Origin: Loxodes magnus
Lineage: Eukaryota; Ciliophora; Karyorelictea; Loxodida; Loxodidae
Assembly (NCBI GenBank): GCA_946699065.1
Contig: CAMPDV010000379.1
Coordinates: 62,001-126,000 of the forward strand
Length of the DNA: 64,000 nt
Direction: 5' to 3'
Shown here: piece after piece, positions 1 through 64,000 of the stretch
Position numbering within the stretch: position 1 is the first letter of the stretch
How the letters are laid out: the number at the start of each line of letters is the position of its first letter
Position numbers and translations under genes: made by a program
The notes under the pieces: generated by a model
What the model saw: the letters and a program-made list of their open reading frames with translations, nothing else
What the model was told of the DNA's origin: nothing
Databases searched by the model: none

Positions 1-325
1 TTATTATTACATCTCTTCTGTTATTTTTATTTTTCTATTTTACTTCTTATGTTAATTTAGACATTTTAAGTAATTTAATTTAAATATTACTAATTTTTAG
101 ATAAAAGATTAAAATCATATTAATATACAATAAATCTATTCATATATGCTTAGTAGTATCTTTTAAATAAGTTTAATCATTTTATTCATTTCTTTACGAT
201 TTAACTTTAATTACCTATAAATTTTAATACTTTAAATATAAATTTTATGTAGTTTTATTATATTTAAGATATCATGTATGCTAAATTAAAGATAAGCTAT
301 TTTTATTTTATTATATCATTTAAAT

Positions 326-671
326 AGGGTGGAAAGCCCTTTCCTTCGGATGCTGCTTGGAGGCCCAGCAAGGCAACAAAAAAATGAGCGTGGGCGGAGG
401 ATAAATCGGAGGAAGAGAAACTAATTACAAGAGAAGGAAGATGTGACAAGCTGGAGAACTCTGAATGCCAGGAGGAAACTTTCTTCATCATAGGTTGGGG
501 AAATGTACCCGTAATCGCATATTGCATACTATGCTTTGGAGGGAAAAATTGCAGGGACGTACTGCAGGAAGAGAAAATAAGGAAAGAGAGACCTATAAAA
601 AAATTTCGACATTAAATAAAATTAATTTAAAGAGCCGCGCACCAACAAGAGTACTATGCGCTCTATAATCT
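326..671 (+). other. GC-rich island 1, probable coding locus or structured RNA
   Basis: This stretch is clearly richer in G+C than its surroundings, which in a very A+T-rich genome marks a gene or structured RNA. All frames are open once TAA/TAG/TGA are sense, so the frame cannot be fixed. One frame carries a RMLLGGPA segment that lines up loosely with the RIFAGA segment of gene E (6391). Another is tryptophan- and cysteine-rich. It ends in the AGAGC hairpin (631-664) followed by ATAATCT, the same 3' arrangement as gene E. Copies: 18784-19129, 37433-37778 and 55574-55919, nearly identical. Confidence 0.45.
631..671 (+). repeat. Shared 3' hairpin H1 (AGAGC...GCGCTCT-ATAATCT)
   Basis: AGAGC, a bulged C and GC pair with GCGCTCT across a 20-odd base loop, followed by ATAATCT. 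The same outline recurs at 6585 (same strand) and 5421-5446 (opposite strand), although the loops differ. Copies at 19089, 37738 and 55879. Could be a 3' processing or retroelement recognition hairpin (inference). Confidence 0.55.
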
Positions 672-799
672 AATTTATTTATTTATTTAACTAGATTCTT
701 TAATTTAATTTAGATAATGAAGTAGTCAGTAATATATGTTAAAGAACCTTTAAGCGTTTTTTAAGAAAAGGAGAGCTTACGCTTTTCCTTTCAGTGAGT

Positions 800-1470
800 T
801 ATAAAAATCAAAGTAGCGTGGCTTGTCTAGCAGTTGATGTGCATGGAGACATAGTCTTCTGGTAGGCAAAGTCTATTTAAAAATGAATTTTCCATTTGTA
901 CATTCTTCCGCCAGGATAACGGTAGAGGCGATTTTCATTCTTCTTAAATTTTGACAACTTTCGTCTTTTTTCTTGTTCGCTTATTCCTCCTAATAAGTTT
1001 AAATTATCAGTAGTTCCTCTATTTTCTATGTAAGTTCTTCATTATCTATAGAAGTTTCAAGCACTAGCATACAAGTAGAACTATTTCTGAGTTTTGGCTT
1101 ATTGGTGTCTTACAGGAGAAGGAGAATAGGTAAGGAATGTTCATTCTCTTCTTAGTTTCATCATTTTAGTATCTATTAATTACTGTTATACCTTTTCTTG
1201 GTATTATACTACTTCTCAAGAGACTTTATTAGTTATTTTCTAAGGTCTTTCACTTAATCTCTAAGTTCCTGGACTTCTTCTCAAAGTGAGTCTGGATTTC
1301 TAGTTTAGAGCCACCCCATTGCCATGCTAATTATTACATATCATTTTTTAACTTTGAGCCTTTCACCACCCAGTTAAGCTCGCCAATTATCATTGCTATT
1401 GTATCAGATTCCTTTTTAAATAAATTTCCTTATTCTCTTGCTTACTAGAAATTTCTTTCTGTGAAAATTC
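800..1470 (-). other. Probable coiled-coil coding locus, minus strand (frame broken)
   Basis: Read on the minus strand with TAA/TAG as Q, one frame gives a heptad-like stretch containing EEVQELRDQVKDLRKQL. An adjacent frame gives SDTIAMIIGELNW and, further on, a poor match to the zinc-knuckle region of gene 1 with most Cys and His lost. No single frame runs through, so this is either a decayed paralogue of the coiled-coil/knuckle family or a gene with several tiny introns. Copies: about 19258-19928, 37907-38577 and 56048-56718. Confidence 0.35.
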
Positions 1471-2654
1471 AATTAGATTCAATAATTAAGATTAACTTTT
1501 TTATTTTACTAATTTAATTTGTTCTAAAAATTAATTTAAATATCCAATAGATTTTACTTTTTTTCTATCTGCTATATCTTTCTTCAAAGTTTTTAGTAGA
1601 TTACATTATTTTTTCTTTTTTTTCTTGAATTAAAAAGTTTATTTTCTAAGCAAAACAATAATGCTAATTTTCCAAGCTAGTTTTTTCTATAATTTTCAAT
1701 AATATTAGCATTCCTATTTACTTGAAAATTTGCTTTATTTATCAATAAATTAATAATCTTATGCATTTTTTAATATTTTCCTTCTTTTTTCCTCGTTTCC
1801 TTTTATTTATACGAAAGCTTATTTTATTTTTATCTATTAAATAAAAGTTAATAAAGCTATATTAGCTTGAGATACTTTTGATAATTTTAAAATTGATATT
1901 TAATATATCAATTAAATATAAAAATTGAATATAAATAATACAAAAATATTGATTAAATTCTTTTATAATTAAATAATTTATATTTTATAAGTTTTTTAAG
2001 TTCTTAAATGAAAACTACATATTTTTAAATATGCTCATTCATGTTTATTTTAAAAAAAAAGTTAGTTAAAATATAATAATAGTAATTATGAATGAAAATA
2101 TAAGTATTTAAAATGTTTAATTTATTTATGTTAAAGGTACATTTAATAAATAATTTATTTGTTTCTCATTTTTTATTTAATTAAAAGAAGATTACTTGAA
2201 GTGTTTTTAATTAATTATTAAAAATGTCACCTTTAAAAATATTTAATTTTACAATGTGCTTTTCTTGTGAAGATGGCTTGATTATATTTAATTTTTTTAG
2301 TGGTAAATAACTTAAATTTGGATATTTAAAATTAGTTATTTTTGAATTGATTAAATGAAAAATTGACGTTTAATTTAATCTAGCATAGAAATAATTTTAG
2401 ACTAATAAATACTTGAATCTATCAAATTTGATATAATGATATTTTAAATATATTTGCTGTTTTTGTTTAAAGACTCAAAGAATTTTCTATTAACAGAATA
2501 CTTAAAATATAAACAATAAATAGTAAAGTTTTAATATTTTTCTTATAATTTGTATAGATTTATATTTGAATAACGATTAAAAATTATAATAAGATCACTA
2601 AATTATTTATATATAGGTTATATACTAACATATAAACTATAAATATTTAAAAAA
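1471..2654. other. A+T-rich spacer
   Basis: Very A+T-rich. No frame with convincing composition, no hairpin and no repeat was seen. The equivalent stretch in other units carries scattered substitutions and small indels, as expected for spacer. Confidence 0.5.
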
Positions 2655-3831
2655 ATGGAATAATAGATCCGTCTTTCAAAAAAATAAATAAGGAAAGCAA
2701 GAAAGCAAGAAAGCAAGAAAGCAAGAAAGCAAGAAAGCAAGAAAGCAAGAAAGCAAGAAAGCAAGAAAGCAAGAAAGCAAGAAAGCAAGAAAGCAAGAAA
2801 GCAAGAAAGCAAGAAAGCAAGAAAGCAAGAAAGCAAGAAAGCAAGAAAGCAAGAAAGCAAGAAAGCAAGAAAGCAAGAAAGCAAGAAAGCAAGAAAGCAA
2901 GAAAGCAAGAAAGCAAGAAAGCAAGAAAGCAAGAAAGCAAGAAAGCAAGAAAGCAAGAAAGCAAGAAAGCAAGAAAGCAAGAAAGCAAGAAAGCAAGAAA
3001 GCAAGACAATAATAAGATCTAGCTCTTCACCTGAAGGAAAAATAATGATAGGTCCAGCCGAGTCAGTTAATCCACAAACTTAGAGTAACAACTTTCTTCA
3101 AGAGTAAATTGAAAAAATGAAAGCAATGATCATTAAATAAGATGAAATGATATTCAATTACGGAGATCGAATTCGAGAACTTATGGATTGCATCGAAGAT
3201 TAAAACAACGAATTAAAAATATTGAGAAGCTAGCTAATAAAAAGAAGTTTAGTTACAGAATAGTAATTATAAAAAATGTCATAATCAAATTTTAAATAAT
3301 CTCAATGCATGATTAAAGAAGAAACTCCAATCCAATTTTAGAATACAGAATAAAATAAACCTAGTTAAGAATAGGCAAGCACAGATTTAACTAAAAGAAT
3401 TGAACAACTGGAAAATAAAATATTTAAAAAGAAGAACACTGAGAAATAAATAAAAAAATTGTTGGTATTGCTACTCACGAAATCACTTACTAAGACACTG
3501 CAAAGAATGAAAGAATTTACAGATAAGAGAAGAGCAGAAAACATGAAAGCTTTAAATAAACTATGGATTACTGAAAATGGAGTTTGCAAACATAAAACTT
3601 TTAATACGCAACAAAGAAAATTAATAATGGTAACCATCCACTTACAAAAAAGGTCGGTGAAGACTTACCACGTAAAAAAATTGGTCTGCAGGTACCTGGT
3701 TGAAAGCCCAGGGATAGCAAACTTTTATTTAACGCTAAGTTCATTTTTATTATTATTATAAACTATAAATATCTATAATTTGGTATATTTTAATAGCTGA
3801 ATAATAAAATGCTTATTTTCTAAAATTATGA
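2655..3831 (+). CDS. Gene 1, unit 1: octapeptide run, coiled coil, CCHC zinc knuckle (one frame break)
   Basis: With TAA/TAG as Q, the ATG at 2655 reads into the octanucleotide run (KKARKQES repeated) and then a charged coiled-coil protein (for example DLTKRIEQLENKIFKK before 3430). The zinc knuckle CWYCYSRNHLLRHC (C-x2-C-x4-H-x4-C) is at 3460-3501 in the next frame. A +1 shift must therefore lie between about 3430 and 3460, near AAATAAATAAAAAAATTG, and no intron fits there. The shift is present in all four units. Gene 2 has the same coil and knuckle in one frame, so the break belongs to gene 1. The coil plus CCHC order resembles retroelement Gag or ORF1 (inference). The end is set at a TGA at 3829 and is uncertain. 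Only in this unit does the octanucleotide number put the ATG in frame with the coil. Confidence 0.6.
2697..3006 (+). repeat. (GCAAGAAA)38 octanucleotide run
   Basis: Thirty-eight perfect tandem GCAAGAAA copies plus a 6-base remnant. Eight bases is not a multiple of three, so the 24-base super-period encodes KKARKQES in any frame, and each copy gained or lost changes the downstream frame. The long minus-strand hydrophobic frames here are only the antisense of this run. Confidence 0.97.
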
Positions 3832-5420
3832 GAAAAATTAAAAATTTGAAATATAAAATAATAATAGTTAATTAAACTACACTTATAATCATTTTTAGCA
3901 TCTTTGCTTTATTCAAATTATTATATTTTCTGAGAACCTAATATTATGCAAATATAATCTTATAACCTTAGATTTTAACTTTAATTTATAAGTTATCAGT
4001 CTTTAGGTTGAAACAGGAAAAATCATTATTAATTAGAGCTTTCTTTAAAACTGAATAAAAGTAATTAAACAAATCTTTATAAATTAATTAGTCAAAAATA
4101 AAACTTAAATTTGTTTAAGAATGGACATATAATAAGTAAAGATGATAATACATCAATCTTGTTATATTCTAAAAAGAAATAATTTATTTTCTATTCATTT
4201 GTAACATAAAGCATAAAGGATTTATAAATTGTATATTAAAAGTAAAAATTATATTTCTAATTTTCCTTTTTTATCAAAATGCTTAATTTACAAGAGACAA
4301 CTTATAAACATTTAAAAATTAAAAATGAGAAAAGTTATATACTACTAGATTTTAGTTTTGACTAATTGTATAAGTCTAAGCGTTTTAGAAATTCTTGAAG
4401 TTTAGTAGAGAAAATAATATAATTTAGTTAAATTTTTATAATATAATAGTTATTTAATTTTAATTTAACATACTTCTATTTATTTAAGCATCTTTTTTAA
4501 ACTTAATCTAAAATATTTGTATAATTTTATTTTAATTTACAAATAAAAAAAGCATACTTCTTTCCTAAAATTTAGGAGTTTAAAATAGATATAATTTTAA
4601 ATCAATTTATAATTATTTTCGAATTACATTAAATATTTTTGTCTTAATACTTTATTTTTAATTTAACATAAGTAAACATATAAGGGTATTTTAAGAGAAA
4701 GATAGAAAAATAGATTAAATATAAGTAAAGAAGCTTTATTTTAATGAGGTAATATATAAACGAAAATGAATAATAGGTATATCGAATAAAAACTTTCCTG
4801 AAGATAAAATGTTTACTTATTTTTACTTATATTAAACACTTTTAATACCATTTTTAAAGTAAATTGAGTTATTTATTCATGTCTGATTGTTTAAATTTAA
4901 CTATTTTCAAAATTAATTATTTAAATAACTTATCTAATTAATTTATTCAAAAATCAATTCAAATAATTAAATAGCAATTGAATCACAAAAATTAGATAAT
5001 TCATTTAATGTTTTAAAGCTCAAATATTAAAGCTAAAGACTTTCTTAATTTAGACATTTATAGTTTATTCTCTTTAATTTAAACTATAAAACAACTATAT
5101 ATAGTTTTAAAGTTAAACGCATTCATTTTTCATAAATTTACTTCTTAGATAATGCTAAATAAGATTGAAATTTTCATAAATGTTAAATGATTAAATCAAA
5201 ATTATTTCTAGAGTTAATTTGCAAATTTATTTTGCTTATCATAATTTTCTTATCATTACTAATTAAAACTTACACTATTTTATTACCCTATTTTTAACAA
5301 TATATGCTGATTTAGTAATTACTAAGAATTTGTAAGATTTAAATATTAAAATTCCTGTTAAATTGCCATCATAAACAAATTTATTTTATATAGAAATTTT
5401 AGATAAATAAATATGCTTAT
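3832..5420. other. A+T-rich spacer
   Basis: No convincing gene. The only structure noted is a short perfect palindrome at about 4563-4579 (TCCTAAAATTTAGGA). Units 2 and 3 share a small deletion near the position equivalent to 4820, which units 1 and 4 lack. Confidence 0.45.
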
Positions 5421-5446
5421 AGAGCACCTCGTTGGCTCGCAGCTCT
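5421..5446 (-). repeat. Shared 3' hairpin H3 (minus strand)
   Basis: On the minus strand: AAAGAGCTGCG, a short loop, then GTGCTCTATAA. It matches the AAAGAGC(C/T)GCG start and CTCTATAA end of hairpins H1 and H2. Copies at 23717, 42211 and 60357. Confidence 0.5.
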
Positions 5447-5746
5447 TTCAATTTAATATTAATATTAAATATTAAAAAAGTGTTCTCATCTTCATATTGT
5501 CATTCTAACCCTCCAATTAGTCATGACAGCTTATCCAAATGTGGAATCTGTTTATTAAAAAATTATTCATGAGTTTTTAACCAAATGCTCCAGTCTTCTT
5601 GAATAAGACCTTAGAATTGTAATTAAGTCAATTGCAGCTCATTAATAAAGCATTCATACTGCTATCGAGAACCCTTTAGCAAGTTGTGATTGTCTCTTCC
5701 GAGTTTGTTTACCCTTTTCCGTGGTAGCATCTAGTGCAGGATTACT

Positions 5747-5767
5747 CGCAGTGATATATACACTGCG
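5747..5767. other. Perfect hairpin CGCAGTG-N7-CACTGCG
   Basis: A 7-bp perfect stem with an A/T-only 7-base loop, the most stable short hairpin seen outside the shared family. It lies inside GC-rich island 3 and is present in every unit. Function unknown; it may be an RNA structure. Confidence 0.6.
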
Positions 5768-5973
5768 CCAAATTACCTACTAATTCTCCTGACAGCCATT
5801 TGATTATATTTGAATATTGTAATTTTAATAATGTTTGTTTGATTAAATAAAAGAAGCAATCAATTTAAATTAGAGAAAAAAGAGAAAATAGACTAAAAGA
5901 ATATATATTTTGATTATTAAGAAACTAATTATTGTTTTTAATTAAAATTTATATAGTAGTACAGGATAAAATA

Positions 5974-6660
5974 ATGGAACATTTCTTGCAAAAAGTCTCT
6001 TCTAAACAGGATTCCAATCAAATTACGATTAGCAAAATATACTTTAACAACTCAAAATTATGCAATCAAATATTTCTAATCTTTTAAGACATGTAAAAAA
6101 GCTTGGAGGAAAAATTGCATATTTGATCTCTAACACGTAAGAATAAAAAACTGAAAGTACTCAGCAAATATCAAAATCGAATAATTAGAAACAAAATTTC
6201 ACCAATTCGCTGAGCTGATCGTAAGCATACTCCTTTAAAATATGTTGATGAATTACTCGATCGATGTAGAACCTGATCAACCAGAAAAATTTTTATAATA
6301 TAATTGATTTTAGATAGGGATGAGAAATCCTTCCAATGCGATTGATTGAAACTCTGGTACCAGGAAGTACCCCGTGTGAAGGCCTGAACAAGAATCTTTG
6401 CAGGAGCCAAGAATATCAAGACTGAGGCATCAAGTAACAATATGTTGAACGATGCCTGAGAATAAGGTCTCTTTAGGGAAGCACTCCGACACTGGCCCTA
6501 TAGGAGACGAGAATATCCAAGGGATGTTAGCCCAGGGAAGAATGTAATGTAATACGTTTTTTAACTTTAAAGAACTTTAATTAAAGAGCTGCGCGCTATC
6601 GTAGTGCTACGCACTCTATAATCTTTGTTTTTTTTATAAAAATAAGAAAAAAAATGGTGA
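5974..6660 (+). CDS. Gene E, unit 1: unrecognised ~228-aa protein with RIFAGA motif
   Basis: From the ATG at 5974 one frame stays protein-like for over 190 codons with TAA/TAG as Q and TGA as W: MEHFLQKVSSKQD at the start, then SPIRWADRKHTPLKYVDELL, a conserved RIFAGA (residues about 140-145), and WPYRRREYPRDVSPGKN. The RIFAGA-to-SPGKN part aligns with the end of gene 2 (RILAGA ... FQGNVSIEKD) and the start of gene 3 (RILCGS). It is basic and tryptophan-rich, so nucleic-acid binding is possible, but I do not recognise the family. The end is set at the first downstream TGA (6658) that follows loss of coding character. The AGAGC hairpin 6585-6624 lies in the tail, so the true stop may be earlier. 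It runs in the same direction as gene 2. Confidence 0.6.
6585..6624 (+). repeat. Shared 3' hairpin H2
   Basis: AGAG, a bulged C, then TGCG pairs with CGCACTCT, enclosing a nested CTA...TAG stem. It is followed by ATAATCT and, a few bases on, a run of eight T. This combination would also suit a Pol III-type or processed 3' end (inference). Copies at 24881, 43375 and 61521. Confidence 0.55.
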
Positions 6661-7547
6661 TATTAAAGGATATTTGGACATACACCAAGATACTTCTGAT
6701 ATTTAAAACGAAAGCAATAACAAGAAAATTTAAAAATATGATAATCTTTTAGTAATTTATATTGCATTCCAGAAGGGCTGTTATGCTTGAAAAAATTGTA
6801 CAAATGGAGTGAAATCTTGATGAATTGATCATGCGCAGCAAGAAGAAATTATAATATTATTGGAATTGAACTTGGCTGAAGGAAGACTCTTTAATAAAAA
6901 GATAACTTAATACATCAAGATATGTATTAAAAGAAAATGATCCAGAAGAAGAATTGAAATAGAATATTTAACAAAAATAATAAACTTTACAGTGATGAAA
7001 CTGATTGAAAGGTGTAATCACTACAATTAATTATTATCATTATTATAATATTTCTATATAGAAAAAAGGGTTATAAAAGAATAAATTTCTTAAATAAAGA
7101 ATATTATTTTTATTTAATTCTAAATATAAGCTTTTCAGAGATTAGTAAAGAAAGATAAAAGATTATCTCTTAATTTTTTATTCATTCTAAATCTTTTAGA
7201 ACATACAATGAAAGCTCACTTTCTATAAATTTGTAAATTATTTATACAATAAAGCTTTAAAATTTAGTTGCATTTAAGTAGACAAAATTATAAACATAGC
7301 ATAAAGAATTTCAAAAGAAATAAATAATAAATTAATTATTTAATATACTCATTGCATAGTATCAAAACCAAAAAGTGTTATTGAAAGAATTGTCTCCAGT
7401 TTTGGAATGAACTAGAAATAAACTTCCGAAATAATTTTCTTAATATTAAGAATTGTCGTTAACTTAGAATGGTATATAAAAATTCTAGTATGATACGAAA
7501 TCTCATATCTAAAAATTAGACAGAGAAAAAGGGCAAGATAATGAAAT
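6661..7547 (+). other. Stretch with coding character, frame unresolved
   Basis: Up to about 7030 the composition is still gene-like. Two competing plus-strand frames look like protein (one has AEGRLFNKKI, the other IPEGLLCLKKLYKW, which is the frame of gene E carried on). Since no codon is an unconditional stop, openness does not decide between them. From about 7040 to 7547 it is A+T-rich spacer upstream of gene 2. Confidence 0.3.
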
Positions 7548-8830
7548 ATGAATATTCACCAACTAAGTGAAAAGCAAGTTGTTTTAAGAGCTTAAAAAAT
7601 CAATATTAAGATGAATGATAAAAAAGACATTAAAATTAATCAAAACAAAATTACTTTAAGATGTTATCTAAGTAAATTAAAAAAAATTCTAACTCGGAGA
7701 AAAAATATAAATCAGTAATGTGCAAGAATTAAACTTATGAAAAGTGAGTTAATGAAAGCCATGAGATTTACTCACCAATAAATTCGTAAGTAGGAGAAAC
7801 CCATTGAAAGTGAGGATTCGTCTTCCTCATATGAAGAGAAACACTTTGTAGGAGAAAAAAACGAATCTCATTAAGTTGGAAATCTATTATTCAATATATC
7901 TAAGTAAGAAGAGGCAATCTTTAACCTTTCAGATTAATTAAGATCCATTTTTACTTAGTACAAAGTGTTTAACGAAGAACTCGACCAAACAAAGACTTTA
8001 CTTGTCATAAATAAGCACATAACAAGAGAATAAATATGATTATAGTGCTAATAATCATCTAGTTAAGTAGTATCAATGCAGATAGAAAACCCTGTATACT
8101 AGTAGCCACTTCCTAAAATCTAATAAAAAAATATTGGCTCAACTTAAAAGAACAAAAATAGAGGAATTTCTGAAAGATTAGAGAAAATAGAAAGAATCCT
8201 TACCAAGAGGCAAAAAAAGCAAGTAATCAGAAAAAGATATTGATATTGCAAATAAACATAACATTTAATTAGAAACTCTAAAGACGTTAAAAACCTTCAA
8301 GTAAAAAAAAGTAAAAGAACCGCTAAGACAGATCTCAAGACTTTGAATTACAAGAGAAGGAATTTACAAAAAAAATTTAATTCAAAAACTTAGAGAGAGC
8401 AAGTTGGTCAATCTTCCTAAAAAAAGGTCATGGAACCCTGCCACGCAAAATTTAATGGGCCGCCTCAATCAAGTTGAAATCCCTGAAGAAGGTAAACATT
8501 TATATTGACTACTAGTTTATGTTATTATTATTATGTTACCTAAGTAATTAAGTGGCTATAAAGCCTAAAAAACCAAAAAATCTGGCTTTTGGAAACACCC
8601 TTTGTTTGAAGAAAAAATCTAGAATCTTGGCAGGAGCCATGAGAGAAAGGACTTGAGACTTTGAGTAGATTTTACGTTGAAAGATATCAGGAAATTAAGC
8701 TTTTTTGGGTGATAATCTGATTACAGCCTAAAAGAGAAATAAATTTTAAGGAAATGTTAGCATTGAAAAAGATTTAATGAAGAAATGTTTTTAACTTAAA
8801 AATATTATAAAAAGAGCATCACGATATTGA
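7548..8830 (+). CDS. Gene 2, unit 1: coiled coil, degenerate zinc knuckle, RILAGA tail (one-base break)
   Basis: From the ATG at 7548 a single frame reads through a long acidic/Q-rich coiled coil (for example ISERLEKIERILTKRQKK) to YWYCKQTQHLIRNS at 8238-8279, the exact counterpart of gene 1's CCHC knuckle. Here the first and last Cys are replaced by Tyr and Ser, and Trp is TGA where gene 1 has TGG. The RILAGA tail (8621 on, ending at TGA 8828) lies one frame away. Unit 3 has one extra T at the position equivalent to 8475 that joins the two frames, so this copy is probably a one-base deletion. A 24-base GTAAAC...TACTAG block at 8492-8515 looks like an optional, phase-neutral intron. Start could also be the ATG at 7611 or 7737. 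Confidence 0.65.
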
Positions 8831-8938
8831 GGATCATTGAAATAAATATATAGATATTTAAATGAAGAATCTTTAAAAATTAGCAAATTATTAGTAATTT
8901 TAAATCAATATTTGATTAAATGTTAATAGTTAAATATC

Positions 8939-11218
8939 TCATCTTATATCTACGCTTAAAATTTTTATGCGATCTTTATCATTATATAAAGAAACCGCAG
9001 GATAGAAAACTCGATTTTTAAAATCAATATCTTCAAAAGCAACTCCATAACTCAAACTTTTAACGCTGCTTTTAATTTCAAAGAATAAACCTTCTTAGAT
9101 AGTGTCAATTATCATTTTAATTATATCACCTTTTACTACTACTCGGCCATAATCTGCTACTTTTGAACCATTATTTCACTTTGAAGACAACAAATTTTCT
9201 TATATAAAAAAAGAATAGCCAAGTTTTTAAAAAGCTATATTTTTATTTAAATTCTTTCAATCTTAATTATTAGGAGTAATCCCTATCATAATTTGATAAA
9301 AAGAAATAATCTAAAATTATATTTCATATTTTTTTCCATACATAATTTCGAAACTTAGTAAAGAAGTTCCCCAATCTAAATCGAGCTTTCATGCCAATTA
9401 ATTATCGTCACTTAATTATATGCTTTTATGAAGTTTGTTGGTATCAAATCGTCAAAATAATTTTTAAAGTTATGGTTAAAACTTAGAAAAATTAGTTTAG
9501 ATTTATTGAAAATTATCTAATATTGTTTTCTAGTTATTTATAAAATTTTCTAAATTTTTAAGTGTATCTTAAATTTGGCTTATGTTCCTAAATACATAGA
9601 CAAATTAATTATAAATTTTATCTATCTCTTATAAAAATTTATTCTTTTCTCAGGTTATGTTTGATTGGATTTACTACTAGGTTTATGTTTAATTGCTTAG
9701 TTGCTCTTAGATTTATTTTTCTATTAAGTCCTGCTTCTCGTTTTAATTTTATATTTGGCTTAAGTTTTGGTTTATAGTATTAAACTAATTCTATACTTGC
9801 TTGAACTCTTAATAAACCTGATTTTTTTCTTAGGTTATGTTTGATTTGATTTACTACTAGGTTTATGTTTAATTGCTTAGTTGCTCTTAGATTTATTTTT
9901 CTATTAAGTCCTGGTTCTCGTTTTAATTTTATATTTGGCTTAAGTTTTGGTTTATAGTATTAAACTAATTCTGTACTTGCTTGAACTCTTAATAAACCTG
10001 ATTTTTTTCTTAGGTTATGTTTGATTTGATTTACTACTAGGTTTATGTTTAATTGCTTAGTTGCTCTTAGATTTATTTTTCTATTAAGTCCTGGTTCTCG
10101 TTTTGACTTTTTATTTGGCTTAAGTTTTGGTTTATAGTATTAAACTAATTCTATACTTGCTTGAACTCTTAATAAACCTGATTTTTTTCTTAGGTTATGT
10201 TTGATTTGATTTACTACTAGGTTTATGTTTAATTGCTTAGTTGCTCTTAGATTTATTTTTCTATTAAGTCCTGCTTCTCGTTTTAACTTTTTATTTGGCT
10301 TAAGTTTTGGTTTATAGTATTAAACTAATTCTATACTTGCTTGAACTCTTAATAAACCTGATTCTTTTCTTAAGTTATGTTTAACTTGGATTACTGCGGG
10401 ATTTAATTTTGTTCGTTGTGTACTTCTTAGTATTCTTTATCGTTTTCATTTTTTTATTCACTAGATATTTTTTGTTATGTCTTATTTAAGCTAATATTGT
10501 TATCATTTTTTTGTTTTTATTTTAATTCATATTATTCCTAATGTTTTTCATTTGCTATTTTACTTTCTATTTAGTCTATTCTATTTATTTAACTTTACAT
10601 TTATTCTTATATTTATTTATCTATTTAGTCCTAATTTATTTATTTACTTTAAATTTAAATTATAATTAAATTAACTTGAGTCATATTGATCTGAATTTAT
10701 TTCAATTATTAGTTTATGGCTATTGAACTAAAATTTATTTATTCTTATATTTTGTTTACATTTTGCTCAATGATTTTAATATCTTCTTCTTATTTTTTTT
10801 TATCGTTTATCTCAAAATTTCATTCTTATGTTTAGTTTTATTGTATAAGCTCTTATAATTTTTCTTGTAAATTTTAAATTTATTCTTGATGCTCATCTTG
10901 CTATTATTTCATTTCATTTAGCTAAGGTTTAGATTCCCTTTAGTCATTTTAAATCTGCTTCATGGCTTTTTAAATTTCATTTGTTTATGCACAATGATAA
11001 ATAAAAGCCACTGAAAAAATTAAGTAAATTAAAATTTTAGTAATCCTATCTCTTTTTATTTTCTTTTCTATTTCCTAGTGGTTCATTTTCATTTTTGAGC
11101 TAATAGATATTAAACATTAGTGATTTACCTAATCTTCATTTAAGATTTATAAGCCACAACGATTACAATTTTATTCATAATCATTTTTGAATAACAAATC
11201 TTTTTCAAGATCCGTCAT
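8939..11218 (-). CDS. Gene A, unit 1: zinc finger-TM-coiled coil-SPRY protein, 759 aa
   Basis: From the ATG (complement 11216-11218) to a TGA (complement 8939-8941) is 2280 bases, exactly 760 codons, with TAA/TAG as Q and internal TGA as W. Order: CNRCGLQILNEDQVNHQC (C18, C21, H33, C35; likely zinc site), a hydrophobic helix at about residues 59-74 (KILIYLIFSVAFIY), a Q-rich coiled coil, four 60-residue repeats (about 283-522), and a SPRY domain from about 585 (LFWRFD ... YGVAFEDIDF ... VFYPAVSLYNDKDRIKILS). SPRY domains bind protein ligands. The layout resembles TRIM-type recognition proteins but with a membrane anchor and no RING finger seen. Divergent from gene C across 167 bp. The most secure gene of the unit. 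Confidence 0.85.
9653..10372 (-). repeat. 180-bp in-frame repeats, 4 copies
   Basis: Four near-identical 180-bp units encoding 60-residue Q/N-rich coiled-coil blocks (NITQEKNQVYQEFKQ at the start). In the frame that joins the SPRY domain, many differences between copies are silent (CAG/TAG, GAC/GAT, ACC/ACG, AGC/AGT), more than in the other two frames, which supports this reading. The flanking coil is a diverged copy of the same repeat. Confidence 0.93.
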
Positions 11219-11385
11219 TTTTTATAAAATCTAATGATTTGATGCTTAAATATTCTAATTACAATGTAATATTTGCAGTATAATTTATTTTAACAATTTT
11301 CTATTTTCTATTATTTATTTTATTTTATTTTATTACATTCAAGAAATGTTATCGAATAATTTTAATGTTTAATATCATTTAAAAA
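11219..11385. promoter_or_regulatory. Divergent intergenic region between genes A and C
   Basis: Only 167 bp separates the start codons of gene A (minus) and gene C (plus), so both promoters must lie here. It is A/T-rich with no recognisable motif. Equivalent stretches: 29874-30035 and 48011-48172. Confidence 0.5.
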
Positions 11386-12071
11386 ATGGCACCTAAGAAA
11401 TAACAGACTTCTCCAACAAAATCAATAACTCTATATTAGAATTTTTAGATGTTTTTTCCTTCTTCAAATGGAAAATTAAAAATTAAAAAAGTTATTAATA
11501 ATCTTTATTAATCAGGCTTTAGTTATATAAACTCTTTTTGAAATTTAAAAGACTGAAAATTCAATAATACGATAGGAGAATGCTCTAAATCCATCATTTT
11601 ATTAATTTTAGGAGAATTTATAGACAGAATACATCAAAAATAGAACTTTAATATATGAAAACTTTAAGCCATAAAATCCTAAATATTAAACGAATCAACG
11701 GAACTAGAGCAACATACTATAACGAAATATGTTCCCTTTTGAAGGATAACGATACGCTGATATTTCAAATGCACAATATATAAATTGCGTACTTGCTGCC
11801 ATTTTAGACAAAAAGAAAAAACAATAATAAAAAGATAAAGAAAAATTTATTCAGTTTTTATTGTAAGTAAGAAGGCTTGCTTTACCGGAAAAAAATTCCA
11901 CGTAAATAAAGAAACTTCTTCATTTATTAAAAAATGAATGAATAAATAGAAAATGCTTGAAATTTGGAATAAATTAAGTAAAGTAATCTTAAGTTCATGA
12001 AGGCTTATGATAGCGTAGATTAAAGTAAATTTGAAGTGCATATATATTTTTGTAAATAAACTAAAATATGA
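11386..12071 (+). pseudogene. Gene C, unit 1: intron-containing small gene with +1 T frame break
   Basis: Same gene as the intact copy at 30036-30720. Exon 1 is 11386-11490, then a 25-base GT...AG intron (11491-11515). This copy has one extra T in the run at about 11852-11856, which shifts the last 70 or so codons. It is either a real inactivation or a homopolymer error. Product not recognised. Confidence 0.6.
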
Positions 12072-12906
12072 AAATCCAAATAAAGGTAAAACTGCAATAT
12101 TAAATTATGTTATTTATGCTCTAAATTATAAACTTTTAATTATTTCTTCATTAAAAATATAAAAATATAAATTTAAATTTTATACTAATAAAAAAGAATA
12201 TTAAAATTTAATTTTCAGAAAGCTTAAATTTGCTAAAAGTACTAAATTCTCTTTAATTTATGTAATTTACTTCCATTTTTTATATAATAAATTATCTATA
12301 ATTATTATTGACTCAGGATAATTTTCTATAACTTTTTATGCTTATTATGAAAATCTAAGTTTTATTTATCAAATCAATGTTATCTTTATCCTTTTAGAAA
12401 TAATTATCTTCCTTAAATTTTAATAATTTTATGGTTCTAAATTTACACTATTTGAATAAAAAAATTTTAGTTAAAATTTGCAAAAAATATTTAATTTTAT
12501 TCTAAATGATCTATTTTCTCTTCTAATAATTATTTAATTAAAAATATTTTAACAGTAAAATAAATATAATTATTTGAGTACTTTTTATAATCTTGTTGAA
12601 AAATTATTGAGAAACATAACTGAAAAATTTTTGTTTAATAGCAAAATAAAATTGAATGAAAGAAAATATAATAATTGTTAACTTAATAATTTACTTTAAT
12701 TTTTGAATTTGATGCTTATAAATATTTTACTTACTCTCAGATAATAATTTATTTAAAATTTGCATAATTATTGCAAATTATTTAATTTAGATATTCATTC
12801 TAAGATCAAATTCTTATATTTATAATAAATATTTTGACTATTTATTTTTTATTATAATAATAATTAATTATATAGCCTAAATTATTAGGTTAAACATTTT
12901 TAAATT
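12072..12906. other. A+T-rich spacer between convergent genes C and 3
   Basis: No gene-like frame, no repeat and no hairpin of note. It lies between two 3' ends, so it probably holds both transcript ends. Confidence 0.5.
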
Positions 12907-14230
12907 TCATTTTATTTGTCCTTATATAATTTCTGCTGGTTTCTTCGAAGTTGCTCTAAATTTATTGTTTTTCTTTTTCTTCTGCTCAGTGCTATTCTTC
13001 TAATATAATTTGCCTTTATGCTCATTCAAGTATCTTTTTCATTTTAATATTGCTTGCTTCTTTTATTGTTTTATTTATTTCTAATCCTTAGTATGATTTT
13101 CTTCTGTAAATTTTCCTCATTCCGTACAATATAATTCAGTTTATTCCAGAATTTGTTTTTTTCTTCCATTTTTTGTTTTTTTCGTTAACTATCAGCATTA
13201 TCTGACTGATTGTCATTTTCTCTTACAATATCAGCATCTTGACTTTTTCTAGCATTTGATCCATCTCAATGTACATCAGATCTCCAAATGGTTATTTTTT
13301 TTAGATTTTTATTGCTCTAGAAGTAAATATAAAATTCTGAAAATCTCTACAACTCTACTCCTTGCCATGCATGTTGTCTTTTTATTTTCTTCTTTCACCT
13401 AGATTCTAGATGTCTTTTTTCTCGTAAATTTCCTCAACCTTTTTACAATATAGTCTTTCTCTTTCACTTATTAGCTTTATTTATTATTTTTTCTTCCTTT
13501 TGTTTTCCAACTATTCCTATAGTTTCAATATTCTTACTCGAAATTGAGAAATTTCTAGCATTTTTTACACAGATGCTTTTGAGAGTTACAATAATAACAT
13601 CTTTTTGCTTGTAGTTAGGTTTAAATATTTAGTTATTTTCAACTTCTATTATCGTTGGATCATTCCTTTATTCTTTCAATTTCATTTAAAGCTGCAATTT
13701 ATACTGATTTTTTTCTGTTTTTTCTAATTTGCTAATCAGTTCTTTCTGCTTCTATTGTTATTTTTGAGATTAACTGGTATGTCATGTGAAATATTTCAAA
13801 AGTGTTAATGTCTCTTTTTTAGGTCATGAGTCTCGATTCTATTTTCTCCGCATGTTCAAGATTTTTCATTAACTTTTTATTATCTTTCTTCAACTTTTTG
13901 ACCTCTTTCTGAAGGTCTGGCACCACTATAATTAGCTAATCATAGCTTATTTACTATTAAGTGGTGAGATTCAAGACTTCCGAGCACATAATATTCTTAG
14001 CCTATTTCCTAGGCTTTTCTTCAGAGGTGGGAGATTCATTCTAATGGATGACCTTTTTGTTACCCTTTTCCTGGTCCTAGCCTTTCTAGGATGTCGTTAA
14101 CTCCTACTTTTTAGGAGCCACAAAGAATCCTGGCCTTGAGTCCTAACATTTATTTAATCTTTTGCAATTCCTTTTAGTAAATAAGATTTAAGATAGCAAA
14201 TATATTTTTTTTGATTCTAAGTGATGTCAT
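12907..14230 (-). CDS. Gene 3, unit 1: RILCGS module, coiled coil, two CCHC zinc knuckles
   Basis: The core frame (M at complement 13987-13989 to TGA at 12907-12909, 361 codons) carries a charged coiled coil (LQKEVKKLKKDNKKLMKNL) and two knuckles: CYYCNSQKHLCKKC (13558-13599, perfect C-x2-C-x4-H-x4-C) and CWYCKRKWQSVRQC (13195-13236, His replaced by Gln; its first Trp is TGA). The two modules, about 120 residues apart, share following residues, so the protein contains an internal duplication. An upstream ATG (complement 14228-14230) opens a frame with ARILCGS, the counterpart of RIFAGA in gene E. Removing a 19-base GTAAAT...TTAG block (13936-13954) joins it to the core and gives exactly 435 codons. 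That intron is tentative; the core frame is also open further upstream. Nucleic-acid binding is likely from the knuckles. Confidence 0.65.
13999..14117. other. Cluster of three 17-base hairpins with CCTA/TAGG stems
   Basis: AGCCTA-TTTCC-TAGGCT (13999-14015), TCCTAG-CCTTT-CTAGGA (14075-14091) and CTCCTA-CTTTT-TAGGAG (14101-14117). Each has a 6-bp stem and a 5-base loop. A fourth with a 3-base loop, GCCTAA-TTT-TTAGGC, is at 14418-14432. All lie in the 5' part of gene 3 or just upstream of it. Confidence 0.6.
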
Positions 14231-14384
14231 TTTATTATATATAAAAGTAGCTTCTATTGAAGCTTATTATTAAATAACTTAATTAATATTTATAAAAGTT
14301 ATTTAATTTTATGAAAATATTAAGTATACTAAAAAGTCAGAATTTTTTATTTAAAGAAATCATTAAGTACGAATCACAATCTCC

Positions 14385-14640
14385 ATACAAAGCTATATTT
14401 GAGGATTGATCTTCTCAGCCTAATTTTTAGGCAGTACCAAGCCATCATAAATTCTGTAATCCAATAAGACATGCAAAAGTTTAGACTCAATCATCCTTAT
14501 AAGAGCCTCATCTTCCCATACTAATTAAATTTGCACATCACCTCGTGAAATAACTAAGGGTGCAATTAGCAATAATAATAACTTGTAGTATGAGTCCTTG
14601 TATCATTTCCCTTTAGTACCATATTTAATTAAATTAAAAT
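14385..14640 (-). other. GC-richer island 4 (minus strand), probable coding fragment
   Basis: Richer in G+C than its flanks. On the minus strand one frame reads VWEDEALIRMIESKLLHVLL and LVLPKNQAEKINPQIQL, and a second also looks protein-like. A TTATTATTATT block followed by similar sequence resembles the piece joining the two halves of gene 2, so it may be another diverged copy of that family. Copies: 33034-33289 and 51171-51426. Confidence 0.35.
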
Positions 14641-15150
14641 AAATTAAAATAGTTAAATTAATTTTTTGTAGTTGCATTATATTTTTTAATTACATGAGAA
14701 CATTCAACTATATTATAAGATATCTATAAACGAAATCCTAATTTCTTAAAATTGCTTATTTAAATTAAAAAAAATAAATATTATGAATAATTTTAAAAAT
14801 AATTAAAGCTTTACAAAATATTTTTGATTAAATAATTCTAAAAAATAAATTATTTTAATCTTTTCATAATATAAGAAATACTTTATTTTTAACTATGAAA
14901 AAAATAATAGTATATAACTATATAAAAATAGACAGAAGAAATAAAAGGAAATAAATTTTTATTTTCTTCATTAAAAGAGCTGATTATAAAACAAAAGAGA
15001 AAAAATTATGAAATTTTACAATTCTAAAGAAAAGTTTTAATTTTATTAATATTATAAATTTTATTCTTAAAAATATATTATAAAATAAATATTAAATTAT
15101 TATGTAAATTAATATTTATGAAGTTTTTAAAGCTCTAAAGCTCTATTGTC
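14641..15150. other. A+T-rich spacer
   Basis: Nothing recognised between island 4 and the stop codon of gene B. Confidence 0.5.
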
Positions 15151-17042
15151 TCATTTTGTGGTAATTTTAATAATTTTAATTTTATCGTTTTAATCATATA
15201 AAGATATTGCTGGGTAATAAGTTTTTTTTTGAAAATCTATATTGCCAAAACAATTTTTTTAACTATAGGAATTGCAACTGAAACCTACACAAAAGCTTAC
15301 ACTTTATTAATTCGTATCAATTGTCATTCTAATTGATTCATCTTTTTAAATCTTAAATTTACAGATTTATCCTTCATTATCATTATTATAAATAAGTCAA
15401 TCTTTATTGACTTAGAAATATAAACCCCACCCTGACTATATGAATGCTAAATGATTATTTTTGATCTTTCAATTATAATTATTAGTAGTAATTCCTATCA
15501 TAATACTATTAAATGACTCTATTTAAAGGTCTATTTCACAAATCTTTCCATGTTAAATATCGAAACCAAGTAAAGTAGTACCCTATCCAGAATCAGATTT
15601 TCATGCTTGACTATTTTCATCAGTGAAATAAAGACTAGTATGAGCTTTATTTGCATCAAATCTTCAAAATAACTTTTATAGTAATGGATAGAATATCGAA
15701 AAATTAGATTGATTTTAATAATATGTTTCTAAATTTTTATTATCTTAATCTAAATTTTAAAATAAACTAAGACCTTAAGTTATATTTTTTCCTACTTAGT
15801 TAAATAAGTTATCAATTTTATCAAACTTTTAGGTAATATTTGCTAAGCTTTACTACTGGATTTGCTTTACGTTATAAAGTTAATTTTAAATTTGCTTTAT
15901 TATTAGTTCTTGAAATTAAAATTAACTTTATATCTTGCTTTAATTTTAAATTATTAAAGTAAATTAACTCTAAAGCTATTTAAACTCTTATAAAGTTTGA
16001 TTTTATTCTTAAGTTATATTGTTTTGTATCTGATACTGATTCTCTCCTTATTTAATTGTCTAATTTTAAAGTAATTTATCAATTTAGTCTTATTTTTTAT
16101 TTTCTTTTTATAGTTGACTTAATTTCTAGTTTATCTAATCAATTTAGTCTTCAATTTCTTAAAATCTTGTTTTTTCTTTATTATTTTTTTAGGTTATTTA
16201 GTTTTGTACTCGTATTTATTGCTCAGTTTCATATTTAGCATCAATTTAATCTTAAAGTCATTGTTTCCTTGAGATTTACTTCTAATTTTCTTTTTACATA
16301 TAACTCAGATTTTGATTTATATTGCTAAATTAATTTATTCTTGCTTAAACTCTTACTAAACTGTATTTTTTTCTTAAATAATGTTTGATTAAGTTAACTA
16401 AAAGTCTTATGATAAACTATTCGCAAATTCTGCAAACTATTAGTCTTATGAGAATTATTTTCCTTTTTTACTTTATAGTTGATTTAAATCCTAACTAACT
16501 TAAACTAGACCATTCTAATTTTATTAGAATTAAAATTTATCATATTAAGCAATCATCTTAATTTTATTTTTATTCTAGCTTATTTTTTATTTTATTTGCT
16601 AAATTTCTTATTTTTATTTTTACTAATTATTCTGCATCGTATTTTTGTCTAAAATTTAGCTTTATTATGTAAACTCTTATTATTCAGTTGATAAAGTTTA
16701 AATGTATTCTTGTTGCTAATTTTCTTAATATTTTTCTTAGTTTCTTTAATTTTCTAATGAACTTCACGAAATTTAAATCAATTAAACTTAGTTTTCTAGT
16801 TCTCTTGTTTTTTTGAAAAGATAAATAAAAAACCACTGAAAAAATGAAATAAATTAAAATTTTAGAAATCCTATCTCTTTTTATTTTCTTTTCTATTTCC
16901 TAGTGGTTCATTTTCATTTTTGAGCTAATAGTTATTAAACATTAGTGATTTACCTAATCTTCGATTAAGATTTATAAGCCACAACGATTACATTTTAATT
17001 CAAATTATTTTTGAATAACAAATATTTTTCAAGATCCTGCAT
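15151..17042 (-). pseudogene. Gene B, unit 1: SPRY paralogue of gene A with frame breaks
   Basis: Same architecture as gene A: MQDLEKYLLFKNN start, CNRCGLQILIEDQVNHQC finger, membrane helix, Q-rich coiled coil, SPRY (LFWRFDANKAHTSLYF ... YYPAISLYDQND) ending at TGA 15151-15153. SPRY tryptophans coded by TGA at 15664-15666, 15601-15603 and 15469-15471 match TGA codons in gene A. Compared with gene A it lacks one base before the finger, gains one T after the membrane helix and lacks one base in the coil near 16330. Start to stop is 1892 bases, not a multiple of three. No intron explains the breaks, which are kept in other units, so it is probably a shared pseudogene. It lacks the expanded 180-bp repeats. 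Confidence 0.65.
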
Positions 17043-17476
17043 TTTTTATAAAGAATAGATAATTTTATATTTAATTATTCTAATTACAATATAATTTTTT
17101 CAGTAGATTTATTTCAATTTAATACTTTTAGTTTTTTAGTCTTTTTTAAGAAATCTAATCTACAATTTTTTTTAAAAAGTTTTTAAATAAATATTTATGT
17201 GCTTTTTTGAAAGATAATTTTAAATGAAAAATTGATTGCTTTATTAGATAAATATATATAATTATTTTATGTGTTCTGTAATCAAATTATTTGATTTATT
17301 TTTATTTTTGCTTAAAATAGATTAAATATTTCCTTTATTTCAATTTTTCTTTTATCTTTAAATTAATATTACCTTATTTCTTTATATTAAAATCTTTATT
17401 TACTTAAAGATTATTTAAATTAAAAATTTTTATACATTTTTTTGTTTTATAAGGTTTTTATTTTTATTTAAATATA
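17043..17476. other. A+T-rich spacer between genes D and B
   Basis: Extremely A/T-rich with long T and A runs. It probably holds the end of gene D and the promoter of gene B. The exact end of gene D inside it cannot be set. Confidence 0.4.
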
Positions 17477-18241
17477 AGTATAGTTTTTTTTTTCTTAGTT
17501 TATTTTGTTCAAATACTTTTTCACTCATAAAAATCTTCATATATGATCTCTTAGAATTATCTTATATTTATTTCCTTTTAATTTTCATTTATTCAATAAA
17601 ATTTCTGCGGTTATTTAGATCTTCTTATTCTTCAGTAATTTTATTATCAAGTCTGACAATGAAGTGTAATAACCACAATTTAGTGAGGATTATTTTCATT
17701 TCTTGCTACACTACTCCAATTTCTTAATGACGTATGAAATGTAAGTATTTTCATCCGTAATTTCCAAAAGGCATGCAGCTTATTCTACATACTTTTTTGA
17801 AATTTTGTCTGTATCACCTTTTAAAAACTTAAAATTTAATGTCTTAATCGAAACTGTATTATTTACTTAAGCATCAATAGCATCGTCTTGCTCATCTTAT
17901 AATCTGTCAGAATATAATTATTGAAAATTCTTACTTTTTTTTAATTCAATATCTTTAGGAATAATTCCTCACTTTTTCGCTTCATTTTTATTTTTTATTT
18001 TCTTATTTTGTTCATTTAGATTTTTTACTTCCTATAAATCCTTGACTAAAACATTTTTTTTAATTGCAGGGTTATGATTTTAACTAAAGCGTTTATTAAC
18101 ATATCTCTTATCTTCTATAGACTTTTAAATTGCTACTATATGATTTTATACTTTATTACTTATAATATAAATCAAAGTTAATAAAGCTATATTATTTCTT
18201 CATTTAGCTATCCTTAGTGATTGTTTAGGTGCCACAAACAT
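17477..18241 (-). CDS. Gene D, unit 1: unrecognised intron-containing gene
   Basis: From the ATG (complement 18239-18241) a frame of exactly 170 codons runs to a 26-base GT...AG intron (17706-17731): MFVAPKQSLRIAKWR at the start, later NLNEQNKKIKNKNEAKKW, TVSIKTLNFKFLKGDTDKIS, and ENTYISY at the exon end. Removing the intron continues in frame as QEMKIILTKLWLLHFIVRL, then a basic tail (NFIEQMKIKRKQIQDNSKR). Without the intron the next stretch is in another frame. The 3' end is unclear because an A run of 9-10 follows. Family not recognised; mixed charged, alpha-helical look. It lies upstream of gene B on the same strand. Confidence 0.6.
17706..17731 (-). other. 26-base intron in gene D (unit 1)
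   Basis: Starts GTCATTAAG and ends GTGTAG on the minus strand. Its removal restores the frame at a codon boundary. Equivalent introns: 36354-36379 and 54495-54520. Confidence 0.55.
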
Positions 18242-18457
18242 CTCTTCTGTTAAATCAGAGAGATTATATTTAAATTAGTTAGGTTTCATCTAAAAGAGAA
18301 AATTTGATTAGAAATGAAGATAGAATTGGAATGACATGAGTAATGGAAGGAGAGAAGAAGAGAGATTTTTAAAACTTTATTTTTAATACCTGAGTAATCT
18401 GGTATCCAGCATGAAAAGATGAAAATCCTCTATAATTGCGAAACTTAATTTATCCTA
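18242..18457. other. Region upstream of gene D, end of unit 1
   Basis: Holds the promoter of gene D. A purine-rich stretch at 18320-18365 is conserved in all units. No gene could be supported. Confidence 0.4.
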
Positions 18458-21112
18458 TTATTATTACATCTCTTCTGTTATTTTTATTTTTCTATTTTAC
18501 TTCTTATGTTAATTTAGACATTTTAAGTAATTTAATTTAAATATTACTAATTTTTAGATAAAAGATTAAAATCATATTAATATACAATAAATCTATTCAT
18601 ATATGCTTAGTAGTATCTTTTTAAATAAGTTTAATCATTTTATTCATTTCTTTACGATTTAACTTTAATTACCTATAAATTTTAATACTTTAAATATAAA
18701 TTTTATGTAGTTTTATTATATTTAAGATATCATGTATGCTAAATTAAAGATAAGCTATTTTTATTTTATTATATCATTTAAATAGGGTGGAAAGCCCTTT
18801 CCTTCGGATGCTGCTTGGAGGCCCAGCAAGGCAACAAAAAAATGAGCGTGGGCGGAGGATAAATCGGAGGAAGAGAAACTAATTACAAGAGAAGGAAGAT
18901 GTGACAAGCTGGAGAACTCTGAATGCCAGGAGGAAACTTTCTTCATCATAGGTTGGGGAAATGTACCCGTAATCGCATATTGCATACTATGCTTTGGAGG
19001 GAAAAATTGCAGGGACGTACTGCAGGAAGAGAAAATAAGGAAAGAGAGACCTATAAAAAAATTTCGACATTAAATAAAATTAATTTAAAGAGCCGCGCAC
19101 CAACAAGAGTACTATGCGCTCTATAATCTAATTTATTTATTTATTTAACTAGATTCTTTAATTTAATTTAGATAATGAAGTAGTCAGTAATATATGTTAA
19201 AGAACCTTTAAGCGTTTTTTAAGAAAAGGAGAGCTTACGCTTTTCCTTTCAGTGAGTTATAAAAATCAAAGTAGCGTGGCTTGTCTAGCAGTTGATGTGC
19301 ATGGAGACATAGTCTTCTGGTAGGCAAAGTCTATTTAAAAATGAATTTTCCATTTGTACATTCTTCCGCCAGGATAACGGTAGAGGCGATTTTCATTCTT
19401 CTTAAATTTTGACAACTTTCGTCTTTTTTCTTGTTCGCTTATTCCTCCTAATAAGTTTAAATTATCAGTAGTTCCTCTATTTTCTATGTAAGTTCTTCAT
19501 TATCTATAGAAGTTTCAAGCACTAGCATACAAGTAGAACTATTTCTGAGTTTTGGCTTATTGGTGTCTTACAGGAGAAGGAGAATAGGTAAGGAATGTTC
19601 ATTCTCTTCTTAGTTTCATCATTTTAGTATCTATTAATTACTGTTATACCTTTTCTTGGTATTATACTACTTCTCAAGAGACTTTATTAGTTATTTTCTA
19701 AGGTCTTTCACTTAATCTCTAAGTTCCTGGACTTCTTCTCAAAGTGAGTCTGGATTTCTAGTTTAGAGCCAGCCCATTGCCATGCTAATTATTACATATC
19801 ATTTTTTAACTTTGAGCCTTTCACCACCCAGTTAAGCTCGCCAATTATCTTTGCTATTGTATCAGATTCCTTTTTAAATAAGTTTCCTTATTCTCTTGCT
19901 TACTAGAAATTTCTTTCTGTGAAAATTCAATTAGATTCAATAATTAAGATTAACTTTTTTATTTTACTAATTTAATTTGTTCTAAAAATTAATTTAAATA
20001 TATAATAGGTTTGACTCTTTTTCTATCTGCTATATCTTTCTTCAAAGTTTTTAGTAGATTACATTATTTTTTCTTTTTTTTCTTGAATTAAAAAGTTTAT
20101 TTTCTAAGCAAAACAATAATGCTAATTTTCCAAGCTAGTTTTTTCTATAATCTTCAATAATATTAGCATTCCTATTTACTTGAAAATTTGCTTTATTTAT
20201 CAATAAATTAATAATCTTATGCATTTTTTAATATTTTCCTTCTTTTTTCCTCGTTTCCTTTTATTTATACGAAAGCTTATTTTAATTTTATCTATTAAAT
20301 AAAAGTTAATAAAGCTATATTAGCTTGAGATACTTTTGATAATTTTAAAATTGATATTTAATATATCAATTAAATATAAAAATTGAATATAAATAATACA
20401 AAAATATTGATTAAATTCTTTTATAATTAAATAATTTATATTTTATAAGCTTTTTAAGTTCTTAAATGAAAACTACATATTTTTAAATATGCTCATTCAT
20501 GTTTATTTTTTAAAAAAAGTTAGTTAAAATATAATAATAGTAATTATGAATGAAAATATAAGTATTTAAAATGTTTAATTTATTTATGTTAAAGGTACAT
20601 TTAATAAATAATTTATTTGTTTCTCATTTTTTATTTAATTAAAAGAAGATTACTTGAAGTGTTTTTAATTAATTATTAAAAATGTCACCTTTAAAAATAT
20701 TTAATTTTACAATGTGCTTTTCTTGTGAAGATGGCTTGATTATATTTAATTTTTTTAGTGGTAAATAACTTAAATTTGGATATTTAAAATTAGTTATTTT
20801 TGAATTGATTAAATGAAAAATTGACGTTTAATTTAATCTAGCATAGAAATAATTTTAGACTAATAAATACTTGAATCTATCAAATTTGATATAATGATAT
20901 TTTAAATATATTTGCTGTTTTTGTTTAAAGACTCAAAGAATTTTCTATTAACAGAATACTTAAAATATAAACAATAAATAGTAAAGTTTTAATATTTTTC
21001 TTATAATTTGTATAGATTTATATTTGAATAACGATTAAAAATTATAATAAGATCACTAAATTATTTATATATAGGTTATATACTAACATATAAACTATAA
21101 ATATTTAAAAAA

Positions 21113-22137
21113 ATGGAATTATAGATCCGTCTTTCAAAAAAATAAATAAGGAAAGCAAGAAAGCAAGAAAGCAAGAAAGCAAGAAAGCAAGAAAGCAAGA
21201 AAGCAAGAAAGCAAGAAAGCAAGAAAGCAAGAAAGCAAGAAAGCAAGAAAGCAAGAAAGCAAGAAAGCAAGAAAGCAAGAAAGCAAGAAAGCAAGAAAGC
21301 AAGAAAGCAAGACAATAATAAGATCTAGCTCTTCACCTGAAGGAAAAATAATGATAGGTCCAGCCGAGTCAGTTAATCCACAAACTTAGAGTAACAACTT
21401 TCTTCAAGAGTAAATTGAAAAAATGAAAGCAATGATCATTAAATAAGATGAAATGATATTCAATTACGGAGATCGAATTCGAGAACTTATGGATTGCATC
21501 GAAGATTAAAACAACGAATTAAAAATATTGAGAAGCTAGCTAATAAAAAGAAGTTTAGTTACAGAATAGTAATTATAAAAAATGTCATAATCAAATTTTA
21601 AATAATCTCAATGCATGATTAAAGAAGAAACTCCAATCCAATTTTAGAATACAGAATAAAATAAACCTAGTTAAGAATAGGCAAGCACAGATTTAACTAA
21701 AAGAATTGAACAACTGGAAAATAAAATATTTAAAAAGAAGAACACTGAGAAATAAATAAAAAAATTGTTGGTATTGCTACTCACGAAATCACTTACTAAG
21801 ACACTGCAAAGAATGAAAGAATTTACAGATAAGAGAAGAGCAGAAAACATGAAAGCTTTAAATAAACTATGGATTACTGAAAATGGAGTTTGCAAACATA
21901 AAACTTTTAATACGCAACAAAGAAAATTAATAATGGTAACCATCCACTTACAAAAAAGGTCGGTGAAGACTTACCACGTAAAAAAATTGGTCTGCAGGTA
22001 CCTGGTTGAAAGCCCAGGGATAGCAAACTTTTATTTAACGCTAAGTTCATTTTTATTATTATTATAAACTATAAATATCTATAATTTGGTATATTTTAAT
22101 AGCTGAATAATAAAATGCTTATTTTCTAAAATTATGA
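21113..22137 (+). CDS. Gene 1, unit 2
   Basis: Copy of the coiled-coil/zinc-knuckle gene (knuckle 21766-21807). Nineteen octanucleotides leave the ATG at 21113 out of frame with the coil, so if the ATG is real this copy would make a different N-terminus or none. The +1 break before the knuckle is the same as in unit 1. Confidence 0.55.
21155..21312 (+). repeat. (GCAAGAAA)19 octanucleotide run
   Basis: Nineteen full copies plus a 6-base remnant, half the number in unit 1, with flanks otherwise nearly identical. Confidence 0.97.
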
Positions 22138-24270
22138 GAAAAATTAAAAATTTGAAATATAAAATAATAATAGTTAATTAAACTACACTTATAATCATTT
22201 TTAGCATCTTTGCTTTATTCAAATTATTATATTTTCTGAGAACCTAATATTATGCAAATATAATCTTATAACCTTAGATTTTAACTTTAATTTATAAGTT
22301 ATCAGTCTTTAGGTTGAAACAGGAAAAATCATTATTAATTAGAGCTTTCTTTAAAACTGAATAAAAGTAATTAAACAAATCTTTATAAATTAATTAGTCA
22401 AAAATAAAACTTAAATTTGTTTAAGAATGGACATATAATAAGTAAAGATGATAATACATCAATCTTGTTATATTCTAAAAAGAAATAATTTATTTTCTAT
22501 TCATTTGTAACATAAAGCATAAAGCATTTATAAATTGTATATTAAAAGTAAAAATTATATTTCTAATTTTCCTTTTTTATCAAAATGCTTAATTTACAAG
22601 AGACAACTTATAAGCATTTAAAAATTAAAAATGAGAAAAGTTATATACTATTAGATTTTAGTTTTGACTAATTGTATAAGTCTAAGCGTTTTAGAAATTC
22701 TTGAAGTTTAGTAGAGAAAATAATATAATTTAGTTAAATTTTTATAATATAATAGTTATTTAATTTTAATTTAACATACTTCTATTTATTTAAGCATCTT
22801 TTTTAAACTTAATCTAAAATATTTGTATAATTTTATTTTAATTTACAAATAAAAAAAGCATACTTCTTTCCTAAAATTTAGGAGTTTAAAATAGATATAA
22901 TTTTAAATCAATTTATAATTATTTTCGAATTACATTAAATATTTTTGTCTTAATACTTTATTTTTAATTTAGCATAAGTAAACATATAAGGGTATTTTAA
23001 GAGAAAGATAGAAAAATAGATTAAATATAAGTAAAGAAGCTTTATTTTAATGAGGTAATATATAAACGAAAATGAATAATAGGTATATCGAATAAAAACT
23101 TTCCTGAAGATAAAATGTTTACTTATATTAAACACTTTTAATATCATTTTTAAAGTAAATTAAGTTATTTATTCATGTCTGATTGTTTAAATTTAACTAT
23201 TTTCAAAATTAATTATTTAAATAACTTATCTAATTAATTTATTCAAAAATCAATTCAAATAATTAAATAGTAATTGAATCACAAAAATTAAATAATTCAT
23301 TTAATGTTTTAAAGCTTAAATATTAAAGCTAAAGACTTTCTTAATTTAGACATTTATAGTTTATTCTCTTTAATTTTAACTATAAAACAACTATATATAG
23401 TTTTAAAGTTAAACGCATTCATTTTTCATAAATTTACTTCTTAGATAATGCTAAATAAGATTGAAATTTTCATAAATGTTAAATGATTAAATCAAAATTA
23501 TTTCTAGAGTTAATTTGCAAATTTATTTTGCTTATCATAATTTTCTTATCATTACTAATTAAAACTTACACTATTTTATTACCCTATTTTTAACAATATA
23601 TGCTGATTTAGTAATTACTAAGAATTTGTAAGATTTAAATATTAAAATTCCTGTTAAATTGCCATCATAAACAAATTTATTTTATATAGAAATTTTAGAT
23701 AAATAAATATGCTTATAGAGCACCTCGTTGGCTCGCAGCTCTTTCAATTTAATATTAATATTAAATATTAAAAAAGTGTTCTCATACTTCATATTGTCAT
23801 TCTAGCCCTCCAATTAGTCATGACAGCTTATCCAAATGTGGAATCTGTTTATTAAAAAATTATTCATGAGTTTTTAACCAAATGCTCCAGTCTTCTTGAA
23901 TAAGACCTTAGAATTGTAATTAAGTCAATTGCAGCTCATTAATAAAGCATTCATACTGCTATCGAGAACCCTTTAGTAAGTTGTGATTGTCTCTTCCGAG
24001 TTTGTTTACCCTTTTCCGTGGTAGCATCTAGTGCAAGATTACTCGCAGTGATATATACACTGCGCCAAATTACCTACTAATTCTCCTGACAGCCATTTGA
24101 TTATATTTGAATATTGTAATTTTAATAATGTTTGTTTGATTAAATAAAAGAAGCAATCAATTTAAATTAGAGAAAAAAGAGAAAATAGACTAAAAGAATA
24201 TATATTTTGATTATTAAGAAACTAATTATTGTTTTTAATTAAAATTTATATAGTAGTACAGGATAAAATA

Positions 24271-24956
24271 ATGGAACATTTCTTGCAAAAAGTCTCTTCT
24301 AAACAGGATTCCAATCAAATTACGATTAGCAAAATATACTTTAACAACTCAAAATTATGCAATCAAATATTTCTAATCTTTTAAGACATGTAAAAAAGCT
24401 TGGAGGAAAAATTGCATATTTGATCTCTAACACGTAAGAATAAAAAACTGAAAGTACTCAGCAAATATCAAAATCGAATAATTAGAAACAAAATTTCACC
24501 AATTCGCTGAGCTGATCGTAAGCATACTCCTTTAAAATATGTTGATGAATTACTCGATCGATGTAGAACCTGATCAACCAGAAAAAATTTTATATATAAT
24601 TGATTTTAGATAGGGAGGAGAAATCCTTCCAATGCGATTGATTGAAACTCTGGTACCAGGAAGTACCCCGTGTGAAGGCCTGAACAAGAATCTTTGCAGG
24701 AGCCAAGAATATCAAGACTGAGGCATCAAGTAACAATATGTTGAACGATGCCTGAGAATAAGGTCTCTTTAGGGAAGCACTCCGACACTGGCCCTATAGG
24801 AGACGAGAATATCCAAGGGATGTTAGCCCAGGGAAGAATGTAATGTAATACGTTTTTTAACTTTAAAGAACTTTAATTAAAGAGCTGCGCGCTATCGTAG
24901 TGCTACGCACTCTATAATCTTTGTTTTTTTTATAAAAATAAGAAAAAAAATGGTGA
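24271..24956 (+). pseudogene. Gene E, unit 2 (one-base loss)
   Basis: Matches gene E of unit 1 but is one base shorter in the A/T run after the codons for ACCAGA (about 24583-24598), which shifts the RIFAGA half out of frame. The rest is nearly unchanged, including the hairpin at 24881. Confidence 0.5.
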
Positions 24957-25843
24957 TATTAAAGGATATTTGGACATACACCAAGATACTTCTGATATTT
25001 AAAACGAAAGCAATAACAAGAAAATTTAAAAATATGATAATCTTTTAGTAATTTATATTGCATTCCAGAAGGGCTGTTATGCTTGAAAAAATTGTACAAA
25101 TGGAGTGAAATCTTGATGAATTGATCATGCGCAGCAAGAAGAAATTATAATATGATTGGAATTGAACTTGGCTGAAGGAAGACTCTTTAATAAAAAGATA
25201 ACTTAATACATCAAGATATGTATTAAAAGAAAATGATCCAGAAGAAGAATTGAAATAGAATATTTAACAAAAATAATAAACTTTACAGTGATGAAACTGA
25301 TTGAAAGGTGTAATCACTACAATTAATTATTATCATTATTATAATATTTCTATATAGAAAAAAGGGTTATAAAAGAATAAATTTCTTAAATAAAAAATAT
25401 TATTTTTATTTAATTCTAAATATAAGCTTTTCAGAGATTAGTAAAGAAAGATAAAAGATTATCTCTTAATTTTTTATTCATTCTAAATCTTTTAGAACAT
25501 ACAATGAAAGCTCACTTTCTATAAATTTGTAAATTATTTATACAATAAAGCTTTAAAATTTAGCTGCATTTAAGTAGACAAAATTATAAACATAGCATAA
25601 AGAATTTCAAAAGAAATAAATAATAAATTAATTATTTAATATACTCATTGCATAGTATCAAAACCAAAAAGTGTTATTGAAAGAATTGTCTCCAGTTTTG
25701 GAATGAACTAGAAATAAACTTCCGAAATAATTTTCTTAATATTAAGAATTGTCGTTAACTTAGAATAGTATTTAAAAATTCTAGTATGATACGAAATCTC
25801 ATATCTAAAAATTAGACAGAGAAAAAGGGCAAGATAATGAAAT

Positions 25844-27125
25844 ATGAATATTCACCAACTAAGTGAAAAGCAAGTTGTTTTAAGAGCTTAAAAAATCAAT
25901 ATTAAGATGAATGATAAAAAAGACATTAAAATTAATCAAAACAAAATTACTTTAAGATGTTATCTAAGTAAATTAAAAAAAATTCTAACTCGGAGAAAAA
26001 ATATAAATCAGTAATGTGCAAGAATTAAACTTATGAAAAGTGAGTTAATGAAAGCCATGAGATTTACTCACCAATAAATTCGTAAGTAGGAGAAACCCAT
26101 TGAAAGTGAGGATTCGTCTTCCTCATATGAAGAGAAACACTTTGTAGGAGAAAAAAACGAATCTCATTAAGTTGGAAATCTATTATTCAATATATCTAAG
26201 TAAGAAGAGGCAATCTTTAACCTTTCAGATTAATTAAGATCCATTTTTACTTAGTACGAAGTGTTTAACGAAGAACTCGACCAAAAAGAACTTTACTTGT
26301 CATAAATAAGCACATAACAAGAGAATAAATATGATTATAGTGCTAATAATCATCTAGTTAAGTAGTATCAATGCAGATAGAAAACCCTGTATACTAGTAG
26401 CCACTTCCTAAAATCTAATAAAAAAATACTGGCTCAACTTAAAAGAACAAAAATAGAGGAATTTCTGAAAGATTAGAGAAAATAGAAAGAATCCTTACCA
26501 AGAGGCAAAAAAAGCAAGTAATCAGAAAAAGATATTGATATTGCAAATAAACATAACATTTAATTAGAAACTCTAAAGACGTTAAAAACCTTCAAGTAAA
26601 AAAAAGTAAAAGAACCGCTAAGACAGATCTCAAGACTTTGAATTACAAGAGAAGGAATTTACAAAAAAAATTTAATTCAAAAACTTAGAGAGAGCAAGTT
26701 GGTCAATCTTCCTAAAAAAAGGTCATGGAACCCTGCAACGCAAAATTTAATGGGCCGCCTCAATCAAGTTGAAATCCCTGAAGAAGGTAAACATTTATAT
26801 TGACTACTAGTTTATGTTATTATTATTATGTTACCTAAGTAATTAAGTGGCTATAAAGCCTAAAAAACCAAAAAATCTGGCTTTTGGAAACACCCTTTGT
26901 TTGAAGAAAAAATCTAGAATCTTGGCAGGAGCCATGAGAGAAAGGACTTGAGACTTTGAGTAGATTTTACGTTGAAAGATATCAGGAAATTAAGCTTTTT
27001 TGGGTGATAATCTGATTACAGCCTAAAAGAGAAATAAATTTTAAGGAAATGTTAGCATTGAAAAAGATTTAATGAAGAAATGTTTTTAACTTAAAAATAT
27101 TATAAAAAGAGCATCACGATATTGA
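25844..27125 (+). CDS. Gene 2, unit 2
   Basis: Same start and degenerate knuckle as unit 1. It lacks a few bases in the ACCAAACAAAG region (near 26281) that units 1, 3 and 4 keep, adding a further frame change in the coil. It has the two-T version between knuckle and RILAGA frames. Confidence 0.5.
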
Positions 27126-27233
27126 GGATCATTGAAATAAATATATAGATATTTAAATGAAGAATCTTTAAAAATTAGCAAATTATTAGTAATTTTAAAT
27201 CAATATTTGATTAAATGTTAATAGTTAAATATC

Positions 27234-29873
27234 TCATCTTATATCTACGCTTAAAATTTTTATGCGATCTTTATCATTATATAAAGAAACCGCAGGATAG
27301 AAAACTCGATTTTTAAAATAAATATCTTCAAAAGCAACTCCATAACTCAAACTTTTAGCGCTGCTTTTAATTTCAAAGAATAAACCTTCTTAGATAGTGT
27401 CAATTATCATTTTAATTATATCACCTTTTACTACTACTCGGCCATAATCTGCTACTTTTAAACCATTATTTCACTTTGAAGACGTCAAATTTTCTTATAT
27501 AAACAAAGAATAGCCAAGTTTTTAAAAAGCTATATTTTTATTTAAATTCTTTCAATCTTAATTATTAGGAGTAATCCCTATCATAATTTGATAAAAAGAA
27601 ATAATCTAAAATTATATTTCATATATTTTTCCATACATAATTTCGAAACTTAGTAAAGAAGTTCCCCAATCTAAATCGAGCTTTCATGCCAAATAATTAT
27701 CGTCACTTAATTATATGCTTTTATGAAGTTTGTTGGTATCAAATCGTCAAAATAATTTTTAAAGTTATGGTTAAAACTTAGAAAAATTAGTTTAGATTTA
27801 TTGAAAATTATCTAATATTGTTTTCTAGTTGTTTATAAAATTTTCTAAATTTTTAAGTGTATCTTAAATTTGGCTTATGTTCCTAAATACATAGACAAAT
27901 TAATTATAAATTTTATCTATCTCTTATAAAAATTTATTCTTTTCTCAGGTTATGTTTGATTTGATTTACTACTAGGTTTATGTTTAATTGCTTAGTTGCT
28001 CTTAGATTTATTTTTCTATTAAGTCCTGCTTCTCGTTTTAATTTTATATTTGGCTTAAGTTTTGGTTTATAGTATTAAACTAATTCTATACTTGCTTGAA
28101 CTCTTAATAAACCTGATTTTTTTCTTAGGTTATGTTTGATTTGATTTACTACTAGGTTTATGTTTAATTGCTTAGTTGCTCTTAGATTTATTTTTCTATT
28201 AAGTCCTGCTTCTCGTTTTAATTTTATATTTGGCTTAAGTTTTGGTTTATAGTATTAAACTAATTCTGTACTTGCTTGAACTCTTAATAAACCTGATTTT
28301 TTTCTTAGGTTATGTTTGATTGGATTTACTACTACGTTTATGTTTAATTGCTTAGTTGCTCTTAGATTTATTTTTCTATTAAGTCCTGCTTCTCGTTTTA
28401 ATTTTATATTTGACTTAAGTTTTGGTTTATAGTATTAAACTAATTCTGTACTTGCTTGAACTCTTAATAAACCTGATTTTTTTCTTAGGTTATGTTTGAT
28501 TTGATTTACTACTAGGTTTATGTTTAATTGCTTAGTTGCTCTTAGATTTATTTTTCTATTAAGTCCTGCTTCTCGTTTTAATTTTTTATTTGGCTTAAGT
28601 TTTGGTTTATAGTATTAAACTAATTCTATACTTGCTTGAACTCTTAATAAACCTGATTTTTTTCTTAGGTTATGTTTGATTTGATTTACTACTAGGTTTA
28701 TGTTTAATTGCTTAGTTGCTCTTAGATTTATTTTTCTATTAAGTCCTGCTTCTCGTTTTAATTTTTTATTTGGCTTAAGTTTTGGTTTATAGTATTAAAC
28801 TAATTCTGTACTTGCTTGAACTCTTAATAAACCTGATTTTTTTCTTAGGTTATGTTTGATTTGATTTACTACTAGGTTTATGTTTAATTGCTTAGTTGCT
28901 CTTAGATTTATTTTTCTATTAAGTCCTGCTTCTCGTTTTAATTTTTTATTTGGCTTAAGTTTTGGTTTATAGTATTAAACTAATTCTGTACTTGCTTGAA
29001 CTCTTAATAAACCTGATTCTTTTCTTAAGTTATGTTTAACTTGGATTACTGCGGGATTTAATTTTGTTCGTTGTGTACTTCTTAGTATTCTTTATCGTTT
29101 TCATTTTTTTATCCACTAGATATTTTTTGTTATGTGTTATTTTAGCTAATATTGTTATCATTTTTTTGTTTTTATTTTAATTCATATTATTCCTAATGTT
29201 TTTCATTTGCTATTTTACTTTCTATTTAGTCTATTCTATTTATTTAACTTTACATTTATTCTTATATCTATTTATCTATTTAGTCCTAATTTATTTATTT
29301 ACTTTAAATTTAAATTATAATTAAATTAACTTGAGTCATATTGATCTGAATTTATTTCAATTATTAGTTTATGTCTATTTAACTAAAATTTATTTATTCT
29401 TATATTTTGTTTACATTTTGCATAATGATTTTAATATCTTCTTCTTAGTTTTTTTTATCGTTTATCTCAAAATTTCAGTCTTATGTTTAGTTTTATTGTA
29501 TTAGCTCTTATAATTTTTCTTGTAAATTTTAAATTTATTCTTGATGCTCATCTTGCTATTATTTCATTTCATTTAGCTAAGGTTTAAATTCCCTTTAGTC
29601 ATTTTAAATCTTCTTCATGGCTTTTTAAATTTCATTTGTTTATGCTCAATGATAAATAAAAGCCACTGAAAAAATTAAGTAAATTAAAATTTTAGTAATC
29701 CTATCTCTTTTTATTTTATTTTCTATTTCCTAGTGGTTCTTTTTCATTTTTGAGCTAATAGCTATTAAACATTAGTGATTTACCTAATCTTCATTTAAGA
29801 TTTATAAGCCACAACGATTACAATTTTATTCATAATCATTTTTGAATAACAAATCTTTTTCAAGATCCGTCAT
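27234..29873 (-). CDS. Gene A, unit 2: zinc finger-TM-coiled coil-SPRY protein, 879 aa
   Basis: ATG (complement 29871-29873) to TGA (27234-27236) is 2640 bases, exactly 880 codons. It is 360 bases longer than the unit 1 copy because of two extra 180-bp repeats, so 120 residues are added to the coil with no frame change. Finger, membrane helix and SPRY are the same apart from scattered substitutions. This exact preservation of frame across a 360-bp length change argues the gene is under selection. Confidence 0.85.
27948..29027 (-). repeat. 180-bp in-frame repeats, 6 copies
   Basis: Six copies of the 60-residue coding repeat. Several neighbouring copies share private variants, which suggests recent duplication within this unit. 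Confidence 0.93.
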
Positions 29874-30035
29874 TTTTTATAAAATCTAATGATTTGATGC
29901 TTAAATATTCTAATTACAATGTAATATTTGCAGTATAATTTATTTTAACAATTTTCTATTTTCTATTATTTATTTTATTTTATTACATTCAAGAAATGTT
30001 ATCGAATAATTTTAATGTTTAATATCATTTAAAAA

Positions 30036-30720
30036 ATGGCACCTAAGAAATAACAGACTTCTCCAACAAAATCAATAACTCTATATTAGAATTTTTAGAT
30101 GTTTTTTCCTTCTTCAAATGGAAAATTAAAAATTAAAAAAGTTATTAATAATCTTTATTAATCAGGCTTTAGTTATATAAACTCTTTTTGAAATTTAAAA
30201 GACTGAAAATTCAATAATACGATAGGAGAATGCTCTAAATCCATCATTTTATTAATTTTAGGAGAATTTATAGACAGAATAGATCAAAAATAGAACTTTA
30301 ATATATGAAAACTTTAAGCCATAAAATCCTAAATATTAAACGAATCAACGGAACTAGAGCAACATACTATAACGAAATATGTTCCCTTTTGAAGGATAAC
30401 GATACGCTGATATTTCAAATGCACAATATATAAATTGCGTACTTGCTGCCATTTTAGACAAAAAGAAAAAACAATAATAAAAAGATAAAGAAAAATTTAT
30501 TCAGTTTTATTGTAAGTAAGAAGGCTTACTTTACCGGAAAAAAATTCCACGTAAATAAAGAAACTTCTTCATTTATTAAAAAATGAATGAATAAATAGAA
30601 AATGCTTGAAATTTGGAATAAATTAAGTAAAGTAATCTTAAGTTCATGAAGGCTTATGATAGCGTAGATTAAAGTAAATTTGAAGTGCATATATATTTTT
30701 GTAAATAAACTAAAATATGA
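30036..30720 (+). CDS. Gene C, unit 2: 219-aa protein, one 25-base intron, intact
   Basis: Exon 1 (30036-30140) encodes 35 residues, MAPKKQQTSPTKSITLYQNF to KLKIKK. A 25-base intron (GTTATT...TCAG, 30141-30165) follows. Exon 2 runs to TGA 30718-30720. Spliced length is 660 bases, exactly 220 codons. Exon 2 reads ALVIQTLFEIQKTENSIIRQ, later MFPFEGQRYADISNAQYINC and KFMKAYDSVDQSKFEVHIYF. It has many TAA/TAG glutamines and one TGA tryptophan (NAWNLEQ). The family is not recognised; it looks like a soluble, Q-rich, helical protein. It is divergently paired with gene A, so the two may be co-expressed (inference). Confidence 0.75.
30141..30165 (+). other. 25-base intron in gene C (unit 2)
   Basis: GT...AG with a TTAATCAG 3' end. 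Removal shifts exon 2 into the only frame that gives a continuous protein to a TGA stop. Also at 11491-11515 and 48278-48302. Confidence 0.75.
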
Positions 30721-31555
30721 AAAACCAAATAAAGGTAAAACTGCAATATTAAATTATGTTATTTATGCTCTAAATTATAAACTTTTAATTATTTCTTCAT
30801 TAAAAATATACAAATTTAAATTTAAATTTTATACTAATAAAAAAGAATATTAAAATTTAATTTTCAGAAAGCTTAAATTTGCTAAAAGTACTAAATTCTC
30901 TTTAATTTATGTAATTTACTTCCATTTTTTATATAATAAATTATCTATAATTATTATTGACTCAGGATAATTTTCTATAACTTTTTATGCTTATTATGAA
31001 AATCTAAGTTTTATTTATCAAATCAATGTTATCTTTATCCTTTTAGAAATAATTATCTTCCTTAAATTTTAATAATTTTATGGTTCTAAATTTACACTAT
31101 TTGAATAAAAAAATTTTAGTTAAAGTTTGCAAAAAATATTTAATTTTATTCTAAATGATCTATTTTCTCTTCTAATAATTATTTAATTAAAAATATTTTA
31201 ACAGTAAAATAAATATAATTATTTGAGTACTTTTTATAATCTTGTTGAAAAATTATTGAGAAACATAACTGAAAAATTTTTGTTTAATAGCAAAATAAAA
31301 TTGAATGAAAGAAAATATAATAATTGTTAACTTAATAATTTACTTTAATTTTTGAATTTGATAATTATAAATATTTTACTTACTCTCAGATAATAATTTA
31401 TTTAAAATTTGCATAATTATTGCAAATTATTTAATTTAGATATTCATTCTAAGATCAAATTATTATATTTATAATAAATATTTTGACTATTTATTTTTTA
31501 TTATAATAATAATTAATTATATAGCCTAAATTATTAGGTTAAACATTTTTAAATT

Positions 31556-32879
31556 TCATTTTATTTGTCCTTATATAATTTCTGCTGGTTTCTTCGAAGT
31601 TGCTCTAAATTTATTGTTTTTCTTTTTCTACTGCTCAGTGCTATTCTTCTAATATAATTTGCCTTTATGCTCATTCAAGTATCTTTTTCATTTTAATATT
31701 GCTTGCTTCTTTTATTGCTTTATTTATTTCTAATCCTTAGTATGATTTTCTTCTGTAAATTTTCCTCGTTCCGTACAATATAATTCAGTTTATTCCAGAA
31801 TTTGTTTTTTTCTTCCATTTTTTGTTTTTTTCGTTAACTATCAGCATTATCTGACTGATTGTCATTTTCTCTTACAATATCAGCATCTTGACTTTTTCTA
31901 GCATTTGATCCATCTCAATGTACATCAGATCTCCAAATGGTTATTTTTTTTAGATTTTTATTGCTCTAGAAGTAAATATAAAATTCTGAAAATCTCTACA
32001 ACTCTACTCCTTGCCATGCATGTTGTCTTTTTATTTTATTCTTTCACCTAGATTCTAGATGTCTTTTTTCTCGTAAATTTCCTCAACCTTTTTACAATAT
32101 AGTCTTTCTCTTTCACTTATTAGCTTTATTTATTATTGTTTCTTCCTTTTGTTTTCCAACTATTCCTATAGTTTCAATATTCTTACTCGAAATTGAGAAA
32201 TTTCTAGCATTTTTTACACAGATGCTTTTGAGAGTTACAATAATAACATCTTTTTGCTTGTAGTTAGGTTTAAATATTTAGTTATTTTCAACTTCTATTA
32301 TCGTTGGATCATTCCTTTATTCTTTCAATTTCATTTAAAGCTGCAATTTATACTGATTTTTTTCTGTTTTTTCTAATTTGCTAATCAGTTCTTTCTGCTT
32401 CTATTGTTATTTTTGAGATTAACTGGTATGTCATGTGAAATATTTCAAAAGTGTTAATGTCTCTTTTTTAGGTCATGAGTCTCGATTCTATTTTCTCTGC
32501 ATGTTCAAGATTTTTCATTAACTTTTTATTATCTTTCTTCAACTTTTTGACCTCTTTCTGAAGGTCTGGCACCATTATAATTAGCTAATCATAGCTTATT
32601 TACTATTAAGTGGTGAGATTCAAGACTTCCGAGCACATAATATTCTTAGCCTATTTCCTAGGCTTTTTTTCAGAGATGGGAGATTCATTCTAATGGATGA
32701 CCTTTTTGTTACCCTTTTCCTGGTCCTAGCCTTTCTAGGATGTCGTTAACTCCTACTTTTTAGGAGCCACAAAGAATCCTGGCCTTGAGTCCTAACATTT
32801 ATTTAATCTTTTGCAATTCCTTTTAGTAAATAAGATTTAAGATAGCAAATATATTTTTTTTGATTCTAAGTGATGTCAT
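31556..32879 (-). CDS. Gene 3, unit 2: coiled coil with two CCHC zinc knuckles
   Basis: Core frame from M at complement 32636-32638 to TGA 31556-31558 is 361 codons, as in unit 1, with both knuckles kept. The upstream RILCGS exon is also present. The upper boundary given is the equivalent of the unit 1 upstream ATG. Confidence 0.65.
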
Positions 32880-33799
32880 TTTATTATATATAAAAGTAGC
32901 TTCTATTGAAGCTTATTATTAAATAACTTAATTAATATTTATAAAAGTTATTTAATTTTATGAAAATATTAAGTATACTAAAAAGTCAGAATTTTTTATT
33001 TAAAGAAATCATTAAGTACGAATCACAATCTCCATACAAAGCTATATTTGAGGATTGATCTTCTCAACCTAATTTTTAGGCAGTACCAAGCCATCATAAA
33101 TTCTGTAATCCAATAAGACATGCAAAAGTTTAGACTCAATCATCCTTATAAGAGCCTCATCTTCCCATACTAATTAAATTTGCACATCACCTCGTGAAAT
33201 AACTAAGGGTGCAATTAGCAATAATAATAACTTGTAGTATGAGTCCTTGTATCATTTCCCTTTAGTACCATATTTAATTAAATTAAAATAAATTAAAATA
33301 GTTAAATTAATTTTTTGTAGTTGCATTATATTTTTTAATTACATGAGAACATTCAACTATATTATAAGATATCTATAAGCGAAATCCTAATTTCTTAAAA
33401 TTGCTTATTTAAATTAAAAAAAATAAATATTATGAATAATTTTAAAAATAATTAAAGCTTTACAAAATATTTTTGATTAAATAATTATAAAAAATAAATT
33501 ATTTTAATCTTTTCATAATATAAGAAATACTTTATTTTTAACTATGAAAAAAATAATAGTATATAACTATATAAAAATAGACAGAAGAAATAAAAGGAAA
33601 TAAATTTTTATTTTCTTCATTAAAAGAGCTGATTATAAAACAAAAGAGAAAAAATTATGAAATTTTACAATTCTAAAGAAAAGTTTTAATTTTATTAATA
33701 TTATAAATTTTATTCTTAAAAATATATTATAAAATAAATATTAAATTATTATGTAAATTAATATTTATGAAGTTTTTAAAGCTCTAAAGCTCTATTGTC

Positions 33800-35691
33800 T
33801 CATTTTGTGGTAATTTTAATAATTTTAATTTTATCGTTTTAATCATATAAAGATATTGCTGGGTAATAAGTTTTTTTTTGAAAATCTATATTGCCAAAAC
33901 AATTTTTTTAACTATAGGAATTGCAACTGAAACCTACACAAAAGCTTACACTTTATTAATTCGTATCAATTGTCATTCTAATTGATTCATCTTTTTAAAT
34001 CTTAAATTTACAGATTTATCCTTCATTATCATTATTATAAATAAGTCAATCTTTATTGACTTAGAAATATAAACCCCACCCTGACTATATGAATGCTAAA
34101 TGATTATTTTTGATCTTTCAATTATAATTATTAGTAGTAATTCCTATCATAATACTATTAAATGACTCTATTTAAAGGTCTATTTCACAAATCTTTCCAT
34201 GTTAAATATCGAAACCAAGTAAAGTAGTACCCTATCCAGAATCAGATTTTCATGCTTGACTATTTTCATCAGTGAAATAAAGACTAGTATGAGCTTTATT
34301 TGCATCAAATCTTCAAAATAACTTTTATAGTAATGGATAGAATATCGAAAAATTAGATTGATTTTAATAGTATGTTTCTAAATTTTTATTATCTTAATCT
34401 AAATTTTAAAATAAACTAAGACCTTAAGTTATATTTTTTCCTACTTAGTTAAATAAGTTATCAATTTTATCAAACTTTTAGGTAATATTTGCTAAGCTTT
34501 ACTACTGGATTTGCTTTACGTTATAAAGTTAATTTTAAATTTGCTTTATTATTAGTTCTTGAAATTAAAATTAACTTTATATCTTGCTTTAATTTTAAAT
34601 TATTAAAGTAAATTAACTCTAAAGCTATTTAAACTCTTATAAAGTTTGATTTTATTCTTAAGTTATATTGTTTTGTATCTGATACTGATTCTCTCCTTAT
34701 TTAATTGTCTAATTTTAAAGTAATTTATCAATTTAGTCTTATTTTTTATTTTCTTTTTATAGTTGACTTAATTTCTAGTTTATCTAATCAATTTAGTCTT
34801 CAATTTCTTAAAATCTTGTTTTTTCTTTATTATTTTTTTAGGTTATTTAGTTTTGTACTCGTATTTATTGCTCAGTTTCATATTTAGCATCAATTTAATC
34901 TTAAAGTCATTGTTTCCTTGAGATTTACTTCTAATTTTCTTTTTACATATAACTCAGATTTTGATTTATATTGCTAAATTAATTTATCCTTGCTTAAACT
35001 CTTACTAAACTGTATTTTTTTCTTAAATAATGTTTGATTAAGTTAATTAAAAGTCTTATGATAAACTATTCGCAAATTCTGCAAACTATTAGTCTTATGA
35101 GGATTATTTTCCTTTTTTACTTTATAGTTGATTTAAATCCTAACTAACTTAAACTAGACCATTCTAATTTTATTAGAATTAAAATTTATCATATTAAGCA
35201 ATCATCTTAATTTTATTTTTATTCTAGCTTATTTTTTATTTTATTTGCTAAATTTCTTATTTTTATTTTTACTAATTATTCTGCATCGTATTTTTGTCTA
35301 AAATTTAGCTTTATTATGTAAACTCTTATTATTCAGTTGATAAAGTTTAAATGTATTCTTGTTGCTAATTTTCTTAATATTTTTCTTAGTTTCTTTAATT
35401 TTCTAATGAACTTCACGAAATTTAAATCAATTAAACTTAGTTTTCTAGTTCTCTTGTTTTTTTGAAAAGATAAATAAAAAACCACTGAAAAAATGAAATA
35501 AATTAAAATTTTAGAAATCCTATCTCTTTTTATTTTATTTTCTATTTCCTAGTGGTTCATTTTCATTTTTGAGCTAATAGTTATTAAACATTAGTGATTT
35601 ACCTAATCTTCGATTAAGATTTATAAGCCACAATGATTACATTTTAATTCAAATTATTTTTGAATAACAAATATTTTTCAAGATCCTACAT
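33800..35691 (-). pseudogene. Gene B, unit 2: broken SPRY paralogue
   Basis: Same length (1892 bases) and the same frame breaks as the unit 1 copy. The second codon is TAG here instead of CAG, a silent Gln change under the reassigned code. Confidence 0.6.
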
Positions 35692-36125
35692 TTTTTATAA
35701 AGAATAGATAATTTTATATTTAATTATTCTAATTACAATATAATTTTTTCAGTAGATTTATTTCAATTTAATACTTTTAGTTTTTTAGTCTTTTTTAAGA
35801 AATCTAATCTACAATTTTTTTTAAAAGTTTTTAAATAAATATTTATGTGCTTTTTTGAAAGATAATTTTAAATGAAAAATTGATTGCTTTATTAGATAAA
35901 TATATATAATTATTTTATGTGTTCTGTAATCAAATTATTTGATTTATTTTTATTTTTGCTTAAAATAGATTAAATATTTCCTTTATTTCAATTTTTCTTT
36001 TATCTTTAAATTAATATTACCTTATTTCTTTATATTAAAATCTTTATTTACTTAAAGATTATTTAAATTAAAAATTTTTATACATTTTTTTGTTTTATAA
36101 GGTTTTTATTTTTATTTAAATATAA

Positions 36126-36890
36126 GTATAGTTTTTTTTTTCTTAGTTTATTTTGTTCAAATACTTTTTCACTCATAAAAATCTTCATATATGATCTCTT
36201 AGAATTATCTTATATTTATTTCCTTTTAATTTTCATTTATTCAATAAAATTTCTGCGGTTATTTAGATCTTCTTATTCTTCAGTAATTTTATTATCAAGT
36301 CTGACAATGAAGTGTAATAACCACAATTTAGTGAGGATTATTTTCATTTCTTGCTACACTACTTCAATTTCTTAATGACGTATGAAATGTAAGTATTTTC
36401 ATCCGTAATTTCCAAAAGGCATGCAGCTTATTCTACATACTTTTTTGAAATTTTGTCTGTATCACCTTTTAAAAACTTAAAATTTAATGTCTTAATCGAA
36501 ACTGTATTATTTACTTAAGCATCAATAGCATCGTCTTGCTCATCTTATAATCTGTCAGAATATAATTATTGAAAATTCTTACTTTTTTTTAATTCAATAT
36601 CTTTAGGAATAGTTCCTCACTTTTTCGCTTCATTTTTATTTTTTATTTTCTTATTTTGTTCATTTAGATATTTTACTTCCTATAAATCCTTGACTAAAAC
36701 ATCTTTTTTTAATTGCAGGGTCATGATTTTAACTAAAGCGTTTATTAACATATCTCTTATCTTCTATAGACTTTTAAATTGCTACTATATGATTTTATAC
36801 TTTATTACTTATAATATAAATCAAAGTTAATAAAGCTATATTATTTCTTCATTTAGCTATCCTTAGTGATTGTTTAGATGCCACAAACAT
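36126..36890 (-). pseudogene. Gene D, unit 2 (one-base insertion)
   Basis: Copy of gene D. An extra base in the run near 36700-36712 (ATC plus seven T instead of AT plus eight T) shifts exon 1 relative to unit 1. The intron is kept at 36354-36379. Confidence 0.5.
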
Positions 36891-39760
36891 GTTTCTGTTA
36901 AATCAGAGAGATTATATTTAAATTAGTTAGGTTTCATCTAAAAGAGAAAATTTGATTAGAAATGAAGATAGAATTGGAATGACATGAGTAATGGAAGGAG
37001 AGAAGAAGAGAGATTTTTAAAACTTTATTTTTAATACCTGAGTAATCTGGTATCCAGCATGAAAAGATGAAAATCCTCTATAATTGCGAAACTTAATTTA
37101 TCCTATTATTATTACATCTCTTCTGTTATTTTTATTTTTCTATTTTACTTCTTATGTTAATTTAGACATTTTAAGTAATTTAATTTAAATATTACTAATT
37201 TTTAGATAAAAGATTAAAATCATATTAATATACAATAAATCTATTCATATATGCTTAGTAGTATCTTTTTAAATAAGTTTAATCATTTTATTCATTTCTT
37301 TACGATTTAACTTTAATTACCTATAAATTTTTAATACTTTAAATATAAATTTTATGTAGTTTTATTATATTTAAGATATCATGTATGCTAAATTAAAGAT
37401 AAGCTATTTTTATTTTATTATATCATTTAAATAGGGTGGAAAGCCCTTTCCTTCGGATGCTGCTTGGAGGCCCAGCAAGGCAACAAAAAAATGAGCGTGG
37501 GCGGAGGATAAATCGGAGGAAGAGAAACTAATTACAAGAGAAGGAAGATGTGACAAGCTGGAGAACTCTGAATGCCAGGAGGAAACTTTCTTCATCATAG
37601 GTTGGGGAAATGTACCCGTAATCGCATATTGCATACTATGCTTTGGAGGGAAAAATTGCAGGGACGTACTGCAGGAAGAGAAAATAAGGAAAGAGAGACC
37701 TATAAAAAAATTTCGACATTAAATAAAATTAATTTAAAGAGCCGCGCACCAACAAGAGTACTATGCGCTCTATAATCTAATTTATTTATTTATTTAACTA
37801 GATTCTTTAATTTAATTTAGATAATGAAGTAGTCAGTAATATATGTTAAAGAACCTTTAAGCGTTTTTTAAGAAAAGGAGAGCTTACGCTTTTCCTTTCA
37901 GTGAGTTATAAAAATCAAAGTAGCGTGGCTTGTCTAGCAGTTGATGCGCATGGAGACATAGTCTTCTGGTAGGCAAAGTCTATTTAAAAATGAATTTTCC
38001 ATTTGTACATTCTTCCGCCAGGATAACGGTAGAGGCGATTTTCATTCTTCTTAAATTTTGACAACTTTCGTCTTTTTTCTTGTTCGCTTATTCCTCCTAA
38101 TAAGTTTAAATTATCAGTAGTTCCTCTATTTTCTATGTAAGTTCTTCATTATCTATAGAAGTTTCAAGCACTAGCATACAAGTAGAACTATTTCTGAGTT
38201 TTGGCTTATTGGTGTCTTACAGGAGAAGGAGAATAGGTAAGGAATGTTCATTCTCTTCTTAGTTTCATCATTTTAGTATCTATTAATTACTGTTATACCT
38301 TTTCTTGGTATTATACTACTTCTCAAGAGACTTTATTAGTTATTTTCTAAGGTCTTTCACTTAATCTCTAAGTTCCTGGACTTCTTCTCAAAGTGAGTCT
38401 GGATTTCTAGTTTAGAGCCACCCCATTGCCATGCTAATTATTACATATCATTTTTTAACTTTGAGCCTTTCACCACCCAGTTAAGCTCGCCAATTATCAT
38501 TGCTATTGTATCAGATTCCTTTTTAAATAAATTTCCTTATTCTCTTGCTTACTAGAAATTTCTTTCTGTGAAAATTCAATTAGATTCAATAATTAAGATT
38601 AACTTTTTTATTTTACTAATTTAATTTGTTCTAAAAATTAATTTAAATATCCAATAGATTTTACTTTTTTTCTATCTGCTATATCTTTCTTCAAAGTTTT
38701 TAGTAGATTACATTATTTTTTCTTTTTTTTCTTGAATTAAAAAGTTTATTTTCTAAGCAAAACAATAATGCTAATTTTCCAAGCTAGTTTTTTCTATAAT
38801 CTTCAATAATTTTAGCATTCCTATTTACTTGAAAATTTGCTTTATTTATCAATAAATTAATAATCTTATGCATTTTTTAATATTTTCCTTCTTTTTTCCT
38901 CGTTTCCTTTTATTTATACGAAAGCTTATTTTATTTTTATCTATTAAATAAAAGTTAATAAAGCTATATTAGCTTGAGATACTTTTGATAATTTTAAAAT
39001 TGATATTTAATATATCAATTAAATATAAAAATTGAATATAAATAATACAAAAATATTGATTAAATTCTTTTATAATTAAATATTTTATATTTATAAGCTT
39101 TTTAAGTTCTTAAATGAAAACTACATATTTTTAAATATGCTCATTCATGTTTATTTTTCAAAAAAAGTTAGTTAAAATATAATAATAGTAATTATGAATG
39201 AAAATATAAGTATTTAAAATGTTTAATTTATTTATGTTAAAGGTACATTTAATAAATAATTTATTTATTTCTCATTTTTTATTTAATTAAAAGAAGATTA
39301 CTTGAAGTGTTTTTAATTAATTATTAAAAATGTCACCTTTAAAAATATTTAATTTTACAATGTGCTTTTCTTGTGAAGATGGCTTGATTATATTTAATTT
39401 TTTTAGTGGTAAATAACTTAAATTTGGATGTTTAAAATTAGTTATTTTTGAATTGATTAAATGAAAAATTGACGTTTAATTTAATCTAGCATAGAAATAA
39501 TTTTAGACTAATAAATACTTGAATCTATCAAATTTGATATAATGATATTTTAAATATATTTGCTGTTTTTGTTTAAAGACTCAAAGAATTTTCTATTAAC
39601 AGAATACTTAAAATATAAACAATAAATAGTAAAGTTTTAATATTTTTCTTATAATTTGTATAGATTTATATTTGAATAACGATTAAAAATTATAATAAGA
39701 TCACTAAATTATTTATATATAGGTTATATACTAACATATAAACTATAAATATTAAAAAAA

Positions 39761-40641
39761 ATGGAATAATAGATCCGTCTTTCAAAAAACTAAATAAGGA
39801 AAGCAAGAAAGCAAGACAATAATAAGATCTAGCTCTTCACCTGAAGGAAAAATAATGATAGGTCCAGCCGAGTCAGTTAATCCACAAACTTAGAGTAACA
39901 ACTTTCTTCAAGAGTAAATTGAAAAAATGAAAGCAATGATCATTAAATAAGATGAAATGATATTCAATTACGGAGATCGAATTCGAGAACTTATGGATTG
40001 CATCGAAGATTAAAACAACGAATTAAAAATATTGAGAAGCTAGCTAATAAAAAGAAGTTTAGTTACAGAATAGTAATTATAAAAAATGTCATAATCAAAT
40101 TTTAAATAATCTCAATGCATGATTAAAGAAGAAACTCCAATCCAATTTTAGAATACAGAATAAAATAAACCTAGTTAAGAATAGGCAAGCACAGATTTAA
40201 CTAAAAGAATTGAACAACTGGAAAATAAAATATTTAAAAAGAAGAACACTGAGAAATAAATAAAAAAATTGTTGGTATTGCTACTCACGAAATCACTTAC
40301 TAAGACACTGCAAAGAATGAAAGAATTTACAGATAAGAGAAGAGCAGAAAACATGAAAGCTTTAAATAAACTATGGATTACTGAAAATGGAGTTTGCAAA
40401 CATAAAACTTTTAATACGCAACAAAGAAAATTAATAATGGTAACCATCCACTTACAAAAAAGGTCGGTGAAGACTTACCACGTAAAAAAATTGGTCTGCA
40501 GGTACCTGGTTGAAAGCCCAGGGATAGCAAACTTTTATTTAACGCTAAGTTCATTTTTATTATTATTATAAACTATAAATATCTATAATTTGGTATATTT
40601 TAATAGCTGAATAATAAAATGCTTATTTTCTAAAATTATGA
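39761..40641 (+). CDS. Gene 1, unit 3
   Basis: Octanucleotide collapsed to one full copy (39803-39816), which again leaves the ATG out of frame with the coil. Coil and zinc knuckle (from 40270) are unchanged. Confidence 0.55.
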
Positions 40642-42763
40642 GAAAAATTAAAAATTTGAAATATAAAATAATAATAGTTAATTAAACTACACTTATAATC
40701 ATTTTTAGCATCTTTGCTTTATTCAAATTATTATATTTTCTGAGAACCTAATATTATGCAAATATAATCTTATAACTTTAGATTTTAACTTTAATTTATT
40801 CTTTAGGTTGAAACAGGAAAAATCATTATTAATTAGAGCTTTCTTTAAAACCGAATAAAAGAAATTAAATAAATCTTTATAGATTAATTAGTCAAAAATA
40901 AAACTTAAATTTGTTTAAGAATGGACATATAATAAGTAAAGATGATAATACATCAATCTTGTTATATTCTAAAAAGAAATAATTTATTTTCTATTCATTT
41001 GTAACATAAAGCATAAAGCATTTATAAATTGTATATTAAAAGTAAAAATTATATTTCTAATTTTCCTTTTTTATCAAAATGCTTAATTTACAAGAGACAA
41101 CTTATAAGCATTTAAAAATTAAAAATGAGAAAAGTTATATACTATTAGATTTTAGTTTTGACTAATTGTATAAGTCTAAGCGTTTTAGAAATTCTTGAAG
41201 TTTAGTAGAGAAAATAATATAATTTAGTTAAATTTTTATAATATAATAGTTATTTAATTTTAATTTAACATACTTCTATTTATTTAAGCGTCTTTTTTAA
41301 ACTTAATCTAAAATATTTGTATAATTTTATTTTAATTTACAAATAAAAAAAGCATACTTCTTTCCTAAAATTTAGGAGTTTAAAATAGATATAATTTTAA
41401 ATCAATTTATAATTATTTTCGAATTACATTAAATATTTTTGTCTTAATACTTTATTTTTAATTTAGCATAAGTAAACATATAAGGGTATTTTAAGAGAAA
41501 GATAGAAAAATAGATTAAATATAAGTAAAGAAGCTTTATTTTAATGAGGTAATATATAAACGAAAATGAATAATAGGTATATCGAATAAAAACTTTCCTG
41601 AAGATAAAATGTTTACTTATATTAAACACTTTTAATATCATTTTTAAAGTAAATTAAGTTATTTATTCATGTCTGATTGTTTAAATTTAACTATTTTCAA
41701 AATTAATTATTTAAATAACTTATCTAATTAATTTATTCAAAAATCAATTCAAATAATTAAATAGTAATTGAATCACAAAAATTAAATAATTCATTTAATG
41801 TTTTAAAGCTTAAATATTAAAGCTAAAGACTTTCTTAATTTAGACATTTATAGTTTATTCTCTTTAATTTTAACTATAAAACAACTATATATAGTTTTAA
41901 AGTTAAACGCATTCATTTTTCATAAATTTACTTCTTAGATAATGCTAAATAAGATTGAAATTTTCATAAATGTTAAATGATTAAATCAAAATTATTTCTA
42001 GAGTTAATTTGCAAATTTATTTTGCTTATCATAATTTTCTTATCATTACTAATTAAAACTTACACTATTTTATTACCCTATTTTTAACAATATATGCTGA
42101 TTTAGTAATTACTAAGAATTTGTAAGATTTAAATATTAAAATTCCTGTTAAATTGCCATCATAAACAAATTTATTTTATATAGAAATTTTAGATAAATAA
42201 ATATGCTTATAGAGCACCTCGTTGGCTCGCAGCTCTTTCAATTTAATATTAATATTAAATATTAAAAAAGTGTTCTCATCTTCATATTGTCATTCTAACC
42301 CTCCAATTAGTCATGACAGCTTATCCAAATGTGGAATCTGTTTATTAAAAAATTATTCATGAGTTTTTAACCAAATGCTCCAGTCTTCTTGAATAAGACC
42401 TTAGAATTGTAATTAAGTCAATTGCAGCTCATTAATAAAGCATTCATACTGCTATCGAGAACCCTTTAGCAAGTTGTGATTGTCTCTTCCGAGTTTGTTT
42501 ACCCTTTTCCGTGGTAGCATCTAGTGCAGGATTACTCGCAGTGATATATACACTGCGCCAAATTACCTACTAATTCTCCTGACAGCCATTTGATTATATT
42601 TGAATATTGTAATTTTAATAATGTTTGTTTGATTAAATAAAAGAAGCAATCAATTTAAATTAGAGAAAAAAGAGAAAATAGACTAAAAGAATATATATTT
42701 TGATTATTAAGAAACTAATTATTGTTTTTAATTAAAATTTATATAGTAGTACAGGATAAAATA

Positions 42764-43450
42764 ATGGAACATTTCTTGCAAAAAGTCTCTTCTAAACAGG
42801 ATTCCAATCAAATTACGATTAGCAAAATATACTTTAACAACTCAAAATTATGCAATAAAATATTTCTAATCTTTTAAGACATGTAAAAAAGCTTGGAGGA
42901 AAAATTGCATATTTGATCTCTAACACGTAAGAATAAAAAAGTGAAAGTACTCAGCAAATATCAAAATCGAATAATTAGAAACAAAATTTCACCAATTCGC
43001 TGAGCTGATCGTAAGCATACTCCTTTAAAATATGTTGATGAATTACTCGATCGATGTAGAACCTGATCAACCAGAAACATTTTTATAATATAATTGATTT
43101 TAGATAGGGATGAGAAATCCTTCCAATGCGATTGATTGAAACTCTGGTACCAGGAAGTACCCCGTGTGAAGGCCTGAACAAGAATCTTTGCAGGAGCCAA
43201 GAATATCAAGACTGAGGCATCAAGTAACAATATGTTGAACGATGCCTGAGAATAAGGTCTCTTTAGGGAAGCACTCCGACACTGGCCCTATAGGAGACGA
43301 GAATATCCAAGGGATGTTAGCCCAGGGAAGAATGCAATGTAATACGTTTTTTAACTTTAAAGAACTTTAATTAAAGAGCTGCGCGCTATCGTAGTGCTAC
43401 GCACTCTATAATCTTTGTTTTTTTTATAAAAATAAGAAAAAAAATGGTGA
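42764..43450 (+). CDS. Gene E, unit 3
   Basis: Full-length in the same frame as unit 1 (228 codons before the TGA at 43448). It carries a few substitutions (for example GCA instead of GTA at the SPGKN end). Confidence 0.6.
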
Positions 43451-44337
43451 TATTAAAGGATATTTGGACATACACCAAGATACTTCTGATATTTAAAACG
43501 AAAGCAATAACAAGAAAATTTAAAAATATGATAATCTTTTAGTAATTTATATTGCATTCCAGAAGGGCTGTTATGCTTGAAAAAATTGTACAAATGGAGT
43601 GAAATCTTGATGAATTGATCATGCGCAGCAAGAAGAAATTATAATATGATTGGAATTGAACTTGGCTGAAGGAAGACTCTTTAATAAAAAGATAACTTAA
43701 TACATCAAGATATGTATTAAAAGAAAATGATCCAGAAGAAGAATTGAAATAGAATATTTAACAAAAATAATAAACTTTACAGTGATGAAACTGATTGAAA
43801 GGTGTAATCACTACAATTAATTATTATCATTATTATAATATTTCTATATAGAAAAAAGGGTTATAAAAGAATAAATTTCTTAAATAAAAAATATTATTTT
43901 TATTTAATTCTAAATATAAGCTTTTCAGAGATTAGTAAAGAAAGATAAAAGATTATCTCTTAATTTTTTATTCATTCTAAATCTTTTAGAACATACAATG
44001 AAAGCTCACTTTCTATAAATTTGTAAATTATTTATACAATAAAGCTTTAAAATTTAGCTGCATTTAAGTAGACAAAATTATAAACATAGCATAAAGAATT
44101 TCAAAAGAAATAAATAATAAATTAATTATTTAATATACTCATTGCATAGTATCAAAACCAAAAAGTGTTATTGAAAGAATTGTCTCCAGTTTTGGAATGA
44201 ACTAGAAATAAACTTCCGAAATAATTTTCTTAATATTAAGAATTGTCGTTAACTTAGAATAGTATTTAAAAATTCTAGTATGATACGAAATCTCATATCT
44301 AAAAATTAGACAGAGAAAAAGGGCAAGATAATGAAAT

Positions 44338-45622
44338 ATGAATATTCACCAACTAAGTGAAAAGCAAGTTGTTTTAAGAGCTTAAAAAATCAATATTAAG
44401 ATGAATGATAAAAAAGACATTAAAATTAATCAAAACAAAATTACTTTAAGATGTTATCTAAGTAAATTAAAAAAAATTCTAACTCGGAGAAAAAATATAA
44501 ATCAGTAATGTGCAAGAATTAAACTTATGAAAAGTGAGTTAATGAAAGCCATGAGATTTACTCACCAATAAATTCGTAAGTAGGAGAAACCCATTGAAAG
44601 TGAGGATTCGTCTTCCTCATATGAAGAGAAACACTTTGTAGGAGAAAAAAACGAATCTCATTAAGTTGGAAATCTATTATTCAATATATCTAAGTAAGAA
44701 GAGGCAATCTTTAACCTTTCAGATTAATTAAGATCCATTTTTACTTAGTACAAAGTGTTTAACGAAGAACTCGACCAAACAAAGACTTTACTTGTCATAA
44801 ATAAGCACATAACAAGAGAATAAATATGATTATAGTGCTAATAATCATCTAGTTAAGTAGTATCAATGCAGATAGAAAACCCTGTATACTAGTAGCCACT
44901 TCCTAAAATCTAATAAAAAAATACTGGCTCAACTTAAAAGAACAAAAATAGAGGAATTTCCGAAAGACTAGAGAAAATAGAAAGAATCCTTACCAAGAGG
45001 CAAAAAAAGCAAGTAATCAGAAAAAGATATTGATATTGCAAATAAACATAACATTTAATTAGAAACTCTAAAGACGTTAAAAACCTTCAAGTAAAAAAAA
45101 GTAAAAGAACCGCTAAGACAGATCTCAAGACTTTGAATTACAAGAGAAGGAATTTACAAAAAAAATTTAATTCAAAAACTTAGAGAGAGCAAATTGGTCA
45201 ATCTTCCTAAAAAAAGGTCATGGAACCCTGCCACGCAAAATTTAATGGGCCGCCTCAATCAAGTTTGAAATCCCTGAAGAAGGTAAACGTTTATATTGAC
45301 TACTAGTTTATATTATTATTATTATGTTACCTAAGTAATTAAATGGCTATAAAGCCTAAAAAACCAAAAAATCTGGCTTTTGGAAACACCCTTTGTTTGA
45401 AGAAAAAATCTAGAATCTTGGCAGGAGCCATGAGAGAAAGGAATTGAGACTTTGAGTAGATTTTATGTTGAAAGATATCAGGAACTTAAGCTTTTTTGGG
45501 TGATAATCCGATTACAGCCTAAAAGAAGAAATAAATTTTAAGGAAATGTTAGCATTGAAAAAGATTTAATGAAGAATCGTTTTTAACTTAAAAATATTAT
45601 AAAAAGAGCATCACGATATTGA
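44338..45622 (+). CDS. Gene 2, unit 3: knuckle and RILAGA parts fused in one frame
   Basis: Only this copy has AAGTTTG (45262-45268) where the others have AAGTTG. The extra T continues the coil/knuckle frame into the RILAGA frame, and TTG AAA then lines up with the TTG AAA of gene 1 at the same place, so this is probably the ancestral state. An added base after 45520 (AAGAAG instead of AGAG) shifts about the last 35 codons. The knuckle remains degenerate. Confidence 0.6.
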
Positions 45623-45730
45623 GGATCATTGAATTAAATATATAGATATTTAAATGAAGAATCTTTAAAAATTAGCAAATTATTAGTAATTTTAAATTAA
45701 TATTTGATTAAATGTTAATAGTTAAATATC

Positions 45731-48010
45731 TCATCTCATATCTACGCTTAAAATTTTTATGCGATCTTTATCATTATATAAAGAAACCGCAGGATAGAAA
45801 ACTCGATTTTTAAAATCAATATCTTCAAAAGCAACTCCATAACTCAAACTTTTAACGCTGCTTTTAATTTCAAAGAATAAACCTTGTTAGGTAGTGTCAA
45901 TTATCATTTTAATTATATCACCTTTTACTACTACTCGACCATAATCTGCTACTCTTAAACCATTATTTCACTTTGAAGACAACAGATTTTCTTATATAAA
46001 AAAAGAATAGCCAAGTTTTTAAAAAGCTATATTTTTATTTAAATTCTTTCAATCTTAATTATTAGGAGTAATCCCTATCATTATTGCATAAAAAGAAATA
46101 ATCTAAAATTATATTTCATATATTTTTCCATACATAATTTCGAAACTTAGTAAAGAAGTTCCCCAATCTAAATCGAGCTTTCATGCCAATTAATTATCGT
46201 CACTTAATTATATGCTTTTATGAAGTTTGTTGGTATCAAATCGTCAAAATAATTTTTAAAGTTATGGTTAAAACTTAGAAAAATTAGTTTAGATTTATTG
46301 AAAATTATCTAATATTGTTTTCTAGTTATTTATAAAATTTTCTAAATTTTTAAGTGTATCTTAAATTTGGCTTATGTTCCTAAATACATAGACAAATTAA
46401 TTATAAATTTTATCTATCTCTTATAAAAATTTATTCTTTTCTCAGGTTATGTTTGATTTGATTTACTACTAGGTTTATGTTTAATTGCTTAGTTGCTCTT
46501 AGATTTATTTTTCTATTAAGTCCTGCTTCTCGTTTTAATTTTATATTTGGCTTAAGTTTTGGTTTATAGTATTAAACTAATTCTGTACTTGCTTGAACTC
46601 TTAATAAACCTGATTTTTTTCTTAGGTTATGTTTGATTTGATTTACTACTAGGTTTATGTTTAATTGCTTAGTTGCTCTTAGATTTATTTTTCTATTAAA
46701 TCCTGGTTCTCGTTTTAATTTTATATTTGGCTTAAGCTTTGGTTTATAGTATTAAACTAATTCTATACTTGCTTGAACTCTTAATAAACCTGATTTTTTT
46801 CTTAGGTTATGTTTGATTTGATTTACTACTACGTTTATGTTTAATTGCTTAGTTGCTCTTAGATTTATTTTTCTATTAAATCCTGGTTCTCGTTTTAATT
46901 TTATATTTGGCTTAAGTTTTGGCTTATAGTATTAAACTAATTCTATACTTGCTTGAACTCTTAATAAACCTGATTTTTTTCTTAGGTTATGTTTGATTGG
47001 ATTTACTACTAGGTTTATGTTTAATTGCTTAGTTGCTCTTAGATTTATTTTTCTATTAAGTCCTGGTTCTCGTTTTAATTTTATATTTGGCTTAAGTTTT
47101 GGCTTATAGTATTAAACTAATTCTATACTTGCTTGAACTCTTAATAAACCTGATTTTTTTCTTAAGTTATGTTTAACTTGGATTACTGCGAGATTTAATT
47201 TTGTTCGTTGTTTACTTCTTAGTATTCTTTATCGTTTTCATTTTTTTATTCACTAGATATTTTTTGTTATGTGCTATTTAAGCTAATATTGTTATCATTT
47301 TTTTGTTTTTATTTTAATTCATATTATTCCTAATGTTTTTCATTTGCTATTTTACTTTCTATTTAGTCTATTCTATTTATTTAACTTTACATTTATTCTT
47401 ATATTTATTTATCTATTTAGTCCTAATTTATTTATTTACTTTAAATTTAAATTATAATTAAATTAACTTGAGTCATATTGATCTGAATTTATTTCAATTA
47501 TTAGTTTATGGCTATTGAACTAAAATTTATTTATTCTTATATTTTGTTTACATTTTGCTCAATTATTTTAATATCTTCTTTTTAGTTTTTTTTATCGTTT
47601 TACTCAAAATTTCAGTCTTATGTTTAGTTTTATTGTATAAGCTCTTATAATTTTTCTTGTAAATTTTAAATTTATTCTTGATGCTCATCTTGCTATTATT
47701 TCATTTCATTTAGCTAAGGTTTAAATTCCCTTTAGTCATTTTAAATCTTCTTCATGGCTTTTTAAATTTCATTTTTTTATGCTCACTGATAAATAAAAGC
47801 CACTGAAAAAATTAAGTAAATTAAAATTTTAGTAATCCTATCTCTTTTTATTTTATTTTCTATTTCCTTGTGGTTCTTTTTCATTTTTGAGCTAATAGCT
47901 ATTAAACATTAGTGATTTACCTAATCTTCATTTAAGATTTATAAGCCACAACGATTACAATTTTATTCATAATCATTTTTGAATAACAAATCTTTTTCAA
48001 GATCCGTCAT
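45731..48010 (-). CDS. Gene A, unit 3: zinc finger-TM-coiled coil-SPRY protein
   Basis: 2280 bases, 760 codons, the same as unit 1, with four 180-bp repeats (46445-47164) whose internal variants differ from unit 1. Start complement 48008-48010, stop TGA 45731-45733. Confidence 0.8.
46445..47164 (-). repeat. 180-bp in-frame repeats, 4 copies
   Basis: Four copies with their own variant pattern (for example AAATCC in place of AAGTCC, a silent Asp change, in the second and third). Confidence 0.92.
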
Positions 48011-48172
48011 TTTTTATAAAATCTAATGATTTGATGCTTAAATATTCTAATTACAATGTAATATTTGCAGTATAATTTATTTTAACAATTTTCTATTTTC
48101 TATTATTTATTTTATTTTATTACATTCAAGAAATGTTATCGAATAATTTTAATGTTTAATATCATTTAAAAA

Positions 48173-48857
48173 ATGGCACCTAAGAAATAACAGACTTCTC
48201 CAACAAAATCAATAACTCTATATTAGAATTTTTAGATGTTTTTTCCTTCTTCAAATGGAAAATTAAAAATTAAAAAAGTTATTAATAATCTTTATTAATC
48301 AGGCTTTAGTTATATAAACTCTTTTTGAAATTTAAAAGACTGAAAATTCAATAATACGATAGGAGAATGCTCTAAATCCATCATTTTATTAATTTTAGGA
48401 GAATTTATAGACAGAATAGATCAAAAATAGAACTTTAATATATGAAAACTTTAAGCCATAAAATCCTAAATATTAAACGAATCAACGGAACTAGAGCAAC
48501 ATACTATAACGAAATATGTTCCCTTTTGAAGGATAACGATACGCTGATATTTCAAATGCACAATATATAAATTGCGTACTTGCTGCCATTTTAGACAAAA
48601 AGAAAAAACAATAATAAAAAGATAAAGAAAAATTTATTCAGTTTTATTGTAAGTAAGAAGGCTTACTTTACCGGAAAAAAATTCCACGTAAATAAAGAAA
48701 CTTCTTCATTTATTAAAAAATGAATGAATAAATAGAAAATGCTTGAAATTTGGAATAAATTAAGTAAAGTAATCTTAAGTTCATGAAGGCTTATGATAGC
48801 GTAGATTAAAGTAAATTTGAAGTGCATATATATTTTTGTAAATAAACTAAAATATGA
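48173..48857 (+). CDS. Gene C, unit 3: intact, one 25-base intron
   Basis: Same spliced length as the unit 2 copy (220 codons including stop). Intron 48278-48302. Sequence essentially identical to unit 2. Confidence 0.75.
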
Positions 48858-49692
48858 AAAACCAAATAAAGGTAAAACTGCAATATTAAATTATGTTATT
48901 TATGCTCTAAATTATAAACTTTTAATTATTTCTTCATTAAAAATATACAAATTTAAATTTAAATTTTATACTAATAAAAAAGAATATTAAAATTTAATTT
49001 TCAGAAAGCTTAAATTTGCTAAAAGTACTAAATTCTCTTTAATTTATGTAATTTACTTCCATTTTTTATATAATAAATTATCTATAATTATTATTGACTC
49101 AGGATAATTTTCTATAACTTTTTATGCTTATTATGAAAATCTAAGTTTTATTTATCAAATCAATGTTATCTTTATCCTTTTAGAAATAATTATCTTCCTT
49201 AAATTTTAATAATTTTATGGTTCTAAATTTACACTATTTGAATAAAAAAATTTTAGTTAAAGTTTGCAAAAAATATTTAATTTTATTCTAAATGATCTAT
49301 TTTCTCTTCTAATAATTATTTAATTAAAAATATTTTAACAGTAAAATAAATATAATTATTTGAGTACTTTTTATAATCTTGTTGAAAAATTATTGAGAAA
49401 CATAACTGAAAAATTTTTGTTTAATAGCAAAATAAAATTGAATGAAAGAAAATATAATAATTGTTAACTTAATAATTTACTTTAATTTTTGAATTTGATA
49501 ATTATAAATATTTTACTTACTCTCAGATAATAATTTATTTAAAATTTGCATAATTATTGCAAATTATTTAATTTAGATATTCATTCTAAGATCAAATTAT
49601 TATATTTATAATAAATATTTTGACTATTTATTTTTTATTATAATAATAATTAATTATATAGCCTAAATTATTAGGTTAAACATTTTTAAATT

Positions 49693-51016
49693 TCATTTTA
49701 TTTGTCCTTATATAATTTCTGCTGGTTTCTTCGAAGTTGCTCTAAATTTATTGTTTTTCTTTTTCTACTGCTCAGTGCTATTCTTCTAATATAATTTGCC
49801 TTTATGCTCATTCAAGTATCTTTTTCATTTTAATATTGCTTGCTTCTTTTATTGCTTTATTTATTTCTAATCCTTAGTATGATTTTCTTCTGTAAATTTT
49901 CCTCGTTCCGTACAATATAATTCAGTTTATTCCAGAATTTGTTTTTTTCTTCCATTTTTTGTTTTTTTCGTTAACTATCAGCATTATCTGACTGATTGTC
50001 ATTTTCTCTTACAATATCAGCATCTTGACTTTTTCTAGCATTTGATCCATCTCAATGTACATCAGATCTCCAAATGGTTATTTTTTTTAGATTTTTATTG
50101 CTCTAGAAGTAAATATAAAATTCTGAAAATCTCTACAACTCTACTCCTTGCCATGCATGTTGTCTTTTTATTTTATTCTTTCACCTAGATTCTAGATGTC
50201 TTTTTTCTCGTAAATTTCCTCAACCTTTTTACAATATAGTCTTTCTCTTTCACTTATTAGCTTTATTTATTATTGTTTCTTCCTTTTGTTTTCCAACTAT
50301 TCCTATAGTTTCAATATTCTTACTCGAAATTGAGAAATTTCTAGCATTTTTTACACAGATGCTTTTGAGAGTTACAATAATAACATCTTTTTGCTTGTAG
50401 TTAGGTTTAAATATTTAGTTATTTTCAACTTCTATTATCGTTGGATCATTCCTTTATTCTTTCAATTTCATTTAAAGCTGCAATTTATACTGATTTTTTT
50501 CTGTTTTTTCTAATTTGCTAATCAGTTCTTTCTGCTTCTATTGTTATTTTTGAGATTAACTGGTATGTCATGTGAAATATTTCAAAAGTGTTAATGTCTC
50601 TTTTTTAGGTCATGAGTCTCGATTCTATTTTCTCTGCATGTTCAAGATTTTTCATTAACTTTTTATTATCTTTCTTCAACTTTTTGACCTCTTTCTGAAG
50701 GTCTGGCACCATTATAATTAGCTAATCATAGCTTATTTACTATTAAGTGGTGAGATTCAAGACTTCCGAGCACATAATATTCTTAGCCTATTTCCTAGGC
50801 TTTTTTTCAGAGATGGGAGATTCATTCTAATGGATGACCTTTTTGTTACCCTTTTCCTGGTCCTAGCCTTTCTAGGATGTCGTTAACTCCTACTTTTTAG
50901 GAGCCACAAAGAATCCTGGCCTTGAGTCCTAACATTTATTTAATCTTTTGCAATTCCTTTTAGTAAATAAGATTTAAGATAGCAAATATATTTTTTTTGA
51001 TTCTAAGTGATGTCAT
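49693..51016 (-). CDS. Gene 3, unit 3: coiled coil with two CCHC zinc knuckles
   Basis: Core frame from M at complement 50773-50775 to TGA 49693-49695, 361 codons, almost identical to unit 2. Confidence 0.65.
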
Positions 51017-51936
51017 TTTATTATATATAAAAGTAGCTTCTATTGAAGCTTATTATTAAATAACTTAATTAATATTTATAAAAGTTATTTAATTTTATGA
51101 AAATATTAAGTATACTAAAAAGTCAGAATTTTTTATTTAAAGAAATCATTAAGTACGAATCACAATCTCCATACAAAGCTATATTTGAGGATTGATCTTC
51201 TCAACCTAATTTTTAGGCAGTACCAAGCCATCATAAATTCTGTAATCCAATAAGACATGCAAAAGTTTAGACTCAATCATCCTTATAAGAGCCTCATCTT
51301 CCCATACTAATTAAATTTGCACATCACCTCGTGAAATAACTAAGGGTGCAATTAGCAATAATAATAACTTGTAGTATGAGTCCTTGTATCATTTCCCTTT
51401 AGTACCATATTTAATTAAATTAAAATAAATTAAAATAGTTAAATTAATTTTTTGTAGTTGCATTATATTTTTTAATTACATGAGAACATTCAACTATATT
51501 ATAAGATATCTATAAGCGAAATCCTAATTTCTTAAAATTGCTTATTTAAATTAAAAAAAATAAATATTATGAATAATTTTAAAAATAATTAAAGCTTTAC
51601 AAAATATTTTTGATTAAATAATTATAAAAAATAAATTATTTTAATCTTTTCATAATATAAGAAATACTTTATTTTTAACTATGAAAAAAATAATAGTATA
51701 TAACTATATAAAAATAGACAGAAGAAATAAAAGGAAATAAATTTTTATTTTCTTCATTAAAAGAGCTGATTATAAAACAAAAGAGAAAAAATTATGAAAT
51801 TTTACAATTCTAAAGAAAAGTTTTAATTTTATTAATATTATAAATTTTATTCTTAAAAATATATTATAAAATAAATATTAAATTATTATGTAAATTAATA
51901 TTTATGAAGTTTTTAAAGCTCTAAAGCTCTATTGTC

Positions 51937-53830
51937 TCATTTTGTGGTAATTTTAATAATTTTAATTTTATCGTTTTAATCATATAAAGATATTGCTGGG
52001 TAATAAGTTTTTTTTTGAAAATCTATATTGCCAAAACAATTTTTTTAACTATAGGAATTGCAACTGAAACCTACACAAAAGCTTACACTTTATTAATTCG
52101 TATCAATTGTCATTCTAATTGATTCATCTTTTTAAATCTTAAATTTACAGATTTATCCTTCATTATCATTATTATAAATAAGTCAATCTTTATTGACTTA
52201 GAAATATAAACCCCACCCTGACTATATGAATGCTAAATGATTATTTTTGATCTTTCAATTATAATTATTAGTAGTAATTCCTATCATAATACTATTAAAT
52301 GACTCTATTTAAAGGTCTATTTCACAAATCTTTCCATGTTAAATATCGAAACCAAGTAAAGTAGTACCCTATCCAGAATCAGATTTTCATGCTTGACTAT
52401 TTTCATCAGTGAAATAAAGACTAGTATGAGCTTTATTTGCATCAAATCTTCAAAATAACTTTTATAGTAATGGATAGAATATCGAAAAATTAGATTGATT
52501 TTAATAGTATGTTTCTAAATTTTTATTATCTTAATCTAAATTTTAAAATAAACTAAGACCTTAAGTTATATTTTTTCCTACTTAGTTAAATAAGTTATCA
52601 ATTTTATCAAACTTTTAGGTAATATTTGCTAAGCTTTACTACTGGATTTGCTTTACGTTATAAAGTTAATTTTAAATTTGCTTTATTATTAGTTCTTGAA
52701 ATTAAAATTAACTTTATATCTTGCTTTAATTTTAAATTATTAAAGTAAATTAACTCTAAAGCTATTTAAACTCTTATAAAGTTTGATTTTATTCTTAAGT
52801 TATATTGTTTTGTATCTGATACTGATTCTCTCCTTATTTAATTGTCTAATTTTAAAGTAATTTATCAATTTAGTCTTATTTTTTATTTTCTTTTTTATAG
52901 TTGACTTAATTTCTAGTTTATCTAATCAATTTAGTCTTCAATTTCTTAAAATCTTGTTTTTTCTTTATTATTTTTTTAGGTTATTTAGTTTTGTACTCGT
53001 ATTTATTGCTCAGTTTCATATTTAGCATCAATTTAATCTTAAAGTCATTGTTTCCTTGAGATTTACTTCTAATTTTCTTTTTACATATAACTCAGATTTT
53101 GATTTATATTGCTAAATTAATTTATTCTTGCTTAAACTCTTACTAAACTGTATTTTTTTTCTTAAATAATGTTTGATTAAGTTAATTAAAAGTCTTATGA
53201 TAAACTATTCGCAAATTCTGCAAACTATTAGTCTTATGAGGATTATTTTCCTTTTTTACTTTATAGTTGATTTAAATCCTAACTAACTTAAACTAGACCA
53301 TTCTAATTTTATTAGAATTAAAATTTATCATATTAAGCAATCATCTTAATTTTATTTTTATTCTAGCTTATTTTTTATTTTATTTGCTAAATTTCTTATT
53401 TTTATTTTTACTAATTATTCTGCATCGTATTTTTGTCTAAAATTTAGCTTTATTATGTAAACTCTTATTATTCAGTTGATAAAGTTTAAATGTATTCTTG
53501 TTGCTAATTTTCTTAATATTTTTCTTAGTTTCTTTAATTTTCTAATGAACTTCACGAAATTTAAATCAATTAAACTTAGTTTTCTAGTTCTCTTGTTTTT
53601 TTGAAAAGATAAATAAAAAACCACTGAAAAAATGAAATAAATTAAAATTTTAGAAATCCTATCTCTTTTTATTTTATTTTCTATTTCCTAGTGGTTCATT
53701 TTCATTTTTGAGCTAATAGTTATTAAACATTAGTGATTTACCTAATCTTCGATTAAGATTTATAAGCCACAATGATTACATTTTAATTCAAATTATTTTT
53801 GAATAACAAATATTTTTCAAGATCCTACAT
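51937..53830 (-). pseudogene. Gene B, unit 3: broken SPRY paralogue
   Basis: 1894 bases. It adds two single-T gains (for example in the run near 52890) to the breaks shared with units 1 and 2, so decay or homopolymer error continues in this copy. Confidence 0.6.
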
Positions 53831-54265
53831 TTTTTATAAAGAATAGATAATTTTATATTTAATTATTCTAATTACAATATAATTTTTTCAGTAGATTTAT
53901 TTCAATTTAATACTTTTAGTTTTTTAGTCTTTTTTAAGAAATCTAATCTACAATTTTTTTTAAAAGTTTTTAAATAAATATTTATGTGCTTTTTTGAAAG
54001 ATAATTTTTAAATGAAAAATTGATTGCTTTATTAGATAAATATATATAATTATTTTATGTGTTCTGTAATCAAATTATTTGATTTATTTTTATTTTTGCT
54101 TAAAATAGATTAAATATTTCCTTTATTTCAATTTTTCTTTTATCTTTAAATTAATATTACCTTATTTCTTTATATTAAAATCTTTATTTACTTAAAGATT
54201 ATTTAAATTAAAAATTTTTATACATTTTTTTTGTTTTATAAGGTTTTTATTTTTATTTAAATATA

Positions 54266-55030
54266 AGTATAGTTTTTTTTTCTTAGTTTATTTTGTTCAA
54301 ATACTTTTTCACTCATAAAAATCTTCATATATGATCTCTTAGAATTATCTTATATTTATTTCCTTTTAATTTTCATTTATTCAATAAAATTTCTGCGGTT
54401 ATTTAGATCTTCTTATTCTTCAGTAATTTTATTATCAAGTCTGACAATGAAGTGTAATAACCACAATTTTAGTGAGGATTATTTTCATTTCTTGCTACAC
54501 TACTTCAATTTCTTAATGACGTATGAAATGTAAGTATTTTCATCCGTAATTTCCAAAAGGCATGCAGCTTATTCTACATACTTTTTTGAAATTTTGTCTG
54601 TATCACCTTTTAAAAACTTAAAATTTAATGTCTTAATCGAAACTGTATTATTTACTTAAGCATCAATAGCATCGTCTTGCTCATCTTATAATCTGTCAGA
54701 ATATAATTATTGAAAATTCTTACTTTTTTTTAATTCAATATCTTTAGGAATAGTTCCTCACTTTTCGCTTCATTTTTATTTTTTATTTTCTTATTTTGTT
54801 CATTTAGATATTTTACTTCCTATAAATCCTTGACTAAAACATCTTTTTTTAATTGCAGGGTCATGATTTTAACTAAAGCGTTTATTAACATATCTCTTAT
54901 CTTCTATAGACTTTTAAATTGCTACTATATGATTTTATACTTTATTACTTATAATATAAATCAAAGTTAATAAAGCTATATTATTTCTTCATTTAGCTAT
55001 CCTTAGTGATTGTTTAGATGCCACAAACAT
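54266..55030 (-). CDS. Gene D, unit 3 (compensating indels)
   Basis: Has the same inserted base as unit 2 but also lost one T near 54763 (CACTTTTCGC), so exon 1 is again 510 bases with a short shifted stretch between the two changes. Intron 54495-54520 kept. Confidence 0.5.
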
Positions 55031-57904
55031 GTTTCTGTTAAATCAGAGAGATTATATTTAAATTAGTTAGGTTTCATCTAAAAGAGAAAATTTGATTAGA
55101 AATGAAGATAGAATTGGAATGACATGAGTAATGGAAGGAGAGAAGAAGAGAGATTTTTAAAACTTTATTTTTAATACCTGAGTAATCTGGTATCCAGCAT
55201 GAAAAGATGAAAATCCTCTATAATTGCGAAACTTAATTTATCCTATTATTATTACATCTCTTCTGTTATTTTTATTTTTCTATTTTACTTCTTATGTTAA
55301 TTTAGACATTTTAAGTAATTTAATTTAAATATTACTAATTTTTAGATAAAAGATTAAAATCATATTAATATACAATAAATCTATTCATATATGCTTAGTA
55401 GTATCTTTTTAAATAAGTTTAATCATTTTATTCATTTCTTTACGATTTAACTTTAATTACCTATAAATTTTTTAATACTTTAAATATAAATTTTATGTAG
55501 TTTTATTATATTTAAGATATCATGTATGCTAAATTAAAGATAAGCTATTTTTATTTTATTATATCATTTAAATAGGGTGGAAAGCCCTTTCCTTCGGATG
55601 CTGCTTGGAGGCCCAGCAAGGCAACAAAAAAATGAGCGTGGGCGGAGGATAAATCGGAGGAAGAGAAACTAATTACAAGAGAAGGAAGATGTGACAAGCT
55701 GGAGAACTCTGAATGCCAGGAGGAAACTTTCTTCATCATAGGTTGGGGAAATGTACCCGTAATCGCATATTGCATACTATGCTTTGGAGGGAAAAATTGC
55801 AGGGACGTACTGCAGGAAGAGAAAATAAGGAAAGAGAGACCTATAAAAAAATTTCGACATTAAATAAAATTAATTTAAAGAGCCGCGCACCAACAAGAGT
55901 ACTATGCGCTCTATAATCTAATTTATTTATTTATTTAACTAGATTCTTTAATTTAATTTAGATAATGAAGTAGTCAGTAATATATGTTAAAGAACCTTTA
56001 AGCGTTTTTTAAGAAAAGGAGAGCTTACGCTTTTCCTTTCAGTGAGTTATAAAAATCAAAGTAGCGTGGCTTGTCTAGCAGTTGATGCGCATGGAGACAT
56101 AGTCTTCTGGTAGGCAAAGTCTATTTAAAAATGAATTTTCCATTTGTACATTCTTCCGCCAGGATAACGGTAGAGGCGATTTTCATTCTTCTTAAATTTT
56201 GACAACTTTCGTCTTTTTTCTTGTTCGCTTATTCCTCCTAATAAGTTTTAAATTATCAGTAGTTCCTCTATTTTCTATGTAAGTTCTTCATTATCTATAG
56301 AAGTTTCAAGCACTAGCATACAAGTAGAACTATTTCTGAGTTTTGGCTTATTGGTGTCTTACAGGAGAAGGAGAATAGGTAAGGAATGTTCATTCTCTTC
56401 TTAGTTTCATCATTTTAGTATCTATTAATTACTGTTATACCTTTTCTTGGTATTATACTACTTCTCAAGAGACTTTATTAGTTATTTTCTAAGGTCTTTC
56501 ACTTAATCTCTAAGTTCCTGGACTTCTTCTCAAAGTGAGTCTGGATTTCTAGTTTAGAGCCACCCCATTGCCATGCTAATTATTACATATCATTTTTTAA
56601 CTTTGAGCCTTTCACCACCCAGTTAAGCTCGCCAATTATCATTGCTATTGTATCAGATTCCTTTTTAAATAAATTTCCTTATTCTCTTGCTTACTAGAAA
56701 TTTCTTTCTGTGAAAATTCAATTAGATTCAATAATTAAGATTAACTTTTTTATTTTACTAATTTAATTTGTTCTAAAAATTAATTTAAATATCCAATAGA
56801 TTTTACTTTTTTTCTATCTGCTATATCTTTCTTCAAAGTTTTTAGTAGATTACATTATTTTTTCTTTTTTTTCTTGAATTAAAAAGTTTATTTTCTAAGC
56901 AAAACAATAATGCTAATTTTCCAAGCTAGTTTTTTCTATAATCTTCAATAATTTTAGCATTCCTATTTACTTGAAAATTTGCTTTATTTATCAATAAATT
57001 AATAATCTTATGCATTTTTTAATATTTTCCTTCTTTTTTCCTCGTTTCCTTTTATTTATACGAAAGCTTATTTTATTTTTATCTATTAAATAAAAGTTAA
57101 TAAAGCTATATTAGCTTGAGATACTTTTGATAATTTTAAAATTGATATTTAATATATCAATTAAATATAAAAATTGAATATAAATAATACAAAAATATTG
57201 ATTAAATTCTTTTATAATTAAATATTTTATATTTATAAGCTTTTTAAGTTCTTAAATGAAAACTACAATATTTTTAAATATGCTCATTCATGTTTATTTT
57301 TCAAAAAAAGTTAGTTAAAATATAATAATAGTAATTATGAATGAAAATATAAGTATTTAAAATGTTTAATTTATTTATGTTAAAGGTACATTTAATAAAT
57401 AATTTATTTATTTCTCATTTTTTATTTAATTAAAAGAAGATTACTTGAAGTGTTTTTAATTAATTATTAAAAATGTCACCTTTAAAAATATTTAATTTTA
57501 CAATGTGCTTTTCTTGTGAAGATGGCTTGATTATATTTAATTTTTTTAGTGGTAAATAACTTAAATTTGGATGTTTAAAATTAGTTATTTTTGAATTGAT
57601 TAAATGAAAAATTGACGTTTAATTTAATCTAGCATAGAAATAATTTTAGACTAATAAATACTTGAATCTATCAAATTTGATATAATGATATTTTAAATAT
57701 ATTTGCTGTTTTTGTTTAAAGACTCAAAGAATTTTCTATTAACAGAATACTTAAAATATAAACAATAAATAGTAAAGTTTTAATATTTTTCTTATAATTT
57801 GTATAGATTTATATTTGAATAACGATTAAAAAATTATAATAAGATCACTAAATTATTTATATATAGGTTATATACTAACATATAAACTATAAATATTAAA
57901 AAAA

Positions 57905-58777
57905 ATGGAATAATAGATCCGTCTTTCAAAAAACTAAATAAGGAAAGCAAGACAATAATAAGATCTAGCTCTTCACCTGAAGGAAAAATAATGATAGGTC
58001 CAGCCGAGTCAGTTAATCCACAAACTTAGAGTAACAACTTTCTTCAAGAGTAAATTGAAAAAATGAAAGCAATTATCATTAAATAAGATGAAATGATATT
58101 CAATTACGGAGATCGAATTCGAGAACTTATGGATTGCATCGAAGATTAAAACAACGAATTAAAAATATTGAGAAGCTAGCTAATAAAAAGAAGTTTAGTT
58201 ACAGAATAGTAATTATAAAAAATGTCATAATCAAATTTTAAATAATCTCAATGCATGATTAAAGAAGAAACTCCAATCCAATTTTAGAATACAGAATAAA
58301 ATAAACCTAGTTAAGAATAGGCAAGCACAGATTTAACTAAAAGAATTGAACAACTGGAAAATAAAATATTTAAAAAGAAGAACACTGAGAAATAAATAAA
58401 AAAATTGTTGGTATTGCTACTCACGAAATCACTTACTAAGACACTGCAAAGAATGAAAGAATTTACAGATAAGAGAAGAGCAGAAAACATGAAAGCTTTA
58501 AATAAACTATGGATTACTGAAAATGGAGTTTGCAAACATAAAACTTTTAATACGCAACAAAGAAAATTAATAATGGTAACCATCCACTTACAAAAAAGGT
58601 CGGTGAAGACTTACCACGTAAAAAAATTGGTCTGCAGGTACCTGGTTGAAAGCCCAGGGATAGCAAACTTTTATTTAACGCTAAGTTCATTTTTATTATT
58701 ATTATAAACTATAAATATCTATAATTTGGTATATTTTAATAGCTGAATAATAAAATGCTTATTTTCTAAAATTATGA
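57905..58777 (+). CDS. Gene 1, unit 4
   Basis: The octanucleotide is gone apart from GCAAGA (57947-57952). The coil frame extends upstream as DPSFKKLNKESKTIIRSSSS without a nearby ATG in frame. Knuckle from 58406. Confidence 0.55.
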
Positions 58778-60909
58778 GAAAAATTAAAAATTTGAAATAT
58801 AAAATAATAATAGTTAATTAAACTACACTTATAATCATTTTTAGCATCTTTGCTTTATTCAAATTATTATATTTTCTGAGAACCTAATATTATGCAAATA
58901 TAATCTTATAACTTTAGATTTTAACTTTAATTTATTCTTTAGGTTGAAACAGGAAAAATCATTATTAATTAGAGCTTTCTTTAAAACTGAATAAAAGTAA
59001 TTAAACAAATCTTTATAAATTAATTAGTCAAAAATAAAACTTAAATTTGTTTAAGAATGGACATATAATAAGTAAAGATGATAATACATCAATCTTGTTA
59101 TATTCTAAAAAGAAATAATTTATTTTCTATTCATTTGTAACATAAAGCATAAAGCATTTATAAATTGTATATTAAAAGTAAAAATTATATTTCTAATTTT
59201 CCTTTTTTATCAAAATGCTTAATTTACAAGAGACAACTTATAAGCATTTAAAAATTAAAAATGAGAAAAGTTATATACTATTAGATTTTAGTTTTGACTA
59301 ATTGTATAAGTCTAAGCGTTTTAGAAATTCTTGAAGTTTAGTAGAGAAAATAATATAATTTAGTTAAATTTTTATAATATAATAGTTATTTAATTTTAAT
59401 TTAACATACTTCTATTTATTTAAGCGTCTTTTTTAAACTTAATCTAAAATATTTGTATAATTTTATTTTAATTTACAAATAAAAAAAGCATACTTCTTTC
59501 CTAAAATTTAGGAGTTTAAAATAGATATAATTTTAAATCAATTTATAATTATTTTCGAATTACATTAAATATTTTTGTCTTAATACTTTATTTTTAATTT
59601 AGCATAAGTAAACATATAAGGGTATTTTAAGAGAAAGATAGAAAAATAGATTAAATATAAGTAAAGAAGCTTTATTTTAATGAGGTAATATATAAACGAA
59701 AATGAATAATAGGTATATCGAATAAAAACTTTCCTGAAGATAAAATGTTTACTTATTTTTACTTATATTAAACACTTTTAATACCATTTTTAAAGTAAAT
59801 TGAGTTATTTATTCATGTCTGATTGTTTAAATTTAACTATTTTCAAAATTAATTATTTAAATAACTTATCTAATTAATTTATTCAAAAATCAATTCAAAT
59901 AATTAAATAGCAATTGAATCACAAAAATTAAATAATTCATTTAATGTTTTAAAGCTTAAATATTAAAGCTAAAGACTTTCTTAATTTAGACATTTATAGT
60001 TTATTCTCTTTAATTTTAACTATAAAACAACTATATATAGTTTTAAAGTTAAACGCATTCATTTTTCATAAATTTACTTCTTAGATAATGCTAAATAAGA
60101 TTGAAATTTTCATAAATGTTAAATGATTAAATCAAAATTATTTCTAGAGTTAATTTGCAAATTTATTTTGCTTATCATAATTTTCTTATCATTACTAATT
60201 AAAACTTACACTATTTTATTACCCTATTTTTAACAATATATGCTGATTTAGTAATTACTAAGAATTTGTAAGATTTAAATATTAAAATTCCTGTTAAATT
60301 GCCATCATAAACAAATTTATTTTATATAGAAATTTTAGATAAATAAATATGCTTATAGAGCACCTCGTTGGCTCGCAGCTCTTTCAATTTAATATTAATA
60401 TTAAATATTAAAAAAGTGTTCTCATCTTCATATTGTCATTCTAACCCTCCAATTAGTCATGACAGCTTATCCAAATGTGGAATCTGTTTATTAAAAAATT
60501 ATTCATGAGTTTTTAACCAAATGCTCCAGTCTTCTTGAATAAGACCTTAGAATTGTAATTAAGTCAATTGCAGCTCATTAATAAAGCATTCATACTGCTA
60601 TCGAGAACCCTTTAGCAAGTTGTGATTGTCTCTTCCGAGTTTGTTTACCCTTTTCCGTGGTAGCATCTAGTGCAGGATTACTCGCAGTGATATATACACT
60701 GCGCCAAATTACCTACTAATTCTCCTGACAGCCATTTGATTATATTTGAATATTGTAATTTTAATAATGTTTGTTTGATTAAATAAAAGAAGCAATCAAT
60801 TTAAATTAGAGAAAAAAGAGAAAATAGACTAAAAGAATATATATTTTGATTATTAAGAAACTAATTATTGTTTTTAATTAAAATTTATATAGTAGTACAG
60901 GATAAAATA

Positions 60910-61596
60910 ATGGAACATTTCTTGCAAAAAGTCTCTTCTAAACAGGATTCCAATCAAATTACGATTAGCAAAATATACTTTAACAACTCAAAATTATGCA
61001 ATCAAATATTTCTAATCTTTTAAGACATGTAAAAAAGCTTGGAGGAAAAATTGCATATTTGATCTCTAACACGTAAGAATAAAAAACTGAAAGTACTCAG
61101 CAAATATCAAAATCGAATAATTAGAAACAAAATTTCACCAATTCGCTGAGCTGATCGTAAGCATACTCCTTTAAAATATGTTGATGAATTACTCGATCGA
61201 TGTAGAACCTGATCAACCAGAAAAATTTTTATAATATAATTGATTTTAGATAGGGAGGAGAAATCCTTCCAATGCGATTGATTGAAACTCTGGTACCAGG
61301 AAGTACCCCGTGTGAAGGCCTGAACAAGAATCTTTGCAGGAGCCAAGAATATCAAGACTGAGGCATCAAGTAACAATATGTTGAACGATGCCTGAGAATA
61401 AGGTCTCTTTAGGGAAGCACTCCGACACTGGCCCTATAGGAGACGAGAATATCCAAGGGATGTTAGCCCAGGGAAGAATGCAATGTAATACGTTTTTTAA
61501 CTTTAAAGAACTTTAATTAAAGAGCTGCGCGCTATCGTAGTGCTACGCACTCTATAATCTTTGTTTTTTTTATAAAAATAAGAAAAAAAATGGTGA
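60910..61596 (+). CDS. Gene E, unit 4
   Basis: Full-length in the unit 1 frame (684 bases from ATG to the TGA at 61594), with Glu for Asp at the GAGGAG codons near 61255. Confidence 0.6.
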
Positions 61597-62483
61597 TATT
61601 AAAGGATATTTGGACATACACCAAGATACTTCTGATATTTAAAACGAAAGCAATAACAAGAAAATTTAAAAATATGATAATCTTTTAGTAATTTATATTG
61701 CATTCCAGAAGGGCTGTTATGCTTGAAAAAATTGTACAAATGGAGTGAAATCTTGATGAATTGATCATGCGCAGCAAGAAGAAATTATAATATGATTGGA
61801 ATTGAACTTGGCTGAAGGAAGACTCTTTAATAAAAAGATAACTTAATACATCAAGATATGTATTAAAAGAAAATGATCCAGAAGAAGAATTGAAATAGAA
61901 TATTTAACAAAAATAATAAACTTTACAGTGATGAAACTGATTGAAAGGTGTAATCACTATAATTAATTATTATCATTATTATAATATTTCTATATAGAAA
62001 AAAGGGTTATAAAAGAATAAATTTCTTAAATAAAAAATATTATTTTTATTTAATTCTAAATATAAGCTTTTCAGAGATTAGTAAAGAAAGATAAAAGATT
62101 ATCTCTTAATTTTTTATTCATTCTAAATCTTTTAGAACATACAATGAAAGCTCACTTTCTATAAATTTGTAAATTATTTATACAATAAAGCTTTAAAATT
62201 TAGCTGCATTTAAGTAGACAAAATTATAAACATAGCATAAAGAATTTCAAAAGAAATAAATAATAAATTAATTATTTAATATACTCATTGCATAGTATCA
62301 AAACCAAAAAGTGTTATTGAAAGAATTGTCTCCAGTTTTGGAATGAACTAGAAATAAACTTCCGAAATAATTTTCTTAATATTAAGAATTGTCGTTAACT
62401 TAGAATGGTATATAAAAATTCTAGTATGATACGAAATCTCATATCTAAAAATTAGACAGAGAAAAAGGGCAAGATAATGAAAT

Positions 62484-63765
62484 ATGAATATTCACCAACT
62501 AAGTGAAAAGCAAGTTGTTTTAAGAGCTTAAAAAATCAATATTAAGATGAATGATAAAAAAGACATTAAAATTAATCAAAACAAAATTACTTTAAGATGT
62601 TATCTAAGTAAATTAAAAAAAATTCTAACTCGGAGAAAAAATATAAATCAGTAATGTGCAAGAATTAAACTTATGAAAAGTGAGTTAATGAAAGCCATGA
62701 GATTTACTCACCAATAAATTCGTAAGTAGGAGAAACCCATTGAAAGTGAGGATTCGTCTTCCTCATATGAAGAGAAACACTTTGTAGGAGAAAAAACGAA
62801 TCTCATTAAGTTGGAAATCTATTATTCAATATATCTAAGTAAGAAGAGGCAATCTTTAACCTTTCAGATTAATTAAGATCCATTTTTACTTAGTACAAAG
62901 TGTTTAACGAAGAACTCGACCAAACAAAGACTTTACTTGTCATAAATAAGCACATAACAAGAGAATAAATATGATTATAGTGCTAATAATCATCTAGTTA
63001 AGTAGTATCAATGCAGATAGAAAACCCTGTATACTAGTAGCCACTTCCTAAAATCTAATAAAAAAATATTGGCTCAACTTAAAAGAACAAAAATAGAGGA
63101 ATTTCTGAAAGATTAGAGAAAATAGAAAGAATCCTTACCAAGAGGCAAAAAAAGCAAGTAATCAGAAAAAGATATTGATATTGCAAATAAACATAACATT
63201 TAATTAGAAACTCTAAAGACGTTAAAAACCTTCAAGTAAAAAAAAGTAAAAGAACCGATAAGACAGATCTCAAGACTTTGAATTACAAGAGAAGGAATTT
63301 ACAAAAAAAATTTAATTCAAAAACTTAGAGAGAGCAAGTTGGTCAATCTTCCTAAAAAAAGGTCATGGAACCCTGCCACGCAAAATTTAATGGGCCGCCT
63401 CGATCAAGTTGAAATCCCTGAAGAAGGTAAACATTTATATTGACTACTAGTTTATGTTATTATTATTATGTTACCTAAGTAATTAAGTGGCTATAAAGCC
63501 TAAAAAACCAAAAAATCTGGCTTTTGGAAACACCCTTTGTTTGAAGAAAAATCTAGAATCTTGGCAGGAGCCATGAGAGAAAGGACTTGAGACTTTGAGT
63601 AGATTTTACGTTGAAAGATATCAGGAAATTAAGCTTTTTTGGGTGATAATCTGATTACAGCCTAAAAGAAGAAATAAATTTTAAGGAAATGTTAGCATTG
63701 AAAAAGATTTAATGAAGAAATGTTTTTAACTTAAAAATATTATAAAAAGAGCATCACGATATTGA
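62484..63765 (+). CDS. Gene 2, unit 4
   Basis: Same start and degenerate knuckle. It has the two-T version between frames and the added AAG near 63668 seen in unit 3, a mixture of unit 1-type and unit 3-type variants. An A is missing at about 62796. Confidence 0.5.
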
Positions 63766-63873
63766 GGATCATTGAAATAAATATATAGATATTTAAATGA
63801 AGAATCTTTAAAAATTAGCAAATTATTAGTAATTTTAAATCAATATTTGATTAAATGTTAATAGTTAAATATC

Positions 63874-64000
63874 TCATCTTATATCTACGCTTAAAATTTT
63901 TATGCGATCTTTATCATTATATAAAGAAACCGCAGGATAGAAAACTCGATTTTTAAAATCAATATCTTCAAAAGCAACTCCATAACTCAAACTTTTAACG
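63874..64000 (-). CDS. Gene A, unit 4: C-terminal end of the SPRY domain (partial)
   Basis: The TGA stop (63874-63876) and the last 41 codons (YPAVSLYNDKDRIKILSVDI) are visible; the rest lies beyond the window. Confidence 0.75.
   Translation of the reverse strand, partial: VKSLSYGVAFEDIDFKNRVFYPAVSLYNDKDRIKILSVDIR

Follow-up and report, generated by a model that had tools for sequence, protein, structure and literature searches.

Genes and tandem repeats at the locus

The window considered here is a 64,000-nucleotide stretch of DNA from the ciliate Loxodes magnus. It corresponds to C379:62001-126000, where C379 denotes contig CAMPDV010000379.1 of an assembly with 705,730,643 bases in 7843 contigs. 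Excerpts of the published account describe the macronuclear assembly of this species as 706 Mbp in size and repeat-rich, with NCBI table 27 used as its genetic code (PMC11441545). Within the window, tandem units that are ~99% alike recur at a spacing of 18.1 to 18.7 kb. The contig is 301,705 bases long, and its first 250 kb were surveyed. In this portion the array has seven units marked by SPRY genes at a spacing of 18.1 to 20.0 kb. These units span about C379:24166 to 155700, and lone relatives lie at C379 positions 12916 and 167517. Rfam yields no match in the window at gathering scores, and ARAGORN finds no tRNA there.

Two paralogous SPRY genes, A and B (Table 1), are ordinary users of the genetic code that reside within this tandem array, whose units are ~18 to 20 kb long. 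To the eye, gene A begins with a zinc-finger-like CxxC...H..C motif. Hydrophobic residues follow in a stretch of their own, and after these come four repeats of 60 codons each and, at the end, a SPRY-like part. It contains six internal TGA codons and a single TGG, and its 85 TAA and 23 TAG codons compare with 42 CAA/CAG. A shortage of coding UGA shortly ahead of the stop is a feature of table 27. In gene A the last internal TGA lies 79 codons upstream of the stop, but Trp is sparse anyway in that part of the domain. In gene B, the frame opened by the ATG at 17042 is not continuous with the SPRY frame, which carries TGA at 17031, 16686, 16542 and 16260 in the upstream region.

Table 1. Features of the window and their coordinates
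Feature	Position	Strand	Remarks
Zinc-knuckle gene 1 frame	2995..3780	+	Contains CWYCYSRNHLLRHC; TGG at 3463
Zinc-knuckle gene 2 frame	7548..8500	+	TGA at 8241; knuckle ligands gone
Gene A	8939..11218	-	One open frame, ATG 11218 to TGA 8939-8941; 759 codons
Gene A terminal TGA	8939..8941	-	GC 0.28 in 60 nt upstream, 0.13 downstream
Common TGA 1	A 9452..9454 = B 15664-15666	-	Alignment column (38 rows): F 19, TGA 3, TGG 0
Common TGA 2	A 9389..9391 = B 15601-15603	-	Alignment column: K 21, TGA 2 (those of A and B), TGG 1
Common TGA 3	A 9257..9259 = B 15469-15471	-	Alignment column: TGA 8, F 4, TGG 2, N 1
Gene B SPRY part	15151..15837	-	TGA at codons 57, 78, 122 and 146; terminal TGA 15151-15153
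Gene B upstream part	15838..17042	-	Start-like segment with 90% DNA identity to that of A; out of frame with SPRY part

A first-pass annotation of the window had named eight codons, namely six TGAs in the SPRY genes, the TGA at 8241 and the TGG at 3463, and all of them are in place. It took the pairing of the last two as a sign that TGA encodes Trp in a zinc-knuckle family, but this argument fails. Near 8241, gene 2 reads RYWYCKQTQHLIRNSKD in place of its gene 1 counterpart, CWYCYSRNHLLRHCKE, so the knuckle ligands have been lost in gene 2. Since the ligands are lost, we rejected the pair as proof that TGA is Trp. The same loss is found, in identical form, in the seven array copies recovered. 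Gene 1 has no Pfam match at E 0.1.

The SPRY assignment of genes A and B did not hold up by Pfam score. Gene A has no match to PF00622, and gene B reaches 21.7 bits, below the curated cut-off of 26.3. The fold found is the PRYSPRY beta-sandwich. A comparison of gene B with a large protein set returned 70 candidates, none of them at E 0.001, and none of the papers searched combines SPRY and Loxodes. A Pfam search across the TGA positions had been suggested as a check on their meaning, and it does not discriminate. Five different residues were placed at TGA in both genes, and gene B then scores 21.7 bits for Trp, 22.2 for Cys, 24.5 for Ser, 26.2 for Arg and 26.3 for Gly. Trp does not raise the score, and this line of evidence was dropped.

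Coincident TGA codons in genes A and B

Alignment of the SPRY parts of the two genes covers 223 codons, and the residues at 97 of these are identical. As the first-pass annotation had proposed, A and B have TGA at three common positions. If the four TGAs in each gene were placed at random, three coincidences would arise with P = 8.7e-6. The fourth TGA of each SPRY part is unaligned (A 9176-9178, B 15397-15399), and the TGG of gene A at 9371-9373 is aligned to TAG in gene B. Differences at codon positions 1, 2 and 3 number 79, 75 and 103, and this third-position excess points to older constraint.

Copies within the array have no clear sign of purifying selection. Among the seven copies, the SPRY part of A has accumulated 4 synonymous and 24 nonsynonymous changes, and that of B has 2 and 6. 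One array copy of A carries TAA at a TGA position common to A and B. Constraint is thus not clearly visible in the array, and the window alone would provide modest evidence. The SPRY argument needed relatives from elsewhere in the genome.

These features of the array leave room for an explanation that concerns the two genes rather than the code of the genome, namely that A and B are decaying repeats whose TGAs are disabling stops. Variation among array copies with no clear purifying selection, the out-of-frame upstream part of gene B and its extra TGAs are all in keeping with decay. However, gene A is a single open frame in 7/7 copies (700 to 1240 codons) even as its repeat number varies from 3 to 12. 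The A/B frame remains alignable with its surplus of third-position changes, and the association of TGA with Trp described below comes from 38 alignment rows, 36 of which lie elsewhere in the genome. We regard decay as unlikely.

Codon meanings in the SPRY family

A broader alignment of 38 rows was assembled from genes A and B and 36 of the 134 SPRY matches in the genome. The choice of the 36 was our own and non-random, being biased to high scores and to matches that bear TGA. Before the rows were aligned, every TAA, TAG and TGA was replaced by X, and significance was assessed with 5000 permutations. (An earlier alignment in which TGA had been pre-set as Trp gave a 12.2-fold Trp enrichment and was set aside as evidence.) Relative to background, residues found in other rows opposite the 52 TGA cells are enriched 11.8-fold for Trp, a value reached by 0/5000 permutations, followed by Phe (3.1-fold) and Tyr (2.5-fold). 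TGG cells have the same leading residues (Trp, Tyr and Phe). These profiles support the reading of internal UGA as Trp.

Support is uneven among the three TGA positions common to A and B, at each of which the first-pass annotation had assigned Trp. The assignment is well backed at 9257/15469. The column for 9389/15601 has one TGG, and that for 9452/15664 has none.

The idea that internal UGA encodes some other residue, such as Cys, is scarcely credible. At one codon of gene A, 5/7 array copies have TGA and the first window copy, by eye, has TGT, but Cys is outside the six residues most enriched at TGA columns, and the profile of TGT columns differs.

TAA columns favor Gln (2.4-fold, 0/5000 permutations), then Glu and Lys. 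The signal for TAG is weaker, with Arg and Gln each enriched 1.8-fold (3/5000 permutations for Gln). Thus, UAA and UAG both appear to encode Gln. This agrees with the earlier observation that TAA and TAG stand for Gln dozens of times in this DNA, and with the CAG/TAG swap it reported between 180-base repeats of gene A, which is visible by eye.

Termination at gene ends

Genes A and B both end on TGA, as annotated, and each does so in 7/7 array copies. We used the 34 of 36 SPRY matches that have enough flanking sequence and defined a near-end TGA as the next TGA no more than 25 codons past the end of the domain. Thirteen of the 34 loci qualify; in the other 21, which were left out, the next TGA is more than 25 codons away. 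Mean GC content falls from 0.323 before to 0.176 after the 13 near-end TGAs (Wilcoxon P 0.0005), and there is no drop across 30 internal TGAs (0.311 before, 0.307 after). The stop of gene B has GC contents of 0.18 and 0.18 on its two sides across 60 nt, and of 0.22 and 0.13 across 200 nt. Published values in the excerpts of PMC11441545 are 33.5% GC for coding sequence and 18.6% for 3' untranslated regions. Base composition is therefore consistent with UGA acting as the stop codon at gene ends.

The code of Condylostoma (table 28), in which UAA and UAG also terminate, assigns the same sense meanings to these codons. It is very improbable here. A and B stop on TGA in every array copy, an observation that concerns the ends of these two genes, and the excerpts of PMC11441545 state that UGA is the sole stop codon in karyorelicts, including Loxodes.

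Candidate transfer RNAs for UGA and UAA

An initial tRNA-Trp pattern matched eight sites in the genome. Two of these lie on contig C110 and are tRNA-Trp(CCA) in which all five stem positions pair; the other six are not tRNAs by ARAGORN. Folding with ViennaRNA alone gave no cloverleaf for the C110 pair, so their anticodon stem was assigned by Rfam alignment and by inspection of the sequence. A search with one C110 tRNA-Trp scored 40 among 131 candidates, 34 of the 40 being on contig C148. The six C148 copies that were read are all identical, with a CCA anticodon and the stem UUCGA/UCGAC. U27 faces C43 in this tRNA, so four stem pairs remain.

A pattern that accommodates either type of stem matches the genome at 74 sites, of which 72 have the broken pair, with the same stem letters (all on C148), and two have the full stem (C110). 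Most of the broken-pair tRNAs (66 of 72) occur in one run with a unit spacing of mostly 241 bases. Copies of tRNA-Trp(CCA) that keep all 5 bp of the stem are L058, L059 and L066. The last of these, a third C110 copy, falls outside the two-stem pattern, as does the damaged L067 on contig C7736.

A tRNA-Trp with a 4-bp stem has already been reported in Loxodes by Swart and others (cited in PMC13092985 and PMC12005148), and no copy number for it was found in the excerpts of these two papers. They differ on the broken pair in other organisms. PMC12005148, in the part at hand, gives unpaired U26 and C42 in Amoebophrya and the same in Condylostoma, whereas the corresponding part of PMC13092985 gives 26C.42U for Blastocrithidia and Condylostoma, with the bases on opposite sides. 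In the Loxodes tRNA described above, the 5' base of the broken pair is U.

A tRNA-Trp with a UCA anticodon had been put forward as a possible reader of UGA. None was found with two narrow patterns that cover few tRNA bodies, and the CCA tRNA with a 4-bp anticodon stem is the likelier reader of this codon. A suppressor tRNA-Gln had been suggested as well. A pattern with a UUA or CUA anticodon in a tRNA-Gln-like body has 189 matches in the genome, compared to one in a reversed control. Among the 100 matches listed, the anticodon is TTA in every one and CTA in none, and the two matches that were read are both tRNAs with a TTA anticodon. We take these UUA-anticodon tRNAs to be putative Gln carriers from their likeness to eukaryotic tRNA-Gln. 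A general tRNA search gave 63 matches, and the seven that were read are tRNA-Lys(TTT).

Release factor eRF1

Three matches to eRF1_1 are found in the genome, two on contig C196 and one at C2:1762690. The latter was rejected as eRF1 because the frames examined lack NIKS; it may be Pelota. One C196 copy was read, and its alignment to human eRF1 scores 425 bits. By eye, this protein has Ala at human Ser70, Ala at Glu55, RAQ for TAS before NIKS, and Phe for the first Tyr of YxCxxxF, and it retains GTS and NIKS. The list of motifs was taken from excerpts of PMC12153298, which also link a Ser70Gly change in Blastocrithidia eRF1 to UGA readthrough in that organism.

A context-dependent code and its possible mechanism

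Evidence from the SPRY family and from tRNAs of the same genome supports context-dependent UGA and UAR codons that specify Gln. The first-pass annotation had proposed a code of this kind, either table 27 or table 28, and table 27 is the better fit. We chose it of the two because it has been published for L. magnus. The karyorelict nuclear code, in which UAA and UAG are Gln and UGA is Trp inside coding sequences and stop near their ends, is very probably the explanation for these sequences (roughly 95%). The code itself is already known and in print.

As listed by NCBI for Loxodes and Parduczia, table 27 has the same Gln meaning for UAA and UAG and the same dual meaning for UGA, and no difference in code was seen. 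Relative to published work on table 27, copy numbers of decoding tRNAs are added here. Condylostoma magnum likewise uses all three stop codons as sense codons with context-dependent termination (PMC4967479, excerpts). However, UAA and UAG also terminate in that organism, whereas TGA is the sole terminator of A and B. Blastocrithidia has in common with Loxodes a tRNA-Trp(CCA) whose uppermost stem pair is broken, as well as a change at eRF1 residue 70. The two systems differ in that this residue is Ala here, UAR encodes Gln rather than Glu, and UGA rather than UAA terminates.

Studies of other species (PMC4967479, PMC13092985, PMC12153298; excerpts) suggest how such a code might operate, and the decoding parts themselves are found in the Loxodes genome. 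Most likely, tRNA-Trp(CCA) with the 4-bp stem would read internal UGA as a near-cognate. The altered eRF1 would compete poorly at these codons, and a nearby poly(A) tail or mRNA 3' end would tip UGA toward termination. We tentatively propose, as an idea with somewhat less than even odds, that UGA decoding is partly set by gene dosage. The near-cognate tRNA-Trp(CCA) with a 4-bp stem is encoded by about 72 genes that are nearly identical and lie mostly in one tandem array. This family, combined with an eRF1 that is changed at several stop-recognition residues (Ser70Ala included), might make sense decoding the default except near the poly(A) tail.

The use of one codon as both sense and stop is rare, and the window reveals an instance plainly from raw sequence. 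To this the genome adds a list of parts: a large family of tRNA-Trp with a 4-bp stem accompanied by a few 5-bp copies, a family of UUA tRNAs and an altered eRF1. This list makes the competition model of ambiguous stop codons testable by changes in dosage and by eRF1 swaps.

Repeats and possible exchange in the SPRY genes

The paralogous SPRY-like genes A and B have 5' segments with 90% DNA similarity, yet the SPRY parts share only 43% of their residues. This disparity between sequences suggests that conversion or a late exchange has taken place. Gene A also carries an in-frame repeat, with 3 to 12 units among the seven array copies. Elsewhere in the window, an 8-base tandem repeat (gaaagcaa) reaches as far as the reading frame of zinc-knuckle gene 1.

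Repeats and tRNA clusters (window coordinates unless prefixed by assembly, G000, and contig)
Feature	Position	Unit	Copies
5' segments of A / B	10993-11290 / 16817-17114		
In-frame repeat, gene A	9626-10395	180 bases	4 (copy at this position)
gaaagcaa repeat	2693-3006	8 bases	
TTA-anticodon tRNA core	G000:C214:232607-237600	spacing ~275 bases	at least 19
tRNA-Trp(CCA) core	G000:C148:155450-209574	mostly 241 bases (run of 66)	72
tRNA bodies L058, L059, L066, L068, L069	G000:C110:361709-473962		

tRNA clusters elsewhere in the genome

Pattern searches of the genome located two clusters. The TTA-anticodon copies belong to a set of 189 genome-wide matches. The tRNA-Trp(CCA) matches, all on one contig, have a 4-bp anticodon stem, and 66 of them form a single run. 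On a third contig, closely similar tRNA bodies bear Trp(CCA), Arg(CCT) and Met(CAT) anticodons, so that it appears as if anticodons had been switched within one tRNA-like family.
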